DNA of 64,000 nt from NCBI GenBank assembly GCA_002010065.2, contig MTMD02000011.1, forward strand, positions 5,117-69,116, given 5' to 3'. The DNA is from Candidatus Pyrohabitans jungbluthii. GTDB lineage: Archaea; Hydrothermarchaeota; Hydrothermarchaeia; Hydrothermarchaeales; BMS3B. Shown piece after piece: positions 1 through 64,000 of this stretch (position 1 is the stretch's first letter; each line of letters begins with the position of its first letter). Position numbers and translations under genes: made by a program. The notes below the pieces were generated by a model. That model had not been told where the DNA came from, searched no databases, and saw only the letters and a list, made by a program, of their open reading frames with translations.

Positions 1-219
1 GAGCAGCCTGAAGTACCCTCTAAGGGTGAAGAGGAAGAGAAGGGTGAGATAGAGGAGATTGTGGAGCAGCTTCAGGAGGAGATTGCAGAAGAGGGTGAGA
101 GCAAGGAGAAGGTAAGCGAGGAGAGCGCTGAGGAGAAGAAGGCTGCAGAGGAAGCTTCGTCAGAGGCGTCTGAGGAGAAGCAGCCTGAGGAGAGCAGTGA
201 GGAGACGAAGGAGGCTTAA
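1..219 (+). CDS. rpsC: 30S ribosomal protein S3 (uS3), C-terminal end only
   Basis: This is the last 72 codons of an open frame that enters from the left edge and ends in TAA, two bases before the L29 start. The peptide is almost entirely Glu, Lys, Ser and Ala, with no folded-domain signature. It is assigned to S3 by position: S3 directly precedes L29 in archaeal S10 clusters, and some archaeal S3 proteins end in an acidic, low-complexity tail. The KH and S3 C-terminal domains would lie outside the window, so the identity is inferred from synteny. Confidence 0.75.
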   Translation, partial: EQPEVPSKGEEEEKGEIEEIVEQLQEEIAEEGESKEKVSEESAEEKKAAEEASSEASEEKQPEESSEETKEA

Positions 220-221
220 CA

Positions 222-428
222 ATGGCGATACTCAGGGCAAGTGAGATTAGGGACATGGGCATGGAGGAGCTGAAGGAGAAGCTGGAAGAGCTGAGAATGG
301 AACTCCTCAGGGAGCGCTCTAAAGCGGCGGCGGTGGGCGTGCCTGACAATCCTGGCAGAGTGCGCGAGCTTCGCAGAACAATCGCCAGACTACTGACAAT
401 AATGAAGGAGAAGGAAAAATCTTCATAG
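222..428 (+). CDS. rpmC: 50S ribosomal protein L29 (uL29)
   Basis: Small 68-residue two-helix protein of the large subunit that sits near the exit-tunnel rim, where nascent-chain factors dock. It has the family pattern of an N-terminal RASEIR-type start, a charged first helix (EELKEKLEELRMEL) and the closing ARLLTIMKEKE helix. It lies two bases after the S3 stop and just before the RNase P subunit gene, the usual archaeal order, so it is almost certainly co-transcribed with both. Confidence 0.95.
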   Translation: MAILRASEIRDMGMEELKEKLEELRMELLRERSKAAAVGVPDNPGRVRELRRTIARLLTIMKEKEKSS

Positions 429-441
429 TTACTGAGCCGTT

Positions 442-705
442 ATGAATCTCCGGGCAAAGTACATAACAAAACATGAATTAATTGGCCTCGAATGCGAAAT
501 CGTGGCTGCCACCGACCCTACCTTGGTAGGGCTCCGCGGTGTGGTGGTGGATGAGACCAGAAATATGCTCACCCTCGAAATTGAGGGTAAGCGCAAGAAG
601 GTAGCCAAGGCAATAGCCACATTTCGCTTTCGCGTGGGCAATCGATTGGTTGAGGTTGAGGGCAAGACCCTCGTTGCCAGACCTGAAGATAGGATAAAAA
701 GGTGA
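442..705 (+). CDS. rnp1: RNase P protein component 1 (Rpp29/Pop4 family)
   Basis: 87-residue archaeal homologue of eukaryotic Pop4/Rpp29, a protein subunit of RNase P that helps the catalytic RNA mature tRNA 5' ends. The Sm-like beta-barrel core is visible as HELIGLECEIV, followed by GLRGVVVDETRNML and a final KTLVARPEDRIKR stretch, all typical of the family. Its place between L29 and S17 is the standard archaeal arrangement and independently supports the call. It starts at the ATG at 442, 13 bases after L29. Confidence 0.95.
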   Translation: MNLRAKYITKHELIGLECEIVAATDPTLVGLRGVVVDETRNMLTLEIEGKRKKVAKAIATFRFRVGNRLVEVEGKTLVARPEDRIKR

Positions 706-711
706 AAAAGT

Positions 712-1035
712 ATGCGCGACATAGGCGTTGACGTCAAGCCTCCGGAAAAAAGCTGCGAGGATAAAAACTGTCCCTTCCACGGGCACCTTAAGGTTAGAGG
801 GCAGATTATAGAAGGCAAAGTGGTTAGCAACGGCATGCACAACAGCGTTGTAGTCCAAAAAGATTACCTTCGTTACATTAAGAAATACGAAAGATACGAG
901 AAGCGCAGAAGCAGAATACTCGCCCACAATCCACCCTGCATCTCCGCAAAGGTGGGTGACAGGGTAAAGATTATGGAGTGCAGACCCATCAGTAAAGCCA
1001 AGAGTTTTGTGGTGATTGAGAAGGAGGCAGAGTGA
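712..1035 (+). CDS. rpsQ: 30S ribosomal protein S17 (uS17)
   Basis: 107-residue OB-fold primary binder of 16S rRNA. The archaeal/eukaryotic type is recognised by the Cys pair near the N-terminus ([10 protein letters not shown]) and by the core [19 protein letters not shown], which leads into [21 protein letters not shown]. The Cys-containing N-terminal extension separates archaeal S17 from the shorter bacterial protein. It follows rnp1 by six bases and is preceded by a GGTGA ribosome-binding site. Confidence 0.97.
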
Positions 1036-1036
1036 G

Positions 1037-1435
1037 ATGCAGGGCATCAAGGCTAACGTTACAAGGGCACTTCCGAGTGGCGCTCGTTTGGATGTGGTGG
1101 ACAACACGGGCGCAAAGGAGATAGAGATAATCCAGGTTATTGGATTCAAGGGTACGAGAAGACGCTACCCCAGTGCTGGTGTGGGCGACATGGTGGTGGC
1201 GTCGGTTAAGAAGGGCACCCCGGAGATGCGCAAACAGGTTGTGCGGGCGGTGATAATACGCCAGCGCAAGGAGTACCGCCGCCGCGATGGCACGCGCATT
1301 AAATTTGAGGACAACGCTGCGGTGATAACCAACGAGAAGGGCGAGCCCAAGGGCAGTGAGATTAAGGGCCCCGTCGCAAAGGAGGCGGCGGAGCGCTGGT
1401 CGAAGATAGCGAGTGTTGCCAGCATAATAGTTTAA
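1037..1435 (+). CDS. rplN: 50S ribosomal protein L14 (uL14)
   Basis: 132-residue beta-barrel protein at the subunit interface. Family landmarks are [20 protein letters not shown] near the start and the [19 protein letters not shown] strand pair. The start is placed at ATG 1037, one base after the S17 stop. A longer reading frame begins upstream inside S17, but archaeal L14 proteins begin close to [13 protein letters not shown], so the downstream ATG is preferred. Confidence 0.97.
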
Positions 1436-1445
1436 GGTGATTGTC

Positions 1446-1796
1446 ATGCCGAGTAAGCAGCCGAGAAAACAGAGGAAGGCGCTGTTCCGCGCACCTCTCC
1501 ATCGCAGGCAGAAGCTGGTGAGTGCTCATCTCAGCGAAGAGCTTCGCAAGGAGTATGGCAGGCGAAGCTTACCTGTGCGTAAAGGAGATACGGTGCGAGT
1601 GCTCCGCGGTGATTTTCGCGGGCATGAGGGTTTGGTTGAGAGAGTGGATTTAAAGAGGATGCGCATCTACGTGACCGGTGTAACAGTGCAGCGCAGTGAT
1701 GGAAGTGAGCGCCTCTATCCTGTTCATCCCTCAAATGTGGAGATAGTAAAGCTGGAACTTAAAGACGAGGAAAGAAAGAACGTACTTGAGAGGTAG
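1446..1796 (+). CDS. rplX: 50S ribosomal protein L24 (uL24)
   Basis: 116-residue KOW-domain ribosomal protein that initiates large-subunit assembly. The N-terminal basic stretch ([16 protein letters not shown]) is the archaeal/eukaryotic L26e-like form. The KOW motif is [19 protein letters not shown], followed by [16 protein letters not shown]. The ATG at 1446 is chosen over the GTG at 1437 because the GGTGA at 1436-1440 is well placed as its ribosome-binding site. The stop overlaps the GTG that opens the next frame. Confidence 0.96.
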
Positions 1797-1801
1797 TGCT
1801 C

Positions 1802-2536
1802 ATGAGCAAGCATGCAAAGCGTTTAACGGCACCTAAGGCGGTGAAGATTCCGCGCCGTGCGAGCAAGTTCATAGTGAAGCCCCGCCCAGGGCCACACCCT
1901 CAGGAGCGTAGCATGGCCCTTCTGGTAGTGGTAAGAGATATGCTTGGGTATGCGAAGAACTCCCGTGAAGCGAAGAAGATAATCAAAGCCGGGAAGGTGC
2001 TCGTCGATGCGAGGCCGCGCAAGGACCATAAATTCCCCGTGGGTTTGATGGACATAATCCACATTCCCGAGGCGGGGCTCTACAAAATTGTGCTCTTTGA
2101 CAGAAAGGGCAGGCTTGTGCTTAAAGACCTGCCTGAAGAGCGTGCAAGTGCGAAGCTGTGCAGGATAAACAACAAGACCATCGTGAAGGGTGGGCACATC
2201 CAGCTTAACCTGCACGACGGCAGGAATGTTCTTATCCGTGTAAAGGATCCCGCTAAGCCGGAGGAGGATGTGTACTCCACCAAGGACACTGTGCTTCTCG
2301 ATCTGAATAGTGGTAGCATAGTAAAGCACCTGGAGTACAAGGAAGGAAACCTAGCTTACATTATCGGCGGGAGCCACATGGGCGAGGTTGCAAAGATTAA
2401 AGAGATAAAGAAGGTGCGCTCGCCGCAACCAAACGTTGTTGTGCTCACCAGAGATGGTGAAGAGTTTGAGACCATTGAGGATTACGTGTTTGTTGTAGGC
2501 GAGGAAGAGCCAGTTCTTCCGGAGGTGCTGAATTGA
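1802..2536 (+). CDS. rps4e: 30S ribosomal protein S4e (eS4)
   Basis: 244-residue small-subunit protein found in archaea and eukaryotes but not bacteria. The N-terminal part has the typical HAKRLTAPKAVKIPRRASKF segment and an S4-like RNA-binding domain (SREAKKIIKAGKVLVDARPRKDHKF). The C-terminal KOW domain is at EGNLAYIIGGSHMGEVAKI. ATG 1802 is used rather than the GTG six bases upstream. The stop codon overlaps the L5 start by four bases, suggesting translational coupling. Confidence 0.97.
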   Translation: MSKHAKRLTAPKAVKIPRRASKFIVKPRPGPHPQERSMALLVVVRDMLGYAKNSREAKKIIKAGKVLVDARPRKDHKFPVGLMDIIHIPEAGLYKIVLFDRKGRLVLKDLPEERASAKLCRINNKTIVKGGHIQLNLHDGRNVLIRVKDPAKPEEDVYSTKDTVLLDLNSGSIVKHLEYKEGNLAYIIGGSHMGEVAKIKEIKKVRSPQPNVVVLTRDGEEFETIEDYVFVVGEEEPVLPEVLN

Positions 2537-3042
2537 ACCCCATGCGCAGGCTTCGTATAGCCAAGGTTACTGTGAACATGGGTGTCGGCGAGGCAGGTGA
2601 GCGCTTAGCTAAGGGAGTCCAGCTTCTGGAGGAGCTTACAGGGCAGAAGCCGGTGCACACCATAGCAAAACGCACCATTCAGCCCTTCGGGATAAGGAAA
2701 GGCTTAGCCATAGGCTGCAAGGTAACTCTTCGCGGCGAAAAGGCGATGAAGTTCCTGCGCGATGCTTTTGCGGCTGTCGATAATCGCATTAAGGCGAGCA
2801 ACTTTGATGAGCAGGGCAACTTCGCTTTCGGTATACGGGAGCACATAGACTTGCCTGGTGTAAAGTACGACCCCATGGTGGGTATCTACGGCATGGATGT
2901 GTGCGTTGCCATTGAGCGCCCTGGCTATCGCGTGAAGCATCGTAAGCTTAAGAAGAGCAAGGTTGGCAAGAAGCACCTGGTTACCAAGGAGGAAGCGATC
3001 AACTTTATTAAGGAGACCTTCAACGTTGAGGTGGAGGCGTAG
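2533..3042 (+). CDS. rplE: 50S ribosomal protein L5 (uL5)
   Basis: 169-residue 5S rRNA-binding protein of the central protuberance. The NPM(R) start and [20 protein letters not shown] match the archaeal family, followed by the [16 protein letters not shown] region and [16 protein letters not shown]. The TTG at 2533 is taken as start because Asn-Pro-Met is conserved in homologues; an ATG at 2542 is possible. It overlaps the S4e stop by four bases. Confidence 0.95.
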
Positions 3043-3047
3043 CCGTG

Positions 3048-3188
3048 GTGAAGAAAATAGGCAAAGGAGCGAGGAAGTGCAGAAGGTGTGGCTCTCATGG
3101 CCCGGTGATAAGAAGGTATGGGCTTTACATATGCAGACACTGCTTCCGTGAGGTAGCCCCTGAGATAGGATTTAAAAAGTACGAATAG
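3048..3188 (+). CDS. rpsN: 30S ribosomal protein S14, zinc-binding form (uS14)
   Basis: A 46-residue gene, easily missed because of its size, lying between L5 and S8 where archaeal spc clusters carry S14. The peptide has two Cys pairs, CRRC and CRHC, forming the zinc ribbon of C+ type S14/S29e, with the conserved core [18 protein letters not shown] and the ending IGFKKYE. The start is GTG 3048 (GTG 3045 is also in frame). The neighbouring order L5-S14-S8 is the expected one. Confidence 0.95.
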
Positions 3189-3200
3189 AGGTGTTTGACG

Positions 3201-3590
3201 ATGCGCTTTGATACTCTGGCGGATGCTCTCTCAACCATAAAGAACAGTGAGTACAACGGTAACTTGAGATGCGTGGTTAAGCCGGCGTCGAAGATAATAG
3301 CGCAGGTGCTGCGCGTCATGCAGGAGTACGGCTACGTCAAGGAGTACGAGTTCGTGGACGACGGCAGGGCAGGGCTGTTCAAGGTGACGCTTACAGGCAA
3401 GATAAACGACTGTGGCGTAATACGCCCGCGCTACGCTGTTGGCAAGGATAATATTGAGAAGTACGAGAAGCGCTTCCTCCCGGCGAGCGGCTTTGGAGTT
3501 ATAATAATCTCCACCTCTCAGGGAGTAATGAGTCACTACGAAGCCAAGGAGCGAGGAATAGGCGGCAGACTTCTCGCCTACGTTTACTGA
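3201..3590 (+). CDS. rpsH: 30S ribosomal protein S8 (uS8)
   Basis: 129-residue protein binding the central domain of 16S rRNA. It begins with the classic [14 protein letters not shown] and ends with the invariant [26 protein letters not shown] region, which contains the STSQG rRNA-binding loop. ATG 3201 is preferred over the in-frame TTG six bases upstream because the GAGGTG at 3188-3193 serves as ribosome-binding site. Confidence 0.97.
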
Positions 3591-3600
3591 GGTGATGCTC

Positions 3601-4146
3601 ATGGCAATACCGCTGCTTAAAGAGGTCGTGGAAATTCCCGAGGGCGTTGATGTGGAGCTGCGCGGTGAGATAGTGGTGGTTCGTGGTCCAAAGGGCGAAC
3701 TTCAGAAGCGCCTTGCTTACCCCGGAATAAGGCTCTACAAGGAAGACTCTACAGTAGCCATAGAGGCGAGCTTTCCAAAGAAAAGGCAGCGTGCCATGAT
3801 AGGAACCTTCGCAGCGCATATAAGAAATATGATAAAGGGTGTAACTCAGGGCTTCACTTATAAAATGAAGGTGGTTTATTCTCATTTCCCTATAACCGTG
3901 AAGGTTCAGGGTAGAGAGGTAATAGTTGAGAACTTCCTTGGTGAGAAGGTTCCTAGGAAGACGGAGATATTTGGGAACTGCACAGTCAAGGTTTCAGGGC
4001 AGGAGATAACCATCGAGGGAATAAACAAGGAAGAGGTGGGTCAAACGGCTGCTAGGATAGAGCAGCTAACCAGAGTGAGGAACCGCGACCCCCGTGTGTT
4101 TCAGGATGGCGTTTATCTCGTGGAGCGCGATGGCGTACCTGTGTAG
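3601..4146 (+). CDS. rplF: 50S ribosomal protein L6 (uL6)
   Basis: 181-residue protein made of two repeated domains near the factor-binding site of the large subunit. Recognised by [21 protein letters not shown] in the first repeat, and by the second repeat with [21 protein letters not shown]. It ends with [13 protein letters not shown], the archaeal form of the C-terminus. ATG 3601 is preferred over the GTG and ATG just upstream because of the GGTGAT at 3591. Confidence 0.97.
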
Positions 4147-4155
4147 GTGGTGCAG

Positions 4156-4509
4156 ATGAGGACAAAGAAAAAGCCGGAGTTTAAGCGAGTGGATTATCAT
4201 CGCCACAAGAAGTTGAGCCGCAGCTCTTGGCGGAAGCCAAGAGGTAGGCACAACAAGACGCGCTTACACAAGAAAGGCAAGTTCCTTTCGCCAAGCATAG
4301 GTTATGGTAACGATGCATCGCTTCGCGGCCTTCACCCTTCTGGTTACCGTGAAGTGCTGGTGTACAACGTTAAGGAGCTTGAGGGAATTGATGCAAGCAG
4401 CGAGGCGGTGCGCATCGCCGCTAGTGTGGGTAGAAGAAAGCGCCTGCAGATTCTCGCAAGGGCAAAGGAGCTGAACATTAAAGTTCTTAATCCACCTGTG
4501 GAGGCTTAA
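4156..4509 (+). CDS. rpl32e: 50S ribosomal protein L32e (eL32)
   Basis: 117-residue large-subunit protein specific to archaea and eukaryotes. The core is [26 protein letters not shown] followed by [21 protein letters not shown], both diagnostic, and a C-terminal part with [23 protein letters not shown]. It sits between L6 and L19e as in other archaea. The ATG at 4156 follows an AGGTGG ribosome-binding site that overlaps the L6 stop. Confidence 0.97.
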
Positions 4510-4513
4510 GGTC

Positions 4514-4966
4514 ATGACGCTAAGGACTCAGCGCAGATTGGCGGCAGCACTGCTTAAGGTGGGAGAGAATAGGATATGGATAGACCCCGAAACCATAGAC
4601 GATGTGAGCGAGGCAGTTACCCGGGATGATGTGCGCAGGCTGATCAAAGAGGGTGTTATACGCGCAAAGCAGAAGCGAGGAATCAGCAGCTACCGCAGGA
4701 AGAAGCAGGTGCTCCAGAAGAAGAAGGGAAGGAGACGGGGTCACGGCAGCAGGAAAGGCGCGAAGTACGCAAGGTATGGGAAGAAGGAGAGATGGATGTC
4801 AACCATACGCGCACTTCGAAAAATGCTGCGCGAGCTGCGCGACAGCGGCGAGCTTAAACCCAGAGACTACCGCAAGCTCTACCGCATGGCCAAGGGTGGT
4901 GCCTTCAGGAGCAGGGCGCACCTCCGCAGCTACATAGCGGAGCATAATCTACTAACCAAGAGGTGA
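4514..4966 (+). CDS. rpl19e: 50S ribosomal protein L19e (eL19)
   Basis: 150-residue, very basic protein specific to archaea and eukaryotes. It has the signature N-terminus [25 protein letters not shown], the basic middle [16 protein letters not shown], and the C-terminal long helix [21 protein letters not shown]. It lies four bases after L32e and eight before L18, in the standard order. Confidence 0.97.
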
Positions 4967-4973
4967 TTGTTTC

Positions 4974-5546
4974 ATGGCAACTGGTGCGAGATATCGAGTG
5001 CCCTTCAGAAGGAGAAGGGAAAGCAAAACAGACTACAGACGCAGGTTAAAGCTTCTGCTTTCCGGCAAACCCAGGGCGGTTGTGAGGTTTACAAATAAGC
5101 ATGTGATTGCCCAGATGGTTGAATACTCACCTAAAGGTGATGTAACAAAGGCGTCGGCTCACTCTAAGGAGCTGGCAAAGTTTGGCTGGAAGGGTGGAAC
5201 CTCCAACCTGTGCGCCGCTTACCTGGTGGGCTATCTCCTTGGGAAGCGCGCCCTTGAGAAGGGCATATCTGAGGCGGTGCTCGATCTTGGGCTGCTGCAC
5301 CCCATCGCTGGTGGTAAAGCCTTCGCTGCCCTCAAGGGCATTATCGACGCTGGCTTGGAAGTACCTGCTAACGAGGAGGTGTTCCCCAGTATGGAGCGTA
5401 TCCGCGGGGAGCACATCGCAGAGTATGCCAAGCTCCTTGGCGAGGAAAAGCAGAAGCGCTTTAGCGATTATCTTAAGCGCGGTCTCGACCCGGAGAAGCT
5501 GCCGGAGCACTTCGATGAGGTGCTAGCTAAGATAAGAGGTGCATGA
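4974..5546 (+). CDS. rplR: 50S ribosomal protein L18 (uL18)
   Basis: 190-residue 5S rRNA-binding protein, of the longer archaeal/eukaryotic L5e-like type. The start [21 protein letters not shown] is diagnostic, as are [20 protein letters not shown] and [18 protein letters not shown]. It partners with L5 on 5S rRNA, consistent with their shared operon. Confidence 0.97.
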
Positions 5547-5549
5547 GGC

Positions 5550-6200
5550 ATGGTGGAGGAGCTTGAGTGGGAGCCCCGCACACGCATTGGGGCGATGGTG
5601 AAGAACGGAGAAATTACGAAGATAAGTGAGATTTTTAAGCTTGGCTTGCCCATTATGGAGCCTGAGATAGTTGATATTCTCCTGCCAGACATCACCGAAG
5701 AGGTTCTCGACATAAACATAGTGCAGCGAATGCACAAGTCTGGAAGAAGGGTGCGCTTCCGCGCCACTGTTGCGGTGGGCAACAAGAATGGTTATATAGG
5801 CTTGGGTAAGGGTGTTGCCAAGGAGGTAGGTCCCGCGATACGAAAGGCTATTCGTGATGCCAAGCTCAATTTAATTCAGGTTGCACGAGGCTGTGGAAGC
5901 TGGGAATGCGGTTGTGGCACTAGTCACAGCGTGCCCTTTGCAGTTACCGGTAGAGCAGGAAGCGTGCGGGTAACTCTCCTGCCGGCGCCCCGTGGCGTTG
6001 GTCTGGTCACCAACAATGTGAGCAAGAAGATTCTCACCCTTGCGGGTATCACGGACGTGTGGAGCAAAACCTTCGGGCAGACACGCACTACCATAAACAC
6101 CGCCAAGGCAACCTATGAGGCACTTCGCAACACCACGCGCATGAAGCTTACAGAGAGCGAAGCCAAAGCAGTGAGCATGGTTGAGGGCGAGGTGGAGTAG
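5550..6200 (+). CDS. rpsE: 30S ribosomal protein S5 (uS5)
   Basis: 216-residue decoding-site protein, archaeal S2e-like form. It contains the double-stranded RNA-binding-like domain with [21 protein letters not shown] and the C-terminal S5 fold with [15 protein letters not shown] Cys-rich loop, [10 protein letters not shown], between the two is typical of archaeal and eukaryotic members. It starts three bases after the L18 stop. Confidence 0.97.
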
Positions 6201-6668
6201 ATGCGCCGTTTGGCTGTGGTTAGGGTGCGCGGACACGTGGGCGTATCGCGAGAGGTTGAAGATACCCTTAGGATGTTAAGACTCACCCGCGTAAACCACT
6301 GTGTTTTCATAGATGACCGCCCAACCTACGCGGGGATGCTCCAGAAGGCGAAGGACTACATAACCTGGGGTGAGGTCAGTGCCGAGGAGGTGGCGCTCAT
6401 CCTTCGTAATAGAGGTGAACTTGTAGGTGGCAAAAAGCTCACCGATGCCTACATTAAGGAGCACACCAAGTTTAAGAGCATAGACGACTTTGCCAAGGCT
6501 TTTGTGGAGTTCAAGGCAGAGTTGAGCGACATCCCCAATCTGAAGCCAGTGTTTCGCCTGCATCCGCCGCGCAAGGGCTACCGTGGGATAAAGCGCAGCT
6601 TCGTTGAGGGCGGTGCTCTGGGCTATAGAGGCGAGGCGATGAAGGAGCTTCTCAGGAGGATGAGGTAG
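6201..6668 (+). CDS. rpmD: 50S ribosomal protein L30 (uL30)
   Basis: 155-residue large-subunit protein, much longer than the bacterial L30 (about 60 residues), as expected of the archaeal/eukaryotic L7e type. The L30 core is RLAVVRVRGHVGVSREVEDTLRMLRL. The C-terminal part has PVFRLHPPRKGYRGIKRSF and GALGYRG, typical of archaeal proteins. The ATG follows directly on the S5 stop with no gap. Confidence 0.96.
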   Translation: MRRLAVVRVRGHVGVSREVEDTLRMLRLTRVNHCVFIDDRPTYAGMLQKAKDYITWGEVSAEEVALILRNRGELVGGKKLTDAYIKEHTKFKSIDDFAKAFVEFKAELSDIPNLKPVFRLHPPRKGYRGIKRSFVEGGALGYRGEAMKELLRRMR

Positions 6669-7109
6669 GTGGCGCTGAAAAACAGGAAGATACGCAAGAA
6701 GCGCGGGTCTCGAACCTGCGGGCGTGGATCTCACAAAAAAGCCAGAGGCTCTGGGAATAGAGGCGGTACAGGTATGGCTGGAACCCACAAGGGCAAGTGG
6801 ACATGGGTTATCAAGTATGCCCCCGACTACTTCGGGCGCAGGGGCTTCGACGTGCCCGAGGAAGTTAAGGATGTCTACGAGACAATAAATATAGGCGAGC
6901 TGGACGAGATCGCCGAAGAGCTCGTAGCAAAGGGCATAGCCAGAGAGGTTGACGGTAGAATAGAGGTGGACGTTACTGCGCTTAACGTGGAAAAGGTACT
7001 TGGCGCCGGCAAGGTTACCCGAGCGCTAGTGGTTAAGGCGCCGAGGTTCTCTTCGCTTGCTGTTAAGAAGATAACTGAAGCTGGTGGCGAGGCAATAGTG
7101 CTGGAGTGA
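6669..7109 (+). CDS. rplO: 50S ribosomal protein L15 (uL15)
   Basis: 146-residue protein of the large subunit. The Gly/Arg/Lys-rich N-terminal tail (RKKRGSRTCGRGSHKKARGSGNRGG) and the C-terminal domain ending ITEAGGEAIVLE define the family. It starts with GTG immediately after the L30 stop. L15 just before secY is the near-universal order in archaea and bacteria. Confidence 0.96.
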   Translation: MALKNRKIRKKRGSRTCGRGSHKKARGSGNRGGTGMAGTHKGKWTWVIKYAPDYFGRRGFDVPEEVKDVYETINIGELDEIAEELVAKGIAREVDGRIEVDVTALNVEKVLGAGKVTRALVVKAPRFSSLAVKKITEAGGEAIVLE

Positions 7110-7116
7110 AGCCGTA

Positions 7117-8475
7117 ATGGGCATTCTGCACCAATTTGAAGGCCTTTTGACCAGCCTGCCAGAGGTGGAACGTCCTCGTGTAATCCTCAGCTTTAAGGAT
7201 CGCCTCAAGTGGGTGGTTCTTGTCCTGGTAGTCTACCTTCTCCTTGCAAACACTATGCTCTATGGCTTGGATCATGAGCGAGCGGTGAACTACTTCGCTA
7301 CGCTCCAAACTATAATGGCGAGCAAGTTCGGCACGCTGATGACGCTTGGCATAGGCCCCATCGTAACGGGCTCGATAATCCTCCAGATCCTTGTGGGAGG
7401 CAAGTTGATCGACCTTGACCTCTCTCAGCCGAGGGATAAGGCAATCTACATGGGCACGCAGAAGCTGCTCTCCCTCTTCTTCACGGTCTTTGAGGCTACA
7501 GTAATGGTGCTTATGGGAGCGCTGCCCGCGCAGGGCAATGACCCCTTCTACCAGTTTCTCATAGTAGCGCAGCTCGTGGTTGCGGGTGCGCTGCTCATAT
7601 ACATGGATGAAGTCGTTTCGAGATGGGGTTTCGGTTCAGGTATTGGCTTATTCATCGTAGCTGGCGTGTGCGAGGAGATAGCTTGGCGCGGCTTTAACCC
7701 CTTCTTCAGCGGTGGCGCTCCGGCTGGCATAATACCCAAGTTCTTCTATACCCTATTCAAGGGTTACCCTGACTTTTACTCTCTCATCCCGCTGCTTGGC
7801 ACCCTCGTGGTGTTTGGTGTGGTGGTCTACTTTGAGAGCATGCGGGTGGAGATACCCCTCACCTATGGCAGGTTTCGCGGCGCGCGCGGAAGGTATCCCA
7901 TAAAGTTCATCTACGCCAGTAACATTCCTGTAATCTTCGCGAGCATTTTAATGGCGAACGTTCAGCTTTGGGCGACAGTGCTCCAGAGCTTGGGCTACCC
8001 GCTGCTTGGCACTGTGGACCAGGCTACGGGGATTGCTACTGGCATAGTTAAGTACTTCACCTTCCCGACGCCTATTTACCGCGCAGACTTTGACCCTGTG
8101 CATGCGATTGTGTTCGCCATCCTGCTCATCTCCCTCTCGGTGCTCTTCTCCATATTTTGGGTTGAAACCGCCGGCATGGACGCCAAGACCGTGGCGAGGC
8201 AGCTCCAGCAGGGCGGGATGAAGATTCCGGGCTTCAGGGGCGATATACGCATAATAGAGCGCGTGCTCCAGCGCTACATACCAGCGGTTACCGTGCTAGG
8301 CGGCGCCGCCGTGGGCGCGCTTGCGGCTTTTGGTGACCTCACCGGTGCTCTCGGTGGTGGCACAGGAGTGCTCCTCACCGTGGGTATACTCTACCGCTTA
8401 TACGAGGAGATAGCAAAGCAGCAGATAATGGAGATTCACCCCATGCTTAGAAAGGTGGTGGGCGATCTGTTTTGA
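7117..8475 (+). CDS. secY: Preprotein translocase subunit SecY (Sec61 alpha)
   Basis: 452-residue polytopic channel of the Sec translocon, with about ten hydrophobic segments. The N-terminal cytosolic helix precedes TM1 at about residues 30-50 and is followed by a plug region. The YGRFRGARGRYPIKFIYASNIPVI stretch is the cytosolic loop that contacts ribosome/SRP receptor partners. AGMDAKTVARQLQQGGMKIPGFRGD marks the C-terminal loop, and the protein ends with a short cytosolic tail. Length and the position after L15 are standard. Its partners SecE and SecG are not in this window. Confidence 0.97.
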   Translation: MGILHQFEGLLTSLPEVERPRVILSFKDRLKWVVLVLVVYLLLANTMLYGLDHERAVNYFATLQTIMASKFGTLMTLGIGPIVTGSIILQILVGGKLIDLDLSQPRDKAIYMGTQKLLSLFFTVFEATVMVLMGALPAQGNDPFYQFLIVAQLVVAGALLIYMDEVVSRWGFGSGIGLFIVAGVCEEIAWRGFNPFFSGGAPAGIIPKFFYTLFKGYPDFYSLIPLLGTLVVFGVVVYFESMRVEIPLTYGRFRGARGRYPIKFIYASNIPVIFASILMANVQLWATVLQSLGYPLLGTVDQATGIATGIVKYFTFPTPIYRADFDPVHAIVFAILLISLSVLFSIFWVETAGMDAKTVARQLQQGGMKIPGFRGDIRIIERVLQRYIPAVTVLGGAAVGALAAFGDLTGALGGGTGVLLTVGILYRLYEEIAKQQIMEIHPMLRKVVGDLF

Positions 8476-8487
8476 GGAGGTTAATGG

Positions 8488-9048
8488 ATGAAGTGCGTTG
8501 TAGTTACTGGGATTCCAGGAGTCGGAAAAACCACTGTGCTCAACGCTGCGCTTGAGAAGCTTGAGGAGAAATTTGAGATTATAAATTTTGGAGATAAGAT
8601 GTTCGAAGTAGCTGGCAAGGAAGGTCTTGTGAGCAACCGCGACGAGATGCGGAAGCTCCCGCCCGAGGTGCAGAAGGACATCCAGAAGCTTGCTGCAATA
8701 GCTATAGCCAAGAGGGCTGAGGAGAACAACGTAATAGTGGATACCCATTGCACAGTTAAGACGCCCTCGGGCTACCTTCCTGGTCTGCCGCGCTGGGTGC
8801 TGGAGGAGCTCAAGCCAACCCATATAGTGCTCGTGGAGGCAGACCCTGAGGAGATTCAGAGGCGGCGCACTAGCGATGCGACGCGCGTGAGGGACGAAGA
8901 TAGTGTGGAGGAGATAGCGCAGCATCAGGAGATAAACCGCGCTGCTGCCATGGCTTACGCTATGTTTACAGGTGCAACCGTCAAGATCGTTGAGAACCAC
9001 GACAACCGCCTTGAGGAGGCGGTGGATCAGCTTGTGAAGGCGATGTAA
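8488..9048 (+). CDS. adkA: Archaeal-type adenylate kinase
   Basis: 186-residue enzyme converting ATP plus AMP to two ADP. It is the archaeal AdkA family, distinct from bacterial Adk. The P-loop GIPGVGKTT is at residues 7-15, followed by the characteristic DRDEMRK-like segment (SNRDEMRKLPPEVQ) and DTHCTVKTPSGYLPGLP. ATG 8488 is preferred over the out-of-frame ATG at 8484 because GGAGG at 8476-8480 is spaced correctly. Following secY is normal for adk genes. Confidence 0.95.
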   Translation: MKCVVVTGIPGVGKTTVLNAALEKLEEKFEIINFGDKMFEVAGKEGLVSNRDEMRKLPPEVQKDIQKLAAIAIAKRAEENNVIVDTHCTVKTPSGYLPGLPRWVLEELKPTHIVLVEADPEEIQRRRTSDATRVRDEDSVEEIAQHQEINRAAAMAYAMFTGATVKIVENHDNRLEEAVDQLVKAM

Positions 9049-9049
9049 G

Positions 9050-9562
9050 ATGCCAGCACTTCTTGAGCCTGTGTATGCTGTTATGGACGCTACCTTAGGG
9101 TTGGTCTTCCATCTCACGGCGAATGAGAAAACGAACTACATGCTGGGCATCTTCATAATCTCCGCTTTGGTTTCCCTGTTCATCACTCTGGTCACAGCGC
9201 GTGTTGTGGACCAGCGCAAGATGCGCGAGGCGAAGGAGAAGATGAGGGTTCTGCAGGAGCGGCTGAAGAAGGCGCAGAAAGCAGGAGATTCCAAGGAGAT
9301 GGCAAAGGTTAACAGGCAGATGCTGGAGATACAGCGCGAGATGATGGGAATCTCCTTCAAGCCTATGTTCTACACCATGATACCCATATTCCTTGTCTTC
9401 TCGTGGCTGCGCTACGCTATACCCCCCAACGTAACTGTGGTAACGCTACCATTTGCGTTGCCCCACTATGGCACCACGCTGGGGTGGTTCGGCTGGTACA
9501 TACTTAGCTCCTTTGCTGTTTCACCACTGCTTAAGAAGATTATGAATATAGAAGGACCTTAG
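9050..9562 (+). CDS. DUF106 membrane protein, EMC3/YidC-superfamily insertase-like
   Basis: 170-residue archaeal membrane protein of the DUF106 family, structurally related to YidC/Oxa1, EMC3 and TMCO1 insertases. One TM segment lies near residues 30-50, followed by a highly charged cytosolic coiled coil (REAKEKMRVLQERLKKAQKAGDS) and two C-terminal TM segments with LRYAIPPN between them. This three-TM plus coiled-coil plan is what the family shows. Its place just behind secY and adkA is conserved and supports a role in membrane-protein insertion. Confidence 0.88.
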   Translation: MPALLEPVYAVMDATLGLVFHLTANEKTNYMLGIFIISALVSLFITLVTARVVDQRKMREAKEKMRVLQERLKKAQKAGDSKEMAKVNRQMLEIQREMMGISFKPMFYTMIPIFLVFSWLRYAIPPNVTVVTLPFALPHYGTTLGWFGWYILSSFAVSPLLKKIMNIEGP

Positions 9563-9566
9563 AAAT

Positions 9567-9576
9567 CTTTATATCA
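9567..9576 (+). promoter_or_regulatory. TATA-box promoter ahead of L34e
   Basis: CTTTATATCA lies in the 56-base gap after the DUF106 gene, about 43 bases before the L34e start. A strong GGAGGT ribosome-binding site follows at 9605-9610. This suggests a second internal promoter for rpl34e-cmk-rpl14e-truB. Confidence 0.55.
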
Positions 9577-9618
9577 CATAATTGCAAACAGAAAACTTCT
9601 CACTGGAGGTAAAGAGCC

Positions 9619-9885
9619 ATGGAACCCAGCAAAAGGTCACGTTCCGTAAAGAGGATAGCAAAGCGAACACCCGGAGGAAGGGTGGTAATCCACTTCAGGA
9701 AGAAGCGCCCAGGCTATGCGAAGTGCGCTGTGTGCAAGCGCGAGCTGCATGGAATTCCCAGAGGTAGGGTCTCTGAAATTCGCAAGCTTCCGCGCTCCCA
9801 GCGCAGGGTTTCTCGTCCCTATGGCGGCTATCTGTGCTCCGCATGCATGCGTGCTGAGATTAAGAGGCTTGTGAGAGGAGAATGA
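9619..9885 (+). CDS. rpl34e: 50S ribosomal protein L34e (eL34)
   Basis: 88-residue basic protein specific to archaea and eukaryotes. It carries a zinc ribbon from CAVC and CSAC, and the diagnostic string KRTPGGRVVIHFRKKRPGYAKC. It begins a small group with cmk and L14e, the same order found in many euryarchaea. The stop codon overlaps the start of cmk by four bases. Confidence 0.96.
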   Translation: MEPSKRSRSVKRIAKRTPGGRVVIHFRKKRPGYAKCAVCKRELHGIPRGRVSEIRKLPRSQRRVSRPYGGYLCSACMRAEIKRLVRGE

Positions 9886-10442
9886 TAGTAACCGTTAGCG
9901 GCCCCATAGGCTCGGGAAAAACAACCGTAGCTAAGGCCATAGCCTCGCGCTTTAACCTGCGCCACGTGAGCGCAGGAGAGGTTTTCAGGGCGCTTGCGAA
10001 GGAGCGAGGCATGACGCTAGCGGAGTTCTCAAAGTATGCGGAGGAGCACCACGAGATAGACCGCCTCGTGGACGAGCGCCAGGTAGAACTGGCTAAGCAG
10101 GGCAACGCCGTCGTAGATGGCAGGCTTACCGCCTGGCTTCTCCCTGAGGCAGAAATCAAAATATGGCTTAAGGCTCCGCTGGAGGTTAGGGCGGAGCGCG
10201 TGGCTAAGCGCGAGGGTATAAGCTATGAGCAGGCACTCCGCGAAACGAAGCTGCGCGAGAAGAGTGAGGCAAAGCGCTACCGGGAGATATACGGAATAAA
10301 CCTCGAGGATCTCTCCCCTTACGATATAGTGCTGAATACCAGCCTTTACGAAGCTGAAGACGTTATCGAGATAATCTCTCTGTGTATATCATTGTCGCCC
10401 TATTATGAGGGTGCAAAAAAACCAGCTCCAGAGCAAGGATGA
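9882..10442 (+). CDS. cmk: Cytidylate kinase
   Basis: 186-residue nucleoside monophosphate kinase that phosphorylates (d)CMP. The P-loop is GPIGSGKTT at about residues 7-15. The DGRLTAWLLPEAEIKIWLKA segment and the RVAKREGISYEQALRET region are typical of archaeal Cmk. ATGA overlap with L34e indicates coupling. The last 20 or so residues (from about SLCISLSPYYEG) extend beyond the usual end of the family and look unlike the rest, so a recent shift of the stop codon is possible. Confidence 0.92.
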   Translation: MIVTVSGPIGSGKTTVAKAIASRFNLRHVSAGEVFRALAKERGMTLAEFSKYAEEHHEIDRLVDERQVELAKQGNAVVDGRLTAWLLPEAEIKIWLKAPLEVRAERVAKREGISYEQALRETKLREKSEAKRYREIYGINLEDLSPYDIVLNTSLYEAEDVIEIISLCISLSPYYEGAKKPAPEQG

Positions 10443-10495
10443 ACTCGGAAGGCGACTGAAGAGGGACGAGCTTTGGAAAGAGTGAGGTGATAAAC

Positions 10496-10729
10496 ATGTT
10501 TGAAGTGGGAAGAGTTTGTGTGAAGCTTGCAGGCAGAGAAGCTGGTAAGAAGGCAGTTGTGGTTGAGCAGATAGACAAGAACTTTGTGCTTGTAGATTCG
10601 CCTTGGATAAAGCGCCGAAGGTGCAACGTCAAGCACCTTGAGCCTCTCGATGTTGTGGTGAACATAAAGAAGGGCGCTTCCAAGGAGGAGATTGAGAAGG
10701 CACTGAAGGAAGCAGGAATTGAGGCATGA
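10496..10729 (+). CDS. rpl14e: 50S ribosomal protein L14e (eL14)
   Basis: 77-residue KOW-type protein of archaeal and eukaryotic large subunits. It begins [23 protein letters not shown] and ends with the [14 protein letters not shown] helix. ATG 10496 is chosen over the GTG at 10487 because the GAGGTGAT at 10484-10491 is the ribosome-binding site. The stop overlaps truB by four bases, as in other euryarchaeal cmk-L14e-truB runs. Confidence 0.95.
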
Positions 10730-11721
10730 ACAAGCTACCTTCCGAAATTGAGAGGAAACTGATAACCCGCGCTAAGGCAAAGACCAGCGATAAGTTTGGG
10801 AAGCGCCCTGAGGAGCGCACCATAGAGGAGCACATAACCTACGGGTTTGTGAACCTCGATAAGCCCCGTGGCCCCACCTCGCATGAGGTTGTTGCCTGGG
10901 TCAAGAAGATGCTTAATGTTAAGAAGGCTGGTCACGGGGGCACCCTGGACCCTAAGGTTTCTGGAGTCCTTCCTATAGGTCTCGAGAAGTCCACCCGCAT
11001 ACTCCAGGTGCTACTCCCAGCGGGCAAAGAGTACATCTGCGTGATGCGCTTGCATGGTGATGTTTCTGAGCAACGCCTTAGGGAGGTTTTTGCGGAGTTC
11101 ACAGGTACAATAGTGCAGCGCCCGCCGGTGAAGAGTGCCGTGAAGCGCCAGCTTCGCACGCGAAAAATCTACTACCTTGAGCTTCTTGAGTTAGATGCTC
11201 GAGACGTGCTCTTCCGCGTGGGGTGCGAGGCGGGCACATACATACGCAAGCTGTGCCACGATATGGGCGAGGTGCTTGGCGTGGGGGCGCACATGCTTGA
11301 GCTCCGCCGTACAAAGAGCGGAAGTTTCACCGAGGAAACGCTGGTTACGCTTCACGACCTCTGCGACGCTTACCACTTCTGGCGTGAGGACGGCGATGAG
11401 AGCTTCCTTCGCAAAGTGATTTTGCCAGTAGAATTTGCAGTTAAGCATCTCGCAAAGGTGGTAGTGCGCGACTCTGCCGTAGACGCACTCTGCCACGGTG
11501 CCGACCTGGCGATACCCGGTATAGCTAAGGTGGACAGCGAGTTAAACCCGGGCGATTTAGTGGCGATGTTCACCCTGAAGGGCGAACTTATCGCCCTAGG
11601 TAAAGCAAAGCTTGACACAAAGACCATACTCACAGAAAACTCGGGAATAGCGGTTAAGACAACACGGGTGCTCATGAGTCCTGGCACTTACCCGAGGGGA
11701 TGGAAAGGGAAGGGGGAGTAG
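10726..11721 (+). CDS. truB: tRNA/rRNA pseudouridine synthase (Cbf5/dyskerin family)
   Basis: 331-residue catalytic subunit of archaeal H/ACA guide RNPs, also able to make pseudouridine 55 in tRNA. The catalytic motif [11 protein letters not shown] places the nucleophile at Asp75. The N-terminal dyskerin-like segment, [29 protein letters not shown] and the [12 protein letters not shown] motif follow in order. A C-terminal PUA domain covers about residues 245-325. ATGA overlap with L14e indicates coupling. Confidence 0.96.
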
Positions 11722-11794
11722 GCTGTGAGGCTTTATTAACCGGTGTAGCCTAATTTATTTTACCTTTGTTATCCACCGCAATTACGTTGAGCAT

Positions 11795-11877
11795 GCCGGG
11801 GTAGCCTAGCCCGGAAAGGCGCCAGACTTGAGATCTGGTGCGCTCTGCGCTCAGGAGTTCAAATCTCCTCCCCGGCG
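11795..11877 (+). tRNA. tRNA-Ser (anticodon TGA)
   Basis: A class II tRNA with long variable arm. The acceptor stem is GCCGGGG pairing with CCCCGGC at 11870-11876, with discriminator G. The anticodon stem CCAGA/TCTGG encloses the loop CTTGAGA, giving anticodon TGA at 11829-11831. The variable arm is GC-rich, and the T-arm is AGGAG-TTCAAAT-CTCCT. The 3' CCA is not encoded and no intron is seen. Confidence 0.95.
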
Positions 11878-12006
11878 TTCATTTTACCTGCATCATCCAA
11901 CATTGAGGAGACCACTGAGAACTTAAAGATACCAAAAGAAGCGGTTGTTTATGCAACCCTTGAAAAAATAAAAATGTTTATGGAGGGGTTTATTATTTAA
12001 TGAAGC

Positions 12007-12693
12007 TCAAATCCCGCTGGCTAAGTCCAGGAGCACCGCTTTTGGGTCCTTAGCTTTAACCACACCACTGGCTAAAAGCACGCCCTCCGCGCCAAGCTCA
12101 ATGGCTGCGCGCACATCCTCGCCCGAGCTTATTCCAGCGCCGCACAGCACCGCAATATCCTTGTTGATGTTCTTCACCGCCTCAACGCTGCGCTGCACCA
12201 CCTCGGGCTCAGCCTTTGACACAGGTATGCCGGTGCCTATTAAGTCGGGAGGCTCCACCGCTATGCAACTCGGTCCAAGCTCTGCGCAGGCCTTGCTGGT
12301 GGCGATGTTGTTGGTGCAGACGACGGTGTAGAGGTCCAGCTCTTTCGCCCGGCTAACTATCGCGTCTATATCTGCGATTCGCATGCGGTGCTCGCTGTGG
12401 TTGACCAGCGTTCCCACTGCGCCAGCTTCCTTAACTGCCTCCAGCACCACATAGCCTGTGTGCGAACCAGGAGAGAAAGCTTCCACGTGCTGTGCCAGCA
12501 CCGGTATGTTAACTTCTCTTGCAACAAGCGCCAGGTCAACCTGCTGAGGGCAGTAGGCTATGCTCACCCCTGTCTCCTCAGCAACACTCTCGCAGAGCCT
12601 CGCAAGCTCTATATCGCGAGCGCCCATACTTTCGCTGTACGCTTTCACATTGAGCATTATCACAGGCGTTTTTATTCTCATTCGCTCACCCAC
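12007..12693 (-). CDS. tpiA: Triosephosphate isomerase, archaeal type
   Basis: 228-residue TIM barrel interconverting glyceraldehyde-3-phosphate and DHAP; archaeal enzymes are shorter than the roughly 250-residue bacterial form. Landmarks are the N-terminal MLNVKAYSES, VLAQHVEAFSPGSHTGYV, the catalytic-His region LVNHSEHRMR, the VEPPDLIGTGIPVSKAEPEVV loop and the phosphate-binding CGAGISSGEDV. It is the last gene of a minus-strand run with gap, pyrD, pyrK and fbp. An in-frame ATG four codons downstream could also be the start. Confidence 0.96.
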   Translation of the reverse strand: MGERMRIKTPVIMLNVKAYSESMGARDIELARLCESVAEETGVSIAYCPQQVDLALVAREVNIPVLAQHVEAFSPGSHTGYVVLEAVKEAGAVGTLVNHSEHRMRIADIDAIVSRAKELDLYTVVCTNNIATSKACAELGPSCIAVEPPDLIGTGIPVSKAEPEVVQRSVEAVKNINKDIAVLCGAGISSGEDVRAAIELGAEGVLLASGVVKAKDPKAVLLDLASGI

Positions 12694-12714
12694 ATCAATT
12701 GGTTGCAGGAGGAT

Positions 12715-13830
12715 TCACTCCACCTTCTCAAAGCGCTTCTCGAGGCGTTTGAGCACGCCTGGCAGAGTGGTGTACTCCATGTCCTCCAGGGGTAGGCGGT
12801 GGGGTTCGAAGGGGCCGTGGCGGCGCATGTATTCGGCGACCTCCTGCGCTTTCCTGCGGGTGTAATCAAAGCCGGGGTCGTCGAAGAGATCCACTGGTCC
12901 AACAAGCTTGCCGTTTGCCACCTGGAAGCCCGCTGCAACTACGCGGGGCGGGCCGTCAAAGCGCGTGCACCTCGCATCTTTAAAGCTAACCGGCATTATT
13001 GGTCCATTGTGCGAACCCCGCATCCACCCGCTCACCAGGTGTGGGAAGGCAAAAGCCTCAAGAACCTCACCCAGCGCGGGCAAGCCGGACTGCGACCTCA
13101 CGAGAGCGACAGGATCGTCCTTGCCAACGTACTCGCCTGCGATCTGGTACAGCTTCTCTGTGCTCACAACAGCGACGGCTTCATCCTTATCTATCTTGTG
13201 CCCTTCCTTGGGGTAAACCCGCTTAATCACATAGCGCGACTTGGCGCCGATTAGTGCCAGAAGGTCATACATCTCCTCAGGGGTGCTGAGTATTACGCGG
13301 CGGTGCTCCATGATATCCCATACCTCAAAGCGGAAGCCCATGTGGCAGCTGGGGTCTATGACCAAGCCTGCGGTGTTGAAGGGGTCAGCGAATATTTTAA
13401 ATATGGGCAGATTGAAGGCACCTGGCTCTGTCTTGTCCATCATGAACGCAACAAGGGGCTCAGACTTGCGCTCCTTAAACTCAAGCTCCGCCACACCCGG
13501 ACCCATGCCGCGGATGTTGCCTGAGAAGGCGTCGCTCAGCAAATCCTGACCAGCGCCGTACAGCTTCAGCTCCTTGGCTCTAGCTGTGGCTGCCTCAAAG
13601 GCGCGCCACGCCAAGCCGTGCACCTCTTCGCTGTCCACGCCGCGATAGTGGCTCATAACCAGCTCCAGGTCATCGCCAGCACTCAGCACGTGGAAGTCGG
13701 CGATAACACCAGTCTCCTTTCCTTCGCTGAGAACCTTCTCAGCCTCCTGCTTGAGCTCCTCGTGCACTGAAACGTGCCCGGGATAGCCACCCACATCTGC
13801 CTTAATCAGGCTTACAGTAACCTTGCTCAT
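12715..13830 (-). CDS. fbp: Fructose-1,6-bisphosphate aldolase/phosphatase
   Basis: 371-residue bifunctional archaeal gluconeogenic enzyme. It condenses triose phosphates and removes the 1-phosphate in the same active site, making the pathway effectively one-way. Family features seen are the start SLIKADVGGYPGH, SHYRGVDSEEVHGLAW, GNIRGMGPGVAELEF, PFNTAGLVIDPSCHMGF and GWMRGSHNGPIMP. Acidic metal-binding residues are retained. Its neighbours tpiA and gap supply its substrates. Confidence 0.97.
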   Translation of the reverse strand: MSKVTVSLIKADVGGYPGHVSVHEELKQEAEKVLSEGKETGVIADFHVLSAGDDLELVMSHYRGVDSEEVHGLAWRAFEAATARAKELKLYGAGQDLLSDAFSGNIRGMGPGVAELEFKERKSEPLVAFMMDKTEPGAFNLPIFKIFADPFNTAGLVIDPSCHMGFRFEVWDIMEHRRVILSTPEEMYDLLALIGAKSRYVIKRVYPKEGHKIDKDEAVAVVSTEKLYQIAGEYVGKDDPVALVRSQSGLPALGEVLEAFAFPHLVSGWMRGSHNGPIMPVSFKDARCTRFDGPPRVVAAGFQVANGKLVGPVDLFDDPGFDYTRRKAQEVAEYMRRHGPFEPHRLPLEDMEYTTLPGVLKRLEKRFEKVE

Positions 13831-13842
13831 TCTTATCTCCTC

Positions 13843-14646
13843 CTACTTCTTACCTCCAAAGTATATCTTCTGACCTGCGGCATTGCGCCAGTATCTTCCA
13901 AACTCAGGCGATTTCCTGAGCTCCTTATCCCTGAAGGTGGGCCCCTCCTTGCATACGCGCAGGCCAATTCCATCGAGCACGCACTGCCCGCAGATTCCAA
14001 TACCGCACTTGAAGTAGCGGTGAAGCGAAGCCTGAGTTGGAATCTTCTTCTCCCTCGTAATGTCCAGCACCTTGGCCATCATTATCTCGGGGCCGCAGGT
14101 AAAGCACTGGTCGAAGGTCTCCTCCTCCAGAAGCTCGCGAAGCACGTCGGTGGTAAAGCCCTTCTTGCCCGCGCTGCCGTCATCGGTGGAGATAAGCACT
14201 CTTCCGCCTGCCTTCTCAATGCGGTCTACGAACAGAAGCTCGCTCTTGGTTATCGCCCCGATTATCGCCGTAACCTCTTTGCCTTCTGCTAAGGCTTCTT
14301 CGGCGAGAGGTGCAAGCGGAGCGACGCCTACACCGCCGCCTACGAGTAAAAGCTTGTCCCCATAAACCTTAAAGCCTCTGCCCATGGGTCCGCGTATGCC
14401 CAGCATGTCTCCAGGGCTAAGCTCGAAGAGGCGGCGAGTAAAATCGCCGAGGCGGAGCACAGTTATACCCAGGTCGCCTTTTGTGTATGAAACGCTCATA
14501 GGCTTCTCATCCACTCCCGGGAGCCAGACCATTACAAACTGCCCCGGGATTGCGCTCACGTCTAGGTCGAGAATGAACGTCTTTATCCGCTTTGTCTCCT
14601 TGATAATCTTCTTTATCTTCACAACCTGCATCTCATGCATTGCCAC
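13843..14646 (-). CDS. pyrK: Dihydroorotate dehydrogenase electron-transfer subunit (PyrK)
   Basis: 267-residue FAD/[2Fe-2S] subunit that passes electrons from dihydroorotate dehydrogenase to NAD. The FAD domain has PGQFVMVWLPGVDEKPMSVS, and the nucleotide-binding domain has LLVGGGVGVAPLAPLAEEA. The cluster ligands are in CGIGICGQC plus the later Cys of RVCKEGP. Its ATG overlaps the pyrD stop by one base, so the two subunits are coupled. The start may instead be the in-frame ATG two codons in. Confidence 0.95.
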   Translation of the reverse strand: MAMHEMQVVKIKKIIKETKRIKTFILDLDVSAIPGQFVMVWLPGVDEKPMSVSYTKGDLGITVLRLGDFTRRLFELSPGDMLGIRGPMGRGFKVYGDKLLLVGGGVGVAPLAPLAEEALAEGKEVTAIIGAITKSELLFVDRIEKAGGRVLISTDDGSAGKKGFTTDVLRELLEEETFDQCFTCGPEIMMAKVLDITREKKIPTQASLHRYFKCGIGICGQCVLDGIGLRVCKEGPTFRDKELRKSPEFGRYWRNAAGQKIYFGGKK

Positions 14647-15551
14647 TACCTCAGCGCCAGCCCTACTATCTCATCAACGCTACTGTAACCGTTCTCTTCC
14701 AGATATTCCTTAATCTCCTGAGAAACCTTTTTAAAGATGGTTATGCCGCGGTAGAGCACCCCTGTACCTATCTGCACCGCCCTCGCGCCAGCGAGGAAGA
14801 ACTCCACTGCATCTTCGCCGGTGGTTATGCCTCCACATCCTATTACTGGAATATCCACCTCCCGCGCTATCTCATAAACGCAGCGCAGAGCAATGGGCTT
14901 GATACACGGCCCTGACAAACCGCCCACCTCGTTGCCAAGTATCGGCTTGCCCGTAATCAGGTCTATCTTCATGGCGCGGAGTGCGCCTATTGCGGTTATG
15001 GCATCTGCGCCAGCGTCTTCACAAGCTTTGGCGATTGCCACTATATCCCCTGCGCCCGCGGTGAGTTTCGCAAACACAGGTAAGCTCACCCGCTTCTTTA
15101 CCTCCTTAACCACCTCGTGGCTGAGTTCCTCGCTGTACCCGAAGAAGGCTCCTGCTTTGCCCACATTGGGGTAAGAGATGTTCAGCTCAATTGCATCGAC
15201 GCCATACTTCTGCAGCGTCTCAGCAACGGCGGCATATTCACCAAAGTTGAAGCCGTAGACGCTCCCGATTACGGGAACGCCGCCCTCCTTGGCTACGCGA
15301 ATCTCGTCGCCGAACTCCTCATAGCCGGGGTTCGCTAAGCCAATTGCGCTTATAAGTCCGCCGTTTATCTCAACTACGGTAGGATTCCTGTGCCCCTCCC
15401 TCGGCGTGAGCCCTATCGATTTGGTTACAATTGCGCCAGCGCCTCCGCTCAGCGCTACACGCTTCAGGGCAGCGCCGCTTGTGCCTAAGATACCGGAGGC
15501 AAGCATGGTGGGGTTTCTCAGCTTTATTCCGCAGAGCTCAACCTCTAGCAT
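14646..15551 (-). CDS. pyrD: Dihydroorotate dehydrogenase, catalytic subunit (class 1B)
   Basis: 301-residue FMN TIM barrel that oxidises dihydroorotate to orotate in pyrimidine synthesis. Typical elements are NPTMLASGILGTSG at the start, GLANPGYEEF, ELNISYPNVGKAG, VFAKLTAGAGDI and the FMN-phosphate site GCGGITTGEDAVEFFLAGA. Adjacent PyrK makes it the NAD-linked 1B type. It lies six bases downstream of gap. Confidence 0.96.
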   Translation of the reverse strand: MLEVELCGIKLRNPTMLASGILGTSGAALKRVALSGGAGAIVTKSIGLTPREGHRNPTVVEINGGLISAIGLANPGYEEFGDEIRVAKEGGVPVIGSVYGFNFGEYAAVAETLQKYGVDAIELNISYPNVGKAGAFFGYSEELSHEVVKEVKKRVSLPVFAKLTAGAGDIVAIAKACEDAGADAITAIGALRAMKIDLITGKPILGNEVGGLSGPCIKPIALRCVYEIAREVDIPVIGCGGITTGEDAVEFFLAGARAVQIGTGVLYRGITIFKKVSQEIKEYLEENGYSSVDEIVGLALR

Positions 15552-15557
15552 GCTCGC

Positions 15558-16625
<1,068 letters not shown>

Positions 16626-16639
16626 TTAAAGTTTTTCAT

Positions 16640-16768
16640 ATAAGGGCGCCGCACCCGCCCTTATCAACCCATCCTCACCAGATAGGGGCGCCTTCCCCGC
16701 CCCTGTTACCCCTTCCGAACCAGATATGGGCGTCGCGCCCGCTTCGTCACCCGGAACAGAGTTCCGGG
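16640..16768 (+). repeat. GC-rich hairpin repeat array, locus A
   Basis: Two 40-base units (16640-16679 and 16682-16721) lie end to end, two bases apart. Each begins ATARGGGCGCC and folds as a perfect 7-bp stem, 7-base loop, 7-bp stem: 16642-16648 with 16656-16662, and 16684-16690 with 16698-16704. A more degenerate unit follows, then an 8-bp hairpin at 16750-16768. Related units occur inverted at 43041-43180. It fills the gap between the divergent gap gene and the small gene at 16860. Confidence 0.8.
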
Positions 16769-16830
16769 CAACCTCTATCACACCTTCCGTACCTTATATG
16801 GGGACGCTTACCCCAAGCGGAGCGCAAGCG

Positions 16831-16838
16831 TTATATAA
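16831..16838 (+). promoter_or_regulatory. TATA box for the gene at 16860
   Basis: TTATATAA is centred about 25 bases before the ATG at 16860. No Shine-Dalgarno lies in between, so transcription would start at or near the ATG and the message would be leaderless. Confidence 0.5.
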
Positions 16839-16859
16839 CCACGCCACCCAGGGTTATGC

Positions 16860-17129
16860 ATGAGCGAAGGTATAGGAGTATTTCTGCCAAAAAAGGAGAA
16901 CGTGAGCGAGGAGGAATTCCTCTTTTCTGTTTTTAAGGCGAAGGAGATTAGGAAGATAGAGGGTGAGGATTACGTCATTCTTGATTCGGACGTGGGAGAG
17001 CTGAGAATACCAGTAAAAAAGATCTTCGGGTATTTTATTGAGATGTTTGAAACACTTGGTAAGGAGGATAAAGAAAAGCTGCTCAGGCTTATTAAGGGGT
17101 ATGTGGAGGAGGGCATCTCTACCCTATAA
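16860..17129 (+). CDS. Hypothetical protein, 89 residues
   Basis: Not recognised. It is an acidic, soluble protein without Cys or membrane segments. Residues 1-60 look like a small beta-rich domain (FLFSVFKAKEIRKIEGEDYVIL followed by GELRIPVKKIFGYF), and the end is a charged helix (GKEDKEKLLRLIKGYVEEG). The coding bias resembles its neighbours, and a TATA box at the right distance supports expression. The last 11 bases overlap the end of the convergent mqnD-like gene. It stands alone on the plus strand behind the hairpin repeats. Confidence 0.7.
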   Translation: MSEGIGVFLPKKENVSEEEFLFSVFKAKEIRKIEGEDYVILDSDVGELRIPVKKIFGYFIEMFETLGKEDKEKLLRLIKGYVEEGISTL

Positions 17130-17937
17130 ATTCGGGCTCAACGTATTTCGGGAGTATTCCCTCTTCATAGCCTCTCTTTAAGAACAACTTTATAGCCTGC
17201 CTGCCCTTTTCGCCGTAGTCGAGGGTGTACTCGTTTACATACATCCTTACGAACTTCCTGTTCTTCTCCCTGTCAAGTCCCCGCCCAAACTGCAGCGCGT
17301 ATTCCAGGGCTTCTTCTTCGTGCTCTAGGGCATAGCGTATGCTCTGCTTGAGGTAAGAAGCTACCTTGCGGATAACCTCATCGCCAAGGTCTCGCCTTAT
17401 GGCGTTACCACCCAGAGGTAGGGGAAGCGAGGTCTCGCTATGCCACCACTCTCCTAAATCTACCACCTTCACCAGGCCCAGCTCAGGGTAGGTAAGCTGC
17501 CCCTCATGGATGAGCAAGCCAGCGTCGACCTCACCCTTCGCCACTGCCTCGGGGATGCGGTCGAAGGGTACCTCCACAGGCGAGAAGTTGCGCTCGTACA
17601 GCTTCAGGGCGAGGTAAGCTGAGGTGAGCTTCCCTGGTATGGCGATTCGCTTCCCTTCCAGAGAATCCAGCTTTTCCCTGGCGACAACGATTGGGCCATA
17701 GTTATCCCCCATGCTCGCCCCGCAGTTGAGCAGGGCATAGCGCTCCGCCAGGTAGGGATACGCGTGGATTGATATAGCTGTAACCTCGTACTCACCCTGC
17801 ATTGCCTTTCTGTTCAGCGTCTCTATGTCTGCCATCACATCCACGAATTCAAACTCGCTCTGTATTTTACCTGTCGCGAGGGCGTAGAACATGAAGGCGT
17901 CGTCTGGATCAGGGCTATGAGCTATTGCTACTCTCAT
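17119..17937 (-). CDS. MqnD-like protein (futalosine menaquinone pathway family)
   Basis: 272-residue periplasmic-binding-protein-fold protein of the MqnA/MqnD family. The diagnostic start is AHSPDPDDAFMFYALATGKI. It continues with YEVTAISIHAYPYLAERYALL, GASMGDNYGPIVVA and HEGQLTYPELGLVKVVDLGEWW. In the futalosine route MqnD converts cyclic dehypoxanthinyl futalosine to 1,4-dihydroxy-6-naphthoate. The other mqn genes are not here, so the assignment to menaquinone synthesis rests on family membership. It overlaps the upstream LLM gene by four bases, so the three genes form one operon. Confidence 0.82.
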   Translation of the reverse strand: MRVAIAHSPDPDDAFMFYALATGKIQSEFEFVDVMADIETLNRKAMQGEYEVTAISIHAYPYLAERYALLNCGASMGDNYGPIVVAREKLDSLEGKRIAIPGKLTSAYLALKLYERNFSPVEVPFDRIPEAVAKGEVDAGLLIHEGQLTYPELGLVKVVDLGEWWHSETSLPLPLGGNAIRRDLGDEVIRKVASYLKQSIRYALEHEEEALEYALQFGRGLDREKNRKFVRMYVNEYTLDYGEKGRQAIKLFLKRGYEEGILPKYVEPEFIG

Positions 17938-18809
17938 ACGCCTAGCCTCTCGCTTATGGTATTTATTATTTTCTCAAACGCTGTGCTCTTAACAAAAGGG
18001 GAGCCGAGGATAACCTGCTCCACGCCGAGCTTCGCCAGCTCCTCTATCCTCTCCACCACCTCGTCAACGCTCCCGGAGAGGGTAAAGTGCTCCAGGAGGA
18101 AGCTCTCATGTTCTGCAAGCCCGCTCCATCTGCCTCGCTTCACTATATCTCTGACCTCAGCCACCTTCTCGTCAATGCCCATATCTGCGATAAACACGGG
18201 ATTTGCGCCACTCGCTATGACTGCGGCTGCGCCCCTGAGCTCAGCAATATTTTCCTTATCTGGCAGAACAAGCGCAGGTGCGATGCAGGCGATGTATGTC
18301 TTCCTCCTTACATGGCGGAGAGCCCACTTTATGAACTCAGGGTGAGCGTAGTTGAGTATCACACCCTCGCTCCTCATGCTGGCTAACTCTATCAGCTTTG
18401 GCCCAGAGGCTCCAACAAAGACGGGTACCACTCCCTCTATTTTGGAGATGCACTTCTCAAGGCGCACCACCACACCCCTGCTCGCGATGCACTCCACCCT
18501 CAGCCCGTGCAAGTCCCCCGGTGCAATGCCTGCGATAAAGCGCTCCCCGTATACTTCCTTAAGCACTGTAAATGCCTTTGCGATGTGGAAGCAGCGGTTG
18601 CTCATCGCTGAAAGTATCGCAGAGCCTATTGTGGCATGCGTTGTGCTCTCCGCAAGGAGTGTCATTATCGGAAAAGGATGCACAAGCGGCTTGGATTCGC
18701 CCACCCACAGGTAGCGAACACCGCTGCGCTCGGCTGCAGCTGCCCTCGCAGCAGCTTCTTCCCTGCCCAAGTCGCCGTTGAAGTTAATGCCAAGCTCAGG
18801 CGCTGCCAA
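17934..18809 (-). CDS. LLM-class F420-dependent oxidoreductase, Mer-like (divergent)
   Basis: 291-residue luciferase-like monooxygenase-fold protein. Family traits are the N-terminal strand LGINFNGDLG, the GESKPLVHPFPIMTLLAE segment, GERFIAGIAPGD, VPVFVGASGPKLIELA and the C-terminal ELAKLGVEQVILGSPF, which resembles the end of methylenetetrahydromethanopterin reductase (Mer). It is shorter and more divergent than Mer. The start overlaps the upstream LLM gene by 14 bases and the end overlaps the MqnD-like gene. Substrate unknown. Confidence 0.75.
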   Translation of the reverse strand: MAAPELGINFNGDLGREEAAARAAAAERSGVRYLWVGESKPLVHPFPIMTLLAESTTHATIGSAILSAMSNRCFHIAKAFTVLKEVYGERFIAGIAPGDLHGLRVECIASRGVVVRLEKCISKIEGVVPVFVGASGPKLIELASMRSEGVILNYAHPEFIKWALRHVRRKTYIACIAPALVLPDKENIAELRGAAAVIASGANPVFIADMGIDEKVAEVRDIVKRGRWSGLAEHESFLLEHFTLSGSVDEVVERIEELAKLGVEQVILGSPFVKSTAFEKIINTISERLGV

Positions 18810-19752
18810 AGCTGCGCACCACCTCTATAGCAGAGTCGCCGAAGGGCGGGCCGACAATGAACTCTTCGAAGCCCAGACGGTGGAGCTCTTCCATCGCATC
18901 CAGAATCTCCTCTCTTGTGCCAAAAAAGCAGAACTCCCGCAGGGCTCTGTCCGGCACAAGCTTTGACGCGAGAGCGTAGTCCCGCCTGAGAAAAGCCTGC
19001 TTTATCTCCTCCGCCACCTCTTCCAGCTCCAGCATACGGAGCACCTCTCTGGGGGAGCTTGCAATCATCGTTGCAGTAATATGCTTCGCTTTTTTTACAT
19101 CATCGCCAAGTACAAAGCCCTTCCACACCACCCTGTGCATGTTTGCGAACCTTCTCCCTGCCTTTTTCGCCGCTTTTCTAACCACTTCAATCGCCTGTCT
19201 GAGGTACTCGTTGGGGCCGCTGAAGATTACGCCGTCGCTGACCTCACCTGCGAGGGCAAGGAGCTTTTTTCCGCGCACACCGAACAGAATCTCAGGTGTT
19301 GCCACGCCCTTTATGCGAAGCCTGTAGCCTCGGAGGCACGCCTTTCTGCCCTCGTATCTGACCTCCTCGCCGCGGAATATTCTGCGCAGCACCTCAGCGG
19401 TTTCCCTCAGCATCGCCACAGCGTTGCGTGGCTCTTTGCCTGTGAGCTTCACAATCTCAGGAATGCCCCCAACACCAATGCCCAGAGAAAAGCGGTTTCC
19501 TGTAATCATCTGCAGCCCCGCCGTGGCTGAGGCGATGAGCACAAGGCTTCTGAGATAGGGGGATAATATTCCAGAGGCTATGGGTATACCCTGCGTTTTA
19601 ACGGCGATGGTGGAGAGATACGTGAAAATCTCGCGGGATAGCGCATCTTCGCCCACGAATATTCTTGCATAACTCTGGGCTTCAGCAAGCCTTGCAAGCT
19701 CCACCCCCTGCGTCACGGGCATGCTCGTCGTAAGCCCCAGTGAGATTTTCAT
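18796..19752 (-). CDS. LLM-class F420-dependent oxidoreductase, Mer-like
   Basis: 318-residue luciferase-like protein of about the length of Mer, the F420-dependent methylenetetrahydromethanopterin reductase. It shows ISLGLTTSMPVTQGVELARLAEAQ at the start, RFSLGIGVGGIPEIVK, ILFGVRGKKLLALAGEVSDGVIF and a C-terminal LGFEEFIVGPPFG. Mer function is plausible given the ftr gene at 21741. Sequence divergence and the tandem paralog make another F420 reaction equally possible. It is the first gene of a three-gene minus-strand operon. Confidence 0.75.
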   Translation of the reverse strand: MKISLGLTTSMPVTQGVELARLAEAQSYARIFVGEDALSREIFTYLSTIAVKTQGIPIASGILSPYLRSLVLIASATAGLQMITGNRFSLGIGVGGIPEIVKLTGKEPRNAVAMLRETAEVLRRIFRGEEVRYEGRKACLRGYRLRIKGVATPEILFGVRGKKLLALAGEVSDGVIFSGPNEYLRQAIEVVRKAAKKAGRRFANMHRVVWKGFVLGDDVKKAKHITATMIASSPREVLRMLELEEVAEEIKQAFLRRDYALASKLVPDRALREFCFFGTREEILDAMEELHRLGFEEFIVGPPFGDSAIEVVRSFGSA

Positions 19753-19785
19753 TGCCCCGTATCCCCAAAGATGACATGGAAAAAG

Positions 19786-20295
19786 CTAAATTATTGTTAG
19801 CCTCTTTACCCCCTCGAGCGCCTTTAGCTCCTTTATAAGCTCCCCCGGCAGCTCCCCCTCGGTTATTATGGTTAGCTTGGGTTCCTCGAAAAGGTATGGG
19901 TCGTCTGCTATGGCTTGCCTTATTGGTATGCCCCACTCAGATATCTTCGACGCCACGCTGCCTATTATCCCGGGCTTCGATGCGTCGTCCGGCGTTATTA
20001 TCACCACACTGAGCCCCAGCATGGGCGCCACGTCGCGGAGGAATGCCACGCAGCTAAGGTTGCTGAATATCCTGTAGAGGCTCTCTTCCTTCTTAATCCT
20101 CTCCGCCGTAGCGTCTACCACGCGGCGATCTATGCCCAGCTCTTTCGCAATCTGGGTATGGGGTATCTCTATCCCGCCCACGCAGACACGGGCTTGCTCA
20201 TTCACCTGGAAGCCCTTGCGAAGAAGAAAAAGTGCTACCCGCTTCTGCATCGGAAATTTTTTGAAGTGCTTCTCTATCTCGCTCCACATTGGCAT
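19786..20295 (-). CDS. Predicted regulator with N-terminal HTH and C-terminal ACT domain
   Basis: 169-residue archaeal protein of the COG2150 type. Residues 1-75 form a winged-helix-like region (FPMQKRVALFLLRKGFQVNE, then IPHTQIAKELGIDRRVVDAT). Residues 90-169 look like an ACT ligand-binding domain (LSVVIITPDDASKPGIIGSVASKI, then KLTIITEGELPGELIKEL). ACT domains usually bind amino acids, so a role in amino-acid-responsive control is likely but not shown here. It has its own promoter: an AT-rich TATA-like stretch lies about 27 bases upstream of the start. Confidence 0.85.
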   Translation of the reverse strand: MPMWSEIEKHFKKFPMQKRVALFLLRKGFQVNEQARVCVGGIEIPHTQIAKELGIDRRVVDATAERIKKEESLYRIFSNLSCVAFLRDVAPMLGLSVVIITPDDASKPGIIGSVASKISEWGIPIRQAIADDPYLFEEPKLTIITEGELPGELIKELKALEGVKRLTII

Positions 20296-20379
20296 CTATT
20301 AATTGTCGGAGTGTGGATTAATAAATTTATCTGTTTTTGGGCAGTAAACAGATAAAGCGGGAGGCACCTTTTATGAGGG

Positions 20380-20847
20380 TTAGTACAGGACATATAGAAG
20401 GAGATAAACTGCTATACCAGACATGAATGAGAGGACCCATGTGGTCAATGTTATCTTCCCGAACTTCCGATGCTTTAACACATTTTCTGTTCTCATAGTC
20501 ATTGTTTTTTTATCAAAGTTTTTTATTCCATTGTAAACCATGAAAGCCGCCAATAAAAGAACAACTATGGATATTATGGAGTGAAATACTACCGTTGGCA
20601 GGTATACAAACTTATAAACTCCAGGAGGTCCCATGAATTTTGTTCTTCCTTCGACAAGGGATTTTATCATATAGCTTACAAGGAAGGCGATGTCGAGCAC
20701 AAAAGCAGTTCCCATGAACTTCGGGTGCAGAGAAAAATTCCTTTTTCTGGCAAAATAGTATCCAGCCAGAAACATAGCTGTTACGAGAAATTCCAATGTT
20801 AAGGATAAATCAGAGTATAAGCTGGCTTTTGTTCCGTATATCCCCAT
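20380..20847 (-). CDS. DUF420-family membrane protein
   Basis: 155-residue protein with four predicted TM segments, near residues 10-30, 45-65, 80-102 and 132-153. Family features are HPKFMGTAFVLDIAFLVSYM, a His facing the membrane in VVFHSIISIVVLLLAAF, and the cytosolic NVLKHRKFGKITLTTWVLSFMSG. Some DUF420 relatives act in heme-copper oxidase assembly (CtaM), but no oxidase genes are here. A TATA box near 20870-20881 puts the ATG at the expected transcription start, so the message may be leaderless. Codon use is more AT-rich than in the genes to the left. Confidence 0.75.
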   Translation of the reverse strand: MGIYGTKASLYSDLSLTLEFLVTAMFLAGYYFARKRNFSLHPKFMGTAFVLDIAFLVSYMIKSLVEGRTKFMGPPGVYKFVYLPTVVFHSIISIVVLLLAAFMVYNGIKNFDKKTMTMRTENVLKHRKFGKITLTTWVLSFMSGIAVYLLLYVLY

Positions 20848-21025
20848 GGTTAAATTATAAATTAGGTTCGGTATTTATAGGTTTCAGCTTCGCGGTTTTG
20901 GGTGTTCCAAAAGGAACCTCTTTTCTGAACAAAAGTGTAAAATTTACTGATGTCACGTTTCAATTATTAAACGTTATAAAGGGGGTTTGGCCTGAGACTC
21001 TATATTACTTTGCCTGAGTGGTAGT

Positions 21026-21448
21026 ATGGTTAAAATCAGAAAAAATAAGAAAGGAGATAAATATATAATAATAGAAAAGGAAAAAAATGGACTTCATATA
21101 TCTGTTCATAAAAGCGGTCATGTTCACGTAAAAAGTGACAAACTAGGCATTCATTCCGATGTAAAAAGCGAAACTGTCAGAAAATTCTTATTACATCCAC
21201 AGACAGAACCGCTAATATTAGACCACACCCTAAAAACGACACCGTGTGATAAGTATCCAGAGTGTATCTGTGTCCATTTGGAGATGAATCCCCAACTCAT
21301 TGAAAGTGGAGAATATGGGAAACTGTGTATAAAACTAAAAAAATTGATTGGTGGGGGCCCATGTCCAGAATATGGTGGCACATTTTGTATGTGGGCAGGA
21401 TTTTGCCGTCGTGGCATTGACCCAACACCATATGTTAAGATGCTATGA
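21026..21448 (+). CDS. Hypothetical Cys-rich protein
   Basis: 140 residues, not recognised. The N-terminal half is very basic with a repeated Lys/His pattern (KNKKGDKYIIIEKEKNGLH, then HKSGHVHVKSDKLGIHSDV) that looks like short beta hairpins. The C-terminal half holds seven Cys, in PCDKYPECICVH, KLCIK, GPCPEY and TFCMWAGFC, suggesting a metal site. AT-rich codon use sets it apart from the ribosomal and carbon-metabolism genes. It stands alone between the DUF420 gene and tRNA-Arg. Recent acquisition is possible. Confidence 0.7.
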   Translation: MVKIRKNKKGDKYIIIEKEKNGLHISVHKSGHVHVKSDKLGIHSDVKSETVRKFLLHPQTEPLILDHTLKTTPCDKYPECICVHLEMNPQLIESGEYGKLCIKLKKLIGGGPCPEYGGTFCMWAGFCRRGIDPTPYVKML

Positions 21449-21588
21449 TCTATCTATATACATACCTGACGGTCAACATTCACTTTCTTTTTATTCTCCT
21501 CCGTCCCGGTGGTTTTGTTGCTGGCAGCCTAAGATCTTATGGAGTACTCGTGCACAATCCTACAAAGGCAACGGAAAAAGAAGGTGAG

Positions 21589-21663
21589 CGGGCCCGGGGG
21601 GATTTGAACCCCCGATCTACAGCTTAGGAGGCTGCCGCCTTGTCCAGGCTAGGCTACGAGCCC
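21589..21663 (-). tRNA. tRNA-Arg (anticodon CCT)
   Basis: On the minus strand the acceptor GGGCTCG pairs with CGGGCCC, with a G-U pair at position 5, and the discriminator is G. The anticodon stem GCAGC/GCTGT encloses the loop CTCCTAA, so the anticodon is CCT (plus-strand 21626-21628), reading AGG. The T-arm is GGGGG-TTCAAAT-CCCCC. No intron and no encoded CCA. Confidence 0.95.
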
Positions 21664-21740
21664 TACTCGCGAAGGGTGATGTTCCCGTTTTTAAGAATAT
21701 CTAAAGATACCTTTTTATTCATGTCCGCAGATTTTTTTTC

Positions 21741-22652
21741 ATGACAAAGCTTGAGCTTAACGGCATAGAGGTTGAGGACACATACTGCGAGGCCTTCGAC
21801 GGGCTCTTTGTGAGGATGATAATCACCGCGAAGAATGAGCGCTACCTTCGCCGCGCCGCCTTCGGCGCAACCTGCCTCCCAAGCACTGTGGTTGGAAGGA
21901 CTGAGGGTGGAGTCGAGGCGTGGCTAAGTGAATCTGAGACACCAGACCAGCGAATAGGCGCTGTTGTGCAGGTGTGGGGCAACGCTGGCGGGAAAAGCGC
22001 TCTGGAAAAGTTTGAGTATGAGCTTTCCCTGCGCATTCGCCAGGGTGTGCTTGTGGTGCCCACAACGCGGATTTTCAACGCGTGGGAAGGTGAGGAGTTT
22101 ATAGACACAATGCGTCGCGTTGGTCACTGTGGCGACGGCTACGAATGGGTGGAGACGCGCTTCGGCAGGGAGATGATTAATGTGCCCCTCATGATGGGGG
22201 AGTGGCTGATTGAGCGCAGGCTTGGCGTTGGTAAGGGCGTCGCTGGCGGCAACGTGTGGTTCTTCGCAACCAGTGAGGACGCCGCGCTGGAAGCGGGAGA
22301 ACGCGCCGTCGAAGCCGTTGCCAGCGTGGAGGGTGCCGTCACAACCTTCGATGTCTGCAGCGCAGGCTCCAAGGTGGAGACGAACTACCCTGAAATTGGT
22401 CCCACGACGAATCACCCCTACTGCCCCACGCTGCGCGGCAGGATTCCCGACTCCCGCGTACCCGAGGGCGTGGTCTCAATACCCGAGGTGGTTATAAACG
22501 GCATTAATCTTGAGGCTGTAGAGCGAGCGATGCTGGCGGCGATGAAGGCGGGGAGTGAGGTTGAGGGCATAGTAAAGATAAGTGCCGGCAACTACGGCGG
22601 GAAGCTGGGGAAGCACAAGATTTACCTGAGGGAGCTTCTGAAAAAGCGGTAG
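21741..22652 (+). CDS. ftr: Formylmethanofuran:tetrahydromethanopterin formyltransferase
   Basis: 303-residue enzyme moving the formyl group between methanofuran and tetrahydromethanopterin, a core step of archaeal C1 metabolism. The N-terminal ELNGIEVEDTYCEAFDG, VGHCGDGYEWVETRFGRE, VGKGVAGGNVWFFA, NHPYCPTLRGRIP and the ending IVKISAGNYGGKLGKHKIYLRELL match Ftr over its full length (about 297 residues is usual). It is monocistronic here, 78 bases after the tRNA-Arg. It shows that the organism has a tetrahydromethanopterin pathway, though not in which direction it runs. Confidence 0.95.
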   Translation: MTKLELNGIEVEDTYCEAFDGLFVRMIITAKNERYLRRAAFGATCLPSTVVGRTEGGVEAWLSESETPDQRIGAVVQVWGNAGGKSALEKFEYELSLRIRQGVLVVPTTRIFNAWEGEEFIDTMRRVGHCGDGYEWVETRFGREMINVPLMMGEWLIERRLGVGKGVAGGNVWFFATSEDAALEAGERAVEAVASVEGAVTTFDVCSAGSKVETNYPEIGPTTNHPYCPTLRGRIPDSRVPEGVVSIPEVVINGINLEAVERAMLAAMKAGSEVEGIVKISAGNYGGKLGKHKIYLRELLKKR

Positions 22653-22707
22653 TCACCAGGCTTTACCCGCCGCTAAGACACCTTTCGCTCTCAATAGGCA
22701 CATGCAG

Positions 22708-22935
22708 CTATTCTTTCCCTCCAATCCTGTAGTACTTCCAGGTTTTAACCAGTATATATCCCATAATACCAAAAAAATTAAAGGTAAACATCGTCATAAT
22801 CCAGAAGGTTTTTTCAAGGTCGGAGATGTCCCTCCTTCTAACAGCGTCGTGCACATAGAAGGCGAGCAGAAGAAAGTAAAGAAGAGTTAGAGAAAATAAG
22901 ACAAATTCTGAGGCACCCAATACCACCCTGCTCAC
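22708..22935 (-). CDS. Small membrane protein, PLDc_N-like
   Basis: 75 residues with two predicted TM helices, near 8-28 and 44-65. The second helix and its flanks (WIMTMFTFNFFGIMGYILVKTWKYY) resemble the phospholipase-D nuclease N-terminal (PLDc_N) membrane domain, which is widespread as a stand-alone small protein. Function unknown. It is divergent from the membrane gene at 23035. Confidence 0.6.
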   Translation of the reverse strand: MSRVVLGASEFVLFSLTLLYFLLLAFYVHDAVRRRDISDLEKTFWIMTMFTFNFFGIMGYILVKTWKYYRIGGKE

Positions 22936-23034
22936 CCCTTTAACCTCTAAGCGTAAATCCTATAAAAACTTAGTGTGGAGTACATTCTGGTTAGTTGCTC
23001 AACGATTTTATATCTACCCTCATATATAGTACCG

Positions 23035-23475
23035 ATGTGGAAGGCGGAGGCGCTGAAGATGATGCAGGAGGAGAGAGAAGGGCCAGCTCTGGTGATTATT
23101 TTATCTCTGATCTACATAATACTTTCCTATGCGATTTCTAAAAGTTTAGGTGGTGGCTTGATGGAATTTATTGCTCTCCTGCTTCTTCTCATCCCAGTCC
23201 CAGGCGTGGCTGCCTTCCTATACGGTATGCGGAAAGGCAGCAGCCTTGGTTCATTCCTGGTGGGTTTCGTGCCGGTCTTTATATTCTTCATGTCAGGTGC
23301 ACTTTTTGGAGGGTTTGAGCGTGTTCCCCTCTTTTCCGGACTATTTCTGGGGATTTGCTCCGGTGTGGTGGGCTACAGCGGAGCGGTAAAAAAGAGAGGG
23401 GAGAGGGACTGGATTGTTTTTGCACTCATCGCCGTGTTGCTTTGGATATTTGTGATGCTGGGCGGCATGCTGTGA
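23035..23475 (+). CDS. Hypothetical membrane protein
   Basis: 146 residues with four or five hydrophobic segments and Gly-rich turns (GGGLMEFIALLLLLIPVPGV, GSFLVGFVPVFIFFM). Family not recognised. The start is set at ATG 23035 rather than the longer frame from 22975, because a TATA box (TTTTATATC, 23006-23014) lies 25 bases before it, which fits a leaderless transcript. Residues upstream in the longer frame would be encoded by the promoter itself. Confidence 0.65.
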   Translation: MWKAEALKMMQEEREGPALVIILSLIYIILSYAISKSLGGGLMEFIALLLLLIPVPGVAAFLYGMRKGSSLGSFLVGFVPVFIFFMSGALFGGFERVPLFSGLFLGICSGVVGYSGAVKKRGERDWIVFALIAVLLWIFVMLGGML

Positions 23476-23515
23476 TAAAATCTTAACTCCAGCGCGGGAG
23501 TTTAATCCGAAGACG

Positions 23516-24757
23516 TTATATGCACAGCACCAGCGGCTTGGCTAGGTGGCGCATCGCTATGGGCGGCACAGAGTAAAGCTTCTCTTCGATGCTTCTCTCC
23601 AGCTTTTCCCTCACCTTTTCTTTAGCCTTTGTCTTGCACCGCCTGCAACGATAGCCCTGACCTCTGCCGGCGCTCTCCATGCGCTTTCCGCACCTCTCGC
23701 AGCGAGGGTTGGCTAGTCTCTCTCTCTTGAGCTTGAGCACCTCAAGCTTTTCAAGATTTATCGTCTTACTCTCGTCCACGCCCCCGTATACCTTCACTCT
23801 GTCGCCCGGAATTAAGGCGCGCACCACGTTGCGAAATTGCTTCGTGGGCTCGTAGGCGGCGCAGGTAATCTCCTCGCCATAGGCATCGCGAAGCTGGAAG
23901 AAGACGTGCCCACCCGGTATTACTCTTGGCACAGAAGCAACCTCACCGGTGAGGATAACTGAGGAGAAGGGTTCAACCTCTGCCACGCGGGAGACTTCCT
24001 GGAGATGCGCGTCGGTGCCCTGGTTAGTTTTGTAAATAACGCTCAGCGCAATCTCTTCGCCGGGCAGTACCATCTTCGCCGCCTCTTCCACAACCTGCGC
24101 GCTAACCCCGCGAATGCCGAAGAGCACTGGGCAGGGCGTGTGTGGAGCGATAAGCATGCGACGCTCGCGGTAATCGAAGTTGTTGAAGGTGAGGGGGAAG
24201 GTAAGGGCGTCCATCTTGAGCACAGAATCAACGTCGAGGTTACGAGGTGTACCCCAGCGCTGGCGCGTGCGGTAGGCGATGTACTCGTAGGTGGCCTGGG
24301 TTAGCTCGGCGCCTATCGCCGCGAGGGCACCTACAATACCTCGACCTAGCTTGTACTTGACATATTCAGCACCGTATGCCTCGAGAAGCTTCTCTGCTTC
24401 GTCAATCTCAACAACGCTGTGTAGGGCGCGGTGATAAAATTCATTAAACTCCTTCGGGGGTTTGCCCTCGTAAAACACTATGCCTGGGTTTGTGTTCGCA
24501 TCGTCAAAAACTGCGAATTCCTCAACCGTTCGTTTTGCGATGCGCTTTGCTTCCTCGACCTTCTTCGTTCTAACCGTGAGCGCCACCGCAGCGTTGCCTC
24601 GGGTTTTGTATTTGATGTTTGGGTTGAGACGCACCAGCTTGGCTTCTTCAACCTCACCAACCTTGGCCAGACGCTTGATGAGCAGGGCACCTATATAGGT
24701 GGTGCACATTCCATGCTTAGCCGAATCTGTGTCGTCAATGCCTATGTGGAGGAGCAT
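23516..24757 (-). CDS. tiaS: tRNA(Ile2) 2-agmatinylcytidine synthetase (TiaS)
   Basis: 413-residue archaeal enzyme that attaches agmatine to C34 of tRNA-Ile(CAT), allowing it to read AUA. It begins with the family signature LHIGIDDTDSAKHGMCTTYIG. It continues with RGIVGALAAIGAEL, YIAYRTRQRWGTPR and the acidic kinase-like region. An OB-fold follows near residues 275-345 (SVILTGEVASVPRVIPGGHVFFQLRD). It ends in a zinc ribbon (CERCGKRM, then YRCRRCKTKA). Length and domain order are normal. Confidence 0.95.
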   Translation of the reverse strand: MLLHIGIDDTDSAKHGMCTTYIGALLIKRLAKVGEVEEAKLVRLNPNIKYKTRGNAAVALTVRTKKVEEAKRIAKRTVEEFAVFDDANTNPGIVFYEGKPPKEFNEFYHRALHSVVEIDEAEKLLEAYGAEYVKYKLGRGIVGALAAIGAELTQATYEYIAYRTRQRWGTPRNLDVDSVLKMDALTFPLTFNNFDYRERRMLIAPHTPCPVLFGIRGVSAQVVEEAAKMVLPGEEIALSVIYKTNQGTDAHLQEVSRVAEVEPFSSVILTGEVASVPRVIPGGHVFFQLRDAYGEEITCAAYEPTKQFRNVVRALIPGDRVKVYGGVDESKTINLEKLEVLKLKRERLANPRCERCGKRMESAGRGQGYRCRRCKTKAKEKVREKLERSIEEKLYSVPPIAMRHLAKPLVLCI

Positions 24758-24826
24758 GTCCTATTCACAGCAAGATAACGGGGGTAAGCGATTTATAGGA
24801 GAAAGAATAAAAGAGATGCGGTGAAA

Positions 24827-25765
24827 ATGCAGGAGAGGCTGAATTTATTCCTCAGGGTGCTGGAAATTTTTGAGAATCGTGGCTATGAGATTTCTGAGGC
24901 GTGCGTGTTGAGCAACTCCTGCTTTGACTTTTTTGCTCGCAAAGGGGAGCAACTCCTTCTTGTAAAGGTGCTGAGGAACATAGACAGCCTGACAGAGACG
25001 CAGGCTGAGGACATAACCAAAGTTGCAGCTACGCTGGGCGCCGCCCCTGTGATTGTGGGTGAGAGGAAGACGGCTGAAGCCCTGCATGAAGGCGTGGTGT
25101 ATCTGAGGCATGGCTTAGCCTGCATCAGCGAGGAGACGCTGGAAAATGCCTTGGATAGCGAGTATCCGGCGTTGTTATGCTATCGAGGCGGGTATTATGC
25201 CAGCATCGACGGCGCGCTATTGAGAAACCTGAGGCAGGCTCACAAGCTGAGCAGGCCTGCTCTGGCGAAGCTCGTCGGGGTCTCGCCGAAGGCTATTTAC
25301 AAGTACGAAGAGGGCGAAGCCAGCGCCACCTTTGAAACAGCGCTGAAGCTTGAGGATATTTTCGGCACCCCGCTGGTAAAGCCTCTCAACATCTTTCGCG
25401 TGCCTGAGATGAAGGTTCATGCTACGCCGTCAGCAAGCTTAGCCACGCTTCGCAGCCTGGGCTTCGACGTGCTCCCCGTCAAGAAGGCACCTTTTTCAGC
25501 GCTTACGAAGGGCGAGGGTGAGGTGCTTTTAACAAAGGTTGCGAGGTGCTGCACCCGGGAAGTGGTGGAGAGAGCGAAGCTGCTTCGGAGCATCTCCGCC
25601 ACGGTTAAGCGTGAAGCATTTATTCTGCTCGATTCTGGTAGAGCTAAAAATATCGCTGGCGTAGCCACGGTTACTAAGCGGGAAGTTGAAGAGATGGAGG
25701 ATCCGCGCCACCTGCTGGAGCTTATCGAGGAAAGGGCTACGCAAGACCGAGATGCTGGCGGATAA
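24827..25765 (+). CDS. Conserved archaeal HTH transcriptional regulator
   Basis: 312-residue protein of the archaeal COG1395 type. Residues 1-110 form an endonuclease-like fold (CFDFFARKGEQLLLVKVLRNID). A Cro/C1-type helix-turn-helix lies at about residues 128-180 (LRNLRQAHKLSRPALAKLVG, SPKAIYKYEEGEA). A conserved C-terminal domain follows, with FDVLPVKKAPFSALTK. ATG 24827 is used because GGTGA at 24819-24823 precedes it. Its target is unknown. The end overlaps the convergent radical-SAM gene by 29 bases. Confidence 0.85.
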   Translation: MQERLNLFLRVLEIFENRGYEISEACVLSNSCFDFFARKGEQLLLVKVLRNIDSLTETQAEDITKVAATLGAAPVIVGERKTAEALHEGVVYLRHGLACISEETLENALDSEYPALLCYRGGYYASIDGALLRNLRQAHKLSRPALAKLVGVSPKAIYKYEEGEASATFETALKLEDIFGTPLVKPLNIFRVPEMKVHATPSASLATLRSLGFDVLPVKKAPFSALTKGEGEVLLTKVARCCTREVVERAKLLRSISATVKREAFILLDSGRAKNIAGVATVTKREVEEMEDPRHLLELIEERATQDRDAGG

Positions 25766-26762
25766 GCGCCTTGTCCTCCTCGTTGGGGAGGAAGGGGAAG
25801 TTTCTGAGCACCTCGCTGGGGCGCTCATTGCCGTATGGACGGTTGCACGCAACCTCGCCGTCTCTACCTCTGCACCCGGAGGTCATGAAGGCCTTACCCT
25901 CTTCTATAACCTCTTCCAGCACCTCTCGGCTTACTCCAAAATCCACAACCTCGCCTCTGGTAGAGAAGCGCATATCCTCGTATCGCGCCAGGTTGCGGTG
26001 GATTAAATATCGCGCAAGCTGCACTCTGCGGTACTGCTCAACACTCGGACGCTCGTGCTCCTGCATCGGCGAGCCCGCCTCAGGATAAAAAGCGAAGAGG
26101 TGAGCCTCAGCTCCCGCGTCGTAAGCGCGCTGTATTGTTGCGAGCATCTCCCGCTCGCTTTCGCCGAGTCCAACTATCAGATGAACGCTAACGTTGTATC
26201 TGCCAAAGCTCTCCACAGCCCAGTCCACAACGCGCCAGTAGTGGTCCCACCTGTGAGGTCCACCCATCCCACGCCCACGAAGTGCGTCGAAGAGCTCCGG
26301 CGTTGCGCAGTCCACAGCTATGCCACACATATCTGCGCCCGCCCGCTTCAGCTCAGCTACCATCTCTCTGCTCTTCATGAGCGTAGGCGAGATAAGCGTG
26401 GATATAGCGAGGGGCGTCTCCTCGTGGAAGCGCCTCACTAAGGTGAGGGTGTCCTCATACGCCCGGCGATGGGTTATCATTGAGATGCACACCCTCTCAA
26501 GGGAAGAGCCGTACATATTTACCCGGGCGATTATCTCGTCCGTGGCGAAGACTGGCCAGTCTACGCGGATGAATGTTTTGCTGCTGACTGGCACACGCTT
26601 GCTGCTCAAACCACAGTAGGCACAGCTTGCCTTGCATCCATCGCTATAGGTGAGGAGGAGGTTCAGAGCCTTGAGCTTGGCGCCACGATAAAACCTGCCC
26701 GGGAACAGCTTAAGCGTCATCGCCGCCGCCGTGGAGGTCTGCACATACTCAGGGCTCTCCAC
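25737..26762 (-). CDS. Radical SAM protein, LipS-type lipoyl synthase component
   Basis: 341-residue radical SAM enzyme related to the biotin-synthase-like COG2516 group. The SAM-cluster ligands C43, C47 and C50 are in DGCKASCAYCGL. A second Cys group lies near the C-terminus (SGCRGRDGEVACNRPYGN) and could hold an auxiliary iron-sulfur cluster that donates sulfur. In archaea a pair of such proteins (LipS1 and LipS2) inserts the two sulfurs of lipoate. The neighbouring lipoate ligase, lipoyl carrier and second radical SAM gene support that role. Which LipS number applies is not settled here. Confidence 0.78.
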   Translation of the reverse strand: MESPEYVQTSTAAAMTLKLFPGRFYRGAKLKALNLLLTYSDGCKASCAYCGLSSKRVPVSSKTFIRVDWPVFATDEIIARVNMYGSSLERVCISMITHRRAYEDTLTLVRRFHEETPLAISTLISPTLMKSREMVAELKRAGADMCGIAVDCATPELFDALRGRGMGGPHRWDHYWRVVDWAVESFGRYNVSVHLIVGLGESEREMLATIQRAYDAGAEAHLFAFYPEAGSPMQEHERPSVEQYRRVQLARYLIHRNLARYEDMRFSTRGEVVDFGVSREVLEEVIEEGKAFMTSGCRGRDGEVACNRPYGNERPSEVLRNFPFLPNEEDKALIRQHLGLA

Positions 26763-27214
26763 TACTCTTCCTCCAGCCTTGCTATCTCTTCCTCAATCCA
26801 GGCAGTGAGCTTCTCCCTGTCGCTGAGCAGGTCCTCTTGCTTCAGCTCGTCCTCGCTGGCAAGCTTTACCCTTACTATCCACGCCTCGTAGGGCGACTCA
26901 TTTATAAGCCTAGGGTTTTCTATTACCTCCTGGTTAATCTCCAGGATTTCCCCACTTACAGGCGAATAAAGCTTGCTCACAAACTTGGCTGACTCCACAT
27001 TTGCAAAAGCTTCGCCCTTCTCAAGCTTCTCCGCGGTTATTGAAAGGTAGTTGAGATAACCAGCGCTCTCCGCAAGGAAGGCGTCTATCCCAATAAGCGC
27101 AGTCTCACCTTCCCGCTTCACCCACAGGTGGGCATTTCTCCCTTTGTAGTAAAGCCTGTCCAGAGGAAATTCATACTCCTTAACCTTCAAAACCTGCTCT
27201 GCCTTGAGTTCCAT
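26762..27214 (-). CDS. H-protein-like lipoyl carrier (GcvH/LbpA family)
   Basis: 150-residue lipoyl-domain protein. The lipoylation site is Lys77 in ANVESAKFVSKLYSPVSGE, as in glycine-cleavage H protein, followed by NPRLINESPYEAWIVRVKL. It is slightly longer than GcvH (about 130) because of a charged C-terminal helix (DREKLTAWIEEEIARLEEE). No glycine-cleavage P or T gene lies nearby. In sulfur-metabolising organisms an H-like protein (LbpA) serves the sHdr system and travels with lipoate assembly genes. Either role is possible; the client is not in the window. Confidence 0.85.
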   Translation of the reverse strand: MELKAEQVLKVKEYEFPLDRLYYKGRNAHLWVKREGETALIGIDAFLAESAGYLNYLSITAEKLEKGEAFANVESAKFVSKLYSPVSGEILEINQEVIENPRLINESPYEAWIVRVKLASEDELKQEDLLSDREKLTAWIEEEIARLEEE

Positions 27215-28219
27215 TCAGTTACCTCCTGCAATAACCCTGGCTGCCTCTTCCACGCTGGGGCTATATTCTAAGGACTCCCTCAGGATATTTAAGATTTTCT
27301 CGTAGCTCGCGCTTTCTCCGGTGAGGCTCTCCTCAAGCTTGCTCATTCGTGCGCCATTTATCGTGGCTCTTACCCAAGCTAGCTCGCCCTCTCTGCGCTC
27401 TGCGATTATCTCCACCTCACCCACGGGAGCGAAAACCAGGTAGCAGCCTTCGGCAATTTTAAGCTCTCTACCATTTACTCCCCTTCCCGGCATGTTCAGC
27501 CACTCCGGCGAGAGATACTTCTTCTCCAGGCGGCGCATCTCCCGCTCTATCTCAGGCGTAAGTTCAGCCTTCTCAAGGCTTCCGAAAAGACTCTCAAAAT
27601 TTTCAATGAGAATGCGCTTCACTTCGCTGGCTGAGAAGCTTCCAAGCTGCTCCCTAAGCGTGGTGAGCCTCTCCTCCATGAGTTCTTTCGCACGGGCTCT
27701 GAAAACCTCATTGGGCAGACGCAGCACTCGCGCCATGAGCTCGCGGTTGAAGTCGAAGAGGATACTGCCGCTCAGCACCTTGCACTCGCCGATTAAACCA
27801 GCGCCGTTGCCTGAGATTTTTCTCTCCCCGACCACGAGATCGTTCGCAGGCTTGTAGCGTGCCTCTAAGCCGAGCTCTTTATACGTTGCAATTACTGGGG
27901 CTAAAAACTTCCTGTAGAAAGAGTCGGTTTTAACCGGCGTGTGGGCGCTGTCCCTGTGAACAATAACATGGTAGAAAAGCTGCTCGCTATCGAGGAGAAC
28001 TATGCCACCACCTATCTCGCGCCTGAAGTAGGGTATCCCATGGCTGCGCATGTATTCCAGGTCAAGCTCCTGCGGGGTGTTGAACAGCCCCAGGGAGACG
28101 TAGCACTCGCGCGTGCGCTGCACCACGAGGGCTTCGATTCCCAGCTTAGCGAGAGCGTGATACACAAGCTGTGTGTCCTTCCAGGGCATAAAACCAAGGT
28201 CAAAGAGTTTAACCGCCAT
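27215..28219 (-). CDS. lplA: Lipoate-protein ligase with C-terminal accessory domain
   Basis: 334-residue ligase that activates lipoate or octanoate and transfers it to a carrier lysine. The catalytic domain covers about residues 1-200: RREIGGGIVLLD near 66-77 and the lysine of ERKISGNGAG at 134. Residues about 240-334 (WLNMPGRGVNGRELKIAEGCYL) resemble the LplB-like accessory domain, so this is the fused sLpl(AB) arrangement. It is directly behind the COG1856-like radical SAM gene and abuts the lipoyl carrier. It probably attaches octanoate before LipS action. Confidence 0.88.
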   Translation of the reverse strand: MAVKLFDLGFMPWKDTQLVYHALAKLGIEALVVQRTRECYVSLGLFNTPQELDLEYMRSHGIPYFRREIGGGIVLLDSEQLFYHVIVHRDSAHTPVKTDSFYRKFLAPVIATYKELGLEARYKPANDLVVGERKISGNGAGLIGECKVLSGSILFDFNRELMARVLRLPNEVFRARAKELMEERLTTLREQLGSFSASEVKRILIENFESLFGSLEKAELTPEIEREMRRLEKKYLSPEWLNMPGRGVNGRELKIAEGCYLVFAPVGEVEIIAERREGELAWVRATINGARMSKLEESLTGESASYEKILNILRESLEYSPSVEEAARVIAGGN

Positions 28220-28222
28220 CGC

Positions 28223-29182
28223 CTACACCAGTGTACAGCACAGCTCTGAGAATCTCAGCTCAAGTCCGCGCTCCTCAGCGTAGCTTAGCGCCTCCTCGCT
28301 GGGGTATGCGATGGTGTTAACACCAGCGTCTATTGCGAGAGTCTCAATCTCAGCTTTTGCTTTAGCAGGCTTTGCACATCCCAGGTTCAGCTTTGCGCGC
28401 GGATTTAAAATTCTCGCAATTGCTATTAGCCTGGCAATCTCTCGAGGTGGAGGTGGAGCCACGCCTTCGAAGGGTGTTCCATAGAGCGGTGAGAGCACCA
28501 CTATAACGATAACCTCAGCATTCGCTTCTGTTATCATGCGAAGCGCCTCATACTCGCCGCGAATCTCTCCGCGATGCAAGCCAACGACGATGTGCGGCGC
28601 TATGCTGAGCCCTTCTCGCTTCAAATGCTCAAGGGCTCTGGAGTAGTCCGCTGGCTTTTTGTTTAGATGGTAAACCTCGGTTATCGTGGCTGAGTCGCCT
28701 ATAATGTCGAGGAGCACCTGCTCCACGCCAGCGCGCTTCAGAGAGAGAGCGTCTTCTTCACCAACCAAACCAGAGTGCACAATCACCTTAAGCCCCATCT
28801 CTCTGAGTTTTTTCATTGCCTGTGCAAAGCGGCGCAGAGGTACGCGCCCTTCGCTATCCGCACCGCCACTTATCAGCATGCCCTCACATCCCTGCTCAAT
28901 GAGCCTCTTTCCTAGGATTAGGAGTTCTTCAGGGCTTGTCACGTGGTGCATGCTCTCCAGGAGCTTTCCCTGACAGTGCTCGCACTTTAGCGCACATGCG
29001 CTGCCTGTGATGCTCACATTCACAAATCTGCGGGGAGAGTTTTTAAAGCTGGCAATTTCATAACGCTTTGCGCTTGGTGCAGAGACGTAGAGCACATCCT
29101 CAAAATTATCCTGTCTCAGCTGCCATGCCCTTTGCAAAAGCTCATCAAGGGGCTTTTCCCTGAGCTCTTCCAAAGCGATCAT
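28223..29182 (-). CDS. Radical SAM protein, LipS-type lipoyl synthase component (COG1856-like)
   Basis: 319-residue radical SAM enzyme of the uncharacterised biotin-synthase-homolog group COG1856. The SAM-cluster ligands C63, C67 and C70 are in SACALKCEHCQGK. The TIM-barrel middle has GMLISGGADSEGRVPL and IAPHIVVGLHRGEIRGEYEAL. The protein ends with two adjacent Cys four residues from the stop (ELCCTLV), a candidate auxiliary-cluster ligand. It is the first gene of the lipoate operon and likely pairs with the gene at 25737 to insert sulfur at the two lipoyl positions. Confidence 0.78.
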   Translation of the reverse strand: MIALEELREKPLDELLQRAWQLRQDNFEDVLYVSAPSAKRYEIASFKNSPRRFVNVSITGSACALKCEHCQGKLLESMHHVTSPEELLILGKRLIEQGCEGMLISGGADSEGRVPLRRFAQAMKKLREMGLKVIVHSGLVGEEDALSLKRAGVEQVLLDIIGDSATITEVYHLNKKPADYSRALEHLKREGLSIAPHIVVGLHRGEIRGEYEALRMITEANAEVIVIVVLSPLYGTPFEGVAPPPPREIARLIAIARILNPRAKLNLGCAKPAKAKAEIETLAIDAGVNTIAYPSEEALSYAEERGLELRFSELCCTLV

Positions 29183-29213
29183 CGCCAGAAGCTATGCAGG
29201 AGTAGTTAAATAT

Positions 29214-29924
29214 TTATCGCAGCAGGTAGAGCGCAGCGCCGGCTCCGAAAATTCCGCCAGCCATGCTGGAAATGAAGTTAACCCCAGCGTTGCTGAGCAA
29301 GCCGCGGCGTTCAAAGGTGGCACCGAGGAGGCTGTCGAAGTTGAAGCCCAGAATGCCACCGACTAGCGATGAGATCAAACAAAGCGCAAGGGAGCCCATG
29401 CCCAGGGCGTAGGCTACGATGCCAATAAACAGCGCCCCCCCAATGCCTGCGAGTTCTCCGAGAAGGGTTACCCCACCGTTTGTGCCATGGGGCACTTCCT
29501 TGAGGGTGGTTATGAGCACAGGATTTCTCCTGCTCAGCACCCCAAGCTCAGACGATAGTGTGTCTGCGGTTACTGTAGCAACACTGGCGAGGTAGCCCGC
29601 AAGAAAAAAGGTAGAAGAGCTGTCCAGATAATAAAGCCCCGCGAAGACTGTGGGAAGCGCCCCATTGGCGATCACATTAATCGCCTTTCTCCGCCCCCCA
29701 TGGGGCTCAGAAACGTTGAGCTCCTTCTTGTAGGAGTATTTGTACTTCGTGGTGGCAAAGCCAAGAAAAAGAAAGCACAGCAGGAGAGTCAGCCACTTGT
29801 ATCCGGCGAAAAAGTAGACAAGAATGCCCATGAGCACAGCAACGGCAGTGCCGAGGGCGTCCAGCACCCTCTTTTTGTATATCAAAACACCTAAGGCAAG
29901 GCAAATTAAAAGGGCAAGATACAT
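29214..29924 (-). CDS. DUF92 membrane protein (VTE6/TMEM19 family)
   Basis: 236-residue membrane protein with about six TM segments. The DUF92 pattern is visible: LDALGTAVAVLMGILVYFF, EPHGGRRKAINVIANGALP, ATVTADTLSSELGVLSRRNPVLITT, and HGTNGGVTLLGELAGIGG. Plant VTE6 in this family is a phytyl-phosphate kinase, so an isoprenoid-phosphate kinase role is conceivable in archaea but unproven. Its ribosome-binding site GGAGGT is buried in a perfect hairpin just upstream (29931-29949). Confidence 0.85.
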   Translation of the reverse strand: MYLALLICLALGVLIYKKRVLDALGTAVAVLMGILVYFFAGYKWLTLLLCFLFLGFATTKYKYSYKKELNVSEPHGGRRKAINVIANGALPTVFAGLYYLDSSSTFFLAGYLASVATVTADTLSSELGVLSRRNPVLITTLKEVPHGTNGGVTLLGELAGIGGALFIGIVAYALGMGSLALCLISSLVGGILGFNFDSLLGATFERRGLLSNAGVNFISSMAGGIFGAGAALYLLR

Positions 29925-29930
29925 AATTAT

Positions 29931-29949
29931 AACCTCCGTAGCGGAGGTT
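29931..29949 (-). promoter_or_regulatory. Hairpin enclosing the DUF92 ribosome-binding site
   Basis: AACCTCCG-TAG-CGGAGGTT is an 8-bp perfect stem with a 3-base loop. On the minus strand the 3' arm contains GGAGGTT, seven bases before the DUF92 ATG. It lies between the S3Ae stop and that start, so it could block translation, or end transcription of rps3ae. Confidence 0.6.
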
Positions 29950-29953
29950 TGTT

Positions 29954-30589
29954 TTACGCTTCGGCTGCAGAAGCCTCTTGCGAAACCTGCTGCACCTGCT
30001 GCGCAGGATACTCCAGAACCTTTATCTTTCTTACCTCAACCCGCTTAAGCGGGTATATCTTGCTTGCTTCCCGGTACATGCTCGCGGAGATCTTACCAGC
30101 CACAACCTCCTGCACAAAGGTATCGAGGTCCCTCTCCTCAGCCGCAGCCTTTACCATGTCCACCAGTATTTTCCTTATGGCGCGCTCCTGCGATGTCTGT
30201 GCTCTGCCAAAGGCAAGGGCGATGACACGAATTCTGAGCTTATGACCGTCTTTGGTTGTCACATCCACTATACCTTCGACGCGCGTACTCTTCCTGCGAA
30301 TCTGGCTGCGCATGTACTCCCGTGAAAGGCTCTGGCCCTTGAAGCGCGTGTAGGCGTTGTTTCCGCGAACCTCTGTAATCTGGAACCTGAGCTTGATGTG
30401 CTGCTTTGTGAAGTCACCGGAGATGTCCTTCATTGTGGTCTCTATAACTCTCCCTATAAGCTGCTCGGGGCTGCTTGCGAGGGTTTCGCCGACCTTTACC
30501 TCACCAAACATCTTTGGAGCTAAGATATCATACCACTTCTTTGTCTTCCAGGTATCTATCTTCCTTCTCTTTACCGCAACTCTTGCCAA
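29954..30589 (-). CDS. rps3ae: 30S ribosomal protein S3Ae (eS1)
   Basis: 211-residue small-subunit protein specific to archaea and eukaryotes. Features are KRRKIDTWKTKKWYDILAPKMFGE at the start, GRVIETTMKDISGDFTKQHIKLRFQI, RFKGQSLSREYMRSQIRRKST and the C-terminal YPLKRVEVRKIKVLEYP. A short Gln/Ala-rich tail ends the protein. It is a stand-alone ribosomal gene outside the main operon, as is common in archaea. Confidence 0.96.
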   Translation of the reverse strand: MARVAVKRRKIDTWKTKKWYDILAPKMFGEVKVGETLASSPEQLIGRVIETTMKDISGDFTKQHIKLRFQITEVRGNNAYTRFKGQSLSREYMRSQIRRKSTRVEGIVDVTTKDGHKLRIRVIALAFGRAQTSQERAIRKILVDMVKAAAEERDLDTFVQEVVAGKISASMYREASKIYPLKRVEVRKIKVLEYPAQQVQQVSQEASAAEA

Positions 30590-30721
30590 TAAAATTCCTC
30601 CATCAGAGTGATTCAGATAAAAATCTCTTAAGGTCTTTACTGCCCTACCGTTAAAAAAGTTTTTGGAGAGGCTTGGTATGTTTGAGTGGTAGCCAAAGTT
30701 AAAAAACTCTCAAATGATACA

Positions 30722-30760
30722 AAATATATAAATAAGTGTTAAGTAAAACCCTATATATAC
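30722..30760 (+). promoter_or_regulatory. Tandem TATA-like elements ahead of the signalling island
   Basis: AAATATATAAATA (30722-30734) and CTATATATAC (30751-30760) stand upstream of the gene at 30793, between it and the divergent S3Ae gene. Either could serve as its promoter. The second would start transcription close to 30780. Confidence 0.5.
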
Positions 30761-30792
30761 ATGCATATTATTGGATAATGGGGGTGAGGGAA

Positions 30793-31347
30793 ATGGAAGA
30801 TTCCACTGAAAATGCGGCTGTTCAAGCCTGCGAGGTGAGGAAGAAAACTCAGTGGCGTGTTTTTTGGGCGCTTGTGATTCTTGTAGTGGGTCTTGTCCTA
30901 TTTATGCCGGTGAAGCTTATAACAACTGAGCGGGGCTACCCTGCTTTGTGGTTCATTGCCTACACAGCATTTGCGATTTCAGCCTTCATAGTTCTTGGCG
31001 GGCTTATAATGAAAAAGCGCTGCCTGCCTGCGGTTCCACCTCCTTTTATTAAGAGCGTGAGTGAGGTGGAACAACCTTTACCTGGCGATGTCGAAGTGGA
31101 GCTTTCACCTGAGGATAGGGAACTCCTTTACAGCATAAAGGAGCTTATTAACTGGTTTGAAGAGGAAAAAATCAGGAAAGCAAGGTACCACGATTACCGT
31201 GCTCGCGTTGCCGAACTTGAGCGCTGGTTGAGGATGGGTATAAAGAAGGACATCGAGATAAGAAATCTCAGAAAGGAACTAAAGCAGCTTAAGGAGGAGC
31301 TTGAGAGGGTGAGGGCAGCCCACAATGAAGGTAGAGAAACTTCTTGA
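30793..31347 (+). CDS. Two-TM coiled-coil protein, paralog A of the signalling island
   Basis: 184-residue protein of unknown family. Two TM helices (WRVFWALVILVVGLVLFM and LWFIAYTAFAISAFIVLGGL) with a short outside loop are followed by a cytosolic tail. The tail has SPEDRELLYSIKELINWF, VAELERWLRMGIKKDIEIRN and a coiled coil. The same plan and motifs occur in the gene at 36184, and the ELERW segment matches the C-terminal linker of the globin sensor next door. ATG 30793 is preferred because GGTGAGG lies just before it; ATG 30778 is an alternative. The stop overlaps the sensor gene by 23 bases. Confidence 0.75.
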   Translation: MEDSTENAAVQACEVRKKTQWRVFWALVILVVGLVLFMPVKLITTERGYPALWFIAYTAFAISAFIVLGGLIMKKRCLPAVPPPFIKSVSEVEQPLPGDVEVELSPEDRELLYSIKELINWFEEEKIRKARYHDYRARVAELERWLRMGIKKDIEIRNLRKELKQLKEELERVRAAHNEGRETS

Positions 31348-32356
31348 AAAAGACTGGGAGACTCTTAAAAGCTACCTTGAAATCACTAGAGAGGATGAAA
31401 AGAGGCTGGAGAAAATAGGTGAGGTGCTGCTCAGGCAACATAAGGAGATACTCGATCTTTTTTATGAGCACCTCTTGAGCTTCGACGAGACATCGCGTTT
31501 TTTCCCCAGGGAGGTGAGCGTAGAGAAGGTTAAACTCAAGCAGATGGAATACTTCAAGAGACTGACTCAGGGCAACTACGACTTGGAATACCTTAGGGAT
31601 AGAACCAGAGTTGGCATAGCCCACGACCGCATCACCTTGCCTGCGCGTTGGTACCTTGGCGCCTACAGGAAGTACCTGGAGCTGCTGATGCCCCAGATAT
31701 GTAAAGCTCTGTTTCCGGGCAGTGAAAAGGTGCTCCATTATATTGAGAGCCTGCTGAAGGTGATCTTCCTCGACATGGTTGTTGCGATAGAGACCTACAT
31801 CGCTCTGCGCGAAGGCAAGCTGCAGGAAAGCAGGGAGCACTTCAAGAGGATATTCGAAGGCGCAAACGATGCTATATTCCTCATCCGCACCGATTATGTA
31901 ATAGAGGATGCAAATCCCGCCGCACTAAAATTGCTGAAGCTTGACAGAAGCGACGTGGTGGGAAAGAAATGTTATGAGATTATCCACGGGAGTAAGAGCA
32001 TGTGCACTCAGGTGCCATGCACAATTAAAGAGGTGCTGGAGAAGGGTGAGGTGCATGGAGTTATACACAAACATTACGACTGCGATGGCAATGCAATAAC
32101 CGTCGAGATATCCGCCTCAGGGATAAGGGACAGCGAGGGCAACATAGTAAAAGTGGTTGAGTCTGCAAGGGATATAACTCCGAGGGAGATGGTGAGGAAG
32201 GAACTTGAAAAGCACATCGCCGAGCTTGAGCGCTGGCAAAAGATGACCGTGGAAAGGGAATTGAGGATGGTTGAGCTTAAGGAGGAGAACCGCAGGTTAA
32301 GAGAGGAGCTGAACAGGCTGAAGAAGCTGTGTGCCAATATAGAAGGGGATGAGTAG
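31325..32356 (+). CDS. Protoglobin-PAS sensor protein without kinase domain
   Basis: 343 residues. Residues 1-165 are a globin-coupled-sensor/protoglobin domain: the proximal heme His is His100 in RVGIAHDRITLPARWYLGAYRKYLEL. Residues 172-286 are a PAS domain with three Cys (C216, C227, C232). Residues 290-335 form a coiled coil with ELERWQKMTVERELRMVELK, the linker usually found before archaeal histidine-kinase domains. No kinase or output domain follows. It overlaps the next gene, a kinase, by eight bases, so it probably senses oxygen, CO or NO via heme and passes the signal to that partner. Confidence 0.88.
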   Translation: MKVEKLLEKDWETLKSYLEITREDEKRLEKIGEVLLRQHKEILDLFYEHLLSFDETSRFFPREVSVEKVKLKQMEYFKRLTQGNYDLEYLRDRTRVGIAHDRITLPARWYLGAYRKYLELLMPQICKALFPGSEKVLHYIESLLKVIFLDMVVAIETYIALREGKLQESREHFKRIFEGANDAIFLIRTDYVIEDANPAALKLLKLDRSDVVGKKCYEIIHGSKSMCTQVPCTIKEVLEKGEVHGVIHKHYDCDGNAITVEISASGIRDSEGNIVKVVESARDITPREMVRKELEKHIAELERWQKMTVERELRMVELKEENRRLREELNRLKKLCANIEGDE

Positions 32357-34379
32357 CACGCCGACCCAGAGAAGAAGTACCGAAAAGGAGATTCTTAAAA
32401 GGATGTACGCCACCCTGAGCGGGATAAACCATGCGATTATCCATGCGAAGACGCGAGAAGAACTCTTCGAGGAGGCGTGCAGAGTAGCGGTTGAAAAGGG
32501 CAGGTTCAGGATGGCATGGATTGGCGTGGTAGAGGGAAGCGTGGTCAAGCCGGTTGCAGTGCGTGGACATGTGGCTGGTTACCTTGACAAAGTAAAAATT
32601 TCTTTAGAAGCTGTGTCTTCAGGGAGAGAACCTACGGGAAGGGCGATAAAGGAAGGCAGGATAGTTATAAACCCGGACACCAGAACCAACCCCGAGGTGG
32701 GGCCATGGAGGGAGGAGATGCTCAAGCGGGGCTATCTCTCCTCTGCGGCTATCCCTCTCAGGGAGGGGGACAGGGTAATAGGCGCTTTCAACCTCTATGC
32801 CTCTGAGCCTGGTTTTTTCGATGAGGAAGAGGTTGCCCTGGTTGAGCAGCTCGCCCAGGACATATCCTTTGGTCTGGACCATATTAAAAAGCTGGAGGAG
32901 CTCAGGGAAAGCGAATTAAGGTACAGAATGCTGGTGGAAACCTCACCCTTCGCTGTGGTACTCTTCTCTGAAGGCAGGATTGTATATGCCAATCCGGCGG
33001 CAGTGAAGCTTGCGGAGGCATCGAGTTTGGAGGAGCTTCTGGACAAGCATGTGCTTGAGTTTGTACTCCCCAAATATCATTCCCTTGTTCAGGAGAGAAT
33101 CAAGCGGGTGGGAAGGGGTGAGATTGCCCCTCCTGCGGAGATGGAGCTACTAACGCTGAGGGGCAATGTTGTTGTGGCTGAGGTGATGGGTTCGCCTGTA
33201 ATCTACCAGGGAAAGCCTGCGATTCAGTTAGTTATCCGCGACATCACCGAACACAAAAAGGCGGAGGAGAGGATTAAGGAGCTATCCCAGTTTCCTGAGA
33301 AGAACCCAAATCCAATTTTCAGGGTGAGAAAAGACGGCGAAATTCTGTACCACAACCCAGGGGTGTTTAACTATGTCAGCGACGCCAAGGATGTCAGGAA
33401 CCTCCTGCCCCCCAACTACGAAGAGCTGGTGAGAAGGGCATGTGACTCAGGAGAGGAAATCAGAGCAGAGCACAGGTTCGGAGACAGGTACATCGATTAC
33501 ATCATTTTACCTGTTTCTAAAACAGTGGCTCATATTTATGGGAGGGATATAACCGAGAAGAAGCGAGCCGAAGAGGAGCTAAAGAGGTATGCGGAGGAGC
33601 TTGAGAAGAGCCAGAAGGCTCTTCTGAACATACTCGAAGATGAGCGTGAGGCAAGGGAGAAATTGGAGAAGGCTTATGGGGAACTCAAGACGCTGGATAC
33701 GCTGAAGGATGACATCATCGCCAACGTGAGCCACGAACTTCGCACTCCGATGACCATAGCCAAGGGTTTTGCGGAACTCGCCCTAGATGAGCAGAATGAA
33801 GAGGAACGCAAAAAAGAGCTTATGAAGATACTCGAGGCACTTGAAAAGCAGAACGCAATAATAGGCGACCTCATTGCCATGGCAGAAGCATCCAAAGAAA
33901 AGCTTAAGCTTCGCAGTTCCCACTTCTCCATTAAAGATTTAATTTCGCATGCCATTGTGGAGAAAAAGAAGGACATATCCAAGAAGGGCATTAAACTGGA
34001 GCTTCAGGTGGAAGATTTTGATGTTAAGGGAGATTTCGACAAACTCAAGCATGCGCTTATAAATCTCATAGACAACGCCATAAAGTTTAACCGTCCGCAG
34101 GGTAAAATATTAATAAAAGCCCGAAAGGGGAAGAACAGTGCAATTATCTCGGTGAGCGACACGGGTATAGGGATACCTGAGAACCTCTTACCAAAGATCT
34201 TTGAGCCTCTCTTCCAGGGTGATGCCTCCATAAAGCGCAAGTATGGAGGCACGGGAATGGGGCTTGCAGTGGTAAGAACCATAGTCGAGGCACATGGCGG
34301 TGAAGTTTATGCGGAGAGCACCCCTGGTGAGGGTTCAACATTTACACTGGTGCTCCCTTTGGGGGCTGGAGGTGGATGA
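32349..34379 (+). CDS. GAF-PAS-PAS sensor histidine kinase
   Basis: 676-residue soluble kinase with no TM segments. The GAF domain spans about residues 15-185 (FRMAWIGVVEGSVVKPVAV to ALVEQLAQDISFGLDHI). PAS1 is about 190-305, and a more degenerate PAS2 about 310-400. A coiled coil is followed by HisKA with phospho-acceptor His462 in NVSHELRTPMT. HATPase_c follows, with N box NLIDNAIKF, G1 box VSDTGIGIP and G2 box GGTGMGLAV. The overlap with the globin sensor suggests a two-protein sensing unit, and the receiver at 34382 is the likely phosphate acceptor. Confidence 0.93.
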   Translation: MSSTPTQRRSTEKEILKRMYATLSGINHAIIHAKTREELFEEACRVAVEKGRFRMAWIGVVEGSVVKPVAVRGHVAGYLDKVKISLEAVSSGREPTGRAIKEGRIVINPDTRTNPEVGPWREEMLKRGYLSSAAIPLREGDRVIGAFNLYASEPGFFDEEEVALVEQLAQDISFGLDHIKKLEELRESELRYRMLVETSPFAVVLFSEGRIVYANPAAVKLAEASSLEELLDKHVLEFVLPKYHSLVQERIKRVGRGEIAPPAEMELLTLRGNVVVAEVMGSPVIYQGKPAIQLVIRDITEHKKAEERIKELSQFPEKNPNPIFRVRKDGEILYHNPGVFNYVSDAKDVRNLLPPNYEELVRRACDSGEEIRAEHRFGDRYIDYIILPVSKTVAHIYGRDITEKKRAEEELKRYAEELEKSQKALLNILEDEREAREKLEKAYGELKTLDTLKDDIIANVSHELRTPMTIAKGFAELALDEQNEEERKKELMKILEALEKQNAIIGDLIAMAEASKEKLKLRSSHFSIKDLISHAIVEKKKDISKKGIKLELQVEDFDVKGDFDKLKHALINLIDNAIKFNRPQGKILIKARKGKNSAIISVSDTGIGIPENLLPKIFEPLFQGDASIKRKYGGTGMGLAVVRTIVEAHGGEVYAESTPGEGSTFTLVLPLGAGGG

Positions 34380-34381
34380 AA

Positions 34382-34750
34382 ATGCCAAAGGTTCTGGTGG
34401 TGGATGACGAGCGTGACATGCTGAGGCTCGTAAAGAATATACTTAGTGGAGAGTTTGAGGTAATTGAGGCTGAGAGTGGAGAGAAAGCCCTGAAGCTTGT
34501 AGAAAAGGAGATGCCTGACATAATCCTTCTCGACATAATGATGCCGGGCATGGACGGGTGGGATTTTCTGGAGAAGTTCCGCAGGCTCGAAGGCGCGGAG
34601 CGTGTGCCTGTGATAATGTTCACTATACGCAGTGAAGCCAGCGAGGTGCTCTCAGGCATGGCTGTGGAGGGTGTGGTGGACTACATAACAAAGCCCTTTG
34701 ACCCTGAAGACCTTAAGATGCGCATTAGGCGGGCGATAAAAAATGAGTGA
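34382..34750 (+). CDS. Response regulator, receiver domain only (CheY-like)
   Basis: 122 residues forming one receiver domain. The acidic pair is in VLVVDDERDM, the phospho-acceptor is Asp51 in IILLDIMMPGMDG, the conserved Thr is in IMFTIRSEA, and the Lys is in YITKPFDPEDL. There is no DNA-binding output domain, so it must act by protein contact. ATG 34382 is preferred to ATG 34376 because GGAGGTG at 34368-34374 is spaced seven bases from it. The end overlaps the ATPase gene by eight bases, which hints that the ATPase is its target. Confidence 0.93.
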   Translation: MPKVLVVDDERDMLRLVKNILSGEFEVIEAESGEKALKLVEKEMPDIILLDIMMPGMDGWDFLEKFRRLEGAERVPVIMFTIRSEASEVLSGMAVEGVVDYITKPFDPEDLKMRIRRAIKNE

Positions 34751-36206
34751 TATTGAGTCGCGGGTAGTTACTGTGGGAAACAGATATTTCTACAAGATTG
34801 AATTTCCCACCCTCACGCCTAAAGAGATGAAGTTTCTGAAGAAGGTGAAAGAGGCAGCGATAAAGGAGGCGAGGGTTGATCTGCAAGGTTTAACGAAGGA
34901 GCAGATGAAGCAGCGCATGCTATTCGCAGTGCTTGAGATAATGGACAGGCTTAATGGCGACCTGGAGCTCTCGCCAGAGAAGAGGCAAAAGCTTGCGGAG
35001 CTTATTGTCAATGACATGGTGGGCTACGGCTTGCTAGAACCCATTCTCGAAGACGACGAGATTGAGGAGATAATGGTAATTGGCCCCAAGCGCCCGGTGT
35101 ATGTGTTTCACAGGAAGTACGGAATGCTTGAAACGAACGTGGTTTTCCAAGATCCCAGGGAGATTGTGAACATCGTACAGCGAATAGCTTCCAGCATTGG
35201 CAGGCGCATAGACGCATCTTCGCCTCTCCTGGATGCTCGTCTTCCAGACGGCTCCCGCGTCAACGCCACTCTAAGCCCACCCGCCCTTGATGGACCAACA
35301 GTAACCATAAGGAAGTTCAAAAAGGATCCGCTCACGATAGTTGACCTGCTGAAGTTCAACACCCTCAATAGCGAGGTCGCAGCCTTTTTGTGGCTCATGG
35401 TCGAGGGGATGGGGGTATGGCCTAAGAACATCCTTGTGGCTGGCGGCACCGGAAGCGGAAAAACCACTACTCTAAACGCCCTTGCAATTTTCATCCGCGA
35501 GCGCGAGCGCGTTATTACCATTGAAGATACCGCAGAGCTTCAGCTTCCAATAAAGCATCTCATAAGGTTTGAGGTACGCCCCCCGAGCATAGAGGGGAAG
35601 GGCGAGATAGACATGGACACCCTGCTTAAAAACACGCTGCGAATGCGCCCCGATAGAATAATCATAGGCGAGGTCCGTGGAAGTGAGGCAAAAACGCTTT
35701 TCACAGCCATGAACACTGGGCACAACGGCACCCTAGCGACGCTTCATGCAAACAGCGCGAGAGAATGCATTACGCGCTTGACAAATGAACCCATGGGTGT
35801 TCCAATGATAATGATTCCTGCACTGGATTTGATTGTGATGCAGGCGAGGTACGCCCATGAAAAGAAAGGGTTAATAAGAAGAGTAACAGAGGTAACAGAG
35901 GTTGGTGGGATTACTGACAGTACCGTGGCTCTCAGCAAAATTTACGAGTGGGACCCGGGCAGTGATGTTATAAGGAGCACTGGCACGCCAAGCACGCTGA
36001 AGCAGGAGCTTGCCAAGCAGGTTGGCATCTCCATAGAGGAGGTGAATGAAGAGTTTGAGAAGAGGAGGCTTGTTCTGGATTACCTGCTTGAAAACAACAT
36101 TAGGGAGATTTACGAGGTGCGCAGGTGGGTGGAGAGCTATTACACCAACCCTGAGGCCACGCTGAAGAAGATTGAGGAATCCCTTAAGGCTTCGACTCGC
36201 TCATAG
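34743..36206 (+). CDS. Type II/IV secretion-system ATPase (archaeal GspE/TadA/FlaI superfamily)
   Basis: 487-residue secretion/pilus ATPase. An N-terminal helical domain (about 20-110) is followed by the NTD-like segment with RIDASSPLLDARLPDGSRVNA. The Walker A motif is GGTGSGKTTT, with Lys240. Next come the Asp box ITIEDTAELQLP, Walker B RIIIGEVRGSEA and the His box GHNGTLATLHANS. Such ATPases normally sit beside an FlaJ/TadC membrane gene and pilins, none of which is nearby. Instead it is coupled to a response regulator. The last 23 bases overlap the end of the convergent paralog B gene. Confidence 0.92.
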   Translation: MSDIESRVVTVGNRYFYKIEFPTLTPKEMKFLKKVKEAAIKEARVDLQGLTKEQMKQRMLFAVLEIMDRLNGDLELSPEKRQKLAELIVNDMVGYGLLEPILEDDEIEEIMVIGPKRPVYVFHRKYGMLETNVVFQDPREIVNIVQRIASSIGRRIDASSPLLDARLPDGSRVNATLSPPALDGPTVTIRKFKKDPLTIVDLLKFNTLNSEVAAFLWLMVEGMGVWPKNILVAGGTGSGKTTTLNALAIFIRERERVITIEDTAELQLPIKHLIRFEVRPPSIEGKGEIDMDTLLKNTLRMRPDRIIIGEVRGSEAKTLFTAMNTGHNGTLATLHANSARECITRLTNEPMGVPMIMIPALDLIVMQARYAHEKKGLIRRVTEVTEVGGITDSTVALSKIYEWDPGSDVIRSTGTPSTLKQELAKQVGISIEEVNEEFEKRRLVLDYLLENNIREIYEVRRWVESYYTNPEATLKKIEESLKASTRS

Positions 36207-36744
36207 ACTTCGACTCGTGCTTCTTACTAAGCTCCCTTACCTTTCTTTTCAGGTTGCGTATTGTTATGTCCTTGCTTATCCCCAGTCTGTACCACCGCTC
36301 TATCTCTTTAATCCTCTCCTGTGGATTTCTGAGTCGAATTTCCTTTATCAACGCCTCCCGATACCAGCGCTCAAGCTCCTTTAGGCTTTCCAGAAGTTCT
36401 TGGTCTTCCGGGTCGAGCCTAATCTTCTCGTATCCATTCCCTGCGGCTCTCTTTTCTAGGTCCTCTATCTGCTTTCTTACATTGTAGAGGGATTCTCCTG
36501 CGATGTGCATGTGACTTCTTACCATACCTCCGTAAAGTAGAAATGTTCCAAAAGCAATGGCGGTGTAGACAACAAACCAGGTTTTAACCTCACCCCCTGC
36601 TATTACGGCATCGAGGGGTAGAAGGAGCAAAAGTCCTATAAAGATTGCTACATTCAGCCAGAAAATTCGCCATATAATCTTTTTCTTTCTTTCCACTCTT
36701 CTTAGCTCTTTTTCAAGTATAAGTTCTGCTGCATCTTCACCCAT
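36184..36744 (-). CDS. Two-TM coiled-coil protein, paralog B of the signalling island
   Basis: 186-residue counterpart of the gene at 30793. An N-terminal charged helix (MGEDAAELILEKELRRVERKK) precedes two TM helices (FWLNVAIFIGLLLLLPL and WFVVYTAIAFGTFLLYGGM). The tail has DPEDQELLESLKELERWYRE and then EIERWYRLGISKDITIRN, two copies of one ERWYR linker-like motif. Function unknown; a membrane relay for the neighbouring sensors is a reasonable guess. The start at 36744 is chosen over a frame beginning seven codons upstream. Confidence 0.75.
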   Translation of the reverse strand: MGEDAAELILEKELRRVERKKKIIWRIFWLNVAIFIGLLLLLPLDAVIAGGEVKTWFVVYTAIAFGTFLLYGGMVRSHMHIAGESLYNVRKQIEDLEKRAAGNGYEKIRLDPEDQELLESLKELERWYREALIKEIRLRNPQERIKEIERWYRLGISKDITIRNLKRKVRELSKKHESKSMSESKP

Positions 36745-36813
36745 TATCCCACACCTTCTGGTCACCTATGTAGGTTATGGTATTTAAAAATTTTCGTATA
36801 GCTATTTCTTTCT

Positions 36814-36829
36814 GTGAACATGTGTTCAC
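36814..36829. promoter_or_regulatory. Operator-like inverted repeat
   Basis: GTGAACA-TG-TGTTCAC is a perfect 7-bp inverted repeat in the gap between divergent genes at 36744 (minus) and 36890 (plus). It sits between an AT-rich TATA-like element for the minus gene (36779-36794) and TTTATATGG at about 36849-36857 for the plus gene. A dimeric regulator binding here could control both. Confidence 0.6.
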
Positions 36830-36889
36830 GAAATCAGGTATGAGAAGCTTTATATGGAGATAATAAGTAAATTACTTTGAGGCCTTGAG

Positions 36890-37486
36890 ATGAGAGTGGT
36901 GCGCGCTGTTGGGGTTCTCAATCTTCTGCTGGGCTTGGTGGCGCTTTTAGCTCCGGTTAAGTTTTACTCCTTTGCGATGCGTCTCTTTACGCCAGACGTC
37001 TCTCCGCCCTTTGGTGTTGGTGCAATCCGCCTGACCACCTTTATGCTCTTTATTCCCAGCTTGGTGCTAATAGCCAACGGCGTTGCACTGCTTTTCTTGA
37101 GCTACAGACTTGAAACTCCTGCTAAGACCGCTTCACCCGCAACGCAGGAGTATTTGAGAAGGTTGAGGAAAGAGGAAGGTTTAGAGCCTGGCGAAGCTGA
37201 GAAGGATTTTGAGCTCTTTGAAGGAGAAGCGAGGGAGGAGCTTGAGGAGACCCCGGGCTATGCACTCTCCCAAGGCGAGGAGTACGTGAAGGTCAGGCAC
37301 GAGATGATAGGGAAGGAAGTATACGACAGAAGGGGCAACTACTACGGCAAGGTTGTGAGCGTTACCCTGAGCGAGGAGGGCGATGTGAAGGAGTTTCTGG
37401 TCAAGCGTGGTGAAAGGAAAAAGGTTTTCAGTGGTGAAGACATAGAGAGCAACAATGGTGTGATTCTGGTTAGGCGTCAGGAGTAG
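36890..37486 (+). CDS. Membrane protein with C-terminal PRC-barrel domain
   Basis: 198 residues. Two TM helices lie near residues 6-28 and 50-72, a charged Glu-rich linker spans 78-130, and a PRC-barrel-like beta domain spans about 135-198 (MIGKEVYDRRGNYYGKVVSVTL, then FSGEDIESNNGVILVRRQE). PRC barrels bind RNA or act as assembly modules at membranes. Function unknown. The shared upstream operator suggests regulation together with paralog B of the signalling island. Confidence 0.75.
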   Translation: MRVVRAVGVLNLLLGLVALLAPVKFYSFAMRLFTPDVSPPFGVGAIRLTTFMLFIPSLVLIANGVALLFLSYRLETPAKTASPATQEYLRRLRKEEGLEPGEAEKDFELFEGEAREELEETPGYALSQGEEYVKVRHEMIGKEVYDRRGNYYGKVVSVTLSEEGDVKEFLVKRGERKKVFSGEDIESNNGVILVRRQE

Positions 37487-37497
37487 CTTCCGCATAC

Positions 37498-37506
37498 TTT
37501 TTATAT
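37498..37506 (+). promoter_or_regulatory. TATA box for gatCAB
   Basis: TTTTTATAT lies about 40 bases before the gatC ATG at 37540 and just after the preceding stop, so it is the probable promoter of the gatC-gatA-gatB operon. Confidence 0.55.
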
Positions 37507-37539
37507 CCCTTTTGCATTACACTGAGCAGAGGCTTTACC

Positions 37540-37773
37540 ATGGAGGAAAAGGAGGAGATTCGTCGCGAGGCGGAGCGCGTGCTCAAAGAGCTTTCTGAAG
37601 CCCTGGGAGAGATAAGCCTGGAGGAAACATACTACGTGGTGGAGGAGATTAACGTTACCCGCGGTGACGCTGAACCAGAGCTAAGGCCGGAGTTCCGCGA
37701 GGCGGCGCTGAAGATTGCACCTCGCAAAGACGAGGAGGGCAACTACATCGCTGAAGTAGGAAGCTGGGTGTAG
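37540..37773 (+). CDS. gatC: Asp-tRNA(Asn)/Glu-tRNA(Gln) amidotransferase subunit C
   Basis: 77-residue small subunit that stabilises GatA-GatB. Archaeal GatC is poorly conserved. The helical N-terminus (EEIRREAERVLKELSEALGEI) and the extended C-terminus (PELRPEFREAALKIAPRKDEEGNYIAEV) fit the family. The assignment is firm because gatA follows six bases later. Confidence 0.9.
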   Translation: MEEKEEIRREAERVLKELSEALGEISLEETYYVVEEINVTRGDAEPELRPEFREAALKIAPRKDEEGNYIAEVGSWV

Positions 37774-37779
37774 TTAGCC

Positions 37780-39129
37780 ATGAGCGCTGTGGAGGAGCTA
37801 AGGAGTGGAGCGCTGACTGCAGAGGAGAACGTGGCGCGCTACTTAGAGGCGATTGAGGCTAGAGATAGGGAGATAAACGCCTTCATCGAGGTTAATCTGC
37901 GCGCAATTGAAGATGCCCAGGCGGTGGATAAAAAGATAGAGCGCGGTACCGCCGGGAAGCTCGCTGGCTTAGCTATAGCTGTGAAGTCCAACATCAATGT
38001 CCGTGGGCTTCGCGCCACCTGCGCTTCGAAAACCCTGGAGAACTACGTCTCGCCCTACGATGCTACGGTGATAGAGCGCATACGCCGCGAGGATGGGGTT
38101 ATCATAGGCATGACCAACATGGATGAGTTCGCGTGCGGTAGCAGTGGCGAGACCTCATACTTTGGGCCAACGCAGAATCCTGCCGCAATGGGGAGAATAC
38201 CGGGTGGCTCCTCCTCGGGAAGCGCCGCCGCAATAGCCGCGAACTTCGCAGACGTTGCTCTTGGAAGCGACACTGGGGGGAGTATCCGCAATCCGGCATC
38301 GCATTGCGGAGTTGTGGGAATAAAGCCCACATATGGCTTGGTGCCCCGCTATGGCTTGATAGACTTGGCCATGAGCCTCGACCAGATAGGTCCCCTCGCC
38401 AAGGATGTTTACTCTGCAGCCCTTCTCCTTGAGGTGATCGCGGGATATAATCCAAAAGAGGCGACGACGCTGCGCGTTGAGAGTGTGGACTACACCTCAA
38501 AGCTAAACGCCGACCTCTCGGGCTACACCATAGGCTTCGCAAGGGAGTTCGAGGAGTACACCTCCCCTGAGATAATCCGCGAGGTTAAGCACGCGCTGGC
38601 AAAGCTCGAGGCGCAGGGTGCCAGCGTGGTGGAGGTGGAGCTTCCAAACCTTGCAAAAGCCCTGCCCACCTACTATCTGACGGTCTTCGTGGAGTTCTTC
38701 TCAGCAACTCGCCGCTATGATGGTCGCCGCTACGGTTACCGCATTGAAGAGGTGTGCGGCGAGGAGGTGCTGCGCAGGATAATGCTGGGGCGCTATATAA
38801 GCCAGAAGGAGTACTCTGGCAAATACTACAAGAAAGCCCTCCAGTTCCGCTCGCTTATCAAGAAGGAGTTGCTCGAGGCTTTGAGCGGCGTCGATTTAAT
38901 CGCAGGTCCGACGACGCCCAAGCTTCCCCACAGGCTGGGAGAAGAGATTGATCCCCTGGCTATGTACGCCTACGATTTGCTCACAGTGCCTGCGAACTTA
39001 GCCGGGATACCCGCAGGCGTCATAAAATCCGGCGAGGTAAAAGGCATACCCGTGGGTTTGCAGCTCCAGGCAAAGCCGCTGGATGAGCAGAAGATACTCA
39101 ATGCCATGTACGCGCTTGAGGGTGGCTGA
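37780..39129 (+). CDS. gatA: Asp-tRNA(Asn)/Glu-tRNA(Gln) amidotransferase subunit A
   Basis: 449-residue amidase that frees ammonia from glutamine for tRNA-bound Glu or Asp. The amidase catalytic triad is in place: Lys in LAIAVKSNINVRG, and the Ser pair in GGSSSGSAAAIAANFADVALGSDTGGSIRNPA. The C-terminal GIPAGVIKSGEVKGIPVGLQLQ is typical. The combination with gatC and gatB shows the transamidation route; whether the product is Gln-tRNA, Asn-tRNA or both cannot be read here. Confidence 0.97.
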   Translation: MSAVEELRSGALTAEENVARYLEAIEARDREINAFIEVNLRAIEDAQAVDKKIERGTAGKLAGLAIAVKSNINVRGLRATCASKTLENYVSPYDATVIERIRREDGVIIGMTNMDEFACGSSGETSYFGPTQNPAAMGRIPGGSSSGSAAAIAANFADVALGSDTGGSIRNPASHCGVVGIKPTYGLVPRYGLIDLAMSLDQIGPLAKDVYSAALLLEVIAGYNPKEATTLRVESVDYTSKLNADLSGYTIGFAREFEEYTSPEIIREVKHALAKLEAQGASVVEVELPNLAKALPTYYLTVFVEFFSATRRYDGRRYGYRIEEVCGEEVLRRIMLGRYISQKEYSGKYYKKALQFRSLIKKELLEALSGVDLIAGPTTPKLPHRLGEEIDPLAMYAYDLLTVPANLAGIPAGVIKSGEVKGIPVGLQLQAKPLDEQKILNAMYALEGG

Positions 39130-39132
39130 ACT

Positions 39133-40503
39133 ATGAAGGTAACCATCGGCTTCGAGATTCACGAGCAGCTGGCAACGAAGACAAAGCTATTCTGTAGGTC
39201 GCCCACGAATTACCGCGACGCACCGCCCAACACCAACATCTGTGAGGTATGCACAGGCATGCCCGGGGCAAAGCCGATGCCGGTAAACCAGGAGGCGGTG
39301 GATGCGGTAATTGCGATAGCTCTCATGCTCAACTGCGAAATCGTAAAGGAGCCCATCTACATCCTGCGAAAGCACTATGATTACCCTGACCTGCCCAGCG
39401 GCTACCAGCGCACCTCCATGCCCATTGGCAAAAATGGCGAGCTCGCCGGCGTAAGAATATGGGAGGTGCACCTTGAGGAAGATCCGGGTAAATACGACCC
39501 CACCACTGGCAAGGTGGACTACAACCGTTCCGGCGTGCCCCTGGTGGAGATAGTAACCGCCCCCGATATGCACTCACCGGAGGAGGCGAGGGAGTTTTTG
39601 AAAGAACTCGTGAAGGTGCTGCGCTACACTCAAAGAGTGCGTGAGGAAGGCGGAACAATGCGCGTTGACACCAACGTGAGCATCGAGGGCGGAGCACGCG
39701 TGGAGATAAAGAACATAAACAGCATCCGCGGTGCCTACCGCGCGCTGAAGTTTGAGATTACCCGCCAGAAGAATTTGATGAAGCGGGGTAAGGTGGTGAA
39801 GCGCGAGACCCGCGCCTATCTCGAGGCGCAGATGATAACCAAAGGGATGCGAACAAAGGAAGAGGCTGAGGATTACCGCTACATTCCAGACCCGGACATT
39901 CCACCCCTGCTCATCACCGAGGAGAAAATCGCAGAAATAAGGGCTACCCTACCCGAGGCTCCCCACCTCAAGGAAAAGCGCTTTATAAAGCAGTACGGCA
40001 TCAAAAGCGATGACGCCAAGATAATAGCTAGCGAGCTTGAGCTGGCGAACGCCTTTGAGGAGGTTGCCAAGGTAATCCCACCGCAGCTTGCTGCGACGTG
40101 GATACGCGACGAGGTGAAACGCGTACTCGAGTACAACGGCATTACCTTTAAGGAGAGCGGGATAACGCCTGCTCACTTAATAGAGCTGCTCCAGCTTGTG
40201 CTCAATGACGAGATTACTCTTAAGACAGCGAAGAAGGTGATGGAACTCCTGCCCGAGAAGCGCACCTCGCCGAAGAAGATTATCGAGGAGCTTGGTCTTA
40301 AGAAGCTCCGCGAGGACAGCGCCGTCGCCAAAGCTTGCGAGGAGGCAATAGCTGAGAACCCCAAGGCAGTGGAGGACTACCTCTCGGGCAAAAAGGAAGC
40401 CCTGAACTTCCTTGTGGGGCAGGTGATGCGCAAGACTCGAGGCAGGGCAGACCCTGCCAAGGTTCTGGAGATGCTGAGGGAGAGGGTGGAAGGGAGGGAG
40501 TGA
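39133..40503 (+). CDS. gatB: Asp-tRNA(Asn)/Glu-tRNA(Gln) amidotransferase subunit B
   Basis: 456-residue subunit that phosphorylates tRNA-bound Glu/Asp and transfers ammonia. It opens with VTIGFEIHEQLATKTKLFCRSP and the second Cys pair NICEVCTGMPGAKP, which form the zinc site. It continues with HYDYPDLPSGYQ, NRSGVPLVEIVTAPD, MRVDTNVSI and the YRYIPDPDIPPL motif, then the C-terminal YqeY-like helical domain. It starts three bases after gatA. The bacterial-type GatCAB coexists with the archaeal GatDE in many archaea. Confidence 0.97.
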   Translation: MKVTIGFEIHEQLATKTKLFCRSPTNYRDAPPNTNICEVCTGMPGAKPMPVNQEAVDAVIAIALMLNCEIVKEPIYILRKHYDYPDLPSGYQRTSMPIGKNGELAGVRIWEVHLEEDPGKYDPTTGKVDYNRSGVPLVEIVTAPDMHSPEEAREFLKELVKVLRYTQRVREEGGTMRVDTNVSIEGGARVEIKNINSIRGAYRALKFEITRQKNLMKRGKVVKRETRAYLEAQMITKGMRTKEEAEDYRYIPDPDIPPLLITEEKIAEIRATLPEAPHLKEKRFIKQYGIKSDDAKIIASELELANAFEEVAKVIPPQLAATWIRDEVKRVLEYNGITFKESGITPAHLIELLQLVLNDEITLKTAKKVMELLPEKRTSPKKIIEELGLKKLREDSAVAKACEEAIAENPKAVEDYLSGKKEALNFLVGQVMRKTRGRADPAKVLEMLRERVEGRE

Positions 40504-40643
40504 AGCAAACTTTTGACAACTTCATGGAACTACCCTTTTTCCTTGAAGAGTTATTCGGAAGGAAAGTCGATTTAATCACCACCAAGGGGCCGGGGATTAT
40601 AAAGATTAAAATTTTAATGTTGATGAAAGTAGAACCTCATTAA
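40503..40643 (+). pseudogene. Remnant of a MNT-type nucleotidyltransferase
   Basis: A short frame immediately after gatB encodes TFDNFMELPFFLEELFGRKV-DLITTKGPG, which resembles the C-terminal part of minimal nucleotidyltransferases (MntA/HEPN-MNT antitoxins). The catalytic N-terminal GS-x-D-x-D part is missing, and the upstream sequence is gatB. The following 150 bases are AT-rich and hold no convincing gene. It probably marks the insertion and decay of a toxin-antitoxin module. Confidence 0.55.
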
Positions 40644-40800
40644 GGTAGAAATTTTTATTAATTATAGAAAAAATTTTGAATAATCCAGATGATGAAGAAT
40701 ACAAGAGAAATATAAGAAAAAAGATTTTAAGTTGTGTAGGAGACTTTAATCCTGATTAATGCTCCTTTCACGACTTATGGAAATAGCTTTTTCTACATAA

Positions 40801-42075
40801 CTATTTCCCACCCAGAAACTCCTGCGTCAGCTTCATCGCGCAGAAGCTGCCGCACATTGTGCACGCGTCGCTTTTCTTGGGCAGTCTTCGCCTGCGGTAC
40901 TCCATCGCTCGCTCAGGGTCCAGGCAAAGCTTGAACTGCTTCTCCCAGTTGAGCTCAACCCTCGCCTTGGACATCTCTTCGTCTATCTCTCTGCCTCTTC
41001 CCCTCGCCAGGTCCGCTGCGTGGGCTGCGATTTTGCTCGCCACAACGCCAACGCGCACATCCTCGACGCTGGGCAAAGCGAGGTGCTCCGCGGGCGTAAC
41101 GTAGCACAGGAAGTCTGCGCCCGCGTAGGCGGCGATTGCCCCGCCTATCGCCGCTGCTATATGATCGTAACCGGCGGCGATGTCGGTAACCAGGGGGCCG
41201 AGCACATAGAAGGGTGCGCCGTCGCAGAGGCGCTTCTCCAGCAAGACGTTTGCCTCAATCTGGTTCAGAGGCACATGCCCTGGCCCTTCAACCATGCACT
41301 GCACTCCCGCTTCTCGGCAGCGCTTAACCAGCCTGCCCAGAATCATTAGCTCGCGGAGCTGCGCCTCGTCGGTAGCGTCGGCTGTGCTACCCGGGCGCAG
41401 GGCATCGCCAAGGCTTAGGGTAACGTCGTGCTCCCTGGCTATCTCCAGCAGGTAGTCGAAGTTCTCATACAGGGGGTTCTCCCTTTCGTTGTGCTTCATC
41501 CACGCTGCCAGAAAGCTTCCGCCCCTGCTCACTATCCCAGTTACGCGGGGGCTCTTCTCGAGCGCATCCAGAGCTTCTCGCGTAATTCCGGCGTGCACCG
41601 TCATGAAGTCCACGCCTTCTCTCGCCTGAGCCTCTATAACTGAGAAGAGCTCATCCTCGCTCATATCTACGACGCTACCTCGCTTCGCCGCGAGCACGCC
41701 AGCCTCGTAAATAGGCACAGTGCCCAGAGGTACAGGAATCTTGAGAATCTCCCTCCTTATCTTCTTCAAATCCCCGCCGGTGCTCAGGTCCATAAGCGTG
41801 TCCGCGCCATATTTCACCGCCACTCTAGCCTTTTCCAGCTCCTCTTCTATGCTAACATGCTCCGGTGAGGTACCGATGTTGGCATTCACCTTCACCCTAA
41901 GCCCTTCGCCTATTCCAACTGGCGCAAATTCTCTCCCTGAGCTGTTCTTGGGTATAACCACCCTTCCCTTCGCCAACCTTCGGAGCAGAACCTTCTCGTC
42001 TATTCCCTCTGCTCTGCTCACCTGGCGTATTTCCTCGCTGACAACGCCTCGCCTTGCCTCAAGCATTAAAGTCAT
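40801..42075 (-). CDS. thiC: Phosphomethylpyrimidine synthase (ThiC)
   Basis: 424-residue radical SAM enzyme rearranging aminoimidazole ribotide to the thiamine pyrimidine. Recognised by VKVNANIGTSPEHVSIEEEL, GADTLMDLSTGGDLKKIR, TVHAGITREALDAL, MVEGPGHVPLNQIEANV, APFYVLGPLVTDIAAGYDHI and the C-terminal cluster motif CTMCGSFCAMK. The archaeal/anaerobe length (about 425) is normal. The leader is short, with no room for a TPP riboswitch; a TATA-like TTTATAAATG (minus) lies just upstream. Confidence 0.97.
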   Translation of the reverse strand: MTLMLEARRGVVSEEIRQVSRAEGIDEKVLLRRLAKGRVVIPKNSSGREFAPVGIGEGLRVKVNANIGTSPEHVSIEEELEKARVAVKYGADTLMDLSTGGDLKKIRREILKIPVPLGTVPIYEAGVLAAKRGSVVDMSEDELFSVIEAQAREGVDFMTVHAGITREALDALEKSPRVTGIVSRGGSFLAAWMKHNERENPLYENFDYLLEIAREHDVTLSLGDALRPGSTADATDEAQLRELMILGRLVKRCREAGVQCMVEGPGHVPLNQIEANVLLEKRLCDGAPFYVLGPLVTDIAAGYDHIAAAIGGAIAAYAGADFLCYVTPAEHLALPSVEDVRVGVVASKIAAHAADLARGRGREIDEEMSKARVELNWEKQFKLCLDPERAMEYRRRRLPKKSDACTMCGSFCAMKLTQEFLGGK

Positions 42076-42122
42076 GTGTTCCTACTCCAATTATAACATT
42101 TATAAAGGGTTGTGAGACATAG

Positions 42123-42977
42123 CTAATACTCCTTCAGTATCCTGTAAATTACAGAAAAGTCAAGGCTGTCCATATTTTTTGGGAACGTCATGGCAAAAAG
42201 CTCTTTGGCAATGCTTCCCATAAATAAGGGTCTTTTTAAGGTTCTTGCCAAATCCTGCAGGTAGTGAAGGTCCTTGTAAATTAGCGCAGAGGAGAAATGC
42301 GTCGTAAAATCCTCCTTGAGCAGTTTTTCTTTCTTGGCATTTAAAACCATGGAATTTCCTGCGCCTGCGGAAAGAATCTCCAGCACCTTCTCCTTGCTTA
42401 GCCCAACGGCCTCGCCGAAGGCGAGAGCTTCTGCAATGGTTGCCATGAATGAGCCGAGGGCAAGGTTATTAATAAGCTTCATCTTCGTTGCCAGGGTTGG
42501 CTCGCCCAGGTAGAAGATGTTCTCGCCTATCTTTTCAATATATGGCAGAGCTCTTTCGTACGCTTGTTTCTCACCGCTAACCAGAACCGTAAGCTTCCCC
42601 AGGGATGCAGGTATAACACTCCCGAGCACAGGAGCCTCAAGATAATAGGCGCCATGCTCTTTAAACACCTCGTGGAAGTATGTCACCGCCTCAAAGTGGT
42701 TTGTTGTGGTATCAATTATAACTTTTCCTTCACACTCGCCCTCCAGAAGCCCGTCCTTGCTTGTGGCGACTGATTTAACAGCATCGCTATCAAAGAGGCA
42801 CAGAAAGACAAAGTCAACCTCAGATAAGAGCGAAGCCGGGCTTTCTGCTATCTCAACCCCCAGCTCCTGAGCTTTCTCCCTGGTTCTGTTCCAGACAACC
42901 AGCTCCACGCCCTGAGAAATCAGCCTCTTTGCCATCGCCTTGCCGAGGTTACCAAGACCGATAAATCCTGCCTTCAT
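42123..42977 (-). CDS. Beta-hydroxyacid dehydrogenase (3-hydroxyisobutyrate dehydrogenase family)
   Basis: 284-residue NAD(P)-dependent dehydrogenase. The dinucleotide motif GFIGLGNLGKAMAKRL starts at residue 4, the following VVWNRTREK suggests NADP preference, and the substrate motif is EAPVLGSVIPASLGKL. The catalytic Lys lies in TKMKLINNLALGSFMATIAEAL. The family includes 3-hydroxyisobutyrate, tartronate-semialdehyde and glyoxylate/succinic-semialdehyde reductases; the substrate cannot be chosen. The start at 42977 follows a GGAGG seven bases upstream; a longer frame opens six codons earlier. Confidence 0.88.
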   Translation of the reverse strand: MKAGFIGLGNLGKAMAKRLISQGVELVVWNRTREKAQELGVEIAESPASLLSEVDFVFLCLFDSDAVKSVATSKDGLLEGECEGKVIIDTTTNHFEAVTYFHEVFKEHGAYYLEAPVLGSVIPASLGKLTVLVSGEKQAYERALPYIEKIGENIFYLGEPTLATKMKLINNLALGSFMATIAEALAFGEAVGLSKEKVLEILSAGAGNSMVLNAKKEKLLKEDFTTHFSSALIYKDLHYLQDLARTLKRPLFMGSIAKELFAMTFPKNMDSLDFSVIYRILKEY

Positions 42978-43040
42978 GTCAGCGCCTCCTGTCACCTATA
43001 TCCAAGCGGTAACGTAATAATTTCTGATTGCTTCCTTACT

Positions 43041-43180
43041 GGTACGGAAGGGGTAATAGGGGCGGGGAAGGCGCCCCTATATAGCTGAGAATCATGAGGT
43101 TCCTGGAGGGAATGGGAACCCGGTGGAGGTTCCCGTTATAGGTGAGGATGGGGTAATAGGGGCGGGCGTGGCGCCCCTAT
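43041..43180 (-). repeat. GC-rich hairpin repeat array, locus B
   Basis: Two 40-base units (43041-43080 and 43141-43180) are inverted copies of those at locus A, in the same relative order. One matches its counterpart at 38 of 40 positions and the other at 34 of 40. Between them is an unrelated sequence with the same geometry, GGGAACC-7-GGTTCCC at 43114-43134. The array ends ten bases before the promoter of the gene at 43222. Confidence 0.8.
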
Positions 43181-43191
43181 CTGCAAAAAGG

Positions 43192-43200
43192 TTATATTTT
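43192..43200 (+). promoter_or_regulatory. TATA box for the EF-Tu-like gene
   Basis: TTATATTTT, preceded by a purine-rich AAAAAGG that could be the BRE, is centred about 26 bases before ATG 43222. This matches a leaderless transcript and decides between GTG 43216 and ATG 43222. Confidence 0.55.
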
Positions 43201-43221
43201 CAGCAGTGCTAAAGCGTGAGC

Positions 43222-44154
43222 ATGACCCTGACCACGGTTATACTCAACGACCCTGAGCTGGGCAGACTTCTGGGTAAGCGGGGCACCGCCAGCGACATAA
43301 CCCTGTACAACCGCAAGATGGGCGAGGAGATTTTCATTTTCGTGGAGCCTAATCAGGAGAAGCTCGGAGCAATGCTTCAGGCTATAGCAATGGCCGACGC
43401 GGCAATAGTGCGAATAGATGCTCTCACCCCAGAGATTGGTGAGATGCTCCTTGCTCTGGATATGCTCGGAAAGAGGCAAGGCTTAGTTATCCTTGAGGGC
43501 TTGGTAAGGGAGCAGGTGCTTCCTGTGCTCAAGGGCACAGTGACTGAGGGCTATGCAGTAGTCGAGAGAGACTTCAACGCGATAATCTCTAAGCTCAGAG
43601 GCTTTTCCCATGAAAGCAAGCCACCTACCCACGTGGAGGTGGACCACGCCTTCACAGTGAAGAGCGTTGGTACTGTGGTTCTGGGCTGTGTAAAGGGTGA
43701 TAGGATAGAAAAACATGCAAAGCTCACCCTTTTGCCTCAGGGCAAAGAGGTGCTCGTCAAGTCGATTCAGATTCAGGATGAGAATGTAGCCTACGCGGAG
43801 GCAGGCGACCGTGTGGGGCTTGCGCTTAAAGGGGTGAGCAGTGATGAGATTGAGAGGGGGAGTGTGCTAACACCTGAGCCTGAAAGCTTCAGCGTGACAA
43901 GGGAAGTGGAGCTGGACTTTGTCATGTGTCCCTACTTCAAGGGCGAGCTGAAAGCTGGCATAAAATGCATGCTCAGCGCGGGGCTGAGCTACAGGGCTGC
44001 GGTAATAAAAGATATATATGAAGCGGGTGACAATAAACTTAGGTTAGTGGTGGAAACTGAGAAGCCTGTTGTGTTAACACCAGGCGATACCGTTGTGATT
44101 GCCCGCCCAGAGGTTCGTGGACTGAGGCTTGCTGGCAGTGGAAGCGTGATTTAA
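43222..44154 (+). CDS. EF-Tu domain 2-containing protein with degenerate GTPase domain
   Basis: 310-residue relative of translational GTPases (EF-Tu/SelB type). Residues 1-135 look like a GTPase fold, but the P-loop is absent: the region reads LGRLLGKRGTASDITLYN, and no DxxG or NKxD is visible. Residues about 140-230 form an EF-Tu domain-2-like barrel (VDHAFTVKSVGTVVLGCVKGDRI), and the rest a domain-3-like barrel ending in GLRLAGSGSVI. Similar proteins occur in methanogens. It may bind a translation or RNA partner without GTP hydrolysis. Function unknown. Confidence 0.78.
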   Translation: MTLTTVILNDPELGRLLGKRGTASDITLYNRKMGEEIFIFVEPNQEKLGAMLQAIAMADAAIVRIDALTPEIGEMLLALDMLGKRQGLVILEGLVREQVLPVLKGTVTEGYAVVERDFNAIISKLRGFSHESKPPTHVEVDHAFTVKSVGTVVLGCVKGDRIEKHAKLTLLPQGKEVLVKSIQIQDENVAYAEAGDRVGLALKGVSSDEIERGSVLTPEPESFSVTREVELDFVMCPYFKGELKAGIKCMLSAGLSYRAAVIKDIYEAGDNKLRLVVETEKPVVLTPGDTVVIARPEVRGLRLAGSGSVI

Positions 44155-44165
44155 GAGGTGCTCTT

Positions 44166-44873
44166 ATGGAGGTGGTCAAGACTGGGATTCCGGGGTTGGA
44201 TAATCTGTTCGCGATTGGAGGGTTCCCAAAGGGGAACACCATCCTACTTATAGGTGGCCCCGGAAGTGGGAAGTCCATATTCGGGATGCAATACCTGTAT
44301 TCTGGAATAACAGAATACGACGAGCCCGGGATATTCATAACCTTTGAAGAGACCCCGGAGAAGATAAGGAGGAACATGCTCTCTTTTGGCTGGAACCTTG
44401 AGGAGCTAGAAAATCAGGACAAGCTCATAATAATGGATGCGGTAACTTACAGGATCTCAGGCGAAGCGGATGAAGAAACGCTCCGCTCGGGCTTGGATGT
44501 GGACAACCTAATCGCCAATCTCGATGACGCTATCTCTGCGATAAGCGCTGAGCGTGTGGTCATAGACTCGCTTTCTGTAATGGGTCTCTACGCCCATGAC
44601 GAGTTTGAGAAGCGCACGAAGTTGCTACGCCTCTCCAACCTGCTGAGCATGCGCAATGTCACAAGCCTAGTGATCACAGAGGCAAGGAGTGCGGATATAG
44701 GCATAAAGGAGTTTCCCATCGAAACCTTCATGTTCGACGGAGTAATAAGCCTTCGCCTTGACACAGAAACCCAGGAGAGGAAGATTTCAATAAGAAAGAT
44801 GCGCGGTACAAAGCATGTGATTGGCTCCTTCAAGTTCTCGATAACCGACTACGGAATAGAACTTTCCCCCTAA
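44166..44873 (+). CDS. KaiC-like RecA-superfamily ATPase
   Basis: 235-residue single-domain KaiC/GvpD-type ATPase. Walker A is GGPGSGKS at residues 30-37, the catalytic Glu pair is in FITFEETPE, and Walker B is RVVIDSLSV. The ARSADIGIKEFPIETFMFDGVI and ISIRKMRGTKH segments are typical of archaeal KaiC-like proteins. These are often tied to signalling or membrane-associated processes. It lies between the EF-Tu-like gene and an ACT protein, with ten-base gaps, and may share their transcript. Confidence 0.9.
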   Translation: MEVVKTGIPGLDNLFAIGGFPKGNTILLIGGPGSGKSIFGMQYLYSGITEYDEPGIFITFEETPEKIRRNMLSFGWNLEELENQDKLIIMDAVTYRISGEADEETLRSGLDVDNLIANLDDAISAISAERVVIDSLSVMGLYAHDEFEKRTKLLRLSNLLSMRNVTSLVITEARSADIGIKEFPIETFMFDGVISLRLDTETQERKISIRKMRGTKHVIGSFKFSITDYGIELSP

Positions 44874-44882
44874 GGTGTCTCT

Positions 44883-45545
44883 ATGGAAGAGAAAGAGATT
44901 ATAGGCATAAGTGTGTTTGCGAACGACCGCAAGGGCCTGCTTCGCGATGTGAGCACGGTTATAGCTGAGCATGATGTGAACATAACCTACATCCAGCAGT
45001 TCATGCAGGATGACGTGGTGCAGATATACTTTGAGCTTGATGGCGTGCGTGACTTAGATAAGCTTAAGGCAGACCTGCTCAGGGTTAACGATGTCATTGA
45101 GGTTGAGGTGCACAAGCCCTTCGAGGAGATCTACGGCAAGCGCGTTATAGTTATAGGAGGCGGCGCTCAGGTGGCGCAGGTGGTGCTCGGCGCTGTGAGC
45201 GAGGCAGACCGCCATAACCTTCGTGGCGAAAGGATAAGTGTTGATACAATTCCGCTGGTGGGTGAGGAGAAGATTGCCGAAGCCGTGCGCGCAGTTGGTC
45301 GCCTCCACCGTGCAGCCATACTGGTGCTAGCGGGCTCCCTTATGGGCGGCGAAGTCACAGAGGCGGTGCAGGAGCTTAAGGCAGACTATGGCATACCCGT
45401 AATCTCCCTGAACATGGCAGGCTCTGTGCCCGAGGTGGCTGACCTGGTTGTTACTGACCCTGTACAGGCAGGGGTCATGGCTGTTATGGCAATAGCAAAA
45501 ACAGCGAGCTTCGATCTGGAAAAAGTGAAGGGGAAGAGGTTTTAA
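44883..45545 (+). CDS. ACT-domain protein, archaeal DUF5612 type
   Basis: 220 residues. The N-terminal ACT domain (5-80) has IIGISVFANDRKGLLRDVST and HDVNITYIQQF. The C-terminal domain has a nucleotide-like loop RVIVIGGGAQVAQVVLGAVSEAD and a DTIPLVGEEKIAEAVRAVGRL segment. Archaeal proteins of this form are conserved but uncharacterised; amino-acid sensing is likely from the ACT domain. Confidence 0.8.
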   Translation: MEEKEIIGISVFANDRKGLLRDVSTVIAEHDVNITYIQQFMQDDVVQIYFELDGVRDLDKLKADLLRVNDVIEVEVHKPFEEIYGKRVIVIGGGAQVAQVVLGAVSEADRHNLRGERISVDTIPLVGEEKIAEAVRAVGRLHRAAILVLAGSLMGGEVTEAVQELKADYGIPVISLNMAGSVPEVADLVVTDPVQAGVMAVMAIAKTASFDLEKVKGKRF

Positions 45546-45561
45546 AGACAGAGTGAGGAGT

Positions 45562-48189
45562 ATGAGAAAAGGAGAGCTGATTCTTTACCTTGCGGTGCTT
45601 GTGGCGCTTCTCTCCACGAGCTTCGTAGGCATCGCCACCGATTATCTATGGTTCAGCAGCCTTGGCTATGCGCAGGTTTTTATTAAAATCTGGAAGACGA
45701 GGCTTCTGCTCGCATTTCTGGTGGCGTTGCTCTTTTTCACCGCGGCCTACATAAACCTTCTCGCCTCGAGGAAGTTCTCAGGCGTAGCGCCACCGCGAGC
45801 GCTCTACACGGCTGTTTCCCTCCTTCTCAGCCTTTTCCTTGCCCTAGCTGCGTCGCGAGGGTGGGAGCTTTTCCTGTGGTACTCGCAAGCGACGCCTTTT
45901 AACATAGCTGACCCCGTTTTTCAGAAGGACATCTCCTTCTATGTGTTTCGCTTACCCTTCTATGAATTTCTCTGGAACCTTGCCTTTCTCTTCCTCGTTT
46001 TCATAGCAGCGCTTACGGCGCTCATATACCTCTATGGCGCAGGTGCTGTGCTGCGCGAGCGCATTTTCGGCGAAATCGTGGCGCTGCTTCCCATCCAAGC
46101 GAAGTTTCACGCAGGTGCAATCGCTGGCTTGTTTGCTCTGCTCTTCGCCACCAAATTTTACCTCTCCCGCTACCGCGTGCTCTTCACAGCTAAAGACACC
46201 TTCTTTGGCGCTGGTTATGCCGAGATTAATGTGTACCTCCCTGTGCTTTCTCTCTTAGCTGTAATAGCCGTGGCTGTGGCGGTGCTCTTCTTTGCAGCGA
46301 GGTGGGTGGGCTTTAAGATACCTGTTGCCATGGTTGCGCTTGCTGTGATAGTAGCGATAGGAGGCAGCTTTTTAACAGGCACAGTGCAGCACTACCAGGT
46401 GGCGCCAGACGAATTCAACTATGAGCGCCCGTATATAGAGCAGAGCATAAAGTTCACCCGCATTGCGTACAACCTGGATAAAATAAAAGAGGTGGAGTTT
46501 CCTGCCACGCAGAATTTAACCATTGAGGACATTAAAAATAACGAGGAGACCATAAGAAATATCCGCCTGTGGGACTACCGCCCGCTGAAGCGCACCCTGG
46601 AGCAGCTTCAGCTCATCCGCACCTACTATGCCTTCCAAGACGTCGACGTCGACCGCTATGTTTTGAACGGGGAATACAAGCAGGTTATGCTGGCTGCGAG
46701 AGAACTCAACACAGAGCTTCTGGCTGAGCAGTCCCTCACCTGGATAAATAAGCACCTATTTTACACCCACGGTTATGGCATAGCGATGAGCCTTGTTAAT
46801 GAGGTTTCAAGCGAAGGCTTACCCGTGTTTGTGGTGAAGGATATCCCGCCAAGGTCGCCATACATTAATATCACCAGACCTGAGATATACTACGGGGAGC
46901 TTATCGATACCTACGTGATAGTTAAGACTAAGACGGAGGAGTTTGACTATCCAAAGGGGGATGAGAACGTCTACACCACCTACGAAGGCGAGGGTGGGGT
47001 AGTGCTTGACTCAGGCTTAAAGAGGCTCGCCTATGCCCTGCGCTTTGGAAGCGCTAAGATATTTCTTAGCAACTCAATAACCCATGATAGCAGGATAATG
47101 TACCACAGGAACATAAGGGAGAGGGTGGCCAAGCTCGCCCCATTCCTGGTCTACGACAGCGACCCCTACCTTGTTGTTGCAGAGGGCAAGCTGTACTGGA
47201 TAATAGACGCATATACGGTTAGCAGCGACTTCCCCTACTCAGAGCCCACGAGGGGGATAAACTATGTGCGCAACGCTGTAAAGGCGGTGGTGGACGCGTA
47301 TTCAGGTAAGGTGAACTTCTACATCGCTGACCCCAGCGATGCGATAATCAAAACCTATGCAAAAGCCTTCCCGGAGCTCTTTAAACCCCTTGAAGAGATG
47401 CCCCCCGAGCTAAGAATGCACCTCCGCTACCCTGTAGACTACTTTTTGATACAGGCAAATAAGTACGCCACCTACCATATGCTGGATCCGCGAGTGTTCT
47501 ACAACCGCGAGGACGTGTGGAACATCCCAGAGGAGCTTTACGAGGGTGACAGGGTAAAAATGGAGCCGTATTATCTGATAACCAAGCTACCTGGCGAGGA
47601 GAAGGCGGAGTTCATTCTAATGCTGCCATTTACACCCAGGAATAAAAACAACCTCGTTGCCTGGCTCGCTGCCAGAAGCGATGGCGAGCACTACGGCGAG
47701 CGCATAGTGTATATCTTCCCTAAGGATAAGCTCATCTATGGACCGATGCAGATTGAGGCGAGGATAGACCAGAATCCGGAGATTTCCCAGTACTTCACTC
47801 TCTGGGATCAGGCAGGCACCCGGGTTATAAGGGGCAACCTGCTTGTCATACCAATTCGCGAGTCGCTCCTCTATGTTGAGCCAGTGTTCCTGCGGGCAGA
47901 GCAGCGCGACTCTCTGCCAGAGCTCAAGCGGGTTATCGTAGCCTTTGGGGAGAGGATTGCCATGGAGGAGACGCTGGATGCTGCAATAGAGAAGGTGTTC
48001 GGCAGGGCTCCGGAGGAGGTTGAAGAGGTGGCTCTACCACCCACCACCGGAGACAGGGAGGAAATAATAAGGCAGCTACTCCAGCACTACTCCGCCGCCA
48101 GGGAGGCGCTCCGCAACGAGGATTTAGTTGGCTTTGGAAAGGAGTTTGAAGCAATAGGCAGGCTACTTGAAGAGCTTGAAGGGAGGTAG
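45562..48189 (+). CDS. UPF0182 (COG1615) large membrane protein
   Basis: About 875 residues. Seven TM helices fall in the first 280 residues, starting with LILYLAVLVALLSTSFVGIATDYLWF. A large extracytoplasmic domain follows with FVVKDIPPRSPYINITRPEIYYG, YTTYEGEGGVVLDSGLKRL, DPYLVVAEGKLYWIIDAYTVS and FILMLPFTPRNKNNLVAWLA. This is the complete UPF0182 plan known in actinobacteria, cyanobacteria and methanogens, whose function is unknown. The start is ambiguous: GTG 45553 also fits. The next gene begins four bases after the stop. Confidence 0.93.
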   Translation: MRKGELILYLAVLVALLSTSFVGIATDYLWFSSLGYAQVFIKIWKTRLLLAFLVALLFFTAAYINLLASRKFSGVAPPRALYTAVSLLLSLFLALAASRGWELFLWYSQATPFNIADPVFQKDISFYVFRLPFYEFLWNLAFLFLVFIAALTALIYLYGAGAVLRERIFGEIVALLPIQAKFHAGAIAGLFALLFATKFYLSRYRVLFTAKDTFFGAGYAEINVYLPVLSLLAVIAVAVAVLFFAARWVGFKIPVAMVALAVIVAIGGSFLTGTVQHYQVAPDEFNYERPYIEQSIKFTRIAYNLDKIKEVEFPATQNLTIEDIKNNEETIRNIRLWDYRPLKRTLEQLQLIRTYYAFQDVDVDRYVLNGEYKQVMLAARELNTELLAEQSLTWINKHLFYTHGYGIAMSLVNEVSSEGLPVFVVKDIPPRSPYINITRPEIYYGELIDTYVIVKTKTEEFDYPKGDENVYTTYEGEGGVVLDSGLKRLAYALRFGSAKIFLSNSITHDSRIMYHRNIRERVAKLAPFLVYDSDPYLVVAEGKLYWIIDAYTVSSDFPYSEPTRGINYVRNAVKAVVDAYSGKVNFYIADPSDAIIKTYAKAFPELFKPLEEMPPELRMHLRYPVDYFLIQANKYATYHMLDPRVFYNREDVWNIPEELYEGDRVKMEPYYLITKLPGEEKAEFILMLPFTPRNKNNLVAWLAARSDGEHYGERIVYIFPKDKLIYGPMQIEARIDQNPEISQYFTLWDQAGTRVIRGNLLVIPIRESLLYVEPVFLRAEQRDSLPELKRVIVAFGERIAMEETLDAAIEKVFGRAPEEVEEVALPPTTGDREEIIRQLLQHYSAAREALRNEDLVGFGKEFEAIGRLLEELEGR

Positions 48190-48193
48190 CTGC

Positions 48194-48550
48194 ATGCTAT
48201 TTCTGCTACGCATCGCAATTTTTGCTCTCGCCTTGTTCCTGCTCTGGCGGATTCTGCGCGAATACTACGATACTCTGAAGGAACGACTGCCAAGAAGGGC
48301 GGAGAAGGGAAAGAAAGTGGTTGAGCCGAGGGTGGAGAGCTTCAAAAAGGGCGAGAAGATGGTCATGCGCATCTACCTGCCGGGCGTGACTTCTGAGAGG
48401 GATATAAGCCTGAGGATACTGCAGGAATCCATAGAGGTGCGCGCAGATGGCAGGCAAGAATCCTTCTTCAAAATTATACCCATAAATTCGAAAAACAGGG
48501 TGCACTCAAAAAAATTTGAGCCGCCAGTACTTGAAATAGAGATGGGGTAA
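48194..48550 (+). CDS. Membrane-anchored Hsp20/CS-like protein
   Basis: 118 residues. An N-terminal TM helix (FLLRIAIFALALFLLWRIL) is followed by a basic linker and a domain resembling the alpha-crystallin/Hsp20 fold: MVMRIYLPGVTSERDISLRILQESIEVRA, then the closing LEIEM strand. The canonical I-x-I tail is missing. ATG 48194 is chosen because GGGAGGT lies just upstream and overlaps the end of the UPF0182 gene, to which it is probably coupled. It may help fold or hold the UPF0182 protein; this is inference from position. Confidence 0.65.
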   Translation: MLFLLRIAIFALALFLLWRILREYYDTLKERLPRRAEKGKKVVEPRVESFKKGEKMVMRIYLPGVTSERDISLRILQESIEVRADGRQESFFKIIPINSKNRVHSKKFEPPVLEIEMG

Positions 48551-48572
48551 AATAATAAAATAAAAAAGGGAG

Positions 48573-48743
48573 CTACCACCAGCTTATAACCTTGTCCGCT
48601 GCGAATATCTCATCCACAAGAGCGTCGTAGTCTTTATTCTTGTAAAGCTCAAAGATTTTCACATCGTGCTCCTTCTTGTGCACCTCTATTATCTCCTTCA
48701 CCCTGTCGCTGGGCTCTGACCTGAGAATCTCCAGTATCTTCAT
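48573..48743 (-). CDS. Small DsrH/TusB-like protein
   Basis: A 56-residue gene, missed at usual size cut-offs. It reads MKILEILRSEPSDRVKEIIE, VHKKEHDVKIFELYKNKDYD and ALVDEIFAADKVISWW. The strand-helix-strand start and the C-terminal ADKVISWW resemble short DsrH/TusB-like sulfur-relay proteins. No Cys is present, so it would not carry sulfur itself. It is the last gene of a three-gene minus-strand set with two DsrE/F-like genes and starts 11 bases after the preceding stop, with GGTGA upstream. Confidence 0.65.
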   Translation of the reverse strand: MKILEILRSEPSDRVKEIIEVHKKEHDVKIFELYKNKDYDALVDEIFAADKVISWW

Positions 48744-48753
48744 CTACATCACC

Positions 48754-49050
48754 TCAGTAGGGTATAATCACATCGAACTCCAGCATCTTCTTTGCCATTT
48801 CCTCAACGCTCATCTCTTCGATGTACTCGCTCTTCTCGACGTTCTTTGGATTGTTGGAAACCACCAGCCCGTCGTTGTCTCTTATCCACTCCAGGTTCTC
48901 TGCTGTATCTCCGCGATCAACATCGTAGTCCACATCTATAATCATTAAGCTTGGGTCATTACCGCCGAGCATTGTTCCAAGGGCTGAGCGGCTTGCCTCT
49001 TCCTGAACATATCCATCCTCGCTATTGGTTATAAACACTACAGAGACCAT
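48754..49050 (-). CDS. DsrE/DsrF-family-like protein without active-site Cys
   Basis: 98 residues with a Rossmann-like pattern: SVVFITNSEDGYVQEEASRSAL, LMIIDVDYDVDRGDTAENLEWI, DNDGLVVSNNPKNVEKSEYI and a final VIIPY strand. It has no Cys at all, so it would be a structural partner in a DsrEFH-like assembly rather than a sulfur carrier. The start at 49050 is set by GGAGGTGA eight bases upstream. The family call rests on length, fold pattern and neighbours more than on a clear motif. Confidence 0.55.
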   Translation of the reverse strand: MVSVVFITNSEDGYVQEEASRSALGTMLGGNDPSLMIIDVDYDVDRGDTAENLEWIRDNDGLVVSNNPKNVEKSEYIEEMSVEEMAKKMLEFDVIIPY

Positions 49051-49062
49051 CCTCTTCACCTC

Positions 49063-49365
49063 CTATAGCACCACATACCTATCCACATTCTTCAGCATGT
49101 CTGCATTGTAGTCCTGGCTACTCTTCTTTATCCCTTCTGGAACCTCGTCCTCCTTGAAACCAAGTTCCTCAAAGCTGTGGAGACACATCGCAACGTCTGC
49201 CCCTGCTTTGACCAGTTCCTTCGCCTGCTCTGTAGGAACAAGCTTAACCCCTGGACCTGTGAAGAAAACTCTAACCTCATGCCCCTTGGCTATTGCAGCC
49301 TTGGTCAGGCCCACCAAATCTTCCGCATGCCTGTCGGTGCACACAAATATGCCAAGCTTTCCCAT
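49063..49365 (-). CDS. DsrE-family protein
   Basis: 100-residue DsrE/DsrF-like sulfur-relay protein. The pattern is GKLGIFVCTDRHAEDLVGLTKAAIAKGHEVRVFFTGPGVKL, then AKELVKAGADVAMCLHSFEELG, with the Cys in AMCLHS at the position where DsrE-type proteins carry persulfide. It is first in the minus-strand set and divergent from a second set at 49528. ATG 49365 follows a GGTGATT ribosome-binding site. Confidence 0.75.
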   Translation of the reverse strand: MGKLGIFVCTDRHAEDLVGLTKAAIAKGHEVRVFFTGPGVKLVPTEQAKELVKAGADVAMCLHSFEELGFKEDEVPEGIKKSSQDYNADMLKNVDRYVVL

Positions 49366-49527
49366 GTCAATCACCGATTACAACTATGCTTGCTTTTATT
49401 TAAACTTTATTTTCACAAAAATCGAACTCTGTTCAGGTTGTGCTTTCGCTTATACTACGCTTGTGATTCTCCGTCCTGAAGTAAAATTTAAATATCTCAA
49501 CCACGAGGACAAGGACGAGGTGGTAGG

Positions 49528-49824
49528 ATGAAGCTGGGTGTCTTTATCAGTGACTTTAAATACGACGCAGAGCTTTTCGACCGCATAGCAAGCGATGAGA
49601 CAGGCGTATTTCTGGTGCACGATGGGGTTTACAATGCCGTTGTTAAGGAGAACGGCAAACCCTCACCGCTTCTCGAGAAGGTGTCCAAAATCTTTGTGCT
49701 GAAGGACGACCTCAAGCTTCGCGGCTTCACCGAAGATGCCGTGCCAAGCAATGTGGAGGTTGTGGACTACGGTGATATTGTGGACAAGCTCATGGAAGAG
49801 TACAAGAGGGCGATATGGCTTTAA
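49528..49824 (+). CDS. DsrH/TusB-like protein
   Basis: 98 residues with KLGVFISDFKYDAELFDRIA, GVFLVHDGVYNAVVKENGKP and SKIFVLKDDLKLRGFTEDAV, the beta-alpha pattern of DsrH/TusB proteins. The usual DsrH Cys is missing. It opens the plus-strand set and is followed by DsrE-like and DsrF-like genes, giving the three components of a DsrEFH-type heterohexamer. A TATA-like TTTAAATAT lies at 49487-49495. Confidence 0.7.
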   Translation: MKLGVFISDFKYDAELFDRIASDETGVFLVHDGVYNAVVKENGKPSPLLEKVSKIFVLKDDLKLRGFTEDAVPSNVEVVDYGDIVDKLMEEYKRAIWL

Positions 49825-49839
49825 GGAGGAGGTAGGAGA

Positions 49840-50199
49840 ATGGGAACCCTGACAATAGGACTTCTTACCAGACCGTACGGCTCAAAGAACATAGCTTTTG
49901 TTCTCAGGTTGGCGAAGGCTGCTCTGGAGAAGGGGCACAGTGTCAAGCTCTGGCTGAGTGGTGATGCAACCACGGTTGCGAAGAAAGGGCAGCACAAGTA
50001 CCAGAAGAGCTTCAACTTCGAGGCAGACCTCAAGGAGCTTATAGAGAGGGGCCTCGAGGTGGTTAACTGCGAGAGCTGCGTTTACATCCGTGGAATAAAC
50101 GATGAGGAGATGATTGACGGGGTGCAGGTAAAGACCATGACTTGGTTCATGGAGAACGCGCTCTCAAGCGATGCTGCGCTTATGATAGGAGAGGAGTGA
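49840..50199 (+). CDS. DsrE/TusD-like sulfur carrier protein
   Basis: 119 residues: TIGLLTRPYGSKNIAFVLRLAKAALEKGHSVKLWLSGDAT, then LKELIERGLEVVNCESCVYIRG. The two Cys near residues 82 and 85 match the region where DsrE/TusD carries its persulfide Cys just before an RG motif. In DsrEFH this is the subunit that receives sulfur. It is separated by one base from the DsrF-like gene. Confidence 0.8.
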   Translation: MGTLTIGLLTRPYGSKNIAFVLRLAKAALEKGHSVKLWLSGDATTVAKKGQHKYQKSFNFEADLKELIERGLEVVNCESCVYIRGINDEEMIDGVQVKTMTWFMENALSSDAALMIGEE

Positions 50200-50200
50200 A

Positions 50201-50593
50201 ATGGCGGATAAGAGTGTATTCTTTCTGGTAAGGAAGACGTTCAAGGAGGAGGTTCCCAACACTGCCATTGACCACGCCCTCGGCTGCCTCACAGTGCTGG
50301 AGTTCGAGGTTGAGCCCATCGTAGCTTTCATTGAGGAAGGTGTGCTTAACTGCCTTCGCGGGCAGGATGGGCTAGGCACTTACGGCATTGAGAGCCCTGA
50401 GGACCGCATAAAGATGCTGCTTATGAGCGAGGTAAAGGTGCTCGCGTGCAAGGAGGACATGGAGCGCTATGGCATAACCGAAGATATGCTCTGCGATGCC
50501 AAGGAGTTCGACGTAGAAGAGACCATTCAGCCGGTGAGCTTCGAAGAAATCAAGAAGGGCATGGAAAGCGCAGACATGGTGATGGTTTTCTAA
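50201..50593 (+). CDS. DsrF/TusC-like protein
   Basis: 130 residues: DKSVFFLVRKTFKEEVPNTAIDHALGCLTVLEFEVEPIVAFIEEGVLNCLRGQ, then KMLLMSEVKVLACKEDMERYGIT. The length and the EEGVLNC/LACKED pattern fit DsrF/TusC. It completes an H-E-F trio on the plus strand, just before the DsrM/K-like genes. Confidence 0.75.
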   Translation: MADKSVFFLVRKTFKEEVPNTAIDHALGCLTVLEFEVEPIVAFIEEGVLNCLRGQDGLGTYGIESPEDRIKMLLMSEVKVLACKEDMERYGITEDMLCDAKEFDVEETIQPVSFEEIKKGMESADMVMVF

Positions 50594-50661
50594 GCCCTCC
50601 AGGTTTTTTGCTTTTTGTGGAGATGCAACAGAAAAAGGGACTGTTAAAAAATAGTAAAGTA

Positions 50662-50670
50662 TTTATATTA
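50662..50670 (+). promoter_or_regulatory. TATA box ahead of the DsrM-like gene
   Basis: TTTATATTA sits about 35 bases before ATG 50701, with GAGGTGG as ribosome-binding site, in a 107-base gap after the DsrF-like gene. The membrane reductase genes can thus be expressed separately from the DsrEFH-like trio. Confidence 0.55.
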
Positions 50671-50700
50671 AATTTAAAAACATCTGAGTGAGGTGGTACT

Positions 50701-51438
50701 ATGGGAGTCCTGGCAAACTTTGTTGTGAATGTGTTGCCGTATATAACCTTCATAGTTTTTGTCGTGGGGGTTATATACCGCATTGCGGTGTGGTGGAGCA
50801 GACCATCGCCGATACCCATTGCCGTCTTCCCGGGACAGCGAAGCGTTGGCAGCGCAATAGTGAGGGTGCTAAGCGATGTGATTTTCTTCCGCTCTCTGCT
50901 GCAGTTCAAGGGGAATCAGATCCTGTGGCTTGGCGCGTGGCTATTCCACATAAGCTTTGGCCTCATTCTGCTGCGCCACCTGCGATACTTCCTGGGTGCT
51001 GAGGCGGTGCCCGGCTGGGTGGCAGCGGTTCAGGGAATAGGCATAGCTGCTGCGCTTGTGATAAGCATACCCTTGCTCTACCTGCTGCTACGCAGGATAG
51101 TGCACGCGGACATAAAGTGGATTTCTACGCCCGCTGACTACTTCGTGCTTCTGCTGATACTCAGCGTGGTGCTCTCAGGGTTATACGCCAAGTACTTTGC
51201 CCGCCCCTTCGTGGTCGACGTTAAGTACGTGATACGCAGCTTGATGGCGCTCAAGCCAGTGGACCTAAGCACCGTGACCCTGAACACAGCATTCCTGGTG
51301 CACTTCTTCTTGGTGCAAGTGCTGGCGATGTACATACCCTTCAGCAAGGTGATGCACTTCGGCGGGATATTCTTCTCGCCCACGCGAACCCACCACTTCG
51401 GTGGTGAGGCGCACACCAAGCAGCTTGAGGAGGCGTGA
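50701..51438 (+). CDS. DsrM/NarI-like membrane cytochrome b subunit
   Basis: 245-residue quinone-interacting membrane subunit of the DsrM/HmeC/NarI family with five to six TM helices. Candidate heme-b ligands are His in the second helix (GAWLFHISFGLILLRHLRYFLG) and in the C-terminal helices (AFLVHFFLVQVLAMYIPFSKVMHFGG). It passes electrons between menaquinol and the DsrK-like subunit encoded next. Its TGA is followed two bases later by the dsrK-like ATG. Confidence 0.88.
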   Translation: MGVLANFVVNVLPYITFIVFVVGVIYRIAVWWSRPSPIPIAVFPGQRSVGSAIVRVLSDVIFFRSLLQFKGNQILWLGAWLFHISFGLILLRHLRYFLGAEAVPGWVAAVQGIGIAAALVISIPLLYLLLRRIVHADIKWISTPADYFVLLLILSVVLSGLYAKYFARPFVVDVKYVIRSLMALKPVDLSTVTLNTAFLVHFFLVQVLAMYIPFSKVMHFGGIFFSPTRTHHFGGEAHTKQLEEA

Positions 51439-51440
51439 GA

Positions 51441-53057
51441 ATGGGAGAGGAGCTTGATAAAGTATATAATGTGGAGCTCAAGCCTGGCGCTGGCGAGAAT
51501 TACGTTTGTCATCTCACAAAGCCAGAGTTCGCTGAGAAGATGGCCAACAAGATGCCCACCGAGCCCCTGCCAGACGACCAGATGGTGGAGGTAGCGTTAA
51601 AGCGCCTTGACCAGCTACGCAAGGAGAGGAAGAGCCTGCAGCTTTACCTTGACATATGCGTGCGCTGCGGTGCCTGCGTGAAGCAGTGCCACTACTTCCT
51701 TGGTACGGGTGACCCGAAAAATACGCCTGTGGGCAGGGCAGAACTCCTGCGCAAGGTTTACAGGGCGCACTTCACCATAAGCGGTAAGCTGTTTGGCTCG
51801 CTGGTGGGCGCCCAGAAGCTTACCCCTGAGGTTCTGAAGAACGAGTGGTACAAATACTTCTACCAGTGCTCAGAGTGCAGGCGCTGTTCAGTTTTCTGCC
51901 CCTACGGTATAGACCAGGCGGAAATAACGATGGCGGGCAGAGAGGTGCTGAACAGCGTGGGCCTAGCCACGAAATACATCACCCAGGTTATATCCCAGGT
52001 TTACAAGCACGGCAACAACCTTGGTATACCCGAGGCGGCGTTTAAGGCAAACTGTGAGTTCCTTGAGGAGGAGATTAAGGAGCTTACTGGAGTTGATGTG
52101 AAGATACCTGTGAACAAGGAGAAGGCGGAAATCCTCTACCTCCCTCCGAGCGCAGACCTCTTCACCAACACTGACACCATGATGGGCGTGGCCAAGGTGT
52201 TCCACGCCGTTGGTGCCGACTGGACAATGAGCACCTACGCCAGCGAGGCTGCCAACTTCGGTCTGTTCTTCAGCTACGACGATATCAAGGCGATAAACCT
52301 GCGCGTTGTTGAGGTTGCGAAGAAGATAGGCGCTAAGCTGGTGATCTTCGGTGAGTGTGGCCACGCATGGCGTGCTGCGAGGCAGTACATGGAGGCGATG
52401 AATGGCCCGTTGCCCTTCAAGTTCATGAATATTCTGGAGTACACCGCAGAGATGATACGCCAGGGCAAGCTCAAGTTAGACAAATCACGCAACGACGACG
52501 TTATCGTCACAATGCACGACCCATGCAACATGGCGAGAGCTGGTGACCTTGTGGAGGAGGGCAGATTCATAATTAAATCTGTGTGCAACAACTTCGTGGA
52601 CATGGACCCCAATGCAATTAAGGAGAAGACCTTCTGCTGCGGTGGCGGCGGTGGCCTGCTCACAGAGGAGATAATGGAGCTCAGAATGAAGGGCGGCCTG
52701 CCGCGCGCAACGGCTGTGAAAGAGGTGGTCAAGTCGCACAACGTCAACTACCTCGCTGCTCCCTGCGCCATAGACAAGGCTCAGCTACCGCTGGTTATGG
52801 AGCATTATGAGATTCCAGTGCAGGTTGGCGGAATCCATGACCTGGTGGGCAAGGCGCTCATCCTTGAAGGTCAGGAAGAGTTCGAGGCAGAGCAGGCAGC
52901 AAAGGCAGAGGCTGAGGCAGCCGCTGCAGAGGGACCAAGCGTCTGCGGTCTGTGCGACGCGGAGTTCGCTACCATGGAAGAGTGCTGCGAGCACGCGGAG
53001 AAGGAGCACAAGATTTCAAAGGCGCAGTGCGACATGGCATGTGAGCCGAAAAAATGA
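51441..53057 (+). CDS. DsrK/HdrD-like iron-sulfur subunit with C-terminal C2H2-like tail
   Basis: 538-residue HdrD/DsrK-family protein. Two ferredoxin-type motifs are near residues 74-150: CVRCGACVKQC and CSECRRCSVFC. Two CCG domains follow: GECGHAWRAA, DPCNMARAG and the noncubane-cluster motif FCCGGGGGLL, then APCAIDKAQL. After an Ala/Glu-rich linker (EAEAAAAEG) comes an unusual tail with C502-x2-C505-x12-H518-x4-H523, a C2H2 zinc-finger spacing. DsrK reduces a disulfide, such as DsrC trisulfide, with quinol electrons delivered by DsrM. The following thioredoxin-like gene overlaps by four bases. Confidence 0.9.
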   Translation: MGEELDKVYNVELKPGAGENYVCHLTKPEFAEKMANKMPTEPLPDDQMVEVALKRLDQLRKERKSLQLYLDICVRCGACVKQCHYFLGTGDPKNTPVGRAELLRKVYRAHFTISGKLFGSLVGAQKLTPEVLKNEWYKYFYQCSECRRCSVFCPYGIDQAEITMAGREVLNSVGLATKYITQVISQVYKHGNNLGIPEAAFKANCEFLEEEIKELTGVDVKIPVNKEKAEILYLPPSADLFTNTDTMMGVAKVFHAVGADWTMSTYASEAANFGLFFSYDDIKAINLRVVEVAKKIGAKLVIFGECGHAWRAARQYMEAMNGPLPFKFMNILEYTAEMIRQGKLKLDKSRNDDVIVTMHDPCNMARAGDLVEEGRFIIKSVCNNFVDMDPNAIKEKTFCCGGGGGLLTEEIMELRMKGGLPRATAVKEVVKSHNVNYLAAPCAIDKAQLPLVMEHYEIPVQVGGIHDLVGKALILEGQEEFEAEQAAKAEAEAAAAEGPSVCGLCDAEFATMEECCEHAEKEHKISKAQCDMACEPKK

Positions 53058-53416
53058 AAGAGATTAGCGAAGCAACCTGGTTCACAGAGGTGACCTGTTC
53101 AAGTACACCCGTGGCGGTGCACTTCTACGCGGAGTGGTCGCCAGCGTGCAGGGACATAGAATGTCTGCTCGAGGAGTACGAGCAGCGTTTCGCGGGCAAG
53201 CTCAAGTTCGTGAAGATAGACATCGACGCGAATGAGGCGGTGCGTATTGCTAACAGGATAATTGCACCGCCCACCTTAATAATTTACTACAAAGGCATAC
53301 CTGTGAACGGCGTACCCGGACCGCAGCCAAGATGGGTGTACGAGAACAGGATCCTTCGCGCTATTAGACTTTACGAGAGAAGGCTGAAAAATAAGATGGC
53401 AAACAGGAGGAGGTAA
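53054..53416 (+). CDS. Thioredoxin-like protein with one active-site Cys
   Basis: 120-residue thioredoxin fold: VAVHFYAEWSPACRDIECLLEEY, FVKIDIDANEAVRIANRII and the cis-Pro APPTLIIYYKGIPVNGV. The usual WCGPC reads WSPAC, so the first Cys is Ser29 and only Cys32 remains. A further Cys37 is present. With one Cys it cannot do standard dithiol exchange, and it may bind a persulfide or partner thiol. The four-base overlap with the DsrK-like gene and close spacing to the cytochrome suggest it belongs to that reductase. Confidence 0.85.
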   Translation: MKEISEATWFTEVTCSSTPVAVHFYAEWSPACRDIECLLEEYEQRFAGKLKFVKIDIDANEAVRIANRIIAPPTLIIYYKGIPVNGVPGPQPRWVYENRILRAIRLYERRLKNKMANRRR

Positions 53417-53418
53417 AC

Positions 53419-53955
53419 ATGAAAAAGGTGTTGATATTCATTGCGATGCTGGGCATCCTTCTGCTCAGCGGATGTGTGGCACCACCGGAGAAGCCTGTTA
53501 AGGATACGTCGCTGAAGGAGCATCCCTCGCCTAAGGTGGACATGGTATACTGGAAGGCGAACCACGGCAACGAGATCGCCAGCGGCAAGGCGAGCGAGGA
53601 GAACTGCAAGAACTGCCACCAGCCAGATAAGTTCTGCAACAAATGCCACGCCTACGTGGGAGTTAAGCTGATAGAGGGCGGCGCTCCCGCCGCTGCAGCA
53701 CCTGCGCAGGAGGAGGTGGCTGAGGAGAAAGCGACTGAAGCCAAAGAGGAGGCAGGTGAAACAAAGGCAGCAGCGCTCCACGGCGAGGGCAAGTGCGATA
53801 TGTGCCACGACGCTCCTACCTTAGCTGACATGCGCACAGGCTTGCACAAGCAGGCGTTTGAGAAGTTCGACGGGCACAAGAACTTCTGCAGTGAGTGTCA
53901 CGATATCCAGACGACCTGCACCAAGTGCCACGAGCTTCCTGCAATAATGCAGTGA
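53419..53955 (+). CDS. Lipoprotein multiheme cytochrome c, five CxxCH motifs
   Basis: 178 residues. A signal peptide with lipobox LLLSGC puts the lipidated Cys at residue 19. The heme motifs are CKNCH and CNKCH in the first half and CDMCH, CSECH and CTKCH in the second, separated by an Ala/Glu-rich hinge (EEVAEEKATEAKEEAGE). Additional His (HGNE, HKNF) can act as distal ligands. DsrJ of bacterial DsrMKJOP has three hemes; this protein may play a similar outer electron-exchange role. It starts three bases after the thioredoxin-like gene. Confidence 0.9.
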   Translation: MKKVLIFIAMLGILLLSGCVAPPEKPVKDTSLKEHPSPKVDMVYWKANHGNEIASGKASEENCKNCHQPDKFCNKCHAYVGVKLIEGGAPAAAAPAQEEVAEEKATEAKEEAGETKAAALHGEGKCDMCHDAPTLADMRTGLHKQAFEKFDGHKNFCSECHDIQTTCTKCHELPAIMQ

Positions 53956-53960
53956 AGTTC

Positions 53961-53994
53961 TTTCCCCTCTCTTCTTCTTTTTTGGTTTAGTTTT
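53961..53994 (+). terminator. T-rich terminator after the cytochrome gene
   Basis: A pyrimidine-rich run with several T tracts (including TTCTTCTTTTTTGG and TTTTAATC) follows the cytochrome stop by a few bases. Archaeal transcription stops at such T tracts without needing a hairpin. Confidence 0.45.
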
Positions 53995-54111
53995 AATCTA
54001 TTAAAGAGATGCTTTTTCGGATAATTTCACTTTAGAGACTCTAGGTCTCCAATGTCGTAACGGAGGGAGATGTTCTACAGCTTTAGCTGGTTACTATCTT
54101 CGTATAATACA

Positions 54112-55227
54112 TTACACCCTCAAATTCTCCTTATACTCAAGCAGCTTCTCCCCAAATATCAGCGTTACAATTGCCGTAAGGGCAAGGAGCGCAAAACCCG
54201 GGAGCACCTCCCTTAAGGGAACCGCTGGATTCGAGGCGAGCTTTGCAATAAGGTTTACTGGTGAAATTTCGTAAAGCGTATTTTTAAGGGAAACGGGGGC
54301 GAAAAAAGCGAGGGAGGCGACTATCAGCAACACCGTAACCCCGACGTTGGCATCCTTTATGCTGTCTGAGAGCGCGGAGAGAGCAACACCCAAGGCAATA
54401 AAGAGGATGTCAAGGAGGGCGAGCAGGAGTAAGAGCAGGGGGAGGTTGTACACGGGAATCCCTCTGAAAATAAGTAGCAGCGCCCAGAGCAGAGCCTGCA
54501 CAAGGGCGATGCCAGCGATGGGCAGGGCTTTGCCCAGGATTATCTCGCGATAGCTCAGGGGCGCAACCACCAGCAGCTCGTAGGTTCTGCGCTCCTTCTC
54601 GCCCACAATCGCGTCGGTGGTCATGTTGGTTGCGAGAAAGGTGGGGAGAAGGAGAATAAAGGGCACAAGCAAGCCGTACATGAGTTCAACAAATTCCGCT
54701 GGTCTCTGAGATGGGCTGCCTACAATCTCAAGCTTAATTGGGTTAAGAATCGCCTCCGGAGAGCCCGCAAGCTTTGCCGCAGTCTCCCGCCTGAGGTTCT
54801 CCTCTAGCTTAACAATCGCCCTCGTTACAATTGCGTCTGCATAGCCAGATAATACGTTGGTGTTGTCTATGTAGAGCGTCAGCTCAGCTTTGCCCTGAGC
54901 TATTGCCGCGCTCAGATTCGCTGGTGCTACAAGCACAGCCACAAGGCGCTTTGTCTTCAACGCGCGCCAGTAATCTTCGTCCTCGCTGAGGCTCACAATT
55001 CTGAGGTTTTCAAGCTCCAGAAGCGACGCATCGCCCGCTATACCGAGGCTCACCTGCTGGGGTGGCACATACCTTTGCATCACCTCTGGGTTTGCGATTG
55101 ATGTGTAGAGCAGAGCCACGAAGGTTACGCTCACAACAATAAAAAGCTGCACCACGAAGGCGAGGAGGTAGAGCCTCTCATTGAGAATGTCCTCAAGCTC
55201 CTTTCTTGCTAGGGCGAGGAGCCTCAC
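54112..55227 (-). CDS. ABC-2 type permease (NatB-like)
   Basis: 371-residue permease of the NatB/ABC-2 family. A first TM helix (LYLLAFVVQLFIVVSVTFVAL) is followed by a large extracytoplasmic domain with LVAVLVAPANLSAAIAQGKAELTLYID. Five to six TM helices form the C-terminal half, including the ERRTYELLVVAPLSYREIILGKAL coupling segment after TM2. It overlaps by four bases the upstream permease-PrsW gene. Export substrate unknown; Na+ or a small molecule is possible. Confidence 0.88.
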   Translation of the reverse strand: MRLLALARKELEDILNERLYLLAFVVQLFIVVSVTFVALLYTSIANPEVMQRYVPPQQVSLGIAGDASLLELENLRIVSLSEDEDYWRALKTKRLVAVLVAPANLSAAIAQGKAELTLYIDNTNVLSGYADAIVTRAIVKLEENLRRETAAKLAGSPEAILNPIKLEIVGSPSQRPAEFVELMYGLLVPFILLLPTFLATNMTTDAIVGEKERRTYELLVVAPLSYREIILGKALPIAGIALVQALLWALLLIFRGIPVYNLPLLLLLLALLDILFIALGVALSALSDSIKDANVGVTVLLIVASLAFFAPVSLKNTLYEISPVNLIAKLASNPAVPLREVLPGFALLALTAIVTLIFGEKLLEYKENLRV

Positions 55228-56918
55228 AGCACCACCCCCGCAATTGCGATGTTGAAGAGGGCGTGAGCTGCTACAGCGAGGGTAAACAACGCAATGCCTA
55301 CCCTTCCTCTGTGGTAGAGCCCCACGCCGGCTATAGAGCTTGCTGCGAGGTGCATTACAAGCGTTGTGGCAACCCTCTGGTAGAGCAGCGATGTGAAGGG
55401 TATTCTGAAGAGCATGCTGGCGAGCACGCCAGCTAGTAAAGTTTCCACGAGGAAGAATCCAGCTCCCGCTGTAGCTGCAATCAGCGCGATGCTCCTTATA
55501 TTAACCCATTCCCGCTTTCTCCTGAGAATTAAAAATATAGGGAGCAGTTTTAGGCTCTCCTCGACTGCGGTGGAGATGAAAATCAGAAGATAGAGGCTTG
55601 GCAGAGAGTATCCAAGCAGCCAGATTAAACCCACTGCCACAGCCACTTCTATTGCCGCGGATGCCAAAAATACAGCCGGAGACAGGAGCAACGCAGTAGC
55701 TATGCCAGCTATGCGCGGGTGTTTATAGGCAAGCATCGCCTCTATGGCGTCTTCGAGGAGTTTTATCACGCTCGGTCTGGGTCCGAATATTACATCGTCA
55801 CGATAGCTCAGTCTGGCGGCTACGCCAACGACGCTCAGAGCCGCTACGCTAAGCACACTGAGCAAAAGGGCAAAGGCACTGTTTGAGAATGTCTCACCCG
55901 AAACGGCCCGCGAGAGCAGGTTGAAGGGCACATAGGAGAAAAACTCCCTCGGGGAGAAGAACTCTATGGTAAGCGCATATATTAAGGCTACAAAGAGAGG
56001 AACGTAGAAAACCATTAGAGCTATGTTTGCCTCCTTGAGGTTTCGTGAGTATAAAGCGAGGGCGGTGGCGATGGCGATTACAAGAGCGTTAAGCGCGGCG
56101 AGCAGCAGAAAGGCTTCCACAGGCTTTGCAATAGGGATACCGATTGCTATAATGCCGACTATCCACACAGCACATTCTGCGGTGACAAAGCTCCAGAGGG
56201 AGAGAAACTTCCCAGCGATAATCTCGTACCTGTGGAAGGGCGCTGCAATGAGCGCTTCTATTGTCTTGCGATCCTTCTCACCCACTATCGCATCTATAAC
56301 CAGCCCGCCGGACATGAAGAGGGGGAAGAAGAGCACTAAGGGCACGAGGTAGGCGAGGAAGAAGCTGGAAAACTGCTCACCTCCACGCTGCACCACCACT
56401 GGCTTGAGAAACTCCCTTTTGAGAGTAACTAAATTTCCCAAGTTTGCTCTCAACCTCTCCTGCCTCTCTCTTGAAAGTTCTGCGCTTGCCGCCTCAACAC
56501 TCTCCCTCACCGCATCAAGAGCACTGGAGCTTTTCACTCTATCTGAGAGGAAGAGCCAGACCTCTTGCGCTGAGAGTTCGCTCTCCCTGTAATTTCGCGG
56601 AATTAGAAGGTAACCTGCAATTAACCCCTTGCTCAGCTCTTCATCAGGTGGCTTAGCGTATCGGTAAAGCTTCAGCCTCTCATTCCTCTCCAGAGATGCG
56701 AGAAGCACCTCGCAGTCGTCGCTCTCCACCACCACGCCAAGGGGAATAAACTCGCGCAGGGATGGTGTGGGAAGGGCGAGGTTACCCTCGGCGAAGAGAT
56801 TTCCAAAGGCGGGAAGCAGCGCGAGAAGAAGCAGCGTCTGAGCAATGAAGGCGATCATAAATTTTCTGTTGCTCAGTATCTCCCACAGCTCCCGTTTTGC
56901 GATTGCGAGGACTCTCAA
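55224..56918 (-). CDS. ABC-2 permease fused to a PrsW-like intramembrane protease domain
   Basis: 564 residues. About residues 1-385 are a NatB-type permease like the neighbour, with the DRKTIEALIAAPFHRYEIIAGKF coupling helix. From about residue 400 a second membrane domain follows with PrsW-family motifs: TAVEESLKLLP (Glu453 and Glu454), GFFLVETLL, VMHLAASSIAGVGL and AAHALFN, the last giving the His/Asn site. PrsW proteins are glutamic intramembrane proteases. Such a fusion suggests proteolysis linked to transport or signalling. It overlaps both neighbours by four bases. Confidence 0.85.
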   Translation of the reverse strand: MRVLAIAKRELWEILSNRKFMIAFIAQTLLLLALLPAFGNLFAEGNLALPTPSLREFIPLGVVVESDDCEVLLASLERNERLKLYRYAKPPDEELSKGLIAGYLLIPRNYRESELSAQEVWLFLSDRVKSSSALDAVRESVEAASAELSRERQERLRANLGNLVTLKREFLKPVVVQRGGEQFSSFFLAYLVPLVLFFPLFMSGGLVIDAIVGEKDRKTIEALIAAPFHRYEIIAGKFLSLWSFVTAECAVWIVGIIAIGIPIAKPVEAFLLLAALNALVIAIATALALYSRNLKEANIALMVFYVPLFVALIYALTIEFFSPREFFSYVPFNLLSRAVSGETFSNSAFALLLSVLSVAALSVVGVAARLSYRDDVIFGPRPSVIKLLEDAIEAMLAYKHPRIAGIATALLLSPAVFLASAAIEVAVAVGLIWLLGYSLPSLYLLIFISTAVEESLKLLPIFLILRRKREWVNIRSIALIAATAGAGFFLVETLLAGVLASMLFRIPFTSLLYQRVATTLVMHLAASSIAGVGLYHRGRVGIALFTLAVAAHALFNIAIAGVVL

Positions 56919-57646
56919 CTCACAACCCCTCTTGTATACTTCAGGAAGACATCCTCAAGGGTTGGAGACTCATATCCCTCTTTTTTGAGTTCTGCCTTAA
57001 GCTTCTCAGGCTCACCCAAAGCTACAAGCTCGCCCCGCTGGAGTATCCCCAGCCTGTTGCACAGCTGCTCCGCCTCGGGCATGTAGTGGGTGCACAGCAA
57101 CACAGTCTTCCTCCCGCGCAGGGAGGCGATGAACTCCCGTATCTCCCTCGCGGTTAGAGGGTCAAGCCCCATGGTGGGCTCGTCCAGAATAAGTATCTCC
57201 GGGTCGTGGAGAAGGGCGCGCGCTATTGCGATGCGCTGCCTCATACCCTTAGAAAAGGTGGCTATCCTCACGTCGGCTTTGTCCTGCATACCCACCATGG
57301 CGAGGAGCTCCTCTATCCTTGCCTCTGCATCCTCAACGCCGTAAAGCGAGGCAAAGAAGCGCAAAAGCTGCTTTGGGGTCATGCGTTCATAGAGGTTTGG
57401 CTCTTCTGGTAAGTAGCCGATGAGGCGCTTCACTTCAAGACTACGCTTTCCAACCTCCATGCCCGCGACGAGCACCCTTCCTGAGCTTGGTCTGAGGGCT
57501 CCGCATAGAATGCGAATCGCAGTGGTCTTGCCGGCACCGTTCGGTCCAACCAAACCAAAAATCTCCCCCTTCGCGATACTCAGTGTGAGCTCTCTAAGTG
57601 CCGTTAGGCTGCCAAACCTCTTTGTCACGCGCTCAAACTCGATCAT
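56915..57646 (-). CDS. ABC transporter ATP-binding protein (NatA-like)
   Basis: 243-residue ATPase. Walker A is GPNGAGKTT, the Q loop follows in GYLPEEPNLYERMT, the signature reads FSKGMRQRIAIARAL in place of LSGGQ, Walker B is ILILDEPTMGLDP, and the switch His is in LLCTHYMPEAE. It drives the two permeases encoded downstream, which probably form a heterodimer. A longer frame begins eight codons upstream, but the domain starts at MIEFERVTKRFG. Confidence 0.93.
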   Translation of the reverse strand: MIEFERVTKRFGSLTALRELTLSIAKGEIFGLVGPNGAGKTTAIRILCGALRPSSGRVLVAGMEVGKRSLEVKRLIGYLPEEPNLYERMTPKQLLRFFASLYGVEDAEARIEELLAMVGMQDKADVRIATFSKGMRQRIAIARALLHDPEILILDEPTMGLDPLTAREIREFIASLRGRKTVLLCTHYMPEAEQLCNRLGILQRGELVALGEPEKLKAELKKEGYESPTLEDVFLKYTRGVVS

Positions 57647-57670
57647 CGCCTTTTTTTTCAAAGCTAACAA

Positions 57671-59209
57671 CTATAACCTCCCCTTTCTTCTAAGCTGCCT
57701 TTCGTATATTTCTCTCAGAGTGCTCAGGGTATCAACCTCCTCCACACCCTTATCGCGGCGAAGGCGCTTAACGCGGGCAAATCGCAGCGCGAAGCCACTC
57801 TCATAGCGCGGAGAGCGCTGCACCTCATCGAAGGCTACCTCTACCACAAGCGTGGGGGTAACCCTAACCACGTTGCCCTCCTGGGCAATCTTATGCTTGA
57901 GAAGCTCTCGGGTTATCTCCTCCAGCATGGCTTCGCTCAAACCTTTAAAGGTCTTCCCAACCATCACAAAGCGCTCAGTAGCGTCGTCGCGTACCGCTAA
58001 ATGAAGGTTGCTAAGCCAACCTCGCCGCTTACCGTGCCCCCACTCCGCGGCGATAACAGCGAGATCAAGGGTTACGAAGGGCTTTACCTTGAGCCACGCG
58101 CGGCTGCGCTTCCCTGGCTCATACTCTGCATCCAGCTTCTTCACCACGACGCCTTCATGACCCTCACTAAGGGCCTCTTCGTAGAATCGCTTGGCTTCAG
58201 CTACATCGTCGCTCACCACTTGCCTTGAGGCGAGAATTTCTCTACTGGCTATTTCCTCCAGCTTCGCCCACCTCTCCTTGTAAGCAATGTTGAGCAGGTC
58301 TGTGCCATTGATGTGCAGGATGTCAAAAAGGAAGAGCCTGAGCGCTGGCTTGACTTCTTTATCCATGGCAAAGGCACGCATGATGTCCTGAAAGGGTAGA
58401 GGTTTTCCATCTCTATCAAGCGCTATAACCTCGCCCTCCACCACAAGCTGCTCCGCTTCAAGCTGCGCTATGGTGCTCCTAACCTCCTCCAGGCTTAGCT
58501 CGCGCAGCCTTCGCGAGAATATTTTCACCTTATTGCGACGCTTGTGAATCTGCACCCTCGCTCCGTCGTATTTATACTCCAGTGCCACCTCGCCTTGTAA
58601 GGCTTCTTCGATGCTTGCCGCAGACTCCGCGAGCATGGGCTTAATTGGAGTAAAAAGCCTTATCTTTGCCTCGGGCAGCCTGCCTTTGCGAGCAAGCATG
58701 TCTGCAACTTCGCTCAGGTCGCTGAGCAGCGCATGGGCGAGGCGCACATTCTCCGGCTTTGCTCTGAATGCCCTCGCTATAGCTTCCACCATTAAACCCT
58801 CGTTTACGCCAGTTCGCATCTCCCCGAGAATGCTCCTCGCAAGGTATCTCACCTCCCTATCGCTAGCTCTTGAAAAGAGCCCCAGAAGCAGAGCCTCTTT
58901 CTTTTTCCGTGACCCTTCTCCGTGGAGTGCCGCTACCCTCTGAAGTGCCTCCAATACTTCTGAAATGGTTAATGGTGAGCTAACCAGGGTTGTCTGAGAC
59001 TTTGAAGCCAGGTTTTTAAGCGTAGTCCATCCGACTTCAAGCGGGGCATTAGTAAGCTTCCCCCCGAGGAGGAGCCTCACCGCTGGGGCGACCTCATCTT
59101 TCTCCAGCGATGCGAAAAAGGAAGCGAGGATTCTGAGCTTCTCAAGCCTTGAGCTGTGCTGTGAAAGCTTCTCCGCGACCTCCGCAAGCCTCGCGTAGGG
59201 GGTGGGCAT
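57671..59209 (-). CDS. lig: ATP-dependent DNA ligase
   Basis: 512-residue replicative-type ligase, somewhat shorter than the usual 550-600 residues of archaeal enzymes. The N-terminal DNA-binding domain (1-200) is followed by the nucleotidyltransferase core with catalytic Lys213 in EYKYDGARVQIHK. Other motifs are VEGEVIALD, LFLFDILHINGTDLL, EGHEGVVVKKLDAEYEPGKRS and WLKVKP. The OB-fold domain ends with GFALRFARVKRLRRDKGVEEVDTL. Catalytic motifs are all present, so it should be active. Confidence 0.96.
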   Translation of the reverse strand: MPTPYARLAEVAEKLSQHSSRLEKLRILASFFASLEKDEVAPAVRLLLGGKLTNAPLEVGWTTLKNLASKSQTTLVSSPLTISEVLEALQRVAALHGEGSRKKKEALLLGLFSRASDREVRYLARSILGEMRTGVNEGLMVEAIARAFRAKPENVRLAHALLSDLSEVADMLARKGRLPEAKIRLFTPIKPMLAESAASIEEALQGEVALEYKYDGARVQIHKRRNKVKIFSRRLRELSLEEVRSTIAQLEAEQLVVEGEVIALDRDGKPLPFQDIMRAFAMDKEVKPALRLFLFDILHINGTDLLNIAYKERWAKLEEIASREILASRQVVSDDVAEAKRFYEEALSEGHEGVVVKKLDAEYEPGKRSRAWLKVKPFVTLDLAVIAAEWGHGKRRGWLSNLHLAVRDDATERFVMVGKTFKGLSEAMLEEITRELLKHKIAQEGNVVRVTPTLVVEVAFDEVQRSPRYESGFALRFARVKRLRRDKGVEEVDTLSTLREIYERQLRRKGRL

Positions 59210-59232
59210 GGTTTACCTCATTTATTTTCTTT

Positions 59233-59421
59233 CTACAAAAACCTCTTCTTAACTCTCTTCAAGAGCTTTGCTTTTCCTGGGAACATCGAAAAAGTCCATA
59301 ATATCTGTCCTTTTAAAGATAATTCTCTCCTTAAAACATCGCTGAAGTTTTCATTATCTTTTTTAATGCTGGATATCAAATTGTAAACGTCTTCTTTCAT
59401 TGTTATGGTTTTTAAACCCAT
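59233..59421 (-). CDS. VapB-like antitoxin, apparently without toxin
   Basis: 62 residues of the archaeal VapB/COG1753 type: MGLKTITMKEDVYNLISSIKK, then NENFSDVLRREL, the usual ribbon-helix-helix-like start. The C-terminal part (GQILWTFSMFPGKAKLLKRVKKRFL) is unusual. The toxin gene vapC normally follows at once, but here the DNA ligase gene starts 24 bases downstream on the same strand. It is probably an orphan or a decaying module. AT-rich codon use fits acquired DNA. Confidence 0.65.
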   Translation of the reverse strand: MGLKTITMKEDVYNLISSIKKDNENFSDVLRRELSLKGQILWTFSMFPGKAKLLKRVKKRFL

Positions 59422-59490
59422 AAGTGCATGAATGTAATTTATCAATTTAAAATTTTTTATGAGGTTCTGTACTCAGTCTAGGAAATGTTG

Positions 59491-59508
59491 CCTCCGGCTT
59501 GGCGGAGG
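59491..59508. other. Isolated GC-rich hairpin
   Basis: CCTCCG-GCTTGG-CGGAGG forms a perfect 6-bp stem with a 6-base loop in an otherwise AT-rich 174-base gap between the divergent VapB-like gene and the OB-fold lipoprotein. It shares its stem sequence with the hairpin at 29931. It could be a terminator or a remnant of a mobile element end. Confidence 0.45.
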
Positions 59509-59595
59509 TCTTGGAGAATATCAGGCATTAAGGCGGCGTCAATAATTTTTTCCTTGTTATTCATAACCATTTTTTAAAATTAATAGAGGAATTGT

Positions 59596-60384
59596 ATGAG
59601 CAGAAGAATAATTTTAGTCGCTTTTGCGCTTCTGCTGCTCCTTTCGGGATGCACCTCTGAGAAGAAGGAGTACGGTAAGCATTCCGGGGGGGAGGTTCAG
59701 GACTTGGAGCCCCAGATATCTGAGTTTAAAATAGAAGAGATACTCATAAATGCTCAAAAACTGGACAACCAGTTTGTCTCCACAAGGGGGGTGGTAATGG
59801 AAACGGTGCAGACCCATAGCTATACCTATGCCAGAGTTAAGGACGATACAGGCGAAATTTGGGTCGCAGGACCAAAGACTCAGATCAAATCTGGAGAAGA
59901 GGTGGAGCTTTATGACGCCCTTGTGCTTCTTAATTTCAACTCTCCTGCCCTGAATAAAACCCTGGATGTTATTCTCATGGTACAGAGTTTTACCTCAGGA
60001 GAACCCTTCTCCTTCCATGGCTCCACCAACAGCAGGGCACCTCCTGCGAATATCTCTGTGGAGAAGCTGGAGGGTGGCTACACTGTGGCTGAGATTCTCT
60101 CAAGAAGCGAGGAGCTTTCTGGTAAGGAGGTTAGGCTCAGAGCGGTTGTTACAAAGGTGCTTCCCAACATTCTGGACAAAACCTGGATACACCTTCAGGA
60201 TGGCACAGTAAACAACGCCACGGGAGAGGATGAGCTGACGGTAACCTACTCTGGGAGTGAGGAGTTCAAGGTTGGTGACGTTGTTGTGGTGAGTGGAGTG
60301 CTCAAGACCAACGTTGATATAGGCTCTGGCTACTTCTTTAAGGTGCTGATTGAAGATGCAGATATAGAAAGAGAGGGGGCGTAA
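59596..60384 (+). CDS. Lipoprotein with two OB-fold-like domains
   Basis: 262 residues. A signal peptide with lipobox LLLLSGC gives a lipidated Cys near residue 19. Two OB-like domains follow: one near 45-130 (FVSTRGVVMETVQTHSYTYARVKDDTGEIWVAG) and one near 165-260 (SGKEVRLRAVVTKVLPNILDKTWIHLQDG, then VGDVVVVSGVLKTNVDIGSGYFF). Similar DNA-binding-type OB lipoproteins occur in archaea and some bacteria, with no known role. It stands alone on the plus strand. Confidence 0.75.
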   Translation: MSRRIILVAFALLLLLSGCTSEKKEYGKHSGGEVQDLEPQISEFKIEEILINAQKLDNQFVSTRGVVMETVQTHSYTYARVKDDTGEIWVAGPKTQIKSGEEVELYDALVLLNFNSPALNKTLDVILMVQSFTSGEPFSFHGSTNSRAPPANISVEKLEGGYTVAEILSRSEELSGKEVRLRAVVTKVLPNILDKTWIHLQDGTVNNATGEDELTVTYSGSEEFKVGDVVVVSGVLKTNVDIGSGYFFKVLIEDADIEREGA

Positions 60385-60504
60385 TTTAAACCGAGGGTAG
60401 CACTTTTAAATTTTACAGCGCTCTCGGGAAAAGTGCATATGCTCCACATGAAGAGGAAGTTGCGTTAGAGCAATCTTTAAAACAAGCTAGGCAGAGGGTT
60501 ATGT

Positions 60505-61677
60505 ATGCTCTTTGCTCACCTCGCAGACACCCACTTGGGCTACAGGCAGTACAATCTGGATGAAAGGGAGGAGGACTTCTACGCAGCCTTCGACGAGGCT
60601 GTTGATAAGATAATTCGCGAAGGCTGCGAATTTGTGCTCCACAGCGGCGACCTCTTCGACGAGCCCAGACCGCATGTTAAAGCCCTTGTGCGAGTGCGCG
60701 AAGCCATAGAGAGGCTTACCGACGCCGGGATAAAGTTTTACTGCATCGCGGGCAATCACGACATGCTCATGCGGCGCGGCGCTGTTCCACCCCAGAAGCT
60801 CTACCGCGAGGTTGAGTTTCTAACTCCAGTGAAGCCCTTTCGAGTGCAAGGCGATGTTTTCATCGCCGGCTTGCCCTACTTCTCCAAGATTCACCGCAAA
60901 GTTTTGCTTGAGAAGCTTTCGCAGCTCGAACGGAAGGCAGAAGATTTTGAAACCAGGGTGCTAGCCCTACATCAGGGCATTAAAAAGTACTTTGACCTGG
61001 AGTATGAGGTGGACCTCGCTGACCTGCCGAAAAACTTTCACTACTATGCGTTGGGGCATCTGCATAAAAAAATAATCGACACCTTTGGTGAGGGGGTGCT
61101 TGCCTATCCTGGCTCAACCGAGATATGGAGGAGCGATGAAATCAGAGAATACGAGAGGAACGGGAAGGGGTTTTACATTGTTGACACCGAGGAAATCGTG
61201 TCTGAGAGCATAAGATGGGTCCCCCTTGAGAGGGTACGCCCCTTTAGAAGGATAGAGATTGAGCGGGTTGAGGACATTTCCGCAGTGGCGAAGACGCTTG
61301 GAGATGGAAAACCAGTACTGCGCATCGAGGTTCGCTGCCCCTCTCATGAGTTCCAGAGGATTTATAACAGGATAATTGCTGAGCTGGGAGATAAGGCGTT
61401 ATATATAGACGTGAAGAAGCGCAGTCCAGGTGAGGAGGTTAAAACTCGAGAGGTTAGGAGGATAAGTGTAGAGCAGCTTATCCGGGAGAGCATGAGGGAG
61501 CACTCCAGCAGGGAGCAGGAGCTGGCTGTGGAACTTTTCAGACTTCTGGCAAAGGGCGAAGTTGAGGCAGCGCTACAGATTGCGCGCGAGTTCTTTGAGC
61601 ACTCCTATGAAGGCGGGCACTTAGCTTCGGACCAACCTGCCTCAAAAGGGCAGCTCAGCTTGGAGGGTTTCAAATGA
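60505..61677 (+). CDS. mre11: DNA double-strand break repair nuclease Mre11
   Basis: 390-residue metallophosphoesterase nuclease. Metal-ligand motifs are in order: LADTHLGYRQY, LHSGDLFDEPRP, IAGNHDML, ALHQGI and YALGHLHKK. The C-terminal part has Rad50-binding and capping features and ends with LSLEGFK. It works with Rad50 in end resection, and in archaea often with HerA and NurA, not seen in this window. The stop overlaps the rad50 start by four bases. Confidence 0.96.
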   Translation: MLFAHLADTHLGYRQYNLDEREEDFYAAFDEAVDKIIREGCEFVLHSGDLFDEPRPHVKALVRVREAIERLTDAGIKFYCIAGNHDMLMRRGAVPPQKLYREVEFLTPVKPFRVQGDVFIAGLPYFSKIHRKVLLEKLSQLERKAEDFETRVLALHQGIKKYFDLEYEVDLADLPKNFHYYALGHLHKKIIDTFGEGVLAYPGSTEIWRSDEIREYERNGKGFYIVDTEEIVSESIRWVPLERVRPFRRIEIERVEDISAVAKTLGDGKPVLRIEVRCPSHEFQRIYNRIIAELGDKALYIDVKKRSPGEEVKTREVRRISVEQLIRESMREHSSREQELAVELFRLLAKGEVEAALQIAREFFEHSYEGGHLASDQPASKGQLSLEGFK

Positions 61678-64000
61678 TTGTGGAAGAGGTGTACCTCAGG
61701 GACTTCAGGTCCCATGGTGCAACCAAGGTTAAATTCAATGATGGAATTACAGTTATAGTGGGGGAGAACGGCTCTGGAAAAACCACTCTACTAGAGGCGA
61801 TCAACTTTGCACTTTTTAAAAACTCAAGCGTTGGCGTTGACAATTTGATAAGGCGAGGTGCTGAGGAGGTGCAGGTCAGCCTTGTATTTCATGAGGGTGG
61901 GAGGAGGTACAGGGTTGTGAGGAGGCGTAAGCAGGGCAGAGCTTCGGGGAGTTCACTTTACGAGCTTAAGGATGGAGATGAGGTACTCATTGCAAAGGGC
62001 GAGGTGGAGGTAACTCGCGAGATAGAGCGCATCCTGGGAATAAATGCGGAGCTGTTCACAAGCGCTATTTACATTCGCCAGGGCGATATTGACGCCCTCC
62101 TCTCCGCTCAGCCCTCTGTGAGGAAGAGGGTAATAGGCAAGCTTCTTGGTGCTGAGGACATGGAAAGGGCTTACACCTCTATGCTTGAGGTGGTAAAGGA
62201 GTTTGAGATGCGCCTGGCAGCGCTGAAAAATGTGGACGCTGAGCTTAAGTTGGCAAGAGAGAAGCTCGCGGAGAGGCGTGCTGAGATCGAGAAGCTCGAG
62301 CGCCTGCTTGAGGAGGGGCGAGAGGCACGGGATGAGGTTGCGCGCTCTCTTACAGAAGTGGAGGAGGAGTTGAAGAGGCTTGAGGAGGGGCTTCGTTTAG
62401 TGCAGAGCAGGAGAGTGCTGAAGAAGGAGCGTGCCCATCTCCTGGAAAAGCTGGAAAGGCTAAAGCACTACTCTGCGAGATTGGAGGCGGTGAGGGAAAA
62501 GGGAGAAAGATACCTGGCGCTGGAGGCTGAGCTGGCTGAGCTGAGGAAGAGGGAGAAGAGGCTCTCAGTGCTGGAGGCTCTGCTAAAGACTAAAAGGAAA
62601 GAGGAGGAAGAGGCAGAAGCAAAGCTTGCAGAGGCTGAGGGTTACATTGAGAATGCCCTCAGGGCTGCAGGCAAAGCGCTGGGCGTTCCTGCGTTGACCT
62701 TAGAGAACCTCGAGGCAATGCTGGAGTGCAGGCTTCAGGAGCTTAAGGAGACGCAGGACAGCATTAGGCAGGAGATGGAGGCAACCGCCAAGGAGGCGGC
62801 AAAGCTTCGCGGAAGGGCGAGGGAAATTGAGAAGGCTCTGAAAGATTTGTTATCAGCAAAGAGCCACTGCCCTGTGTGCTCGAGCCCCTTGAGCCAGGAG
62901 AGGAAGGCAGAGCTGAGCCGGCAATATAAACTCAAGGTTGAGGAGGCGCTGCGCAAAGCGGAAGCGCTGGAGAGGGAGCTTGAGGACAGGAGGTATGAGC
63001 TTGGCTACGTGGAGAAGAAGCTGGCAGAAGCGAACAGGATTAGTGGAGAGCTTTCGGTTATCAGGAGGAGGGAGATGGAGAGGCAGAGGCTAAGGCAAAA
63101 GCTTGTGGAGCTGGAAGAAGAGCTTAAGAAGCTGGAAGAGGAGCGCCGCCTCCTTGAACCTCTCGCTGAAGATGTGGGGAGGGTTGAGAGGGAAAAAGCC
63201 TCGCTTGCCGAGGCGTATGAAGAGTATATAGAGGCGCGCGGATACCTCAGGAGTCACGCTCATGAAAAGGAGGAGATTGAGAAGAAACTTGAGGAGATTG
63301 AAGAAGAGCTTGCCCGCATTGATGAGTCGCTGAGGATGCTTCAGGAAAGGTTTGGCTATGAGGTTTCTGAGGAACACCACGTCCGTGTAAAGCAAAAGCG
63401 TGAGGAGATGCAGAGGAATCTCACAGAGCTTGAGAAGCGCATAAGCGCTGGCGAGGAGGCGGTAAAGCGTGTGAAAGGCGAGATTCAGGAGCTTGAAGCT
63501 GAGATAAACGCGCTAAAAGAAAAGCTACTGGAAAAGGAGAGGCTTGAGAAGTTTGTGGCACTTCTTAAAAAGATACGCAGCCTCTTCCACCGTGATAACC
63601 TGCAGAGGGAGCTTCGGAGACGAGCTCTGCCGCTGATAGAGCAGTACACCCGCGAAGTGTTTGAGGAGTTTAACCTTCCCTATAGTGAGCTTACCCTGAG
63701 CGAGGACTTCAGCATTACCCTCTTTGGGCCTCTGGGTGAGGAGAGCGCTGACATGCTAAGCGGCGGCGAGCGAATTGCCCTCGCATTAGCACTACGCCTG
63801 GGTATAGCAAAAGCTTTGTCTGGCAGCGCCATGGAGATGATAATGCTGGACGAACCCACGATTCACCTCGATGCCCAACGCAGGCAGGAGCTGGTGGAGA
63901 TAATCAAGAAGCTCTCCTCAATACCGCAAACGATAGTGGTAACCCACGACAAGGAGTTCGAGCAGGCGGCGGACAAGCTTCTGGTGGTGGAGAAGAAGGC
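61674..64000 (+). CDS. rad50: DNA double-strand break repair ATPase Rad50, 3' end cut by window
   Basis: 775 codons are visible, nearly the whole protein. Walker A is GENGSGKTT at residues 30-38, and the Q loop is in IYIRQGDIDALL. Long coiled coils flank the zinc hook, whose CPVC is at residues 399-402. The signature LSGGERIALALALR and Walker B/D loop MIMLDEPTIHLDAQRR follow, then the switch His in VVTHDKEFE. The frame is open at the right edge, probably a few codons from the stop. It is coupled to mre11 by an ATGA overlap. Confidence 0.97.
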   Translation, partial: MIVEEVYLRDFRSHGATKVKFNDGITVIVGENGSGKTTLLEAINFALFKNSSVGVDNLIRRGAEEVQVSLVFHEGGRRYRVVRRRKQGRASGSSLYELKDGDEVLIAKGEVEVTREIERILGINAELFTSAIYIRQGDIDALLSAQPSVRKRVIGKLLGAEDMERAYTSMLEVVKEFEMRLAALKNVDAELKLAREKLAERRAEIEKLERLLEEGREARDEVARSLTEVEEELKRLEEGLRLVQSRRVLKKERAHLLEKLERLKHYSARLEAVREKGERYLALEAELAELRKREKRLSVLEALLKTKRKEEEEAEAKLAEAEGYIENALRAAGKALGVPALTLENLEAMLECRLQELKETQDSIRQEMEATAKEAAKLRGRAREIEKALKDLLSAKSHCPVCSSPLSQERKAELSRQYKLKVEEALRKAEALERELEDRRYELGYVEKKLAEANRISGELSVIRRREMERQRLRQKLVELEEELKKLEEERRLLEPLAEDVGRVEREKASLAEAYEEYIEARGYLRSHAHEKEEIEKKLEEIEEELARIDESLRMLQERFGYEVSEEHHVRVKQKREEMQRNLTELEKRISAGEEAVKRVKGEIQELEAEINALKEKLLEKERLEKFVALLKKIRSLFHRDNLQRELRRRALPLIEQYTREVFEEFNLPYSELTLSEDFSITLFGPLGEESADMLSGGERIALALALRLGIAKALSGSAMEMIMLDEPTIHLDAQRRQELVEIIKKLSSIPQTIVVTHDKEFEQAADKLLVVEKK

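Follow-up and report, generated by a model that had tools for sequence, protein, structure and literature searches.

The receiver and ATPase genes of an overlapping archaeal gene cluster form a conserved core with exchangeable sensors, because this output pair changes slowly, the input genes change fast, and the pair stands alone in another genus. The best explanation of the whole, to which we give an even chance, is an auxiliary motor ATPase that acts in trans on a type IV pilus and is switched by a phosphorelay via the receiver. The window (the whole stretch of 64,000 nucleotides that was analysed) is part of contig C11; the genome comprises 1.99 Mb in 15 contigs and is 99.95% complete. The closest public records to it are Candidatus Pyrohabitans sp. 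JdFR-17 and Hydrothermarchaeota or Euryarchaeota MAGs; the host group consists of hot-vent archaea, a genus within Hydrothermarchaeota. We refer to the source genome as G000, to the other genomes of the same genus as G001-G004, and to a genome of another genus in the same family as G006. Five genes, g1-g5, overlap or almost touch behind one TATA-like element, as follows:

30722..30740, + strand: AT-rich, TATA-box-like element upstream of g1, a putative promoter (sequence and upstream alignment)
30793..31347, + strand: g1, putative membrane anchor; two hydrophobic segments, long coiled-coil helix at the C-terminus (ORF, paralog search)
31325..32356, + strand: g2, protoglobin, PAS, and C-terminal coil (Pfam, PDB alignment)
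32349..34379, + strand: g3, histidine kinase, GAF-PAS-(PAS-like)-HisKA-HATPase, phosphoacceptor His462 (Pfam, motifs)
34376..34750, + strand: g4, single-domain receiver with D10, D11, D53, and K106 kept (Pfam)
34743..36206, + strand: g5, platform-less secretion/pilus-type ATPase (Pfam, motifs, tree)
36184..36744, - strand: g6, convergent g1 paralog outside the core (paralog search, gene-order comparison)

The tight packing of five genes claimed in the preliminary description agrees with the ORF coordinates, which give the overlaps as 23, 8, and 8 bases. Two starts are possible for the receiver, one at 34376, where ATGA forms a 4-base overlap with the kinase stop and the phospho-Asp is D53, and one at 34382, two bases past the kinase, with Asp51 as the phospho-Asp. 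The domains named earlier were also recognized by Pfam, except for the second PAS of the kinase, which has no Pfam match. The g1-g5 order, mostly with overlaps, is the same in 5/5 available genomes of the genus and is thus not unique to this contig, as the proposed check of gene-order conservation had asked; the packing is not due to chance, because the order is identical in the four other genomes. Similar TATA-like elements lie 5' of g1 in all five (upstream alignment). Position 36744, the end of the interval first described, is the start of g6, which overlaps the 3' end of the ATPase gene; g6 is found in G001 and G004 and is missing between the ATPase and PRC genes in G002 and G003. A membrane PRC-barrel protein, encoded at 36890-37486 of the window, is the conserved next downstream gene in 5/5 genomes of the genus.

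The identities to G001, G004, G003, and G002 are 77, 65, 52, and 52% for g1; 76, 59, 42, and 41% for g2; 87, 67, 52, and 48% for g3; 83, 86, 73, and 71% for the receiver g4; and 89, 90, 83, and 81% for the ATPase g5, and the flanking genes range between 73 and 97% in the same comparison (G001-G004). By these values, g4 and g5 change at about the slow pace of the adjoining housekeeping genes, and the input genes change fast. With 124 amino acids and a receiver domain alone, g4 is a CheY-like single-domain response regulator (D10, D11, D53, K106), and its region RSEASEVLSGxAVEGVxDYITKPFD is kept as far as G006 and is not kept in the three other receivers aligned. In G006, the genes of the receiver (65% identity) and the ATPase (61% identity) lie 2 bp apart with a TATA-like sequence upstream, sensor genes are absent beside them, and the flanking genes are different. 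The tie between receiver and ATPase that had been claimed from gene order is borne out, since a second genus has kept the pair in the absence of the sensors.

We counted receivers around 68 distinct ATPase loci with usable flanks, in all six frames. In the g5 clade, 6/6 loci have a receiver no more than 1.5 kb from the ATPase, compared with 0/62 other ATPase loci; L012, L013, and L014, which are the same contigs as G004, G001, and G003, were counted once, and the G003 receiver, overlapped by a longer false ORF, was found in the six-frame count. The G006 pair and the background of 0/62 rule out a chance adjacency. The six loci are related by descent, so the six adjacencies represent retention, not independent gains, and could go back to a single event in an ancestor, inherited within one family. 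In another genus of this family (labelled g2, not to be confused with the gene), the platform-less orphan ATPase has no match, and the genus keeps a fused pilus ATPase. It is very probable that g4 and g5 function together, and a putative direct regulatory contact between them is fairly probable.

The g1 protein has no family match in Pfam or NCBIfam. Its paralog family counts five members in the source genome, and this genus alone (5/5 genomes) has full-length relatives. The structure model has low confidence (mean pLDDT 68.7, pTM 0.31) and supports only a helical hairpin and a coil. The C-terminal coil of g2 resembles the g1 coil (E about 3e-5), and it is plausible that g1 anchors the sensors via coiled-coil contact. 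Two other g1 paralogs adjoin a GAF-domain protein, which is kinase-like in relatives, and in G000, G001, G002, and G004 another is flanked by ArlCE and CheD within the archaellum-chemotaxis cluster. This last position ties the g1 membrane family to motility and, together with the 29 receiver matches in the source genome, which offer many possible partners, fits a reading without any action of the receiver on the ATPase: the kinase and receiver would feed another target, such as the archaellum-chemotaxis machinery, and the ATPase would be a co-regulated passenger. However, G006 keeps g4-g5 alone, with the other genes of the unit lost (or not yet gained) and different flanks, and we consider such a passenger very unlikely. 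The g1-family membrane coiled-coil gene that follows CheD overlaps the ArlCE gene by ~11 bases (L093:9941-10555, L116, L121, L122) and may be a component of the archaellum-chemotaxis system that has gone unrecognised in this genus.

The protoglobin domain of g2 was matched by Pfam with an E of 1.2e-34, and its His100 aligns with the heme-ligand His of sensor globins (PDB 2w31). With this domain and this residue, g2 has the sequence characteristics of a globin-coupled sensor and is a putative heme binder. The preliminary description took heme-gas sensing as the input of the system, so that heme-sensed O2, CO, or NO would control the ATPase via phosphorelay. Along with the aligned His100, a full Protoglobin match in G000, G001, and G004 (Pfam) is consistent with this idea, and the phylum has been reported with CO oxidation potential and motility genes (PMC6775978). 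However, Pfam detects no Protoglobin in the G002 g2 and only a partial match in G003, yet the receiver and ATPase persist in both, and no globin sensor lies beside the G006 pair. The globin part also changes fastest within g2: its identity drops to about 28% in both G003 and G002, against 60-68% for the C-terminal coil. The claimed input is thus unconserved among the genomes of the genus, for which reason gas sensing was rejected as the core function; that it is the point of the system is unlikely. Gas sensing by g2 in the source genome is possible and would not be a conserved property of the unit. A second protoglobin match in the source genome lies at G000:C1:33382-33840 (L160) in an open frame of 303 residues. 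In the kinase g3, the H-box and the ATP-binding boxes are kept, and the G004 kinase is without most of the first PAS.

The ATPase g5 scores 174.1 bits against T2SSE (PF00437; cut-off 24.9), which makes it a member of the secretion ATPase superfamily, and carries Walker A at 234, the Asp box at 259, Walker B at 304, and the His box at 326; across nine orphan ATPase sequences, these catalytic boxes are intact and do not vary. The nearest solved structures are those of CpaF (8rkd, 9e24), archaeal GspE (2oap), and FlaI (4ii7). The identity of archaellum motor FlaI was rejected (NCBIfam NF058587, 329.1 bits vs. a cut-off of 550; FlaI-type genes lie on C6), as was that of a PilT/PilU retraction ATPase by family (TIGR01420, 66.7 bits vs. 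a cut-off of 319.1), although g5 might have a PilT-like role despite this sub-cut-off score. An operonic archaeal type IV pilus ATPase was also rejected, the linked TadC/T2SSF platform gene being absent. In our tree, g5 and its genus orthologs group with those of G006 and G008 and with the single ATPases of G012, G017, and G021, apart from the fused pilus ATPases, with moderate support (93/89) for the union of the two orphan groups. The tree was preferred over a profile search, because the profile alignment already contained the orphans, which biases the score gap. The g5 lineage is made up of platform-less ATPases with a single domain, which occur in this class alone.

The only platform genes in the source genome are two T2SSF genes on C2 and one FlaJ on C6. 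At the C2 locus, the two T2SSF genes stand next to two class III pilin-like genes and the gene of a protein whose 1084 residues include two ATPase domains; at the C6 locus, FlaJ is accompanied by FlaH and two FlaI-type genes. The membrane partner said to be missing is indeed missing near the cluster, but the cell has these three elsewhere, where the suggested search for a FlaJ-like gene located them, each with its own ATPases. No g5-specific platform protein was found in the source genome, and with no platform of its own, g5 most likely acts in trans. The tandem double pilus-ATPase protein of C2 (L047:10061-13315) has relatives in most genomes of the class; its NCBIfam FlaI call lies above the cut-off (670.7 vs. 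550 bits), with a score that apparently adds up the two domains. On C6 (L049:9809-13125), the two tandem FlaI-type ATPases, of 541 and 564 aa, lie between FlaH and the one FlaJ.

The sister orphans of g5 have other neighbours. In G012, G017, and G021, the orphan ATPase adjoins an orthologous KaiC-like gene (3/3; 57-68% mutually identical), which has no match in ten genomes of family f1 (E 1e-40), and the G021 orphan is additionally preceded by a membrane histidine kinase. In a separate orphan lineage (G014, G018, G019), another KaiC-domain gene adjoins, also in 3/3. KaiC-like proteins are related to FlaH, the archaellum motor partner. By gene neighbourhood, the receiver in this family takes the place held elsewhere by a KaiC-like regulator, and it may have functionally replaced it. 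The orphan ATPases at L063:6194-7393, L069:2685-3920, and L070:925-2136 have an overlapping gene upstream, whose product joins a KaiC domain to an uncharacterised N-terminal domain of ~150 residues. L048:4145-5581 (G000 C7) and L073-L077 belong to a second family of orphan secretion ATPases; the C7-type ATPase overlaps a clamp-loader small subunit gene in several genomes of the same family, often with an ArsR-like gene near. It was considered as a parallel case and rejected, as it adjoins the clamp-loader gene and no signalling or pilus genes are adjacent.

These surroundings also bear on whether the orphan ATPase is still a pilus motor, the main rival reading being that it has become a cytosolic hexamer in signalling or remodelling, gated by the receiver or, in the sister families, by KaiC-like ATPases. 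No TadC or pilin gene adjoins any of the nine orphan loci inspected, a regulatory neighbour is present at 9/9, and the N-terminal extension of 45-200 extra residues seen in 14/14 pilus-type relatives sampled is reduced to 30 residues or fewer in the orphans. However, the catalytic boxes are invariant and the body is 53-61% identical across the orphan lineage and, for g5, 56-58% identical to its nearest paralogs, the two ATPase halves of C2, which suggests that the mechanical job is unchanged; in addition, archaeal ATPase/TadC modules reportedly serve different pilin sets (PMC4858521). We regard the non-pilus role as somewhat unlikely. The C2 pilus is favoured by sequence as the machine that g5 would drive, and the chance that a pilus is the target of g5 is slightly less than even.

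A phosphorelay ending in the control of g5 is the simplest reading of the unit, a two-component pathway that would have a motor-type ATPase, not a gene, as its output. The inputs (the membrane anchor g1, the globin-PAS protein g2, and the GAF-PAS kinase g3) would set the phosphorylation of g4 by phosphotransfer from g3, and g4 would then bind hexameric g5 and switch its activity or recruitment. In trans, g5 would assist the TadC-type pilus machine of another contig as an extra, an alternative, or a retraction motor. More tentatively, and with considerable doubt, the orphan ATPases could be distinct plug-in motors, an archaeal answer to the missing PilT, whose docking on the pilus a cytosolic regulator would have to allow; this regulator would have been exchanged from lineage to lineage, being a two-component receiver in one family and a KaiC-like ATPase in the others.

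Receiver control of pilus-type ATPases is already known in bacteria. In Xanthomonas oryzae pv. oryzicola, the single-domain receiver EmvR binds PilB and represses its ATPase (PMC11973254), the closest precedent for a receiver that, below a histidine kinase, acts on a T4P-type ATPase by contact, as g4 putatively does. However, that system is bacterial, EmvR is an orphan receiver, and PilB is the pilus motor, whereas g4-g5 is archaeal, its receiver and ATPase genes overlap, and the platform gene is not nearby. In the Pil-Chp system of Pseudomonas aeruginosa, the CheY-like receivers PilG and PilH act on the extension ATPase PilB, with PilG controlling PilB localisation (PMC12632253), but the signal comes from a CheA-type chemosensory array and the effect is mainly on localisation. 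NmpRSTU of Myxococcus xanthus also places a protoglobin sensor in a multi-component pathway, a kinase pathway that influences type IV pilus motility through transcription (PMC6211767); its output is an NtrC-like transcription factor, whereas the g1-g5 unit has no DNA-binding output. Compared with the archaeal T4P secretion ATPases (PMC4858521 clades), such as the fused double ATPase of C2, g5 shares its identity over the two-domain body and the intact motifs but has no linked TadC or pilins and no N-terminal extension, and a receiver adjoins instead. KaiC-family ATPases are linked to archaeal T4P loci (PMC4858521), and there, as in archaellum FlaH-FlaI and the sister orphans, a regulatory partner adjoins the motor ATPase; in the case of g5, this partner is a phospho-receiver. 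In the literature searched, we found no report of an archaeal receiver whose gene is locked to that of a platform-less secretion ATPase, and term searches found no mention of secretion or FlaI in the 2018 archaeal two-component census or of receivers or CheY in the 2016 archaeal T4P census.

According to the 2018 census, most archaeal stand-alone receivers lie in no conserved gene neighbourhood (PMC5847659), hence their targets are not inferable; for one such receiver, a fixed place beside an ATPase in different genera offers a definite target that can be tested. PilT is absent from archaea, and at least one archaeon still retracts its pili by unknown means (PMC11178785); among the candidate kinds of answer is a second motor ATPase that is regulated and has no platform of its own. 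The change between a receiver and a KaiC-like partner in sister families, if true, would show how pilus-type motors gain new control.
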